From Paludibacteraceae bacterium (GTDB lineage: Bacteria > Bacteroidota > Bacteroidia > Bacteroidales > Paludibacteraceae), in NCBI GenBank assembly GCA_905234685.1, contig CAJOIR010000019.1:1-37357 (forward strand): 37,357 bases of DNA, in the 5' to 3' direction. The notes under the pieces were generated by a model that was not told the DNA's origin, did not search any database, and worked only from the letters and a program-made list of their open reading frames with translations. Position 1 is the first letter of the stretch. Every line of letters begins with the position of its first letter. Below are positions 1 to 37,357 of this stretch, one piece after another. Position numbers and translations under genes: made by a program.

Positions 1-1023
1 GAACTGACGTAGGAAATCAAGCAAATTCTGCTGAGTCTCTATTTCCACGCGGCGTTTCTGATACTCGGTAGAGCCTTGCAGGTAGAGAGCAGCCTCAGCG
101 CTGAGTTCAGTAATACCATTCTCCTTCTTATACCTCTCGACATTCTGTTCCTCCGACTCAAGTTCTTCGGTAACCACACGCAGACGCTCTTCTATGAAGT
201 TCTTTGCGTTGGTAGCCATGATATTCTTGTCAATCACAGCATCGTAGTTATATAGCTCTATCATCTTGCTGATAAGGTCTATAGCCCGATGAGGCATGTC
301 GGTGTTGGTAGTTATCTCTATAACATTCGACTCCTTCTGAGCCTGTGAAGCAGTAACAGAGTTGAGATATGACTCGGCGAGCCTTTTGATGGGACTTGTA
401 CGTATCTTATATTTAGCACCATCCTCTATCGGGCGACGAACATTGAAAGATACAATACCACAACAAGTCTCAACAGGCTCGTTTAGAGTAGCCAGTTTAT
501 GCTTACTTTTCTGCCTCTTGCCATATTTAACTTTCAGGTAATAAAATTCGCCGTCATATTTCAGACTCATCTTTACCACAAAGCGAGTGGTGTCAATGAA
601 AGACTCCGGATACACGACCTGTATGTCAGAAGTTGGGTACTGACCAATCCAACACATACCTTTCTTTTTGCGGTATTCAGTCTGAAGCCCCAGTTCGCTG
701 ATAGCCTGCTGCATGATAGTACGGGAGTTGAGAATAGACAACTCGTCGACAACCTGTCTTGATCCGGTCATACCCATCATGGAGAGCACATCGGAGTACG
801 GCAAATTGCCAATACCATTGTCCTCAACCGAGCGCAGCAAAAGTGTAGATGACACCTTATAAACCGGCGTGCGAGAGAAATAGTAGAGCGTACACAATCC
901 CGTACATAGCAGTATTGAGACAAGATACCAATACCAAGGTCTAACGACATAATGAATCAACAGTTCACGAATGTTAAGTGTGTCCTGCTGTTCCTGCTGA
1001 TTACCTATATTCTGCTGAGTCAT
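1..1023 (-). CDS. Wzc/Wzz-like polysaccharide chain-length protein, partial (N-terminal 341 residues)
   Basis: The reading frame opens with ATG at 1023 and runs without a stop to the left edge, so the C-terminus lies outside the window. Translation gives a cytoplasmic N-terminus (starts MTQQNIGNQQ), one membrane segment at about residues 31-49 (YWYLVSILLCTGLCTLYYF), a periplasmic Wzz-like region and a charged coiled-coil-like stretch from about residue 268 to the cut end. This is the usual N-terminal layout of Wzc-type proteins, which set polysaccharide length and couple to the Wza export channel in the outer membrane. A cytoplasmic BY-kinase domain would be expected further left but cannot be seen, so a kinase-less Wzz co-polymerase remains possible. 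It starts 13 bases after the stop of the Wza-like gene and is surely co-transcribed with it. Confidence 0.85.
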   Translation of the reverse strand, partial: MTQQNIGNQQEQQDTLNIRELLIHYVVRPWYWYLVSILLCTGLCTLYYFSRTPVYKVSSTLLLRSVEDNGIGNLPYSDVLSMMGMTGSRQVVDELSILNSRTIMQQAISELGLQTEYRKKKGMCWIGQYPTSDIQVVYPESFIDTTRFVVKMSLKYDGEFYYLKVKYGKRQKSKHKLATLNEPVETCCGIVSFNVRRPIEDGAKYKIRTSPIKRLAESYLNSVTASQAQKESNVIEITTNTDMPHRAIDLISKMIELYNYDAVIDKNIMATNAKNFIEERLRVVTEELESEEQNVERYKKENGITELSAEAALYLQGSTEYQKRRVEIETQQNLLDFLRQF

Positions 1024-1036
1024 GATTATATTTATA

Positions 1037-1840
1037 CTAATATTGTGATTTTATTAAGACTACCGACACTATCACAGCTGATACTGATGCCAGAGTGGTG
1101 ACCATACTCAGGTAGAGAGAGACATTCTCGGATGCGATAGCACGCGCATTGTTCGGCTCAACATAGATGACATCGTTCTGCTGCAGGTAGAAATACGGAG
1201 AGCGGAAGAGGTCTGCAGAGTTGAGATTAATACGCACAAATTCCAATTTACCATTGCTGTTCTCACGAGTGAGGAGTATATTCTCACGCTTACCGTAGAT
1301 GGTAAGGTCACCAGCAAGAGCAAGAGCATCAAGAATAGAGATATGCTCGGTTTGAGTGGAATATCTGCCAGGGTTTTTCACTTCACCCAGCACAACAACG
1401 GCATAATTAAGGTAATTGATGTTGACATGAGGATCGTTGACATATGCACTGATCTTCTCCTCGAGCATGAGGCGTGCCTCAGAACGAGTGAGACCAGCAA
1501 GATGGAGTTTGCCCAATATCGGGAAGACGATATCACCTTGGTCATCAACAGTATAGTACTGCACCTGAGCAGTGGAATAGTTCATGGTCCTATTAGGCTC
1601 CTCCTGACGAACAGCTAACATGTTATAGGGCATAACAGCCTCCATATCAAGAGCTGAAACATTGATGAGCAACTTATCCTCAGGCTTGATGACAGGTTCT
1701 TTAACAGGAGTGTAATCGGCATTGATGCTGTCGCTGCCAACTTTATCAATATCATGGAAATAGGAGAGTTTCTTCTGCGTGACACATGATGATGCCAACA
1801 GAGAGACTGCTGCAAAGATAATAAAAGATATTTTCTTCAT
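1037..1840 (-). CDS. Wza-like polysaccharide export outer-membrane lipoprotein
   Basis: 267 residues. The N-terminus is a lipoprotein signal (MKKISFIIFAAVSLLASSC) with lipidation expected at Cys19. A Poly_export domain follows at about residues 50-130 (KPEDKLLINV, then DDQGDIVFPILGKLHLAGLT), then an SLBB domain at about 145-230 (VVVLGEVKNPGRYS, ILDALALAGDLTIYGKR). A hydrophobic C-terminal helix lies at about 240-262, as is common in Bacteroidota homologues. Family members form the outer-membrane ring through which capsule or exopolysaccharide leaves the cell. ATG at 1840 gives a proper signal peptide and lies 27 bases after the -7 promoter element. It is the first gene of an operon continuing into the Wzc-like gene; the rest of the polysaccharide cluster would be to the left of the window. 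Which polysaccharide is exported cannot be told. Confidence 0.93.
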   Translation of the reverse strand: MKKISFIIFAAVSLLASSCVTQKKLSYFHDIDKVGSDSINADYTPVKEPVIKPEDKLLINVSALDMEAVMPYNMLAVRQEEPNRTMNYSTAQVQYYTVDDQGDIVFPILGKLHLAGLTRSEARLMLEEKISAYVNDPHVNINYLNYAVVVLGEVKNPGRYSTQTEHISILDALALAGDLTIYGKRENILLTRENSNGKLEFVRINLNSADLFRSPYFYLQQNDVIYVEPNNARAIASENVSLYLSMVTTLASVSAVIVSVVLIKSQY

Positions 1841-1867
1841 TATTCTAAGATTTGAAATTCAAGCGTG

Positions 1868-1898
1868 CAAAGGTACGAAATATTTTCTATTCACACAA
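1868..1898 (-). promoter_or_regulatory. Bacteroidota-type promoter of the polysaccharide export operon
   Basis: On the minus strand the -7 element TACCTTTG occupies 1875-1868 and a -33 TTG lies at 1898-1896, separated by exactly 20 bases. This matches the known Bacteroidota housekeeping promoter (TTTG/TTG, 19-21 bases, TAnnTTTG). The wza-like ATG follows 27 bases further on, so the leader is short. The remaining intergenic DNA up to 2042 shows no convincing terminator for the protease operon that ends there. Confidence 0.75.
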
Positions 1899-2042
1899 GG
1901 CTATGAAGAAAAAAGTTCCAAGTTTGGCAGGGTAAGGAGAATTAATATGAAATATGAAATATGTAAGTAGCAGACACAAGTCTCTACGAAATATCAATGG
2001 GGTTAGGGTGAGCTTTGGATGAACTTAGGATGGAGTCAGGTA

Positions 2043-3938
2043 CTATCGAACTATGAGTTTGTGAGATACGACAGTGGCGGGAGACTGAATCCTGACAACG
2101 TAGAGACCTGACCGGCATGGAGCAGACATACGAATTGTTCTACTTGCAGCGACTTTCTGTCGTGAAACGAGAGTTCCATTGACATCAAGTGTCTCAACAA
2201 CGACATCTTCAGCAATACTACCTGATGTCAACGAGAACACTCCACCCTGTTGAACTATAGTGGGATACAGCTGCCACTCAGGAGGCAAAATATGCGAAAG
2301 ACCGTCACTCACAGTGTCAGAGTCATGCTTTTGCTCTTCGGGTGAATTATACGAAATAAGGAGAGAGTCGGCAGTAAGAGTGACATACATGAATGCCTCG
2401 CCGTAGCGTGCATAAGCAACATGCCATTTGTCAGCCTCGCCCAAAGCATAGGTATTCAGGGTGTCACGATATACATGTGCGATCCGGTAAACACCTTCAT
2501 TCAAGGCAGCAGGGTTGAGTTTGAACACCTCGCGACCATTCTTGTTGGTGCCAGTGCGGTAATAACCTGCTCTCAACGAGAGGCGGCGGCTATCAAGAAT
2601 GTCAATTATAGAGTCGCGAGTATGATGAAACAGTGCCAAACCGTATCTGCCTTTAAAGTCGTTCAGGCCAAAGTTCTGAGTACGTATCATATTGATATTT
2701 ATCAATGTTGCTTCTCCTGTCTGCGGGTCAGGAGCGAGAGAGTCGCGATGATATGCCATGGTGTCAACCGTGATACTGTCAATGCCCATGAGCGGCAGCG
2801 GGAGGATGTTGTCGTTGGAAGGCTGAATGCCAGTTATAGCAATATGTTTATCACTATATATCCTACCTCCACCGCCCGTTCCCTGCTCTGCGGGGGCAAG
2901 TGCAGACAGACGGTACCAACCATCGCATCTACCATTCCAGCCCCAGTTGATATGAAAACAGCCGTCGGTATCATAGCCGTCACAAATGAATGCATGGCGA
3001 GTGTTCTGATCGGAAGTGGCACCATAGATGACAGGTCGTCCTGCCGCCAACTCATGACGGAGGATATGTTCGAAACTGTCGGTAGGTAGCACGTCAGCAT
3101 TCACATGCTGAATGCCGAGGTCATAGTCGAAATACTCGACAAGCGACTTAGCCGCTATCTTTGTGCCAGTAGTACTGGTAGAGCCATATTTCATTTCGGT
3201 AGCTACACCACATTGATATACAAGCAGAGAGACAGCATCAGCGAAGTCACCAGTAATGATTTTCATCTTGCTGAGCAACTTCCAGTTGTATTGCACGGAG
3301 TCGAAACGTGCTGACAGACGAACGGTGTCATCTACACCACGTGCCCAGTCGTAAGCATGACTGCCACGCCCAGTCAGGGGATACTGCCAACGCGTCATCA
3401 CCTGAGACATAGCAACAGCCACACAACCTGCAGCGGCACGATTATCATCATCATACATCGGACACAGACGGTTATATGGGTCACGTTGTCCCCATTCGGT
3501 GGTGCAGAGAGGTCCTATGCTGTCAGGCAGAGTGTTGTCATACGACACGAAACGCATGGTTGAGTAATGAGAATGAGAAGAATTAGCCTGCCTACATCGC
3601 CACTCTCTGTCGTAACCTTCGAGCCAAAAGCGCATTGCGGGATTCAGATTGTCCATATCGAACACGCTGTTGTCGGCATAACCCAAGACCTCAGGTTGCT
3701 CATTGTTAGCGCCGACGATAACAAAGCCATTGCCAGTATTGAACGCCATCCACGAATCTGACTGCGCGGCAAGACTGACATTGAATACTGCAGGCACACG
3801 ATGCCCATTGCAGTAGGCGGCTTTGGCTTTATAATGCCGAATTGCGATGTTCTCTGCTTCTGCAAGACTGCGGAGCGTAGCATGCGACATGAGAGCGAGA
3901 GCCGACACTACACACAATACGAAGACACGACGAGACAT
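2043..3938 (-). CDS. C10 family (streptopain-like) cysteine protease with T9SS sorting domain
   Basis: About 631 residues from ATG at 3938; a GTG one codon earlier is a less likely start. A signal peptide (MSRRVFVLCVVSALALMSHA) is followed by a short Spi-like prodomain at about 22-115. The C10 catalytic domain then has the nucleophile in AAAGCVAVAMSQ (Cys172) and the histidine in RHAFICDGYDTDG (His315), followed by the conserved HINWGWNG loop. The Cys-His spacing of about 143 residues is close to streptopain's. About 260 extra residues follow, ending in a type A T9SS sorting domain (SGLYVVRIQS ... HKLIVR), so the enzyme should be secreted and tethered at or released from the cell surface. It is the last gene of the five-gene operon, 15 bases after its neighbour. 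Likely roles are host or dietary protein degradation, or processing of the co-encoded surface proteins; the second is inference. Confidence 0.92.
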   Translation of the reverse strand: MSRRVFVLCVVSALALMSHATLRSLAEAENIAIRHYKAKAAYCNGHRVPAVFNVSLAAQSDSWMAFNTGNGFVIVGANNEQPEVLGYADNSVFDMDNLNPAMRFWLEGYDREWRCRQANSSHSHYSTMRFVSYDNTLPDSIGPLCTTEWGQRDPYNRLCPMYDDDNRAAAGCVAVAMSQVMTRWQYPLTGRGSHAYDWARGVDDTVRLSARFDSVQYNWKLLSKMKIITGDFADAVSLLVYQCGVATEMKYGSTSTTGTKIAAKSLVEYFDYDLGIQHVNADVLPTDSFEHILRHELAAGRPVIYGATSDQNTRHAFICDGYDTDGCFHINWGWNGRCDGWYRLSALAPAEQGTGGGGRIYSDKHIAITGIQPSNDNILPLPLMGIDSITVDTMAYHRDSLAPDPQTGEATLININMIRTQNFGLNDFKGRYGLALFHHTRDSIIDILDSRRLSLRAGYYRTGTNKNGREVFKLNPAALNEGVYRIAHVYRDTLNTYALGEADKWHVAYARYGEAFMYVTLTADSLLISYNSPEEQKHDSDTVSDGLSHILPPEWQLYPTIVQQGGVFSLTSGSIAEDVVVETLDVNGTLVSRQKVAASRTIRMSAPCRSGLYVVRIQSPATVVSHKLIVR

Positions 3939-3953
3939 CACATCAAGAATCTG

Positions 3954-6900
3954 CTATAACACTATCATCTTCTTCCGGTCAACCTCAGTGGAGGAATAGA
4001 GGACATTCACTATATACAAGCCCGGTTCGGCAGGAGCGGTAATATAGGAGAGTCCTTGCGACAACGATGTTACCAAGCAGCAACGACCCATAGTATCGAA
4101 GATTTCGACAGTAGCATGCATCGGAAGACGCAACGGCACACGCGAAGAACTATTAACCACAGAGGGACCAATGATACTCGGATACTGAGTTATATCGGTA
4201 TGCTTGACAGGGTAAACAGGACAGGTGGTGAGGACAACGCTGTCGCTGCGGGTTAACTCAACATAATACGGTTGCCCATAGTCGAACTCGGCGCCATTGA
4301 GATAGAGGTATGGTCCGGTAGCACCTTCAATGATGGAGTCACCTTTATACCACTGGAATGCAATAAAGTTGTAGCCACCGTTGTTGAGACTGTCACGAAT
4401 AGCAATGACGTCATTCCACTTTTGATGAAGGATGGAGTCAGGGTAATGGACAACCAAGTTTACATGTACTTGTTTATGCAGAGTATCAGAAACCAAATCA
4501 TAGAAAGTGAATAATAACGGATACTTATCAGCTCTAATAGAGTCGGGTATACTCAAATTTATATCAACTTCAGACAGTATCTGCGGGAATAGTGTCGTAT
4601 CAATACTCTCTATAAAATCTGAACTACTAATCATAGAGAACTTGTCTGTTTTTCCAGGTTTGAATGAGACAGGTATCGTCACGTGACCAGCATCTGCACA
4701 GACATTTACAACAGAATCAATTTTCACACTAAGAGAATCGTGAACATAAAGTTCGTAAGTAACCGTCTTTTGGCAACCGCCCTCCAACTCAAAATGACCA
4801 GAATACGTACTATTAGTTTTAGCATTTGTAGTTTCAACTTCTTTCACACCAGCATAGCCGGAGTCATAATAATAAACGTTGCCTCTAAGAATGGTATCAT
4901 ATACGGTTGTATCGATATGGTCACCCATCTCCAAATCAAGCACAATAATACTATCACAACCTACAGATGAGACTACCGTATCTTCATATATACCTGTTTC
5001 ATAATAATACTTGTCAATAGCAACCGAGTTATCAGAATTACGATAAACGGCATGATAACTACTTCCGCGACAGCCTTTCTTTTTTAATGGTGTTTCAACC
5101 GGTCCAATAGGAGGAATGTTAACCCAAACCGAGTCAGAGTCGGAACATGTTTGATAATATGCAAACATTTTTACCTTGAACATACCACCCTCGGCAGGGA
5201 ATATAACGGTATCAGGATTATAATTATATGAGGATTCTGCTATATCTCCAAAATCCCACCTTATGTAGTCGCAAAGTTCTGTTGTGCGCGATACTTCATG
5301 TGTAATGTGGTCTTCCTCTTTCATATAAAAATCACCCTTGAAAACAACTTTGTTTTGACAACCTTCACGAATCACTTCGTAACTGCCTCCAGCCTTAGGA
5401 CTATGTATCATAGATGATGCATACAGGGTGAAATAGCATGACGAGTCACCTACAAACATACAATCCACTGCATATCTTCTCGTATCATTCGTACCGACAT
5501 CAATTGACTGCTGGCGCGATACGACAAGTGATTCATCCCAAGTCCCGGTAACATCATGAACTTTCTGCTGGTCAGACCTTAGATACCACCTGTAGTCAAA
5601 ACCGTCAGGAGCCTTGAAAACAGGATTAACCTGACCACATTCCATACCCTCCAACTGACCTTTCGAGCACTTAAGAACAAAATAAGAATAGCCAAAATGA
5701 CCATTCTGAGAGCAATCATAAGATGACAACTGAATTATCACTTCTTGTCCATGATATGCAGACAGGTTAACACCAACCTGAGTCCAATCTTTCCAATAGA
5801 TATCACCAGCGTTCCGTGTGCCAGTACCATCCTTGCTGCTTGGAACTACAACTGTTGTATTCTTAGAGTCAATAAAATGCCAACCTTCATTCTGCCAATT
5901 AGGATTAAATTTCACTTCAGAACCCGTAAAGTCAGCTGTGGCGCACTCTGGAGCATCTTTAAGTATCCTATGTCTGCTGTCGAGAATTTTCATTTCGAAA
6001 CGCGGATCTTTATGACTATTCGGTATAAGTTCTCCTTCGTGAATATCATGCCCAGGTGCTTCAACTACAATCGCATATTTCAAAATCACCATAGGATTTG
6101 TCATAGTATCAACAAGAAATCTGAATTCAGCCCTTTCAGCTTGTGCACCATTACGGTTATTACCCAATCTCACAGAAGCAAATTCACCAACGGGTATTGT
6201 TTTTAACCCTACTCCACCAACATCATATTTAGTAATCTCGTCAATTTCATAGGGGTCAACATGAACGGTATGCCTTGATGTATTAGCTTCGGGACCATCA
6301 TTTACCAACCCGTTCTCCCAATCCGAATCCGGGAAAACTGTTGAAGGGATATTTTCAGCCACATAACAATTTTCCTTTGTCAGAGTAAGATAGTCAAGTC
6401 CGCAGTGGCGGTTTATCAAATATATCAATTTAGTAATTGACAGCGGCACACTATATACATGATTACCCAAATTGTCAAGTCCACAGTCACGGCGTATATA
6501 AAAATCAGAATAGCCTTCATCTATGTCTGTAACAACATAAGAAGTGCCTGTCACATTAACGTCTTGCCAAGAATCTTTAAGGTAGTTATATATCCGAATA
6601 TTATAATTATCATCTTCATCACCTGTCCAAGAGAGTTTAACGGTTTCATCAACTTCTTCAAACTCGAGGTCAGTAGGTGCTTCACAATAATCAGTCGGCA
6701 TAATCAGAATATTGTCTATACATGCTCCCGGGTCGGCAGCGTCTGTTTCATTGCTCAGCCATACAAACACCAATTTGCTCTTCTCTCCATCTGCATGAAA
6801 TATCAACTGTTCGTTCCGCCATGTGGATGAGAGAGACAAATAATTCAAGTTGCGCATCTTATCCAAAATAAGTGCATAATCTATGACAAGTTGAGGCAAT

Positions 6901-7322
6901 GCTCCAGCGGGAGAAGTGTTTACATCCCCTTCAGAATCAGGTACCCATGCCACATACAATGCATGCTCGCCTGTGAGTATACCACGAGCACGCCAATCGA
7001 AAGATAAGATATAATCATCTACCTGTAAATCAAGTTCCACATACGCTACTGCCGCACAACCAGAAGCAACATAATAGGCACTGTCGCCTACTCCATCGGC
7101 TGAAATATACATAGAGTTACTGCCACCATTGTTCACAGCACTACCTATATACCAACGATTGGATATTTTATAACCATAATACCCAGGATTTAAAGACCAT
7201 TTAACATTGACCTGCGTGTTCTCAAAGTCGCAAGAATAATAGTTTATCTGCTGTGCAAGCAGAGTGCCTGAGAAAACAAGCACAAGCGAGAAAAACAATA
7301 TGTGGCGTCTCATATTATGCAT
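3954..7322 (-). CDS. Large T9SS-secreted multidomain surface protein (adhesin-like), paralogue of the next gene upstream
   Basis: 1122 residues. A signal peptide ends near LLAQQ (about residue 24). Then come a jelly-roll/MAM-like domain (about 25-210), a fibronectin-III-like domain (about 211-300), a second jelly-roll containing KDWTQVGVNLSAYHGQ (about 511), a PKD-like segment with the WDFGD signature (about 684-735), one GCDS repeat (GCDSIIVLDLE, about 791), an Ig-like segment QWYKGDSIIEGATGPYLY (about 990) and a type A T9SS sorting domain (about 1044-1122, PGLYIVNVLY ... KKMIVL). It shares this order and several blocks with the 7326-10514 product, so the two arose by tandem duplication. No catalytic motif is visible. 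Such architectures are typical of surface adhesins or matrix proteins, but the ligand is unknown. The start ATG lies 3 bases after the upstream stop, implying tight co-translation. Confidence 0.9.
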   Translation of the reverse strand: MHNMRRHILFFSLVLVFSGTLLAQQINYYSCDFENTQVNVKWSLNPGYYGYKISNRWYIGSAVNNGGSNSMYISADGVGDSAYYVASGCAAVAYVELDLQVDDYILSFDWRARGILTGEHALYVAWVPDSEGDVNTSPAGALPQLVIDYALILDKMRNLNYLSLSSTWRNEQLIFHADGEKSKLVFVWLSNETDAADPGACIDNILIMPTDYCEAPTDLEFEEVDETVKLSWTGDEDDNYNIRIYNYLKDSWQDVNVTGTSYVVTDIDEGYSDFYIRRDCGLDNLGNHVYSVPLSITKLIYLINRHCGLDYLTLTKENCYVAENIPSTVFPDSDWENGLVNDGPEANTSRHTVHVDPYEIDEITKYDVGGVGLKTIPVGEFASVRLGNNRNGAQAERAEFRFLVDTMTNPMVILKYAIVVEAPGHDIHEGELIPNSHKDPRFEMKILDSRHRILKDAPECATADFTGSEVKFNPNWQNEGWHFIDSKNTTVVVPSSKDGTGTRNAGDIYWKDWTQVGVNLSAYHGQEVIIQLSSYDCSQNGHFGYSYFVLKCSKGQLEGMECGQVNPVFKAPDGFDYRWYLRSDQQKVHDVTGTWDESLVVSRQQSIDVGTNDTRRYAVDCMFVGDSSCYFTLYASSMIHSPKAGGSYEVIREGCQNKVVFKGDFYMKEEDHITHEVSRTTELCDYIRWDFGDIAESSYNYNPDTVIFPAEGGMFKVKMFAYYQTCSDSDSVWVNIPPIGPVETPLKKKGCRGSSYHAVYRNSDNSVAIDKYYYETGIYEDTVVSSVGCDSIIVLDLEMGDHIDTTVYDTILRGNVYYYDSGYAGVKEVETTNAKTNSTYSGHFELEGGCQKTVTYELYVHDSLSVKIDSVVNVCADAGHVTIPVSFKPGKTDKFSMISSSDFIESIDTTLFPQILSEVDINLSIPDSIRADKYPLLFTFYDLVSDTLHKQVHVNLVVHYPDSILHQKWNDVIAIRDSLNNGGYNFIAFQWYKGDSIIEGATGPYLYLNGAEFDYGQPYYVELTRSDSVVLTTCPVYPVKHTDITQYPSIIGPSVVNSSSRVPLRLPMHATVEIFDTMGRCCLVTSLSQGLSYITAPAEPGLYIVNVLYSSTEVDRKKMIVL

Positions 7323-7325
7323 AGA

Positions 7326-10300
7326 TTATTTTATCAATACTTTCTTGACAATATTCTGCTCTGCATCGGTTACACTCAGCATATAGTAACCGCTGTTTAA
7401 CGCAGGAACAAGTATTCCAGACTCTTTGGTGAAGTACTGCTCAGCCATCACGTTACCAGTGTTGCTTATCCAGCGTGCCACACCACTGCATTTGCGCGGA
7501 ATCTGCTGACCGCCGAAGAGCAATGTAGGTATATTCTCATCACCACTCATATCAACAGTTGTCACAGGGCAGATGTAGAGCATCACACTATCGTTACGCA
7601 TGACTTGTGCCGAATACTGCGCTCCTATCTCCAAGCCACCTTCGACATAGAGATATGGTCCGGTTTCGCCCTCAATAGGCATATCATCCTTATACCACTG
7701 ATACGAAAGGAACTCATAGCCGCCGTTATAGGTACTGTTCTGAATGCCGAGGACATCGTTCCAACGCTGAACAATGATAGAACTGCGGTAGTTGATGTCG
7801 AAAGGCAGAGTAAAGATTTGATTGCCGCAAGACTGATGCTGATAGAATTCCACTTGAGCGGTGTAATGGTCAGGTTGCACAGAAGCGGGATAAGGTATGT
7901 CAACATAGGCAAGCGAAGCATCGTAAATCATGGTGTCACGCAGTTCATGTTTGCCACCAATGAAGCGCACAGCCAAGCTGTCGAATGCTCCATGGAACAC
8001 ATCGAAGTTGACAGTCAGTTTCTCTGCATCGGCACAAACCGTAGGCACATGGTCGACATCCACACCCAACTTGGTGAGTACAGTAAGGTCAAGATTAATG
8101 ATACTGTCGCAACCATGTGTATTTCGCAACCAAGCCTCATATATACCAGTCTTATTGTATATCAACGAATCGAGATGATATACACCGTCAGAGCAGATAG
8201 TGTCTGAGATGAACTGCTCAGGACTATTGGGGAAGACGGTCAAATCGAGATAAATAAGGCTGTCGCAACCTGAAATGTTTTTAAGCGGGTTAAGATAGGT
8301 GCCAGTCTCAGTACGATATTCGCCTGCAAACATGATAGCATTGCCTTCACAGAACTCTTTCTTTTCGGTCTTGTCGGCAGTAAGAATACTCGGTATGTTG
8401 AACGTATCAACACGAATATCCGCACATGACTCCTCAGCAAGATATGCAGTTAGAGTCACTTCTATCTGGTCACCATTGACATCGCACTGGTAAGCAGGGT
8501 TAGGCAACGACACCGACATAGGCGCATTGCCCGGATGCTTAAGACTACGAATGTCCCACAAATAGGACTCGCATGCCTCGTCACGATAATGTTCAGTGAG
8601 AGTATCGTACATCATGATTACGTGACTTGTATTCTGGAAGCGGACGGTATTCTTGCACTTTGAAGGCTCATGACTGATAGAATACTCTGCAAACGGATAA
8701 CGCGGCGAAAGTGCAGTAGAGAGTTGGAAGCAGCAGTCGGATGCCTCCTTGTAGCACACTTCGCAAGTATAACGCTGATGGTCGCCACGCCCTACATTAA
8801 TGGTCTTGTTGTGCGAGACGATGCTATCCGACTCGTTTGTCCATGTATAATCAAAGCCATCAGGAGCATCTACTTTTATCAGCGGTATGTCACCGCAAGT
8901 CTCAGTAAACAATTTCGCACTGGTGCAGTCCATCACATAGTATGCGTAAGTGAAGTGACCGCCCTGACCGCAGTCGAAAGTACTGAGGCGCACCTTAATA
9001 ACCTGCCCGTGATACTCAGACAAGTTGAGTCCGATAGTAGTCCAATCCTTCCATTTTCCTTTGTGGTTGGCATAATTCCAGTCGTTCCACTCGCCTACAT
9101 CTTCCTCCCTATAAAGGAAGTAAGCCCTTCCGCACAATTCATCGATAGGATAGTCGTTTTCATCAAGTATATCAAGATGGAATTCATTAAGGTCAGATTG
9201 ATGTCCGGGATCTTCGAATACGACAGCATAGCGCACAAGCAAAATAGCCTGATCGGTGCTATCAACCAGCAGACTATATGTCACGCTCTCTTCCTCCGAA
9301 CCAGGTTTCCAGTTGCCAAGGCGTACAGAAGCCTGACAATCTTCAGGAACCTTGAGCAGACCTTTACCGTTACCATCGACAGTACGCGGGTCATATTCAC
9401 CCTTATGTGCACAGACGGTATGCCGGCTCTCCTGATCGTACTCACCATGGTCAACAATACCGTATTCCGAATCCGGATTGCGGTAAGTACCATAACGGCA
9501 TTCCACATTCTCTCCTTCGAAATTGATGTAGTTGATGCAATGATTGTCCCAGCAGAACAGCCTGAATTCACGACAATAGGCGTAAGCACTCGTATCCTGT
9601 CCCAAGATTCCCCGAACACGGAACTCATACAAACCTTCCTTCATTTGCTCGATAGTATAAGAATACTTCGTACCATCTTTCGGGTCACGCAAATCAGACG
9701 CCACCAAACCATTGATTACGCTCCAACGATAACTGTCAGCTTCGCGGAATTCAAGAACGAAATTATCAAGCAAACTCTTCCAAGTCAGCACTACGCTATT
9801 TGTTTCATTAGAACAATCCATCTCTGCCGTGAAATTGGATGGACGCTGTGCTCTGCTATAGCACAACTGAATGTTGTCGATACAAGCACCCAACGGCAAT
9901 TCCTGCACAAGGTTCGGATCAGTATTACGATTCACCCAAATAAAGGCAAGGGCAAACGTAAAACGGTCAATATTCTTTTTGCTGACATTAATTTGATATG
10001 ACAGATTCTCCCAAGTTGACCTGTCGCACAAAGCACGTGCTCCACCCTGACCAAGAGGCAACATACTGTTGACAGCCGCACTGGTAAGAACATTGCCGGA
10101 AGAAGCAGACACTGCCAGAGAAGACAGATTCTGCTCAGGACCAAAATAGACATACAACTCAGACAAGTTTTGCTGACCTTCGTTTTTCCAGTCGAACGAC
10201 AAGTCGTAGTGCTGAATATCGGCAGTGTCGCTCGGGAACTTTATTCTCCTGTATGCCATTACCGTATTAGGACGGTAAGCGAAAGAAGGTGTCAGACCAT

Positions 10301-10514
10301 CATCATAAGAAATATAGAGCGATTGTAAACCATCACTACGCGTGGCTGAGCCAACTTTCCACTTGTCAACAGAAGCGTCAGTTCCCTGATTTAGCACCCA
10401 GTCGGCAGTCTCTGCATCAGTTTCAAAACCGCATGAAAATGGTATAGAAATCTGCTGTGCAACCGCAACTTCAGAAACTACAGTCAAAAACAATATATAT
10501 ATATACTTTTTCAT
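7326..10514 (-). CDS. Large T9SS-secreted multidomain surface protein (adhesin-like)
   Basis: 1062 residues from the ATG at 10514, which begins a normal signal peptide (MKKYIYILFLTVVSEVAVA). An in-frame ATG at 10538 overlaps the upstream stop (TAATG) and would add eight residues before the signal; it may serve translational coupling. Domains in order: jelly-roll/MAM-like (about 20-220), fibronectin-III-like (about 223-320), second jelly-roll with KDWTTIGLNLSEYHGQ (about 495), a PKD-like block, two GCDS repeats (GCDSLIYLDLTV about 751, GCDSIINLDLTV about 800), an Ig-like segment (QWYKDDMPIEGETGPYLY) and a T9SS type A sorting domain (about 991-1062, ending KKVLIK). It has one more clear GCDS repeat than its paralogue. 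Function as an adhesin or structural surface protein is inferred from architecture only. Confidence 0.9.
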   Translation of the reverse strand: MKKYIYILFLTVVSEVAVAQQISIPFSCGFETDAETADWVLNQGTDASVDKWKVGSATRSDGLQSLYISYDDGLTPSFAYRPNTVMAYRRIKFPSDTADIQHYDLSFDWKNEGQQNLSELYVYFGPEQNLSSLAVSASSGNVLTSAAVNSMLPLGQGGARALCDRSTWENLSYQINVSKKNIDRFTFALAFIWVNRNTDPNLVQELPLGACIDNIQLCYSRAQRPSNFTAEMDCSNETNSVVLTWKSLLDNFVLEFREADSYRWSVINGLVASDLRDPKDGTKYSYTIEQMKEGLYEFRVRGILGQDTSAYAYCREFRLFCWDNHCINYINFEGENVECRYGTYRNPDSEYGIVDHGEYDQESRHTVCAHKGEYDPRTVDGNGKGLLKVPEDCQASVRLGNWKPGSEEESVTYSLLVDSTDQAILLVRYAVVFEDPGHQSDLNEFHLDILDENDYPIDELCGRAYFLYREEDVGEWNDWNYANHKGKWKDWTTIGLNLSEYHGQVIKVRLSTFDCGQGGHFTYAYYVMDCTSAKLFTETCGDIPLIKVDAPDGFDYTWTNESDSIVSHNKTINVGRGDHQRYTCEVCYKEASDCCFQLSTALSPRYPFAEYSISHEPSKCKNTVRFQNTSHVIMMYDTLTEHYRDEACESYLWDIRSLKHPGNAPMSVSLPNPAYQCDVNGDQIEVTLTAYLAEESCADIRVDTFNIPSILTADKTEKKEFCEGNAIMFAGEYRTETGTYLNPLKNISGCDSLIYLDLTVFPNSPEQFISDTICSDGVYHLDSLIYNKTGIYEAWLRNTHGCDSIINLDLTVLTKLGVDVDHVPTVCADAEKLTVNFDVFHGAFDSLAVRFIGGKHELRDTMIYDASLAYVDIPYPASVQPDHYTAQVEFYQHQSCGNQIFTLPFDINYRSSIIVQRWNDVLGIQNSTYNGGYEFLSYQWYKDDMPIEGETGPYLYVEGGLEIGAQYSAQVMRNDSVMLYICPVTTVDMSGDENIPTLLFGGQQIPRKCSGVARWISNTGNVMAEQYFTKESGILVPALNSGYYMLSVTDAEQNIVKKVLIK

Positions 10515-10537
10515 AACCATCACATCAAAAACATCCA

Positions 10538-12673
10538 TTACTCTTCCTCCTTTATTTGCTTGATATCCTTACCACCAGTGTCGGTGATTTCAAACTCAAC
10601 ACGACGGTTCTTCTGGCGACCTTCTTCAGTGTCGTTGTCGGCAACATGCTCGGTCTCACCACGACCTTCAGCCTCAATCCGCTCTCCGTCAATACCACGA
10701 GTTATCAGGTCATCACGAACAGCGTTGGCACGACCTTCGGAAAGTATCTGGTTGGCCTCATCAGAGCCTACAGCATCGGTGTGACCAATGATACGAATCT
10801 TGACTGAAGGATTCTCGTTGAGGAATGATGCCAAAGCTTCAAGCTCAGGTTCGGACTGAGGCAGAATCTTTGTCTTGTTGGTAGCGAAGAACATATTGCG
10901 CATAACGACCTTCTTGCCCTCAACTATATGCTGCATAGAAAGATATATAGTATCTTTTACAAACGTAACCGTATCTTCCTGTGGCATGTAACCTGCAGCA
11001 GTCAGTTTGGTTATATACTGTCCTGCTTTCAGGTCAGTAACGAACAAACCATCATCAGCCGCCTGACCAAGATACAACTCTTTCCCGTCCATTGAGAGCA
11101 CTGTGACATTCGCTTCGAGAGCAGCATGAGTAATACCATCACGCACATAGCCTGCAAGAGTAGGTTCAACAGGACGAGGAACAGGAGTAAGCATCAGCAA
11201 CACGGTGTCTTTAAGATCACTTTCATGATTATACATGACAGTATCGCTTGGCATGAATCCTGAACGCTGAGCCCAGAGCTGGTATGCACCACGACGCTGC
11301 TTAACCACAACCATACCGTTCTTGCCTGTAGTCTTGCTTGTAACCCTGTCACGCTCGACGTGATACATCGAGAGCATTGCTCCGCTGATGCCAGAACCCG
11401 TTTCAGCATTAACAACACGAGCAGCCAGATTGGGCAACGGCTCAGGAGGTATTGGCAACATCTTCTTTTGTTTGCGTGGCAACTCATAAAAGATAGCCAG
11501 TTTCACGCCGACCAAGAACGGATTAACCCTTAGATTCTGAGTACGTTCGGTGGTCAGCATAGGAACCATGGAGAGATCAAGGGGCTGGGTTGCATCGTTA
11601 AACAGCACAGGCAGGTTTCTGCCGGGCACTATGTTCGACTTCTGCTGTATGCTGAGTACGCCATAGTCAGCAAAGACACCTATACGATAACGGAATCTGT
11701 CCCAGAAAGTCTTTACTTCCGCTTTCTGACCCTTCTTCGGTTTAGTATGTATCCATTCATCAAGATATATGCCGAATTCAGCTGCAAGAGAAAGGTCGAA
11801 ACCATATTGCAGTTTTGTAGGCTGACCCTGGTAGAACTCATTAGTTACAAGTGAGTGGGTAAGCATCTCCGACAAAGGCGCAATGAGTTCGCGGTCAACG
11901 ATATCTGTTGTCAGATATGACGACGTAGCAGAAGTGCCAAGGACATTGAGTCCAAGTTTGGGTCCTGCAAGAAAATAGTAACGCCCCCATTCTCCACCGA
12001 AAAGCAGAGGCAACTGCAGGTAACCTGCAGCCGAGCGGTCGACAAACTCAGAGAAATGGTATGTATATTCCATTGTCTCATAAGGCAACATCTTGAATGT
12101 TTGAGAAAAGTCCTGATTGTTTGCACCGGAGAATCTTGACAAGGAGTTATAATGTTCATATTCAAGTCCTGCATTGAACAGGAAATGCTTGTATTGCAAC
12201 TGATAACCCAGTCCTACTCCACCGCCAAAACCGCCAACAGTCTTGGATACGAAGTCATTATCAGACATATTCTGGAACAAAGCCGAATAGCCCATATAAC
12301 CCCATACGCCAAGCGAATGATGTATGTCGCGCTTGTTATAAGCGTTAGCCTGAGCATTATATTTGCGGACACGCTCAACCTCTTCACGATAGTTGGCAGC
12401 AGCATTGCGATCTTCCTTCTTTGCTGTCTGCTCTTTCTTTCTGGCGGCTTCCTTGTCCTTCTTTGCAGCAGCACGAGCCTGCTCTTTCTGACGCTGTTCA
12501 CGCTTGCGAGCCTGCTCTTTCTGTCGTTTCTGTTTCGCCTTCTCACGTTGGAGTTTTGCCTTCTCAGCCTTAGTCATCTGTGCAGGTGCGGCATAAACAT
12601 TCATATCGCAGACAGGCGACACAGAAAGGACAACAAACAAAAAGAGTAATCTATAAAGTAATTTTTTCAACAT
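10538..12673 (-). CDS. Outer-membrane barrel fused to two CarboxypepD_reg-like domains and an OmpA C-terminal domain
   Basis: 711 residues from ATG at 12673 (a GTG three codons earlier is less likely). Signal peptide (MLKKLLYRLLFLFVVLSVSP); a Lys/Arg/Glu/Gln-rich helical segment at about 33-105; an outer-membrane beta-barrel-like region at about 118-405 (for example LQLPLLFGGEWGRYYFLAGP); two carboxypeptidase-regulatory-like beta-sandwiches at about 414-490 and 503-580; and an OmpA/MotB peptidoglycan-binding domain at about 594-695 (IRIIGHTDAVGSDEANQ, ending RRVEFEI). OmpA domains clamp proteins to the cell wall. The order resembles no standard named protein I know. It is not PorE, which has TPR and WD40-like parts. 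Its position ahead of two T9SS cargo genes suggests a surface anchor or assembly partner for them, which is inference. Its stop overlaps the next in-frame ATG (TAATG). Confidence 0.88.
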   Translation of the reverse strand: MLKKLLYRLLFLFVVLSVSPVCDMNVYAAPAQMTKAEKAKLQREKAKQKRQKEQARKREQRQKEQARAAAKKDKEAARKKEQTAKKEDRNAAANYREEVERVRKYNAQANAYNKRDIHHSLGVWGYMGYSALFQNMSDNDFVSKTVGGFGGGVGLGYQLQYKHFLFNAGLEYEHYNSLSRFSGANNQDFSQTFKMLPYETMEYTYHFSEFVDRSAAGYLQLPLLFGGEWGRYYFLAGPKLGLNVLGTSATSSYLTTDIVDRELIAPLSEMLTHSLVTNEFYQGQPTKLQYGFDLSLAAEFGIYLDEWIHTKPKKGQKAEVKTFWDRFRYRIGVFADYGVLSIQQKSNIVPGRNLPVLFNDATQPLDLSMVPMLTTERTQNLRVNPFLVGVKLAIFYELPRKQKKMLPIPPEPLPNLAARVVNAETGSGISGAMLSMYHVERDRVTSKTTGKNGMVVVKQRRGAYQLWAQRSGFMPSDTVMYNHESDLKDTVLLMLTPVPRPVEPTLAGYVRDGITHAALEANVTVLSMDGKELYLGQAADDGLFVTDLKAGQYITKLTAAGYMPQEDTVTFVKDTIYLSMQHIVEGKKVVMRNMFFATNKTKILPQSEPELEALASFLNENPSVKIRIIGHTDAVGSDEANQILSEGRANAVRDDLITRGIDGERIEAEGRGETEHVADNDTEEGRQKNRRVEFEITDTGGKDIKQIKEEE

Positions 12674-12702
12674 AAGCAACACAATCTCTCTTATAACTAA
12701 TA

Positions 12703-13620
12703 TTAATAGTTGTAATAATCACCACAAATGACACATATTTTCTCTTCAGGAATACGGAATGAGACAGTCAGACGCACACCTGTAAGAATATCTGTCACAT
12801 AAGTATTAGCTGTTTCCGAAGCACGAAAAACATAGTTCTCAGTGAAATCAACACCAGGTTCATGGTCAACATTAGTGTATTTAACAAAATCTCCATCAAC
12901 AGCCTTGCCACGGAGGTTAAGGACTCCTGCCTCGAAGAACACACCGATACGCATGTCAATTCCAGCCCTTGAAAGAATATCATCACCAGGGTCGTTAGCA
13001 AGATAGGTATTGAGCGGAATACCCACCTCACCTGCCAAACGCAAATTCAGTCCAACGGAATAAGGTTTCCATGAGTCAGACAACTTACGACCGTTATACA
13101 AACTATGATTCCCCATCTTTTCAAACTCTCCTCCAATCAAGCCTTCATACTTGCCAGTAGCATCAGTAAGTGACTTCTCACGACTTCTACCCCAAGCGGT
13201 TACAGTAAGTTTAGGTCCAAACATGAAATACACATAATCGTATATTCCACCTAACATAAGGGGTATGCTGACATTTGCAAACTCTGCCTCATCAAGACGC
13301 TCGTAAAAATAGTGATTCCATTTGAATGGGTCTCCTTCGGTATCAACTGCATCATAAACGCGAGTGAAGTCATTCACCTTGCTTCGCATATGTGAAAAAC
13401 CGCCCTCCACACCGGCATTAAACAACAAATGACCATGTTTCAACTCATAACCTAATCCGAAAGCACCGCCACCACCTGCCTTAGGAGTAGTGAAATGTCC
13501 ATTGTCAACAAGCATTGCAAAATCGCCTGCAGCAGAGAGGTATATGGAATGAGTCAGTTGTGCCTGAGAAGCCAACACCGCAAACACCGCAATAAACAAT
13601 ATCTCTATTCGTTTTTTCAT
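12703..13620 (-). CDS. Small outer-membrane beta-barrel protein, first gene of the five-gene operon
   Basis: 305 residues from ATG at 13620, giving the signal peptide MKKRIEILFIAVFAVLASQA; a TTG four codons earlier is unlikely. The mature part is rich in alternating hydrophobic strands and Gly/Tyr/Phe, as in outer-membrane barrels. It is related to the barrel section of the next gene: compare GLGYELKHGHLLFNAGVEGG here with GLGYQLQYKHFLFNAGLEYE there, and IPLMLGG...YFMFGPKL here with LPLLFGG...YFLAGPKL there. It lacks the OmpA and regulatory-like domains, so it looks like a stand-alone copy of that barrel. It does not show the PorP/SprF N-terminal signature. The promoter is 45 bases upstream, and the next gene starts 29 bases after the stop. 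Confidence 0.85.
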   Translation of the reverse strand: MKKRIEILFIAVFAVLASQAQLTHSIYLSAAGDFAMLVDNGHFTTPKAGGGGAFGLGYELKHGHLLFNAGVEGGFSHMRSKVNDFTRVYDAVDTEGDPFKWNHYFYERLDEAEFANVSIPLMLGGIYDYVYFMFGPKLTVTAWGRSREKSLTDATGKYEGLIGGEFEKMGNHSLYNGRKLSDSWKPYSVGLNLRLAGEVGIPLNTYLANDPGDDILSRAGIDMRIGVFFEAGVLNLRGKAVDGDFVKYTNVDHEPGVDFTENYVFRASETANTYVTDILTGVRLTVSFRIPEEKICVICGDYYNY

Positions 13621-13665
13621 CAACGTATTCAATAAGCCTATATTAAGGCAAATTTATTCAGGTGG

Positions 13666-13696
13666 CAAAAGTACAGCAAAAAATCCATATATGCAA
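13666..13696 (-). promoter_or_regulatory. Bacteroidota-type promoter of the barrel-OmpA-adhesin-protease operon
   Basis: On the minus strand the -7 element TACTTTTG lies at 13673-13666 and a -33 TTG at 13696-13694, again with 20 bases between them. It is the only convincing promoter for the five genes that follow, whose gaps are 29, -1, 3 and 15 bases (counting the overlap to the ATG at 10538). Confidence 0.75.
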
Positions 13697-13826
13697 GAAA
13701 ATTGCAACTACAGCACATATTTTTACATCAGTATGTTTGTATGCTGTACAAAAATCATCATTTATGATTATATCGCACAGGCTAAAATCTAAGAGATTTT
13801 CGAATGTCATAAAATTACAAACACAG

Positions 13827-13855
13827 AGCAGGGCAACCTTTCGGATTGCCCTGCT
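13827..13855 (-). terminator. Rho-independent-like terminator of the giant adhesin gene
   Basis: A perfect 10-base-pair stem (AGCAGGGCAA with TTGCCCTGCT) encloses a 9-base loop. It starts 26 bases after the giant gene's stop at 13882. On the minus strand it is followed by a moderately T-rich tail (CTCTGTGTTTGTAATTTT), not a pure T-run. Confidence 0.7.
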
Positions 13856-13881
13856 GAGTTAACATGTATGTTCAGACAATT

Positions 13882-16800
13882 TTACTTGACAACAACACGA
13901 CCGTTATAAGTGGTGTCATCACCTGCTACAATACGGATATTGTAGATACCTGTCTGGTAGAATCCACCGATTACAACCGGTTGAACCTTAGGCTGCAGTA
14001 CGCTTACACGTTTGCCAGTCATATCAAAGATTTCCAGAGTCATGTTCTTCATCTGCTGTTGAGTGAACTTACCTATTACGCTTACAGTCTCACCAACATT
14101 GATGACACTTGGCGCAAGACGGAGTTCAGAACCTCTGATATCGTCCAGACCATTGCCAAGAGTAACAATCAGAGTATGAATAACAACAGCATCGCAACCA
14201 TCGCCCTGAACATTGATTGTGTCAATGTAAGTACCCGGCAATGTGTTAACACCATAAGTCAGCGACTCATAAGTGAACGGCAGTTCTTCAGTTGTTATGG
14301 AGTGCTCAACACGAGTGGTATCAGTTGAATAGTGCTCAAGTATGAGTACCACAGTTGAGTCACAACCATCAACACTTGTCAACTGCTGACGATACAGACC
14401 TGGCAATGTGACATTAAAGCCATATTGTTCGTAAACGCTGCCCGGGCAGAAGAAGTCACGGATAGTATCAGTAATCTCCGGCAGAACAGTTACGTTGATG
14501 GTAGCTATAGAGTCACAACCAGTTGCCGTAATGAAGTGGCGTGTGTAGAGACCCGGAGTAGCTATCACTGTATCACCGAACTGATAGGTTGAACCATGGC
14601 AGATACGAATCTCCTCGGTAGCACCCTGCGGCTGACGAACGAAGAGTACGAAGTTGATGACAGAGTCACAACCTGTAACGAACGATTGCAAAGTATCAAC
14701 ATACAAACCAGAGCGATTCAGAGTCTTGCCATTGAAGTTATAAGTCTGACCCTGGCAGATAGTATCTTCGGCATTTGCATATACACGCGGGGTGACATAC
14801 AGGAAGAACGAAGTGATACTATCGCATCCTGCTACAGAAGTCAGTTTCTTCTTATAAACACCCGTCTTATTAACCGGGTTGAACTCATAACCGCTGAAAG
14901 TCTCGCCTTCGCAGATGGTGTCACTCGGCATTACTACCTGAGGAGCTTCAGTTACATTCAGGCTAAGAGCCAAGATGGTGTCTTTCTTCTCAGGTATAAG
15001 ACTCATCTTGTAAGAACTCTGAGTGAACTCGCCTGCCTCAACGTTGTCACCGTTGACAACAAACAGAGCTTCGCCATCATCGTTCTTCATCATACTCTCA
15101 TAATCTTCATACTGACAAATGTTGTTTGTTTCCGTAACTACATCAACATAGTTGACGTGAATCTCATCAATATGTATTACATTGGCAGTATTGGAAACTG
15201 TTGACTCTACATAGAATGCAATCTTGATTGCCTTGCCTTGATACTTGCTGAGGTCAATGCGAATCAAGTCATCGTCGGTTACATTGTTGCCAAGGAACTT
15301 GATTCCATTAAGCGAGTAATCACCTTTACCATAGAAGTACAGTGAATCAGGTTCGTCGGCTTTCTCGTTGTTCCAAACGATAGCATTCTCACGCTTCCAA
15401 GTCTTGCCACCATCATCAGAGATGATTACCATGAACTGGTCATCATAACCTGTACCACCGGCTGCATCACTCCAGATGTTCCTCCATACACGTTCACTAC
15501 TCCAGTTAGCGTTGTAAAGTACATAGTTCATCTTGAAGGAGAGCAAAGCAGTGTCAACATCATTGAGTATAACCATAGGCGATATCATCCACCACTTGGA
15601 AGTAGAAGTGTACATACGACCAGCATAGTGAGCACCGCTGAGTGCTTCATTCTGGTTAGCAGAATACCAACCACTAGTACTGCTCGGTACTGATGTCTGG
15701 ATGGTTGTAAAGTCTCCACCTGCGAATATATCCTTAGCAAGACCCGTAGTGAACATCCATCCGTCAACAAGTTGTGTAGCCTCCTTGAATGACTCATGGT
15801 AGTAAGGAGCCTCAGCTGTGCGGAAGGTAGCCGACTGACTCCAGTCGCCAACACCGTTTTCAACACATGTCATCTTAAGACGAGCATAATATATTGTTGC
15901 TGACTTCAAGCCATCAACATATATCGTACTATCAGTAATAACTGTATCGACAACGAGGTCTTCGGGGTCGAAGAGATACGAGTCGGAAACTTGCACACGA
16001 TATTCCTTCTTGTCATCACCGTGACTCCAATAGAGAGTGGCATGACTATCAAGCACGTCTTTGGCAGAAATGTCGGAAGGAGATGCACATACCTGCAACG
16101 GCTCTACCGAGAAGTTGTCAATATATATCGTTGTGCTTGACGTAGCCGATGTCTGACCGACATTAGGCTTCTTATCAAATACTGCACGCATATATACGTA
16201 AGGTCCAACTGCACCTGCCAGCGGCAAGGTGAATTTCTGATATGTATAGTCGTTAGCAATATTGGCAGGTGCCTTTGCCTTCAATTCTGCCACAGTATAA
16301 CGGCTGTACTTAACAGTATCAATCACTACAAATGTCTTCGGATCGGTCGGGTCGGTGCAAGTACCTACTTCAACCTGAGCGGCATTGGTGTTCGACCAAG
16401 CAGTAGATACCATATCTTTATTTGCACTTGTACCTATACCATGAGGACAAGGAGTGATCCAGAATGTTACCTGCATAGTGTCGAAGTCAATACCTTCGAT
16501 ACGCGGAGTAATCACATAGTCAATGTAAGTCGTACTGGATGCATACATCTTCAGAGCATAGTCACCACTGAGAGCATACGAAACAGTTGCTGTTGACGGG
16601 ATATTGTATGGATAACTTGTACCCAACGTCTTGGTTGTTCCAGCATTATCGTATGTCCAACACTGGTTCTTCAAGAGAGTGCTCGTGTAGTTGCGGTAGT
16701 TCTCCGAAGGTTCTCCATCGCGCTCAAAGCTTGTGCTGACAGCACCAACTACCGGCACACATTCAGTCCAGAAGTCAGCCGCATTAGCGAACTCAGAATC

Positions 16801-19800
16801 ACCATAAGGTGTACTAAGGTGCTTAACACGCCAGAAGTACCTTGTATTCGGTGTGAAGCCATTGAATGCGCACTGAGCATTTGTTACAACCGTATCAGCA
16901 AGAAGCGTCTCAAACTTATTGTCAGCGCATATCTGAACCTGATAACCTGTACCGGTCTGCTTCGGATACCATGACAATTGTGCAGAAGTAGCTTCAGTAA
17001 GAGCTCTGAGGTTGGTCGGAGCCAAAGCCGTCTGGCGGACTTGCAACTTGACATCGTCAATATACTCACCAGCATGATAGCCCGGTTTGTAGAATGCAAC
17101 GTAATTGCCATGACCACTCTTCAAAGGAACAATCTTCTTTTCCCACCAATTATCGCCATTCGGGTCACTTGCTGCCATAGTTGAGGAAGTAAGTACATCC
17201 GGGCCATAACTATAGTGTACGGTATCAATCGGTGTGAACGTGCCAAAGAAGTCTTCAGGGTCATCCACCATACCTATTACCAATGTGTTATCATACGAAA
17301 CTGAATTGGTTACAGACATCTTGCCCTTGCTTGAGCCAGACAATTGCTCATAACCATCACGGAGGTAGAATACCAACTCCTTGTTACTGTAATCAGCAAC
17401 ATCCATATAAGGCATGATCACATAAGCACGCTGATTTGAAGCACTTGAACTTGTATAGAAACGTAAGCTATACTTACCATTGCGAGAATACTTATACGAA
17501 TCAGTATTTTCCATCAGACGAGGCCAATATGTATAAGTAGATGTAGTAAGCAATGTTGTATTCAAACCATAACTCCAGCAATCATTCGGGAATGGATACT
17601 TAGTCGTAGAACTATAGTTCCACCAATAGATATCATCTTCGAAATCAAACAGGGTACTATCAGGAAGTGGCGTACACATTGTTTTAGCCTGCTGACGTGC
17701 TGACACATATCCAAGTTCAGTTTTACCTGCAACTGAGAGGAACAAGTAGTATGTGGTTCTCTCCTTCAATCCTTCTATTGTGTAAGAAGTAGAAGTAATG
17801 TTCTCTATTTTCCTTACGAAGTGACCTCCGAGGGTATCAGAGAAGTGTGCGAGAGAGTCAAATACCAATATATCCCATGCTGTGTTGCCGTTAGCATCCC
17901 ATTTCACAGTAATTGTCGTATCAGTTACACCAGTTGACTTTATCTGCGGAGTTGCAGCCTGACTCTTTGCCTCAACCTTGAGGTTGTCAACATAAGCATA
18001 GTTGGTTGTCTGTGAACTCTTAGCGCGAGAGAATACTGACAACAGAACAATACGCTTGTCGGCTGGCAGATCCTCCGGAACGGGCACAGTAACATGCTCG
18101 AACAGGTAGTTGTTTTCTGCCGTTGCATATTCGCCATGTTTGTCTGTCGTATTATCAGGATCAGGATAAACGGGATCAACACTTACACTGCGAAGCATTG
18201 GCAGACGCATCTCATAGATTTGCTTGAAGCTCTCCAGACCCTTTCCTTCGTCAAACGTACCTACTACAACATAAGGTGAGTAAGCATAGTACATCTGACG
18301 GCGGTAATCATAAGTAGAAGAGTAGGAAGAAGACGTAGCTGAATATGCATATCCGCCACGGACATCAAAGGTAATCTGTTTCTGACCAGGATTAATAATA
18401 CTTGGCAGAATTACGTATGCAGTATCCACAGTGCTTGTGGTATAGAGTCGCATTGCACCACCTGTTCTACTATTGTCATTATATGTGAACAAAGTGTCAA
18501 GACCATAAACATAAGTACCATTGCTGGCAGTACCAGTATTCAGTGTACGATATGCCTTGTAGGTGTATGAATTAGTCTCTTGATTGCTACCAGGAGTCAA
18601 CGCCGGATGCAGATAGTAACTTGTGCTACCTTCAACCAGAGTCGAGAATTCACTACCAGAGAATGTCCACGTATAAGTGTCTATTTCATACAATGTGCTT
18701 GCCTTAACAGATTCACTCCATTCAGACTTTTCATTGTCAGGACACAATGTGCGGACTGCAATGTTGTAAACAGTTGATGATGCAAGACCTGTAAGAACGC
18801 AGTCAACAGTGTCAACAATCTGATAGATTGTATCCGGGTCATCAGCATTCGAATCCCACAAAGCGACCTCCCACTTGGAGTCATCATCCTTACCTGGCAA
18901 GAAATGCAAATCAATAGTATTCTTTGATGCATTTTCTGCTTTTAATCCGGTAGGTACGAAACATGACGGAATCTTCTCAATAATAAAGTTGTCAATATAA
19001 TGATAACTCATGCTGGTGTTAGTGGGGTGATATGCCATAAGAACAACATGCATATTCTCACCATCTATGCCAGAAAATTCCTTGATATAGTCATACCATA
19101 CGTTATTAGGAGAAGTGTATCCAGTTGAAGAAATAGTATCTACAGGTATGAATGTAGCAAGCAGGGTGTCGAGGTTAGTAACATCTTTTGCAACACCTAC
19201 GATGGTGTATGCAGTATAAGAAGCAGTAGTACTTGCTGTACGATACTTGAAAGATACCATTGCATCTGAAATCTTACCTCCTATTCTCGGAGTAGCGGCA
19301 GTAGGACGCTTTTCGGGAGTGTTGTACGAACTTGCTGTGTACATATACAAACCGTTACCCGAATCGCCGAACTTTCCTGAACTATACACATACGGGTATA
19401 TAGTTGATGTAGGATTGTCGTCAGTATTCAAACCATTGTAGAACATCTTCCAGCAGTCAGGGTGTGACGTTCCACCCGAAGGATAACTGTCGAAGTTCTC
19501 GGAATACGGTAGCGGCATGTATGCCGGACACTCTGTCTTGAAACTAACACCTGCAAAATCGAAATCAGTAGTGTCTGTTCCGCAAATACCAGCAACATGT
19601 GCATAATACTCGGTTACAGGCCGCAGGTTTTCAAGAAGGAAAGCAGATTTTTCAACTATTGTATCAAGAAGAAGATTCTTGATCTTACCGCCCTTATTAA
19701 GTGTGGTATCAGCAACGTATTCTGAAGTAACCACAAGACGATACTTGTCAGAGTTGCCGTTCCAACTAAGAGCAGCTTCGGTGCTGGTGAGCGAATCAAC

Positions 19801-22800
19801 GCCGAACTTGGTAGGTATAGCGCATGCCGGAATATCCTGAATCTCAACATAACCAACACCAATCTGGTTGGTAGCATTGAACTCAGAGAGGAATATGACA
19901 TGCTTACCCATATTGCCATTCAAGTCACCCTTGTAGTCAGCAAACGAAACCAAATACCTACAGCCTTCTGTAGTGGCAATGTCGATGGTGTCAAGAATAA
20001 CAACAGTCGAAAGATCCATCGGGTCTGTTACAACACCTACTTTCAGTTTCTTAGCATAAGATGTTGATGTTGATGAACGAGCATAGAACAGCAACTGTTT
20101 CTTGGTGATATCTTCCACATCAAGCATTGGAGAAATTGCATATGCGCCCTGATACGTTGTAGTGGAATAGAGATACAGGTACTTTTCACCATAGGAACGG
20201 TAAGATGATGTATTGTTTACATACGGAATGTATGTGGTAGTAGCAGAAGCAGTGTTGCTACCTACTGTCCAACACGGAACAGGGTTGCCACTACCTGTTG
20301 TAACACTTTCGAAGTCCTCTTTATAGTTTGCAGCCGGAGAACAGAGAGTGGTGAAACTGAGGTGAGCGAACTGCGAGTACAAACCGTTTGCGGGGTCGCA
20401 AGCGGCAGCTACTGAAATATAATACTTGGTATCAGCCTTCATACCACTCAGAGACTTCACTCTGGTAGAATAAGGAAGAACTTCTGTTGAAAGTACTTGT
20501 ATAGTGGTATCTGCAGCAAGTACCGTAACAGTATCTCCAGCGACAACAATCTGTTTTGTGACAGGATTTACGCCATCAGGAGTAAGAGCCTCGTCGCTTG
20601 CCTCTTTGTCGGTGAGGTAATATATCCAGTCGGTCTGACCACGCATACCTGCCGTCAGACGGATGCTCTTGTCTGTCAGACGTGAGAGTGAAGACTGCGG
20701 CTGATAGCATGCCGTACCATCAAGTACGATGTCATCAAGAAATGCAGTGGTTGTCACGCCATAAGGTGTACGGAATGCGATGTAACGGCCAGTACCTGTG
20801 TAGTTCTCAAGAGGCACTTCGAAATAGATATCTTTGCCGACACCAGTTCCAAGTCCACCACCTCCGAGCGAGTCAATTACAACGAAAGTACTAAGATCAG
20901 TAGGATCGTCCATCACACCTATAAGCAATGCATAGGTCTTAGTAGTTGCCATCTGGTATGAACCCTTCACTACTATCTGGCGGAATTGCTCATCGCTCTC
21001 TGCTTCTACGCGCGGCATAGCTGCCCATGCAGGAGCATAGTTGCTTGATGCAGTTGAACTATAGTAGCCATATATTTTCAGACCGTCACACCCAGAATTA
21101 GAGTAGTGAGCAGTAGTCAATGCTGTACCTTGATCATAATATGCAGTTGCAGAAGTACCGCCATTACTGAATACATAAGGATAATAGTTTCGTATTGAAT
21201 ATGTAGAAGCAGAAGAAGGATCTGTGCCTTTCAGATTACCTACTGTCCAACACTCAGGAACAAGGGCATTCTTGAAATAATTGACAGCGGTCGTTGTAGA
21301 AGACAAAGACGAAGTTACAGTCTTACCATAACTCTCAAAATTCTCTACATAACGTCCATTAGCAGGAATGGTAGCACATTCAGTAAGTGCCGTAGTAGAA
21401 GCCCACTCTTTATCACCGCACAAGCCATGGACATACAAGTAGTAGGTAGTCTGCTTGTTAAGGTCGCTGACATGAACAGAGTCGAGCGTTGTTACACCAT
21501 GTGCAATAAGAATCAGAGAATCAAGTTCTCCGAGTTTGCCAAGTTCTGTTTTGGTAAGGTTTCTGGTTGCAACAGCATACTCCCAGCCTTCAGCGTCCTG
21601 ACTGAGTTTGCCTTCCCAATGAAGAGTCATCTCAGAAGCACCTATATCGGTAACCCATATATCAGGAGTCTGACATTCTACAGGCATTACACGTATGTAG
21701 TCAAGATACGAGAGAACATAAGTATTACCACGAACAGGTCCGCATGTAAAGGCTATATGTTTACCGTTACCAGTGTATTTCAGGAAATTAGCCCTATTGT
21801 TTTTATACCATGTACTTGTAGTTGTAGGAATAACACTGTCCACTACTTCGAATGTGCTAAAGTCGTTAGGATCGGTCATAACACCGACATAAACTGCCGA
21901 AGCATTAAGAGTGATACTGCTATAATAGTCATATACAACCATCACATCCTGAACAGGCATTTCAGTTGCAGGCATTGCCACCCAACCTATTTCAGAAGCA
22001 CTGTGCGTACGCAGATACAAGCAACCTTTATTAGGTCCAATACTATCGCTATCATACGAAGTTGTAAGATACTGATAACTATTGCCTCCCCAATACCAGC
22101 ATGCGGGGCGGATACTGCTTGAAACGCCGCCTTCACGAGCGCCGTTGAAGTCTTGTACATACGGCATCGGGAGGAACTCAGGACACTCGGTCTTAATCTG
22201 GAAAGCAGAAGTCCACTCTGTGAGTGTACCATCACACTCTGCTTGCAGATATACATAATAAGGAAGAGAATAGTCGAGACCTGTAACAGTGATAGTAGGC
22301 TCTGTCACTTTGCCATTGAACATGTCACCGACAAGAAGGTTGTCAATAGTAAGTTCAGCATCATCGAACTCTACACTGCTAACTTTAACATTCCATGCCG
22401 TAGCGGCACCTTTGTTCCAACTGAGCACGGCAGATGTGTCTGTAGCTATATAGTCGAAACCAGTAGGCATCGGGCATGCAACCAACTGACTGATGGTAAC
22501 ATCATCAATATAGTTTGTTGAGTAGCTCTGGCCATCAGGCTCCATCCAACGCATGGCAATATATTTACCTTTGCCTTGATAAGCAATGAAATTGCCATAG
22601 CAACGCGCCCACTTTTCACCTGCGCGATATTCGCCGACCTTAACGAAAGTATTCAGGTTGGCAGGTTCTGTCATAACGCCAAGTTCAATCAAGCAACGCG
22701 GTTTATTGGCAGCAGTCTGTGCATTGAGATAGAAGTTAATCTGTACATCCTGAACACTGTCAACCATGGGGAATACAATGTAAGAGTTCTTACCTGCATC

Positions 22801-24735
22801 CATATTAAGGTAAAGGAACTTATCTCCTTCTTTCTTTGCAAGAGATGATGAAGAAGCAGTATTATGAGGCCACTCCACATTGGTAGAATACATCATGATA
22901 TTGTCAGGATACATCACACTTGCAACACCGCCCATAGTATAGTAGCCTTCTGAATCTTCAAATCCGAAGTGCATCGGCAGACTCATTGCTGCGGAGGTAA
23001 AGAACTGACGCGGTTCAGACCATTCAGAATTACCGCCTGCATATACAGCCTGTATCGAAACATAATAACCATCCTTTGTCCAAGGCTGGAGACCTGAGAG
23101 GGTGACAGAAGCACTTGTAGATGAAGTTTCAAGCGCCTTGTCAACAATTACAAGTTCGCCTTTCTTAATACTGAGGTCCTTAGCAACAATGATATTATAC
23201 GACTGAACGTCAGCACGAGGAGCGCTCCACCACATTTCAGTAGTGGTTGTACCCGGAATGAAATGGAAAGTCTGATAGTCAGGTTTAGCCTGTGCAGGAC
23301 GCTTCTCAATTGTTACTTCGTCAATGTAGAACTGGTTAGGTTTGTCGAAATAACTTACAAATACTACATATTTGCCTTCACCAGAATACTTCTCAAAAGA
23401 AACAGTGTATTCCTCTATTACATCTTTAGTCTCAATAACTATGGTGTCAATAGGAGTGAAAGTAGTGTAGTCGCTTGCATCTGTAGCCACGGCAACAATT
23501 ATAGCGTTAGCCTGTTTGCGGTTATGGCGCTGAGCCATTGTAGCCCAGAAACGAATCTGACAGTCTTTCAAATCTTCTCCTGTCAATTCAGGTGTAGCAA
23601 GATAAGCAAGACCGTTCGCAGGTATAGGAGTAGTGAATCTGCCTGACGAATGCAAGTAGTTACCATTAAACAAAACGGCAGGGTCAGATATTCTGGAATA
23701 AATATCGTACTCCTGCTTAGATATCCACAAGTCGATTACAGGCTGATAGTTACCGCCCCAAGTCCAAGACTCAAGCTGCATAGCAGAAATGTTATTGGAG
23801 GTGTAAGGCATGTCGAAAGTCTCTGTATAAGGGATAGACTCACGGAATGCCATTGTAAACTCCTGCGGCTCAGCCCACTCGCTTGTTTGCCCACCGCATA
23901 TGGACTGGATATACACATAATAAGTGGTATTAGCCTTCAGACCTTTGATAGTAACTGTGAAATTGCCATCATATTCCATTAATGTGTCAGCAGCAATGAT
24001 AGCCGGATCTATAAGACCAAGCGTATCCATCTCAGCCTTCTTGGTAGTGAGCACAACATGGAACTGGTCAGCATCCCAACTTGCATGCCAACTGATAGTT
24101 GCCTGACCATTAGCCACTCCTGTCAGAGTGATGTTGGTTGGCAATGTGCACTCTGGATATGAGCGGACCACAATAGAGTCAAGAACGATACCACGACCCA
24201 TATTGTCGGAGCCTTCGAATGCAATCTGATATGCCTTGGAATTGAAATTAGGCAATTCGATTGTCTCACTCTGCCAATTGCGATATGCACGTTCGTAACT
24301 ATCAAGGAGGAGCCAATCATCTTCGGGATCAGCACGATAGAACACGCGCAATGTATCGAAGTCGGCAGTCCACTTGTCCTGAGCATGATAGAAGCGCAGA
24401 ATAGGACGGTAAACGCCAGTAAGGTCCATTGCTGGAGAAACAAGTTTGGTCTTGTAACCAATAGTCTGTCCAGACGAGTTGCGCAAGTAGGCGCGATAAG
24501 AACCTCCTCCGTTGAGTTTATAATCAGGAATCTTGTTGGCTGGATACTGATAATCAGCCAGAGACTCCACCTGCCACGGTTGCTCACCTTCTACATACTC
24601 CTGTGTCCAGGTAGAAGGAATAGCGCCCGATTCGAAGCTCTCCTGCAATTTCACAACGAAATCGTTTTGAGCCTTAATGCTTGTCGGCAACAACATTAAG
24701 AGCATTGCCGACAAAAGAAGATACCTTTTCTTCAT
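13882..24735 (-). CDS. Giant T9SS-secreted adhesin-like protein (ten FN3 and jelly-roll modules, five GCDS repeats)
   Basis: About 3,617 residues from ATG at 24735 (a GTG two codons earlier is less likely). After the signal peptide (MKKRYLLLSAMLLMLLPTSIKA) come ten modules, each a jelly-roll/MAM-like domain followed by a fibronectin-III-like domain. The FN3 parts begin near residues 193, 478, 755, 1018, 1342, 1634, 1923, 2259, 2568 and 2880, so the period is about 263-336. The jelly-rolls carry a recurring line of the type VGVMTDPNDFSTFEVVD, seen nine times. A final jelly-roll (about 2970-3170) precedes five GCDS repeats (about 3265-3520) and a type A T9SS sorting domain (about 3540-3617, ending GRVVVK). 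FN3-type repeats suggest a long stalk and jelly-rolls suggest carbohydrate or protein binding; the ligand is unknown. It is monocistronic, with its own promoter and terminator. Confidence 0.93.
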   Translation of the reverse strand: MKKRYLLLSAMLLMLLPTSIKAQNDFVVKLQESFESGAIPSTWTQEYVEGEQPWQVESLADYQYPANKIPDYKLNGGGSYRAYLRNSSGQTIGYKTKLVSPAMDLTGVYRPILRFYHAQDKWTADFDTLRVFYRADPEDDWLLLDSYERAYRNWQSETIELPNFNSKAYQIAFEGSDNMGRGIVLDSIVVRSYPECTLPTNITLTGVANGQATISWHASWDADQFHVVLTTKKAEMDTLGLIDPAIIAADTLMEYDGNFTVTIKGLKANTTYYVYIQSICGGQTSEWAEPQEFTMAFRESIPYTETFDMPYTSNNISAMQLESWTWGGNYQPVIDLWISKQEYDIYSRISDPAVLFNGNYLHSSGRFTTPIPANGLAYLATPELTGEDLKDCQIRFWATMAQRHNRKQANAIIVAVATDASDYTTFTPIDTIVIETKDVIEEYTVSFEKYSGEGKYVVFVSYFDKPNQFYIDEVTIEKRPAQAKPDYQTFHFIPGTTTTEMWWSAPRADVQSYNIIVAKDLSIKKGELVIVDKALETSSTSASVTLSGLQPWTKDGYYVSIQAVYAGGNSEWSEPRQFFTSAAMSLPMHFGFEDSEGYYTMGGVASVMYPDNIMMYSTNVEWPHNTASSSSLAKKEGDKFLYLNMDAGKNSYIVFPMVDSVQDVQINFYLNAQTAANKPRCLIELGVMTEPANLNTFVKVGEYRAGEKWARCYGNFIAYQGKGKYIAMRWMEPDGQSYSTNYIDDVTISQLVACPMPTGFDYIATDTSAVLSWNKGAATAWNVKVSSVEFDDAELTIDNLLVGDMFNGKVTEPTITVTGLDYSLPYYVYLQAECDGTLTEWTSAFQIKTECPEFLPMPYVQDFNGAREGGVSSSIRPACWYWGGNSYQYLTTSYDSDSIGPNKGCLYLRTHSASEIGWVAMPATEMPVQDVMVVYDYYSSITLNASAVYVGVMTDPNDFSTFEVVDSVIPTTTSTWYKNNRANFLKYTGNGKHIAFTCGPVRGNTYVLSYLDYIRVMPVECQTPDIWVTDIGASEMTLHWEGKLSQDAEGWEYAVATRNLTKTELGKLGELDSLILIAHGVTTLDSVHVSDLNKQTTYYLYVHGLCGDKEWASTTALTECATIPANGRYVENFESYGKTVTSSLSSTTTAVNYFKNALVPECWTVGNLKGTDPSSASTYSIRNYYPYVFSNGGTSATAYYDQGTALTTAHYSNSGCDGLKIYGYYSSTASSNYAPAWAAMPRVEAESDEQFRQIVVKGSYQMATTKTYALLIGVMDDPTDLSTFVVIDSLGGGGLGTGVGKDIYFEVPLENYTGTGRYIAFRTPYGVTTTAFLDDIVLDGTACYQPQSSLSRLTDKSIRLTAGMRGQTDWIYYLTDKEASDEALTPDGVNPVTKQIVVAGDTVTVLAADTTIQVLSTEVLPYSTRVKSLSGMKADTKYYISVAAACDPANGLYSQFAHLSFTTLCSPAANYKEDFESVTTGSGNPVPCWTVGSNTASATTTYIPYVNNTSSYRSYGEKYLYLYSTTTYQGAYAISPMLDVEDITKKQLLFYARSSTSTSYAKKLKVGVVTDPMDLSTVVILDTIDIATTEGCRYLVSFADYKGDLNGNMGKHVIFLSEFNATNQIGVGYVEIQDIPACAIPTKFGVDSLTSTEAALSWNGNSDKYRLVVTSEYVADTTLNKGGKIKNLLLDTIVEKSAFLLENLRPVTEYYAHVAGICGTDTTDFDFAGVSFKTECPAYMPLPYSENFDSYPSGGTSHPDCWKMFYNGLNTDDNPTSTIYPYVYSSGKFGDSGNGLYMYTASSYNTPEKRPTAATPRIGGKISDAMVSFKYRTASTTASYTAYTIVGVAKDVTNLDTLLATFIPVDTISSTGYTSPNNVWYDYIKEFSGIDGENMHVVLMAYHPTNTSMSYHYIDNFIIEKIPSCFVPTGLKAENASKNTIDLHFLPGKDDDSKWEVALWDSNADDPDTIYQIVDTVDCVLTGLASSTVYNIAVRTLCPDNEKSEWSESVKASTLYEIDTYTWTFSGSEFSTLVEGSTSYYLHPALTPGSNQETNSYTYKAYRTLNTGTASNGTYVYGLDTLFTYNDNSRTGGAMRLYTTSTVDTAYVILPSIINPGQKQITFDVRGGYAYSATSSSYSSTYDYRRQMYYAYSPYVVVGTFDEGKGLESFKQIYEMRLPMLRSVSVDPVYPDPDNTTDKHGEYATAENNYLFEHVTVPVPEDLPADKRIVLLSVFSRAKSSQTTNYAYVDNLKVEAKSQAATPQIKSTGVTDTTITVKWDANGNTAWDILVFDSLAHFSDTLGGHFVRKIENITSTSYTIEGLKERTTYYLFLSVAGKTELGYVSARQQAKTMCTPLPDSTLFDFEDDIYWWNYSSTTKYPFPNDCWSYGLNTTLLTTSTYTYWPRLMENTDSYKYSRNGKYSLRFYTSSSASNQRAYVIMPYMDVADYSNKELVFYLRDGYEQLSGSSKGKMSVTNSVSYDNTLVIGMVDDPEDFFGTFTPIDTVHYSYGPDVLTSSTMAASDPNGDNWWEKKIVPLKSGHGNYVAFYKPGYHAGEYIDDVKLQVRQTALAPTNLRALTEATSAQLSWYPKQTGTGYQVQICADNKFETLLADTVVTNAQCAFNGFTPNTRYFWRVKHLSTPYGDSEFANAADFWTECVPVVGAVSTSFERDGEPSENYRNYTSTLLKNQCWTYDNAGTTKTLGTSYPYNIPSTATVSYALSGDYALKMYASSTTYIDYVITPRIEGIDFDTMQVTFWITPCPHGIGTSANKDMVSTAWSNTNAAQVEVGTCTDPTDPKTFVVIDTVKYSRYTVAELKAKAPANIANDYTYQKFTLPLAGAVGPYVYMRAVFDKKPNVGQTSATSSTTIYIDNFSVEPLQVCASPSDISAKDVLDSHATLYWSHGDDKKEYRVQVSDSYLFDPEDLVVDTVITDSTIYVDGLKSATIYYARLKMTCVENGVGDWSQSATFRTAEAPYYHESFKEATQLVDGWMFTTGLAKDIFAGGDFTTIQTSVPSSTSGWYSANQNEALSGAHYAGRMYTSTSKWWMISPMVILNDVDTALLSFKMNYVLYNANWSSERVWRNIWSDAAGGTGYDDQFMVIISDDGGKTWKRENAIVWNNEKADEPDSLYFYGKGDYSLNGIKFLGNNVTDDDLIRIDLSKYQGKAIKIAFYVESTVSNTANVIHIDEIHVNYVDVVTETNNICQYEDYESMMKNDDGEALFVVNGDNVEAGEFTQSSYKMSLIPEKKDTILALSLNVTEAPQVVMPSDTICEGETFSGYEFNPVNKTGVYKKKLTSVAGCDSITSFFLYVTPRVYANAEDTICQGQTYNFNGKTLNRSGLYVDTLQSFVTGCDSVINFVLFVRQPQGATEEIRICHGSTYQFGDTVIATPGLYTRHFITATGCDSIATINVTVLPEITDTIRDFFCPGSVYEQYGFNVTLPGLYRQQLTSVDGCDSTVVLILEHYSTDTTRVEHSITTEELPFTYESLTYGVNTLPGTYIDTINVQGDGCDAVVIHTLIVTLGNGLDDIRGSELRLAPSVINVGETVSVIGKFTQQQMKNMTLEIFDMTGKRVSVLQPKVQPVVIGGFYQTGIYNIRIVAGDDTTYNGRVVVK
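14160..14950 (-). repeat. Five GCDS-type protein repeats near the C-terminus of the giant adhesin
   Basis: Each unit of about 45-55 residues has a cysteine-containing opening such as ICQGQTYNF or ICHGSTYQF, then a GxY turn (GLYVDTLQS, GLYTRHFIT) and closes with GCDS followed by a beta strand. The last copy is divergent (GCDAVVIHTL). The paired cysteines suggest a disulphide in each unit. The same unit occurs twice in the 7326-10514 product and once in the 3954-7322 product, always just ahead of the Ig-like or sorting domain. Confidence 0.8.
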
Positions 24736-24829
24736 AAGCACAATCTTTTGGTTTATACTAAATTGTTAATTAATATTTTCTATTGCAAGCGATTGAACAA
24801 ACAATTCTTTCGCAAAATATTTCAGCGTG

Positions 24830-24860
24830 CAAAAATATATAAAAACTATCAAACCTGCAA
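24830..24860 (-). promoter_or_regulatory. Bacteroidota-type promoter of the giant adhesin gene
   Basis: On the minus strand the -7 element TATTTTTG is at 24837-24830 and a -33 TTG at 24860-24858, with a 20-base spacer. Transcription would give a leader of roughly 90 bases before ATG at 24735. The bases after the -7 element (TTTGCACGCT) are the same as in the wza-like promoter. Confidence 0.7.
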
Positions 24861-24896
24861 CACTTTTATAGAAAAAAGTTATTTTTCTTGTCATTA

Positions 24897-24940
24897 TGGC
24901 AGAGTTTTGATATTTCACTATTCCATTTGAATCTCTGCCA
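24897..24940. repeat. Inverted repeat upstream of the giant adhesin promoter
   Basis: TGGCAGAG at 24897-24904 and its exact complement CTCTGCCA at 24933-24940 are separated by 28 AT-rich bases. The pair lies about 37 bases upstream of the -33 element of the giant adhesin promoter. It could be an operator or chance. The rest of the 24742-25045 intergenic region is AT-rich and holds only the promoter and the htpG terminator. Confidence 0.35.
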
Positions 24941-24983
24941 ATACCAGTATTTACGTATGCTAAAAAAGTATTAACACTTAAAT

Positions 24984-25013
24984 AAAAAAGAGACGCGAAC
25001 ATGCCGCGTCTCT
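24984..25013 (-). terminator. Rho-independent terminator of htpG
   Basis: AGAGACGCG at 24989-24997 pairs perfectly with CGCGTCTCT at 25005-25013 around a 7-base loop. On the minus strand the hairpin is followed directly by a run of six T. It starts 32 bases after the htpG stop, as expected for an intrinsic terminator. Confidence 0.88.
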
Positions 25014-25045
25014 AAGATGATAATATATGCCAGACAACTGAAGCT

Positions 25046-27103
25046 TTACAGGAGTTCGACTGAGCGGTTGACAAAGTTGGCGAGACTTTCGCCTTTGAGC
25101 ATACCGCTTGCAAGAAGAGCAATGTCGATGAGTTGGTGCAGACGAGTGTTGTCTTTGGCAGCATCAGCATAAAGTTTCTTAAGCTCAGCCTTGAGGTCTG
25201 CCACCTCTTTGGTGATAGCCGAGGCAGCATCTTTCTGCTCCTGAGTAAGGTCTTCGCTCTTTATATCTTTCTGCTCAGCCTTGATCCTGGCTTCTTCAGC
25301 CTCCTTCTGATTGAGGCGCTCCTGCAACGGGAGCAACTGCTCCTTGACAGCATTATAGAGGTCGTCAGCCATAGTGCTTACAAGCGGGTGAGCGGTGTTA
25401 ACCACAAGAGTATATTGGTCAGGCATAGTACCATAGAACGACATACCCTGTTGGTGAGCCGACATCTCCTTCATACGGCGCATCCACTCATTCTGAGTAA
25501 GGAAGACAGGGAGAGCATCGGCAGACACAGACTCGAGAGAGACATTATAGTTGATCTTCTCGCCTTTGGGCAACTCACTTTCGAAGGAATACTGCAGAGC
25601 GTTCTCCTGTTCGGCGGTCAATGCCACGCGCTCTTTCTCGTCTTTCTTGCGTATGAGGTTTTCTATGACATCAGAGTCAACGCGTACGAATCGTATCTTC
25701 TCGTTCTTCTGCTCCGCCTGCGAGATACAATGTACATCGAGTTCTCCGTTCATAAGGAGTACATCGTAGCCTTTCTCCTTTGCACGCTGTATGTAAGCAT
25801 ACGAAGAGTCAGGATCTTGCGTATATAATATAATAAGGTCTCCGTTCTTGTCGGTCTGCTTGTCTTTGATAAGTTTCTTGTACTCCTCGAGTGTATAGTA
25901 GTTCTTGTCGAGGTTCTCCACAAGAGCGAAGCCGACTGCACGCTCATAGAATTTCTCATCGGAGAGCATGCCAAACTGAATGAACAGTTTTATGTCGTCC
26001 CACTTCTTGCAGAAGTCCTCACGTTCGTTCTTGAACAACTCAGCCAACTTGTCGGCAACCTTCTTGGTGATGTGACCGGAGATCTTCTTGACTGCGGCAT
26101 CGCTCTGAAGGTAACTACGACTGACGTTGAGGGGTATGTCAGGCGAGTCGATGACACCATGGAGGAGAGTAAGATACTCAGGTACGATGTTCTCAACCTC
26201 GTCTGTAACAAAGACCTGGTTGCAATAGAGCTGAATCTTGTTGCGGCGTATGTCGAGATTGTTCTTAATTTTAGGGAAGTAGAGGATACCAGTAAGGTGA
26301 AATGGATAGTCCACATTAAGGTGTATATGGAACAAAGGCTCATCAAACTGCATTGGATAGAGTTCATGGTAGAAGTTCTTGTAATCTTCTTCAGTGAGGT
26401 CTGCGGGTTTGCGCGTCCATGCAGGGTTGATATTGTTGATGACGTTGTCTTCTTCAGTCTCCTGTTCGCGCCCATCCTTCCATTCTTTCTTCTTGCCAAA
26501 GACGATTTCCACAGGTAGGAACTTGCAGTATTTCTTCAAGAGTTCCTCAATCTTAGAGTCCTCAAGGAACTCTTTGTTGTCGTCGTCAATATGAAGCACT
26601 ATGTCAGTGCCTCGTTCAGCCTTGATGGTATCCTCCATCTCGTACTCAGGCGAACCATCACAAGACCAGTGCACAGCCTTGGCGTCCTCCCTGTAAGAGA
26701 GTGAGAATATCTCAACACGTTTGCTGACCATGAATGCAGAGTAGAAACCAAGACCGAAGTGACCTATGATAGCCGCTGCGTTGTCCTTATACTTAGCAAC
26801 AAACTCCTCTGCTCCTGAGAAAGCGATTTGGTTGATGAACTTGTCAACTTCCTCGGCAGTCATTCCGATGCCATGGTCACTTACTGTGAGGGTCTTTTTC
26901 TTCTTGTCGATACTGATACGCACCTTAAGGTCACCCAATTCACCTTTTGCCTCCCCGACAGATGAGAGAGTGCGGAGTTTCTGGGTGGCGTCAACTGCGT
27001 TGCTAACCAATTCACGAAGGAAGATTTCGTGATCTGAATACAAGAACTTTTTGATGACGGGGAAGATGTTGTCAGACGTAACCCCGATATTACCTTTTGA
27101 CAT
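25046..27103 (-). CDS. htpG: Chaperone HtpG (bacterial Hsp90)
   Basis: 685 residues, close to the 680 or so usual for Bacteroidales HtpG. The GHKL ATPase motifs are all present: ELVSNAVDATQKL near residue 31, DHGIGMT near 79, GHFGLGFYSAF near 113 and GTDIVLHI further on. The middle domain has WTRKPADLTEEDYKNFYHEL and the conserved GVIDSPDIPLNVSRSYLQSD. The C-terminal dimerisation part is charged and more variable, as usual. It is an ATP-driven cytoplasmic dimeric chaperone for late folding and stress. ATG at 27103 begins the typical MSKGNIGVTSDNIFP N-terminus. It is single-gene, divergent from the cobalamin operon, and closed by a clear terminator. No standard -7 TAnnTTTG element with a proper -33 is visible upstream; two inverted repeats are there instead. 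Confidence 0.97.
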   Translation of the reverse strand: MSKGNIGVTSDNIFPVIKKFLYSDHEIFLRELVSNAVDATQKLRTLSSVGEAKGELGDLKVRISIDKKKKTLTVSDHGIGMTAEEVDKFINQIAFSGAEEFVAKYKDNAAAIIGHFGLGFYSAFMVSKRVEIFSLSYREDAKAVHWSCDGSPEYEMEDTIKAERGTDIVLHIDDDNKEFLEDSKIEELLKKYCKFLPVEIVFGKKKEWKDGREQETEEDNVINNINPAWTRKPADLTEEDYKNFYHELYPMQFDEPLFHIHLNVDYPFHLTGILYFPKIKNNLDIRRNKIQLYCNQVFVTDEVENIVPEYLTLLHGVIDSPDIPLNVSRSYLQSDAAVKKISGHITKKVADKLAELFKNEREDFCKKWDDIKLFIQFGMLSDEKFYERAVGFALVENLDKNYYTLEEYKKLIKDKQTDKNGDLIILYTQDPDSSYAYIQRAKEKGYDVLLMNGELDVHCISQAEQKNEKIRFVRVDSDVIENLIRKKDEKERVALTAEQENALQYSFESELPKGEKINYNVSLESVSADALPVFLTQNEWMRRMKEMSAHQQGMSFYGTMPDQYTLVVNTAHPLVSTMADDLYNAVKEQLLPLQERLNQKEAEEARIKAEQKDIKSEDLTQEQKDAASAITKEVADLKAELKKLYADAAKDNTRLHQLIDIALLASGMLKGESLANFVNRSVELL

Positions 27104-27157
27104 AATATGTGATGTTTGATGTTAAAATTTCAATGTTTGTTGTTTTAGGTATCAAAT

Positions 27158-27173
27158 AGCACTAATTGTGCCA
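27158..27173 (-). promoter_or_regulatory. Inverted repeat / possible sigma-54-like element upstream of htpG
   Basis: On the minus strand the sequence TGGCACAATTAGTGCT contains the inverted repeat GCAC-N5-GTGC. It also has GG and GC at the spacing of a sigma-54 promoter (TGGCAC-N5-TTGC), with the first T of TTGC replaced by G. If used, the transcript would begin around 27147, giving a leader of roughly 44 bases. Whether this organism has RpoN is not known from the window. Confidence 0.3.
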
Positions 27174-27183
27174 AAGAGTAAAT

Positions 27184-27200
27184 ACTGCCAAAATGGCAGT
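27184..27200. promoter_or_regulatory. Perfect palindrome upstream of htpG, candidate operator
   Basis: ACTGCCA-AAA-TGGCAGT is a perfect 7+3+7 inverted repeat, 81-97 bases ahead of the htpG start and 11 bases beyond the GCAC/GTGC repeat. Its form is that of a dimeric repressor site. It is not CIRCE (TTAGCACTC-N9-GAGTGCTAA). No regulator is encoded nearby. Confidence 0.4.
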
Positions 27201-27250
27201 TTTAGCATAGAGTCGTAAGCCTAAAAAGAAAGGCCTATCACACTCATATT

Positions 27251-27305
27251 CTTTTTACGTCCTTTTTACGTCTTTTTTTCGTCCTTTTTACGTCTTTTTT
27301 ACGTA
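27251..27305. repeat. Five perfect-phase 11-base T-tract repeats (curved-DNA candidate)
   Basis: Five consecutive 11-base units occupy the span with no spacer: CTTTTTACGTC, CTTTTTACGTC, TTTTTTTCGTC, CTTTTTACGTC, TTTTTTACGTA. The T-tracts recur about once per helical turn, which is known to produce intrinsic DNA curvature, and four of five units carry the palindrome ACGT. The array lies between the htpG start and the cobalamin operon promoter. Confidence 0.85.
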
Positions 27306-27310
27306 AATGG

Positions 27311-27366
27311 TTTAATTAGGTGAAAAGGTTAAGAGGCTAAAAGGGTAATTGAGTGAAAAGGGGATG
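27311..27366. repeat. Purine-rich low-complexity stretch
   Basis: A degenerate run of short phrases such as GGTGAAAAGG, GGTTAAGAGG, GCTAAAAGGG and AGTGAAAAGGGG follows the 11-base repeats. It has no open frame or hairpin I can support and is probably degenerate intergenic sequence. Confidence 0.4.
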
Positions 27367-27402
27367 AGGTTTGAAGATAATTTACAAATAATTTGTAAAA
27401 GA

Positions 27403-27435
27403 TTGCACATATATAAAAAAAAAGCAGTAATTTTG
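27403..27435 (+). promoter_or_regulatory. Bacteroidota-type promoter of the cobalamin operon
   Basis: The -7 element TAATTTTG is at 27428-27435. The best -33 candidate, TTG at 27403-27405, is 22 bases upstream, slightly longer than the 20 seen for the other promoters here. Transcription would start about 20 bases before the riboswitch. Confidence 0.6.
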
Positions 27436-27459
27436 CGCGTTGAAAAGCAAACAATAATA

Positions 27460-27645
27460 CCAACTGCGGTTCTTTTGTGTTGAAGGGTTACTCCGGCAAG
27501 CACAAAAGCCAAGAGGGAATCAGGTGAAAATCCTGTACAGACCCGCTGCTGTGAGTCCTAAAGTTGTTGCTGCATAATGCCATTGTTTACAGGAGTAAAT
27601 GAGAAGGCGCAGTAACGAGGACGAGTCAGAATACCTGCCGCACGT
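27460..27645 (+). promoter_or_regulatory. Cobalamin riboswitch
   Basis: The core blocks of the cobalamin riboswitch appear in order: GAGGGAATCAGGTGAAAATC (27513-27532), the ACAGACCCGCTGCTGTGAG block (27537-27555) and the B12 box GAGTCAGAATACCTGCC (27623-27639). GCGG at 27466-27469 can pair with CCGC at 27638-27641 as the closing helix. These aptamers bind adenosyl- or other cobalamins and lower expression of the downstream genes when the vitamin is plentiful. Its placement directly ahead of a BtuB-type receptor fits exactly. Confidence 0.93.
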
Positions 27646-27647
27646 TG

Positions 27648-27750
27648 AGCGTTCACAAGACTCCCGAGGACTGGAGGCGGACGAGAAGTCAGCACGTGCT
27701 CTGTGCGACTCACTTCCACAACTATACTTTGAGTGTGTCTTGTTGACGCT
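27648..27750 (+). promoter_or_regulatory. Structured leader RNA after the B12 box (expression platform candidate)
   Basis: AGCGTTCACAAGAC (27648-27661) can pair with GTCTTGTTGACGCT (27737-27750) at 12 of 14 positions, closing a domain. Inside are a small CTCC/GGAG hairpin (27661-27676, which would share base 27661 with the outer helix) and a longer one at 27685-27716 built on GAAGTC/GACT-ACTTC and GCAC/GTGC. In cobalamin riboswitches a hairpin 3' of the B12 box makes a loop-loop contact with the core (L5-L13); one of these may be it. Pairings were found by eye. Confidence 0.5.
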
Positions 27751-27764
27751 GATAAAAGAAAGAA

Positions 27765-30038
27765 ATGCGCAATAAGACTACATACACTTACCGTTTTCTG
27801 CCAATTAACGAGTGTTATGCGGGAGCCTTCTGCCGTGAGGCAGAGGGCTTCCGATTGTCTTTATTATCCGATAAATTGAAGATTCGAAGATTCATATATA
27901 TATTGATACTGCTATTGGTTACGACGGGTGTTGCTGCTCAGGAGAGCGTGGAGGACAGTATCGCACGACTTCTAACGATAGACGAAGTGACAGTGAGTGC
28001 AAAAAGGCGAGAAGAACCTGTGATACCTGTACAAAAATTAGAGGGGGCACGTTTGGAGGGTCTCAGTACTCAGTCGGTGGCAGATGCCGTCAGGTACTTT
28101 TCTGGAGTACAGATAAAGGACTATGGTGGCGTAGGCGGCTTGAAGACGGTGGATGTGCGCAGTATGGGTACAAACCATTTAGGCGTGTTCTACGACGGAA
28201 TAGAGATAAGCAACGCCCAGAACGGCACAGTTGATTTAGGCAAGTTTTCTATGGACAACATAGAGGAGATTGCTCTATACAACGGACAGAAGTCAGAGAT
28301 ATTCCAACCCGCCAAGGACTTCGGCAGCGCAGGCACCTTATATATAAAGACACGCCGCCCACGTTTCAGAGACGGTAAACGCTACAACGTGAACGTGACG
28401 ATGAAAGCGGGCACTTTCGGTCTCGCCAACCCGTCGATACTTTATGAACAGAAATTAACCGACAACATACACTTCTCCGCCAATGCCGAATACACTTATG
28501 CACACGGGCGCTACCATTTCCGCTACAGGAGAGTGTTACCAGACCACAGCGTGGCGTGGGACACGACAGCGGTGAGAGAGAACGGCGACGTCAGTTCATG
28601 GCGCGCGGAAGCAGGATTCTTCGGCTATCTGCCAGAGGGCAAATGGCACGTCAAGGGCTATTTTTATGACAGCGAAAAGGGCATTCCTGGTGCAATAGTG
28701 AACAACGTATGGAAGAATTCGCAGCGACAATGGGACAGAAACGCGTTCGTACAGGGCAACTTCACGAAGACGATAGCAAGAGGTTATGACCTTCAAGTGA
28801 ATGCCAAATACTCGAACGACAAAATGCGATACCTGAACCCGGATACCACGCTGATGTATATAGACAACACGTTTACGCAGCAGGAGGTGTATCTGAGCAT
28901 GGCACACAGGCTGGCTATCGTTGGAGTAAAGGGTTTCGTCCGCAACAACGATGTCAACTGGGACTTGAGCGTTAGTGCCGACTGGCAATGGAATTATCTG
29001 GCAGGCAACCTGAGCAACTTCGTTTTTCCTGAGCGCAACACTGTGCTTGCCGCTGCCGCTACGCAGCTCGACTGGAAATACATAAAAGCACAGGCATCGG
29101 TGCTTGGCACCTTCGTCTTCGACAAGATACACCAACCTACCATCAGTACCCCCACCGCCTCGAAACAAGACCCACAGTTTACGCCTGCGGTGTTCCTGAC
29201 CATACACCCATATCTGGAAGACCTCTACCTGAGAGCATTCTACAAGCGCATATTCCGAATGCCAACGTTCAACGACCTATATTACACTGATATGGGGAGC
29301 ATAAGTCTAAAGCCTGAATACACAAGGCAATACGACGGTGGAGCGGAGTACACAAAGACATGGGCGACAGGTGTATGCCGCGCTATAGACCTGAAGGCAG
29401 ACGGTTACTACAACGAAGTGACAAACAAGATAGTAGCCATACCGAAAGGTAACGGTCAATACCGCTGGCAGATGATGAATCTCGGTTATGTGGAGATTCG
29501 CGGTTGTGATGTGAACGCCTCTACAACGCTGTGTCTATATGGCGACAACAAGGCTTCTTCGCACGAAGTGCTACTGACTGTTGCTGCGGCGTACACATAT
29601 CAGAAAGCACAAGACCTGACTGATCCGGAAGAACTTACATACGGTGGTCAGATAGCATACATACCATGGCACAGCGGCAGCGCAACAGCGAACCTGCAAT
29701 GGAGAATTGGAAATAGAAGTCTGGAGCAAGGAACAAGGACACAGGATGGCGGAATATTGGCTGTGAATTACTCGTTTATATATGTCGGAGAGAGGTATCA
29801 CAACTCGGCCAATATACCCGCAAACCATGAACAACCATGGTACACACACGACGTGAGCATCTCATATGAAATGAATCTCGGTCGAAAGACAAAAGAAGAA
29901 AGAGAAAAGAACAATTACATGCCGAGACTGCACTTCGCATTGGAGATAAACAACATGCTGAACCAGCAATATGACGTGATACTGAACTACCCTATGCCCG
30001 GAATCAACGGAAAAGGGATAGTGAAGGTTATTTTATAA
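27765..30038 (+). CDS. btuB: BtuB-type TonB-dependent cobalamin receptor
   Basis: 757 residues from ATG at 27765. The signal peptide sits unusually far in (LKIRRFIYILILLLVTTGVAA, about residues 38-58), which suggests that translation may really start at the in-frame TTG at 27876. The mature protein begins QESVEDS and has a TonB-box-like IDEVTV (about 72-77), a plug domain (about 80-200, with DAVRYFSGVQIKDYGG and VRSMGTNHLGVFYDGI) and a 22-strand-type barrel to the end. The last residue is Leu (KGIVKVIL), not the usual aromatic. It would import corrinoids across the outer membrane using TonB energy. The assignment rests on the cobalamin riboswitch just upstream and the BtuG-like gene 43 bases downstream. 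Confidence 0.92.
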   Translation: MRNKTTYTYRFLPINECYAGAFCREAEGFRLSLLSDKLKIRRFIYILILLLVTTGVAAQESVEDSIARLLTIDEVTVSAKRREEPVIPVQKLEGARLEGLSTQSVADAVRYFSGVQIKDYGGVGGLKTVDVRSMGTNHLGVFYDGIEISNAQNGTVDLGKFSMDNIEEIALYNGQKSEIFQPAKDFGSAGTLYIKTRRPRFRDGKRYNVNVTMKAGTFGLANPSILYEQKLTDNIHFSANAEYTYAHGRYHFRYRRVLPDHSVAWDTTAVRENGDVSSWRAEAGFFGYLPEGKWHVKGYFYDSEKGIPGAIVNNVWKNSQRQWDRNAFVQGNFTKTIARGYDLQVNAKYSNDKMRYLNPDTTLMYIDNTFTQQEVYLSMAHRLAIVGVKGFVRNNDVNWDLSVSADWQWNYLAGNLSNFVFPERNTVLAAAATQLDWKYIKAQASVLGTFVFDKIHQPTISTPTASKQDPQFTPAVFLTIHPYLEDLYLRAFYKRIFRMPTFNDLYYTDMGSISLKPEYTRQYDGGAEYTKTWATGVCRAIDLKADGYYNEVTNKIVAIPKGNGQYRWQMMNLGYVEIRGCDVNASTTLCLYGDNKASSHEVLLTVAAAYTYQKAQDLTDPEELTYGGQIAYIPWHSGSATANLQWRIGNRSLEQGTRTQDGGILAVNYSFIYVGERYHNSANIPANHEQPWYTHDVSISYEMNLGRKTKEEREKNNYMPRLHFALEINNMLNQQYDVILNYPMPGINGKGIVKVIL
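27821..27852 (+). other. 14-base-pair hairpin inside the annotated 5' end of btuB
   Basis: GGGAGCCTTCTGCC (27821-27834) pairs along its whole length with GGCAGAGGGCTTCC (27839-27852), with two G-T wobbles and a GTGA tetraloop. The tail (GATTGTCTTTATTAT) is only partly T-rich. It lies between the upstream ATG at 27765 and the TTG at 27876 that directly precedes the signal peptide, so it could belong to the riboswitch expression platform and not to coding sequence. Confidence 0.6.
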
Positions 30039-30071
30039 CCTCTCCCTAACCCACCCCTCAGGGGAGGGAAC
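30037..30071. repeat. REP-like C/G-rich element between btuB and btuG
   Basis: The intergenic sequence contains CCTCTCCCTAACCCACCCCT followed by CAGGGGAGGG, with a short CCCC/GGGG hairpin. Similar elements with CTCCCTAACCC next to GGGGAGGG are a common kind of extragenic repeat in bacteria. Only one copy is seen in this window. It overlaps the last two bases of btuB. Confidence 0.45.
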
Positions 30072-30081
30072 AAAGATAGAA

Positions 30082-31236
30082 ATGAAGATGAATAGATATA
30101 TAATCAAGTTAATAAGTCTGCCGTTGTGGGCAGGGCTGACGATGTTATGCGGTTGCCGCGAGGAAGTAGCCGTGTTCACACCCGAAGAAGAACAACACGG
30201 CGAGATACAGAAGACCGAGATAGCCGGTTTCTATCTGCTGAACGAAGGTAATATGGGTTCGAACAAGTCCACGCTGGACTACTATGACTACTCCACCGCA
30301 ACTTACAGCCGCAACATATACGCCGAGGCGAATCCGTCAGTGCCGAAAGAACTCGGCGACGTAGGTAACGACATACAGATATACGGAGGGAGACTATATG
30401 CCGTGATAAACTGTTCAAACAAAGTGGAAGTAATGGATGCGGTGACGTGCAAGCGTATCGGACAGATTGACATACCGAACTGCCGCTATATCCGTTTCGA
30501 CGGGCAATACGGGTATGTGACCTCGTATGCCGGTCCGGTGGAGATAAACCCCGACTACAAGCAGAAAGGCTACGTGGCACGCTTCGACACCGCTACACTT
30601 GAGGTGACAGACCGCTGCATCGTCGGTTATCAACCTGATGAATTAGAGATTGCCAACGGCAAGATATACGTAGCGAACTCAGGAGGCTACATGGTGCCCA
30701 ACTACGAGAACACTGTGTCGGTTATAGACCTTGCAACCTTCACAGAGACGAAACGCATACCAGTGGCAGTGAACCTGCACAGAGTGAGGAAAGACAGTCA
30801 TGGGCAACTATGGGTCAGTTCGCGAGGTGACTACTACGACACACCTTCGAGACTCTATTGTATTGACCTGAAGACAGAAAGAGTGGTTGACAGCGTGATG
30901 ACGGCGGTATCGAACCTCGACATTATTGGCGACTCACTGTATCTATACTCAACAGAGTGGAGTTACTTAGAAATGGATGACGCTGTGGGTTATGGGATAG
31001 TGAACGTAAATACTCATGAGATAGTAAACAGGTGTTTCATAACTGACGGCACTGAAGAGAAGATAAAGAAGCCATACGGCATAAAGGTGAATCCACTGAC
31101 GAAAGAAATATATGTTACTGACGCCAAGAACTATGTCACTCCAGGAACACTATACTGTTTCTCGCCGGAGGGAGTTCAGAAGTGGTCAGCAAGGACAGGC
31201 GACATACCTGCGCATATAGTATGGCTCTGGAAATGA
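30082..31236 (+). CDS. btuG: BtuG-like cobalamin-binding surface lipoprotein (beta-propeller)
   Basis: 384 residues. The lipoprotein signal ends in LCGC, with lipidation expected at Cys25, followed by Arg-Glu-Glu; an acidic patch right after the cysteine is the Bacteroidota signal for display on the outer face. The rest is a run of WD40/YncE-like blades, for example IYGGRLYAVINCSNKVEVMD, GKIYVANSGG and TKEIYVTDAKNY, with the IAGFYLLNEGNMGSNKSTLD opening seen in BtuG/DUF5074-type proteins. In Bacteroides thetaiotaomicron BtuG sits on top of BtuB and captures B12 with extreme affinity. Position directly after btuB in a riboswitch-controlled operon supports the same role here. Binding residues cannot be confirmed from sequence alone. 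Confidence 0.88.
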   Translation: MKMNRYIIKLISLPLWAGLTMLCGCREEVAVFTPEEEQHGEIQKTEIAGFYLLNEGNMGSNKSTLDYYDYSTATYSRNIYAEANPSVPKELGDVGNDIQIYGGRLYAVINCSNKVEVMDAVTCKRIGQIDIPNCRYIRFDGQYGYVTSYAGPVEINPDYKQKGYVARFDTATLEVTDRCIVGYQPDELEIANGKIYVANSGGYMVPNYENTVSVIDLATFTETKRIPVAVNLHRVRKDSHGQLWVSSRGDYYDTPSRLYCIDLKTERVVDSVMTAVSNLDIIGDSLYLYSTEWSYLEMDDAVGYGIVNVNTHEIVNRCFITDGTEEKIKKPYGIKVNPLTKEIYVTDAKNYVTPGTLYCFSPEGVQKWSARTGDIPAHIVWLWK

Positions 31237-31280
31237 GGAGAAAAGTTTAAGGTTTAAAGGTTAAAGTTCAAAACTTGATT

Positions 31281-32354
31281 ATGAAAAGAAATATATTCTG
31301 TATTATGTGCTCTGCAGTCTGCTGCATGACAGTACTGGCGGAGACGCCGTACATATCGCATGTATGGGAATACAGACCCGCTCCAGGACAGTTTGTAAAC
31401 GAGTTGCCTGAGTATGAAGAAGGTGACGATGCCAACATGATGAGGTTAAAAGCGGAAGAGGCAATAGCAGACAACAACCTCGGTATGATAAGTCTCGGCG
31501 GTTGGGGAGGCTATGTGGTGTTTGGCTTCGACCACGAAGTGAAAAATGTACAGGATGAGTATGACTTTGTGGTACTTGGTAACGCGTTCTACTCTGATGC
31601 CGGCTATGAGCAAGAAGGAAGAAAAGGAGGGTCATGCGAACCAGGTATAGTAATGGTAAGCCGAGATGACAACGGCAACGGCAAGCCGGATGACGAATGG
31701 TATGAACTGGCAGGTTCGGAACACAATAATCCCAAGACCGTTCACGGCTACGAAGTGACTTACTACCGCCCTGCTGCAGGACACCAGCCTACTCCATCGG
31801 TCAACAACAAGGCGCTGACAGACACGACATATATCCTATGGCAAGACAACCAGTCAAGCGAAGGTTACATATACAAACTGAAATACCATACACAGTCGTA
31901 TTTCCCCGAGTGGTTAGACAAAGACACGATGGTGTTCACAGGCACGAAGCTACCAGACAACTACACTGACGAGTCAGGTGAGGGCACATACTACGTACTC
32001 TACGCTTATCCATGGGGCTATGCAGACAATCATCCCAATACCAGCGAGCAAGCCAAAATGAAGATTGACTGGGCAGTAACGGCGGAAGGCGAACCCGCGA
32101 ACCTGAGCGGCATACACTTCGTAAAAGTATATACAGGCGTGAACCAACAATGCGGCTGGATAGGCGAGACTTCTACAGAAATAATGGGTGCACAAGATTT
32201 GCACGCGAGCACGGTATTGGAGAATGTAAGAGTTGATTACAAAAAAGAGACATATACCATAACGGGTATGAAAATAACTGAAGATTCCCGTTCAAAGCAT
32301 GGAATATATATAATGCGTGAAGGAGGCAATGCTAAAAAGATAATAAGGTTATGA
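31281..32354 (+). CDS. Secreted protein of unknown function in the B12 operon, T9SS tail
   Basis: 357 residues from ATG at 31281 (a TTG two codons earlier is less likely). Signal peptide MKRNIFCIMCSAVCCMTVLA, no lipobox. Notable blocks are GGWGGYVVFGFDHEV (about 73), NAFYSDAGYEQEGRKGGSCE (about 101) and RDDNGNGKPDDEWYELAG (about 128), an Asp/Asn-rich loop like the calcium loops of dockerin or EF-hand type. YAYPWGYADNHPN is seen further on. The last 40 or so residues (ITGMKITED ... GIYIMREGGNAKKIIRL) look like a short type A T9SS sorting domain. I recall related proteins of unknown role in Bacteroidota B12 loci but can give no established function. A B12-binding or receptor-complex role is inferred from position. 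Its stop overlaps the next start (ATGA). Confidence 0.82.
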   Translation: MKRNIFCIMCSAVCCMTVLAETPYISHVWEYRPAPGQFVNELPEYEEGDDANMMRLKAEEAIADNNLGMISLGGWGGYVVFGFDHEVKNVQDEYDFVVLGNAFYSDAGYEQEGRKGGSCEPGIVMVSRDDNGNGKPDDEWYELAGSEHNNPKTVHGYEVTYYRPAAGHQPTPSVNNKALTDTTYILWQDNQSSEGYIYKLKYHTQSYFPEWLDKDTMVFTGTKLPDNYTDESGEGTYYVLYAYPWGYADNHPNTSEQAKMKIDWAVTAEGEPANLSGIHFVKVYTGVNQQCGWIGETSTEIMGAQDLHASTVLENVRVDYKKETYTITGMKITEDSRSKHGIYIMREGGNAKKIIRL

Positions 32355-33823
32355 AAAGAATATACATATCGCTGATTGCGGTGTCGGCAGCAGTGTGTAT
32401 GCAAGCGGCAGACACACTGACACTGAACCTGCCCGCCATAGTTGACAGTTACACTCAGACAGAAGACGGATACTGGGAGGACACATACAAAGACGGTGTG
32501 ATTGAGGACGACATCTTCCGTTTCTCACACACAGGCACCTCCGATGGTGGCGGCGGCATGGCTTACTGGGAGGGGTTCACACTGTGCACGTCAGGCGACA
32601 CGACCAACTATGGTGCTATAGGCAGTTCTGACGGTTGGATAGCAAAGCAGTGGGGCTGCATGGCAGGCGGTGGCTGTGACAGCATGGGCAATGCAGTGAA
32701 AGACGCTCCATATTTAGTGGCGTACTGGGGGTTTTCCATGGAGTTGGCAGATGACACATACCACAGCGTGCGAGTGGATTTCACAGACGATGAGCCACAT
32801 AAGTGCATAGGCACATGGATATGCAACCACCCTTGGCCTTATTACGGCAACATCAACGGTGACGGCTTCGCCAGTGCTTTCACGAAAGAAGGAGACTATT
32901 TCGCTCTTGTGGCACACGGTCTGAATGAACAAGACGAGCCTACAGGAGTGAGCGTACGTCTAATGCTGGCAACATATAGCAACGGGGCACTTCATCAAAG
33001 CGCAGACTGGCAATATATGGACTTGCAGACATTGGGAACTGTAAGCGGCATCTATTTCACAATGGAGACAAGCGATGCAGACGCACTATACGGAGCCAAT
33101 ACAGCAGTGTACTTCTGCATGGACAGACTCTCGGTATTGTCAGCAGACAGAGAGAGTCAGGAGCTGGCACGTCCCACAGGTCTAAAAGTGACTTCCTCAG
33201 GCGAAGACAGCATTGTGCTGACATGGAACAAAGTGCAGGGGGCGGAGGAGTATATGCTGTGGCTTGACAGTACAGAATACGGCAAGGCTACAGACACATG
33301 TTATATATTCAGAGACCTGCTGCCATACAAGGAATATACATTGGCTGTTGTGGCAGTGAACAAGACCGAGACATCCGACATGGCTTCTATAACAGGCATG
33401 ACAACCGACGAAACGGCACCTACAATACCACAGAGTCTGCAGGCAGAAGCGACTCAACACAGCATTACTCTAACATGGCTACCATCGGAGGATAATGTGG
33501 GTATTAAGAGATACACTGTATATACTGATGGTGAACCCTACAAACGCACCACCACATGCTCCTGCGACATAGTAGGACTGGATGCGGGCAGAGAGTACAT
33601 GCTTGAAGTGGAGGCAGAAGACAACGCAGGCAACAAGTCGGAGAAGGCATCTGTCACTATAACAACACCGGAAGACACTGCACTTGAAGACATTGCAGCA
33701 GAAACAGAGGTGCAAAGTGTATATACAACAGACGGTAAATATGTTGGTAATGTCATTCCTGCTAAAAGCGGAATATACATAGTTAGGAAAAACAGCAAAC
33801 AAACAATCATATTTATTAACTAA
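32351..33823 (+). CDS. DUF4465 protein with two FN3 domains and T9SS tail, B12 operon
   Basis: 490 residues. Signal peptide MKRIYISLIAVSAAVCMQAA, no lipobox. A DUF4465-type domain fills about 21-265 (GYWEDTYKDGVIEDD, GGGMAYWEGFTLCTSGDTTN, GINGDG-type loop, VYFCMDRLSVLS). Fibronectin-III domains follow at about 273-355 and 356-440, and a short type A T9SS sorting domain (SGIYIVRKNSKQTIIFIN). From memory, the B12-binding accessory protein BtuH of Bacteroides belongs to a DUF4465-like group; I could not check this. If so, this is the corresponding surface B12 binder, here sent out by T9SS and not as a lipoprotein. The start overlaps the upstream stop by 4 bases (ATGA), so translation is coupled. 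Confidence 0.85.
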   Translation: MKRIYISLIAVSAAVCMQAADTLTLNLPAIVDSYTQTEDGYWEDTYKDGVIEDDIFRFSHTGTSDGGGGMAYWEGFTLCTSGDTTNYGAIGSSDGWIAKQWGCMAGGGCDSMGNAVKDAPYLVAYWGFSMELADDTYHSVRVDFTDDEPHKCIGTWICNHPWPYYGNINGDGFASAFTKEGDYFALVAHGLNEQDEPTGVSVRLMLATYSNGALHQSADWQYMDLQTLGTVSGIYFTMETSDADALYGANTAVYFCMDRLSVLSADRESQELARPTGLKVTSSGEDSIVLTWNKVQGAEEYMLWLDSTEYGKATDTCYIFRDLLPYKEYTLAVVAVNKTETSDMASITGMTTDETAPTIPQSLQAEATQHSITLTWLPSEDNVGIKRYTVYTDGEPYKRTTTCSCDIVGLDAGREYMLEVEAEDNAGNKSEKASVTITTPEDTALEDIAAETEVQSVYTTDGKYVGNVIPAKSGIYIVRKNSKQTIIFIN

Positions 33824-33845
33824 TCAAATAACAACACTTACATTC

Positions 33846-36800
33846 ATGAGAAAATTATTCTTATCGGTCATCTTAGTGATGACAAGTGTGATGTGGTTGA
33901 CAGCAGCCAACGTCAAAGTGACGATGAATGCAGTCAGTACCACAATGAAACTGGCAGAGAAGACCACAGGCGATGCTGTCGATGTGGGTGAACCTGCCAG
34001 CAGAGTGTACAATTTCAGTGTTGCAATGGGCACCTACGTGCTTACCGCCTACGACACTGACGGCACTACTGTAAATGGTACTCTTGAGATCAAAGTGTCA
34101 GACGATGACCTTGACCTGAAGGTGTTTACCATTACCACTTATGCCACCAACAGCGGGTGGGCATACGGTACAGACTACGCCATTAGTGCTTCTGCCATAT
34201 CACGAGAAGGTGGCGAGTTGGTAATTACTCTCGGTGACAGCAAGACAGCAGGCAGAAAGACGTTCCTTGTGCTGAACGGGAACACCTACTTCTGCGACCT
34301 TATGCCCTCTGCCGCACGCAAGGCAGAAGGGTATACCACGCTGTACAAGACAGGCACCGTTACAGCCAACACAAACGCCACAGGAGCAATACCAAAGGCT
34401 ACCATAGCTACAGTGACTGCTCCGGCTGATGCAACAGTGTTTGTAGGCAGAAAGACAGCGCATTTCGTGTCATTCATCGAAATACCCTGTGACAGTACCA
34501 AAGGCAATGTGCATTACTACACCGTAGCTCAAGGCTCTGATTATAATTACAGAGTGTCACGAGCAGGCGGCCTGACACAAGGCGGCGTATTCTCAGCAAG
34601 TGCCACTGTAGCACCGGAGATAACAGTAAGTGACGCCGACTTCGCAGCAAAGAGTCCGAAATGGATAGACCACGATGTTAAGTCTAACGGAGGCTACAAC
34701 GTGGCTGACTTATTCCTGAACATCAATGCACAGGAGCACCTGAAACTGACAATGGGTCAAAGTTACGACCTACTGCCATTGCGTAACTGGGAGGTAGTGA
34801 ACAGCATCACTGCAAACTACTTCATTGAGCCTGATTACCACTATACAGTGACAGACCTTAACGGTGTAGAGAGTAGTAGCGTGGTGACAGTTGATGCCGA
34901 TGGTACTCTGCATGCCTTAGGCAACGGTGCAGCAATCGTGACTGTTACCTACGATGCCATCTGCCTAAAGGGTATGGCAGGCGGAGACTATTGGAGCGCT
35001 ATCTGGCCTGAGAATACAGGTGTGTTTGTAGTCACTGTAGGTGATGCACCGACAGGCATAAACCTCGGCATGACTATCAACGAGACCAACACCACCACTT
35101 ACAAACTGGCCGGCACAGCATATGATGCAGACTTCGATGTCCTATACTTTGCCGAAGGCAATGACGCCGGATACAACTACACCTTCAAACCTACCGGCGT
35201 GACAAGCGTGAGAGTTGCTTATCCTACATTAGGTGAGAATGCTGCCACTTATCACGGTTTTGGTTCAGAAGGTGTGACATACAACAGCGAGACCGGCGAA
35301 TACACCGTAAAAGTTAAATTCGGAAAGCAGATTGTGCAATTGACCAACGCCAGCGGTGTGAGCGAATATCAGGTGCTGGTAGGCAAACCAGTACATATCG
35401 AAGCCACTGCGGCAGGTCGCGCACAGACCGGCAACTTCCAGCCGGGTGACGTTGTTACAGTACAGCTCTCTGGTCTGTATCACCCCGCCAACAAGCTGGC
35501 AGGTGTGCACAACTTCAATGCCACCACAGTCTATAAACACGAGGGAACGGAGTTGAAGAGTGCAAGCAACCAATACACGTTCTGCAGTGCTCCTACAGCA
35601 CAAGCAGTAACAGTAACACTGCCCGCCGACATGGATGTGGCAGCCGCAAGCAATGAGTACAAACTTGAAGAAGGGTTCATTAGAGCAGGTGGTTTCGGTG
35701 ACCCAATAGGCAATCACCGCAACACATCAAAGAAATTCGGACGCGGACCCAACTTCACCGCTATCAGCCAAACTGCCATTTTCGGCGCACTGCCTCCTAT
35801 CACACTGCCTCTACGTGAGCGCGTACAGAAGCAACTGAAGATAAATGTCACTCCTTCTGATGCCTACGTAATGCTGACTGACTATGCAGGCAACCAAATG
35901 ACAACAACAGACGGCGTATATAACATCACCACAGCCGACTACAACTACACAATTACCAAGACGGGCTATCATACCGTGAAAGGCGTTGCACATATCACCG
36001 ATGCCAATGAAGCACTGACCACCATCAACATAACCATGGAGGCTATTGATGCTACTGACACCAGTTGGGATGGCGTAACAACAGACTATGTGCCCGAAAC
36101 TGAGGGCGACTGGTACCTCATCAAGTCGGGTTATCACATGGCATGGTTTGCAAGCAAAGTTAACAACGGCACACGTGACATCTATGGCAAACTCATGAAC
36201 GACATCTCTCTCGGAGGATACAACTGGACTCCTGCTGGAGGTTCGACATCTACCAAGGCATTCACAGGTAAGTTTGACGGTCAGAACCATACAATTGACA
36301 GCTTGTATATCAACAGCACCGCAACATATCAAGGTCTGTTCGGCTATGTGCAGGGAGGAGAAATCAGCAAACTGACTGTAAAAGGCGAAGTGACCACCAC
36401 TGGCAGTTACGCAGCAGGTATCGCAGCATATCTGAATGCCTCCAAGATGACCGACTGCTATAACTTCGCAGCAGTGAATGCCGCATCCAATATGGGCGGT
36501 GTGGCAGGTTATACCAACGGCACTACAACCATTGACCGCTGCGCCAACTTTGCTGACATAACAGCAACGGGCAACTACGCAGGCGGTATCACTGCCAACA
36601 CCATGAACAAGAACGTAGTCATCCAAAACTGCTATAACACCGGTAACATCACAGGTGCCAACTACGTGGCAGGTATCACTGCCAACATGCAGCAGGCAGC
36701 TACGGTGAAGAGCGTATATAACGTGGGTACAATCAAAGGCACCGGTGCCAATGTTGGTGCTATACGCGGCCACAAGACTAATGGTACATTCGACAAGATC

Positions 36801-37357
36801 TTTGCTGTAAAGGCATACGCAGTTGACGAAGAGGCTACTGTGGAGTTTGCAGACGGTACAGTAGCACATCTGCTGGGTGCTCCGTTCGGACAAGAGATAG
36901 GACAAGACCCCTACCCTGTGCTGAACGACAAACCGTTGTACATGCTCTCAGTAATCGGACAAAATGATACGACAACATCTTTCGTTACCGAGACTACATT
37001 GCCTGACACCGTGTGGATTAACAATATCTACGGCGGCTACTTTAATGCTGAAGGCAAGAAGGTTACCGAGGTGAAGAGCGATACAATTGTCACTCTCATG
37101 ATTGACGTGAAACCTCTCACCGGTGCTGCCACATTTGAGGAGCGCACCTTCAAGCCTGAGACCGCATGGTATGGTGACCCTGACTTTGCAGATGATGAGA
37201 ACTACTGGAATTCCGGTGACTATATCTTCTCAACCTATTGGGACAACTGGGGTGCTTCGGGCATCTTCTACTATGATGTCACCATGGCAAACCTCACTGG
37301 CAAAGAGTTCGGTTGGAGCAATCCGTACTACGACCAGTACAGCGCCGCAGGAGGTGC
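33846..37357 (+). CDS. Giant secreted protein with Ig-like, GLUG-like and DUF4465 domains, partial at the right edge
   Basis: ATG at 33846 opens a frame with no stop through the window end (1,170 codons seen). Signal peptide MRKLFLSVILVMTSVMWLTA. Then beta-rich regions, including a Big_2-like stretch (TLHALGNGAAIVTVTYD, about 355), a PEGA-like segment (LKINVTPSDAYVMLTDYAG, about 661) and GLUG-like repeats at about 808-971 (FDGQNHTIDSLYI, YQGLFGYVQGG, MGGVAGYTNG, YAGGITAN). From about residue 1095 a segment (TFEERTFKPETAWYG, YIFSTYWDNWG, FYYDVTMANLTGKEFGW) resembles the start of a second DUF4465 domain. It follows the FN3/DUF4465 gene by 22 bases on the same strand and is probably co-transcribed in the riboswitch operon. 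Function and full length are unknown; a large surface protein that presents a cobalamin-binding-type domain is plausible. Confidence 0.85.
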   Translation, partial: MRKLFLSVILVMTSVMWLTAANVKVTMNAVSTTMKLAEKTTGDAVDVGEPASRVYNFSVAMGTYVLTAYDTDGTTVNGTLEIKVSDDDLDLKVFTITTYATNSGWAYGTDYAISASAISREGGELVITLGDSKTAGRKTFLVLNGNTYFCDLMPSAARKAEGYTTLYKTGTVTANTNATGAIPKATIATVTAPADATVFVGRKTAHFVSFIEIPCDSTKGNVHYYTVAQGSDYNYRVSRAGGLTQGGVFSASATVAPEITVSDADFAAKSPKWIDHDVKSNGGYNVADLFLNINAQEHLKLTMGQSYDLLPLRNWEVVNSITANYFIEPDYHYTVTDLNGVESSSVVTVDADGTLHALGNGAAIVTVTYDAICLKGMAGGDYWSAIWPENTGVFVVTVGDAPTGINLGMTINETNTTTYKLAGTAYDADFDVLYFAEGNDAGYNYTFKPTGVTSVRVAYPTLGENAATYHGFGSEGVTYNSETGEYTVKVKFGKQIVQLTNASGVSEYQVLVGKPVHIEATAAGRAQTGNFQPGDVVTVQLSGLYHPANKLAGVHNFNATTVYKHEGTELKSASNQYTFCSAPTAQAVTVTLPADMDVAAASNEYKLEEGFIRAGGFGDPIGNHRNTSKKFGRGPNFTAISQTAIFGALPPITLPLRERVQKQLKINVTPSDAYVMLTDYAGNQMTTTDGVYNITTADYNYTITKTGYHTVKGVAHITDANEALTTINITMEAIDATDTSWDGVTTDYVPETEGDWYLIKSGYHMAWFASKVNNGTRDIYGKLMNDISLGGYNWTPAGGSTSTKAFTGKFDGQNHTIDSLYINSTATYQGLFGYVQGGEISKLTVKGEVTTTGSYAAGIAAYLNASKMTDCYNFAAVNAASNMGGVAGYTNGTTTIDRCANFADITATGNYAGGITANTMNKNVVIQNCYNTGNITGANYVAGITANMQQAATVKSVYNVGTIKGTGANVGAIRGHKTNGTFDKIFAVKAYAVDEEATVEFADGTVAHLLGAPFGQEIGQDPYPVLNDKPLYMLSVIGQNDTTTSFVTETTLPDTVWINNIYGGYFNAEGKKVTEVKSDTIVTLMIDVKPLTGAATFEERTFKPETAWYGDPDFADDENYWNSGDYIFSTYWDNWGASGIFYYDVTMANLTGKEFGWSNPYYDQYSAAGG

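Follow-up and report, generated by a model that had tools for sequence, protein, structure and literature searches.

The window, i.e., the whole stretch of 37,357 nucleotides analysed here from a Paludibacteraceae-like bacterium, ends in an operon on the forward strand that runs from a cobalamin riboswitch via BtuB, BtuG, BtuH and a DUF4465 (BtuJ)-FN3 protein to a giant protein. This order had been given in the initial annotation and stands, with corrections to individual parts. The genome is a 63-contig draft (2.1 Mb, 92% complete) and the operon is broken by the contig end; including the C-terminal tails described below, it recurs in a second genome, L229, from goat abomasum.

The riboswitch aptamer (RF00174, positions 27450..27656, 99.9 bits, E 5e-24, gathering cut-off 31.5) is the only Rfam match of the window at the gathering threshold, and a scan of the draft genome revealed no second cobalamin riboswitch. 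A GC-rich hairpin of 15 pairs at 27820..27853, seen in a pattern scan only, could represent the expression platform; given its position, BtuB probably begins downstream of the annotated start at 27765. Of 11 related loci scanned for a cobalamin riboswitch, 10 had one, and BtuB and BtuG were present in 25 and 28, respectively, of 33 related loci counted, which were drawn from 80 named loci (19 by score, 14 chosen by eye).

The B12 uptake proteins

For both BtuB (27765..30038, start uncertain; Plug domain) and BtuG (30082..31236; DUF5074) the closest solved proteins are chains of 8blw, namely 8blw_A, which is BtuB1 (E 2.4e-108), and 8blw_B (E 2e-46). The beta-propeller protein BtuG keeps the lipobox and the acidic residues after the cysteine that had been ascribed to it, as read from its sequence (..MLCGC-REEVAV). 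The initial annotation had gone on to suggest that B12 capture would depend on the type IX secretion system (T9SS), which stands as an unsupported conjecture; BtuB and the lipoprotein BtuG, which form the core of uptake, should not need it.

The protein at 31281..32354 (reading frame from 31275) had been placed correctly in the operon and called unknown; it is a stand-alone BtuH, matching the C-terminal part of 8blw_B (E 9.6e-79) and the BtuH2-type structure 7biz (E 4.4e-46), which rules out a new or BtuL-like protein. Homology to the B12-binding domain is evident from these alignments, and of the six BtuH2 contacts with B12 named in the accessible part of PMC8941943, five are identical in the window protein and Trp511 is replaced by Tyr, as read from the alignment by eye with an inferred numbering offset. 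Since the lipoprotein signal is a feature of the B. thetaiotaomicron proteins and not of the BtuH domain, only the domain assignment is claimed here. The following protein (32351..33823) carries a DUF4465 jelly roll at 32561..33127, positioned by the genome profile search (PF14717, 100.8 bits, cut-off 25), and two FN3 domains (fn3, 63 bits in two stretches), with 4jqr, 9hmu and 9i2l as PDB relatives. The HI-loop tyrosine conserved for B12 binding is present in the alignment (NTAVYF) and eight DUF4465 members have been shown experimentally to bind B12 (PMC13398666); B12 binding is likewise predicted for the window protein. As had been proposed, BtuH and BtuJ both start with plain signal peptides, in which our home-made rule found no lipobox. 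A lipobox hidden in the cysteine-rich signal peptide of BtuH (..CIMCSAVCCMTVLA) could be dismissed, as no canonical box precedes the cysteine and the L229 protein has a plain start (..GAAAQ-SPY).

Short C-terminal tails resembling T9SS sorting domains

TIGR04183 and PF18962, the profiles by which the initial annotation had proposed to check its T9SS claim and, failing a match, to refute it, matched neither the BtuH nor the BtuJ tail of the window, even at E<=10. The claim could therefore not rest on these curated profiles, and the tails are not classed as the long type A sorting domain that they describe. The resemblance itself did hold, but it emerged only against profiles built from related tails. 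The tails of BtuH (32244..32351; KETYTITGMKI..HGIYIMR..KKIIRL) and BtuJ (33713..33820; VYTTDGKYVG..SGIYIVRKN..IIFIN) both align with the Gly and Tyr of motif B, the GxYI of motif D and a basic motif E at the C-terminus, the basic residue lying farther from the end in BtuJ (..KQTIIFIN) than in BtuH. In a profile-profile comparison, the short-tail profile matched the full type A C-terminal domain (CTD) profile at 96.2% (E 2.5e-9) over motifs B, D and E, as against 0.1% for the BtuH domain as control, although the two profiles are not fully independent, because the CTD profile includes seven BtuH/BtuJ orthologues and the five outside tails of the short-tail profile were chosen by eye. At the same place, TIGR04183 scored above its cut-off in 6/7 BtuH and 3/3 BtuJ orthologues tested. 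The tails are thus homologous to type A CTDs, and this comparison together with their recurrence in L229 rules out a chance resemblance. Prevotella intermedia has sorting domains of similar brevity, about 40-55 residues, which are experimentally cut and proven T9SS signals (PMC11969387).

Window and L229 share 69% identity in BtuH and 65% in BtuJ, and motifs B, D and E are retained in both proteins of both species. The BtuH tail is 53% identical, compared with 14% for its linker, and was modelled as a three-stranded sheet following a disordered linker (strands 320-324, 339-345 and 348-354 in model numbering), at a modest confidence with block means of 62-69. The BtuJ tail is conserved neither above the FN3 domains nor, by identity, above the linker (identity: tail 0.44, FN3 0.57, linker 0.50; pN: 0.278, 0.279 and 0.422, respectively). 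With a home-made pattern for the cleavage-site motif PT/GI and approximate motif boundaries, BtuJ gave a loose fit (TALEDI) and BtuH none. Three further proteins of the genome carry such short tails, an S8 protease, an M6 protease and a CotH protein.

The genome encodes a T9SS, for which the initial annotation had suggested to look: PorL, PorM, PorN, PorV, PorU and Sov score above their curated cut-offs, and PorK is a cut fragment below its own. PorU and PorV are the components by which type A cargo becomes attached to the cell surface. Taken together with the near-exclusion of lipobox and sorting domain and the lack of short-tail matches in PorU-negative genomes described below, a role of T9SS in the export of BtuH and BtuJ is well supported by indirect evidence.

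The giant protein

The giant (33846..37357, signal-peptide-like start) holds a partial DUF4465 that starts at about 37095 and is broken off by the contig end; it is 63% identical over 1180 columns to a complete giant of 1318 residues in L229. Contig C33 of the same genome opens with a frame containing two more DUF4465 domains, the first of which is 86% identical to that of the window over 106 residues. The description as a GLUG/DUF4465 protein thus holds for DUF4465; no Pfam match to GLUG was obtained at E<=0.1, and GLUG-like repeats are visible by eye only.

In the probable continuation on C33 and in L229, the very C-terminus of the giant follows the consensus TGVEDI-x8-KVMRDGQIYILRDGKTYNVLGAEVK, which neither NCBIfam nor Pfam recognises. 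This consensus has 38 matches in the 2.1 Mb genome, and all 30 examined were protein ends. The giant probably ends in a distinct genus-specific tail, possibly an unrecognised sorting signal; it is not classed as a type A CTD, because the profile-profile match reached only 14% and covered motif B alone.

Lipid anchors and sorting domains across Bacteroidales

Among 207 BtuH/BtuJ tails from 295 genomes of the order Bacteroidales, TIGR04183 matched 106/125 without and 4/82 with a lipobox (Fisher 4e-33), these being group totals from the curated scan, in which the first matching member alone is identified, and the p-value, like those below, being overstated because rows of one anchor type tend to group together in the BtuH tree and the genomes are related. 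Lipobox and sorting domain are therefore nearly exclusive, and the arrangement, which had been presented as new, is not particular to this operon but turns out to be common across the order. Searches of an open-access library gave no description of T9SS-type tails on BtuH or BtuJ.

A home-made CTD model gave a comparable picture for ORFs with a complete C-terminal end, with CTDs in 108/178 ORFs of PorU-positive and 1/22 of PorU-negative genomes (p 2e-7; 20 of the 23 PorU-negative genomes contributed), and in one of 10 ORFs from a third class of eight genomes with weak PorU scores. CTD-bearing BtuH or BtuJ occurred in 88 of 118 PorU-positive genomes with such an ORF. The ORFs counted come from 213 places and three more in the own genome. 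These 216 yielded 214 ORFs, since one lacked a locus and another was merged; fragments and additional pieces of a gene already included (e.g., one in G161:C315 and two in G171) had been left out of the 213, and four ORFs open at the C-terminal end were excluded from tail counts. The lipobox rule, itself home-made, errs in both directions, with 26 exceptions listed. Among these, 16 ORFs from genomes other than the own one have neither box nor CTD, and by eye nine of them look like missed lipoproteins; the four that have both look like false boxes. The short-tail profile matched in 64/272 PorU-positive genomes, own included, and in 0/23 PorU-negative ones (p 0.006), whose absence from the match lists was checked by eye.

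In the BtuH tree (80 ORFs, 8 unlabelled, window BtuH labelled CTD by hand) the anchor changes 6 times over the 72 labelled rows, and starred branches force 4 of these changes. By path, the nearest neighbours of the window BtuH are CTD-bearing rows. Across the order, BtuH and BtuJ alternate between lipid anchor and T9SS-type tail, which in BtuH implies at least four to six switches, in either direction. The same-genus genome G245 has a lipoprotein BtuG-BtuH fusion and a lipoprotein BtuJ despite the presence of PorU.

Discussion

The closest known counterpart is cobamide operon 1 of B. thetaiotaomicron (btuB1-btuGH-btuJ1, BT_1489-1491), which shares riboswitch control and the order BtuB-BtuG-BtuH-BtuJ, and whose BtuB1 and partner chain in 8blw are the closest solved relatives of the window BtuB, BtuG and BtuH. 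In that operon BtuG and BtuH form a single protein, BtuGH, which like BtuJ1 is a lipoprotein, whereas in the window BtuH is separate, BtuH and BtuJ carry T9SS-type tails, and a giant with DUF4465 is added. Compared with BtuH1/BtuH2 as described in the accessible part of PMC8941943 (mBio, 2022), the window BtuH shares the B12-binding domain, lacks a lipoprotein signal and has a C-terminal sorting tail; likewise, the BtuJ protein shares PF14717 and the HI-loop tyrosine with the family as covered by the available sections of PMC12751083 and PMC13398666, but has FN3 domains and a sorting tail in place of a lipid anchor. With the short CTDs of P. intermedia, called the only species reported with both long and short ones, the window tails have motifs B, D and E within about 45 residues and a predicted three-stranded sheet in common (PMC11969387), yet they terminate B12-binding proteins in a different bacterial family. 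By role alone, HBP35 of P. gingivalis is comparable as a cofactor-binding uptake protein; it is a different protein which, according to the available part of PMC3120885, is exported by T9SS and binds haem, not B12.

We consider it rather probable (about 80%) that this B12 uptake operon encodes, in BtuH and the BtuJ-FN3 protein, T9SS-exported surface catchers of B12 that feed BtuG-BtuB. Following the Bacteroides precedent, cobamide scarcity would allow the riboswitch to permit expression of the operon. BtuB would be inserted in the outer membrane, with BtuG as an exported surface lipoprotein forming its lid. BtuH and BtuJ-FN3 would reach the periplasm via Sec, where their short sorting domains could be recognised before Sov/PorV pushes them out; PorU would probably cut them and fix them to surface polysaccharide, so that they could catch B12 and hand it over to BtuG-BtuB.

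A less probable option, albeit one to be taken seriously, is that T9SS export ends in release of both proteins to the medium or to vesicles, where they would act as shared B12 carriers. BtuJ of B. thetaiotaomicron works on extracellular vesicles, as far as the accessible text of PMC12751083 goes, and T9SS cargo can be either released or anchored according to the available part of PMC10202324; the presence of PorU and PorV in the genome speaks for surface fixation instead. That the tails are non-working relics and BtuH and BtuJ act as periplasmic B12 buffers appears unlikely, although it would agree with PMC13398666, in which DUF4465 members without lipoprotein signal are described as having periplasmic targeting signals, with the failure of TIGR04183 and PF18962 on both tails, and with the unremarkable conservation of the BtuJ tail. 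It is at odds with motifs B, D and E being kept in both proteins of two species at the overall divergence given above, with a BtuH tail better retained than its linker, with the short CTDs experimentally cut in P. intermedia, and with the commonly secreted kinds of protein on which the genome's other short tails occur. The draft state of the assembly and the break at the contig end could even suggest that the operon is peculiar to a single assembly, a view that we regard as hardly tenable, since operon and tails recur in L229, which refutes it, and CTD-bearing orthologues are found in most of the PorU-positive genomes counted. We would add a more speculative extension, which we hold to be less likely than not: the tail of the giant could be a new class of T9SS signal, i.e., a half or motif-permuted short CTD of this genus, so that two kinds of T9SS signal in one operon would display a multivalent B12 sponge beside the lipoprotein BtuG. 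The sponge would then be a single giant with at least three DUF4465 modules.

Short sorting domains would extend beyond P. intermedia, and our data suggest that curated profiles undercount T9SS cargo. Recent work on BtuJ/DUF4465 assigns to the periplasm those members that lack a lipoprotein signal; should many of them in Bacteroidales be T9SS cargo, they would be surface or released B12 traps. Models of B12 competition in guts and rumens would then change, and B12 uptake would become a phenotype to seek in T9SS mutants.

Gene content of the operon

The own genome (2.1 Mb in 63 contigs, of which the window is contig C19) yielded a single cobalamin riboswitch, located at 27450-27656 on the plus strand (99.9 bits) and followed by five plus-strand genes, the last of which, encoding the giant protein (33846), is open at the contig end. 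The first gene (27765) encodes a BtuB1-type transporter, as judged by its match to the solved BtuB1, the second (30082) a BtuG-type lipoprotein (profile and structure-relative matches) and the fourth (32351) a DUF4465-FN3 protein (domain matches), and the gene order of the initial annotation is hereby borne out. The third protein (31281), listed there as unknown, is BtuH, matching the C-terminal part of 8blw_B, the BtuG1/BtuH chain of the BtuB1 structure (E 9.6e-79), as well as the BtuH structure 7biz (E 4.4e-46). We take the latter to be BtuH2, which fits the correspondence of contact residues. Of the six B12 contacts named for BtuH2 (PMC8941943, excerpt), five are identical in the window protein and Trp511 is replaced by Tyr, as read from the structure alignment with an inferred numbering offset. 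DUF4465 corresponds to the domain of BtuJ, and B12 binding was demonstrated for eight members of this family (PMC13398666, excerpt). Since the third protein is BtuH and DUF4465 the BtuJ domain, the genes are ordered as in B. theta operon 1 (BtuB1-BtuGH-BtuJ1), although BtuG and BtuH are separate here and the anchors differ (PMC12751083, excerpt).

A riboswitch was also found in ten of the eleven related loci that were scanned. A 15-pair hairpin lies within the predicted start of BtuB (27765-27860), which is why the gene probably begins further downstream; this hairpin could be part of the riboswitch.

The window ends inside the DUF4465 domain of the giant, and contig C33 begins with an open frame carrying two more such domains, which are 71% identical to each other over 300 residues; the first is 86% identical to that of the window over 106 residues. 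Judged from these sequences, C33 likely continues the giant. L229, a related Paludibacteraceae genome from goat abomasum, encodes the entire giant, a protein of 1318 residues with one DUF4465.

Export signals of the accessory binders

BtuG carries a lipobox, as read from its sequence, while BtuH and BtuJ have none by our own lipobox pattern and possess plain signal peptides, as initially annotated. Their C-terminal ends read YTITGMKI..HGIYIMR..KKIIRL (BtuH) and VYTTDGKYVG..SGIYIVRKN..IIFIN (BtuJ), and the proposal that these are type A-like T9SS tails held in part. TIGR04183 and PF18962 matched neither tail even at E<=10, and the profile test proposed for them consequently fails as written. 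In a profile-profile comparison, however, an alignment of nine short tails (two each from the window and L229, and five chosen by eye from other named loci) matched a 17-member alignment of long type A sorting domains (ten from the own genome, seven from BtuH/BtuJ orthologues) at motifs B, D and E, with a probability of 96.2% (E 2.5e-9), compared with 0.1% in a control comparison with the BtuH domain. The motifs are shared with the short sorting domains of Prevotella intermedia, which comprise about 40-55 residues, are cut and glycosylated and are predicted to form a three-stranded sheet (PMC11969387, excerpt). The structure model of BtuH places three strands downstream of a disordered linker, with modest confidence for the tail. 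For HBP35, the last 22 residues of the domain, containing motifs D and E, are described as enough for GFP secretion (PMC10202324, excerpt) and, in the original abstract, as required (PMC3120885).

A search for T9SS genes, as suggested initially, recovered PorL, PorM, PorN and PorV above curated cut-offs as well as PorU and Sov/SprA, whereas PorK was a fragment below the cut-off. TIGR04183 had 20 matches in the own genome (18 above cut-off), none within the operon. The short-tail profile found three further proteins there, namely an S8 protease, an M6 protease and a CotH protein, all of kinds commonly secreted. Elsewhere in the window (2043-24741, minus strand), TIGR04183 matches four other proteins, three above cut-off; the fourth has 3619 residues with MAM, purple acid phosphatase N-terminal and FN3 domains.

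Anchor types across the order Bacteroidales

Among 295 genomes of the order (PorU match in 272, none in 23), BtuH genes were drawn from 66 and DUF4465 genes from 120, giving 214 ORFs. The 207 of these that come from other genomes and have a complete C-terminal end were scanned with curated profiles, and TIGR04183 was found on 106 of 125 tails without a lipobox vs 4 of 82 with one (Fisher 4e-33); the box of one of these four, the BtuH of genome G182, was taken as false. With a CTD model built from 17 tails of the own genome, a sorting domain was assigned to 108/178 ORFs in PorU-positive vs 1/22 in PorU-negative genomes, or, per genome, to 88/118 vs 1/10. The window tails scored 7.1 and 10.2 bits, below the cut-off of 12 (best shuffled tail: 7.1), and therefore count as lacking a CTD in this survey. 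Of the 272 PorU-positive genomes, 64 matched the short-tail profile (the own genome among them), vs none of the 23 PorU-negative ones (p 0.006); this p-value and the Fisher value overstate the significance, since related genomes are not independent.

The single PorU-negative CTD member is a giant in genome G093 (locus L124), a 2555-residue DUF4465 protein with a T9SS-like tail, which shares its region with lipoprotein BtuH and BtuJ. G259 (locus L058) encodes BtuH and DUF4465 as a single fused protein of 679 residues, the end of which resembles a sorting domain.

Both anchor kinds occur in fourteen genomes. A quick phylogeny of 80 BtuH domains (72 labelled: 31 CTD, 41 lipoprotein) required at least six anchor changes, four of them forced by well-supported branches, and its labels were clustered (shuffled mean of 23.4 changes). 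The anchor is hence mostly inherited, yet has repeatedly switched between the two kinds.

The best of 80 loci was L229 (BtuH domain 76% identical), which contains the whole operon plus both tails. The BtuH tail is 53% identical between the two vs 14% for the linker, whereas the BtuJ tail is no better conserved than the FN3 part, which disfavours strong selection on it. Among 33 loci with C-terminally extended BtuH (19 selected by score, 14 by eye), BtuB was found in 25 and BtuG in 28, with several contigs ending nearby. In one of them, L251, BtuH ends not in a sorting tail but in a stretch, DLDGDGRLTVSDITLLINIYL, which we take to be dockerin-like. Arguing against T9SS export, G245, a PorU-positive genome of the same genus, has kept lipoprotein versions: at L202 (10473-15577), a lipoprotein BtuG-BtuH fusion and a lipoprotein BtuJ lie beside BtuB, an arrangement as in B. 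theta.

The C-terminal tail of the giant

The giant tail, TGVEDI-x8-KVMRDGQIYILRDGKTYNVLGAEVK, differs in kind from those of BtuH and BtuJ. Its profile had 38 matches in the own genome; the tail is located at L315-L344 (own genome), L028 (1736-1843) and L229 (10807-10914). All 30 examined matches lie 0-5 residues from the protein end, and all seven proteins with a visible N-terminus begin with a signal-peptide-like stretch. A motif resembling the short-CTD cleavage site precedes the tail in 21 of 30 cases (1.1 expected in shuffles); none was found ahead of the L229 giant tail. The tail is abundant only in the window's genus (at least 26 matches each in G000 and G245), with one or two matches in nine other genomes, all PorU-positive. 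NCBIfam and Pfam sorting profiles did not match it, and against long sorting domains it aligned at motif B only (14%). The tail could possibly represent a new sorting signal and, going by its sequence, may be a half or permuted one.

Implications for B12 capture

According to PMC13398666, lipoproteins make up over 70% of DUF4465 proteins, the remainder carrying periplasmic targeting signals; the excerpted text does not mention T9SS. Among the matches listed in the open-access literature, no title or abstract opening linked T9SS to B12-binding proteins. Taken together, the operon conforms to the established BtuB-BtuG-BtuH-BtuJ type, but its accessory binders have a putative different export route, on which B12 capture may depend. 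T9SS is strongly indicated as this route, but not proven.
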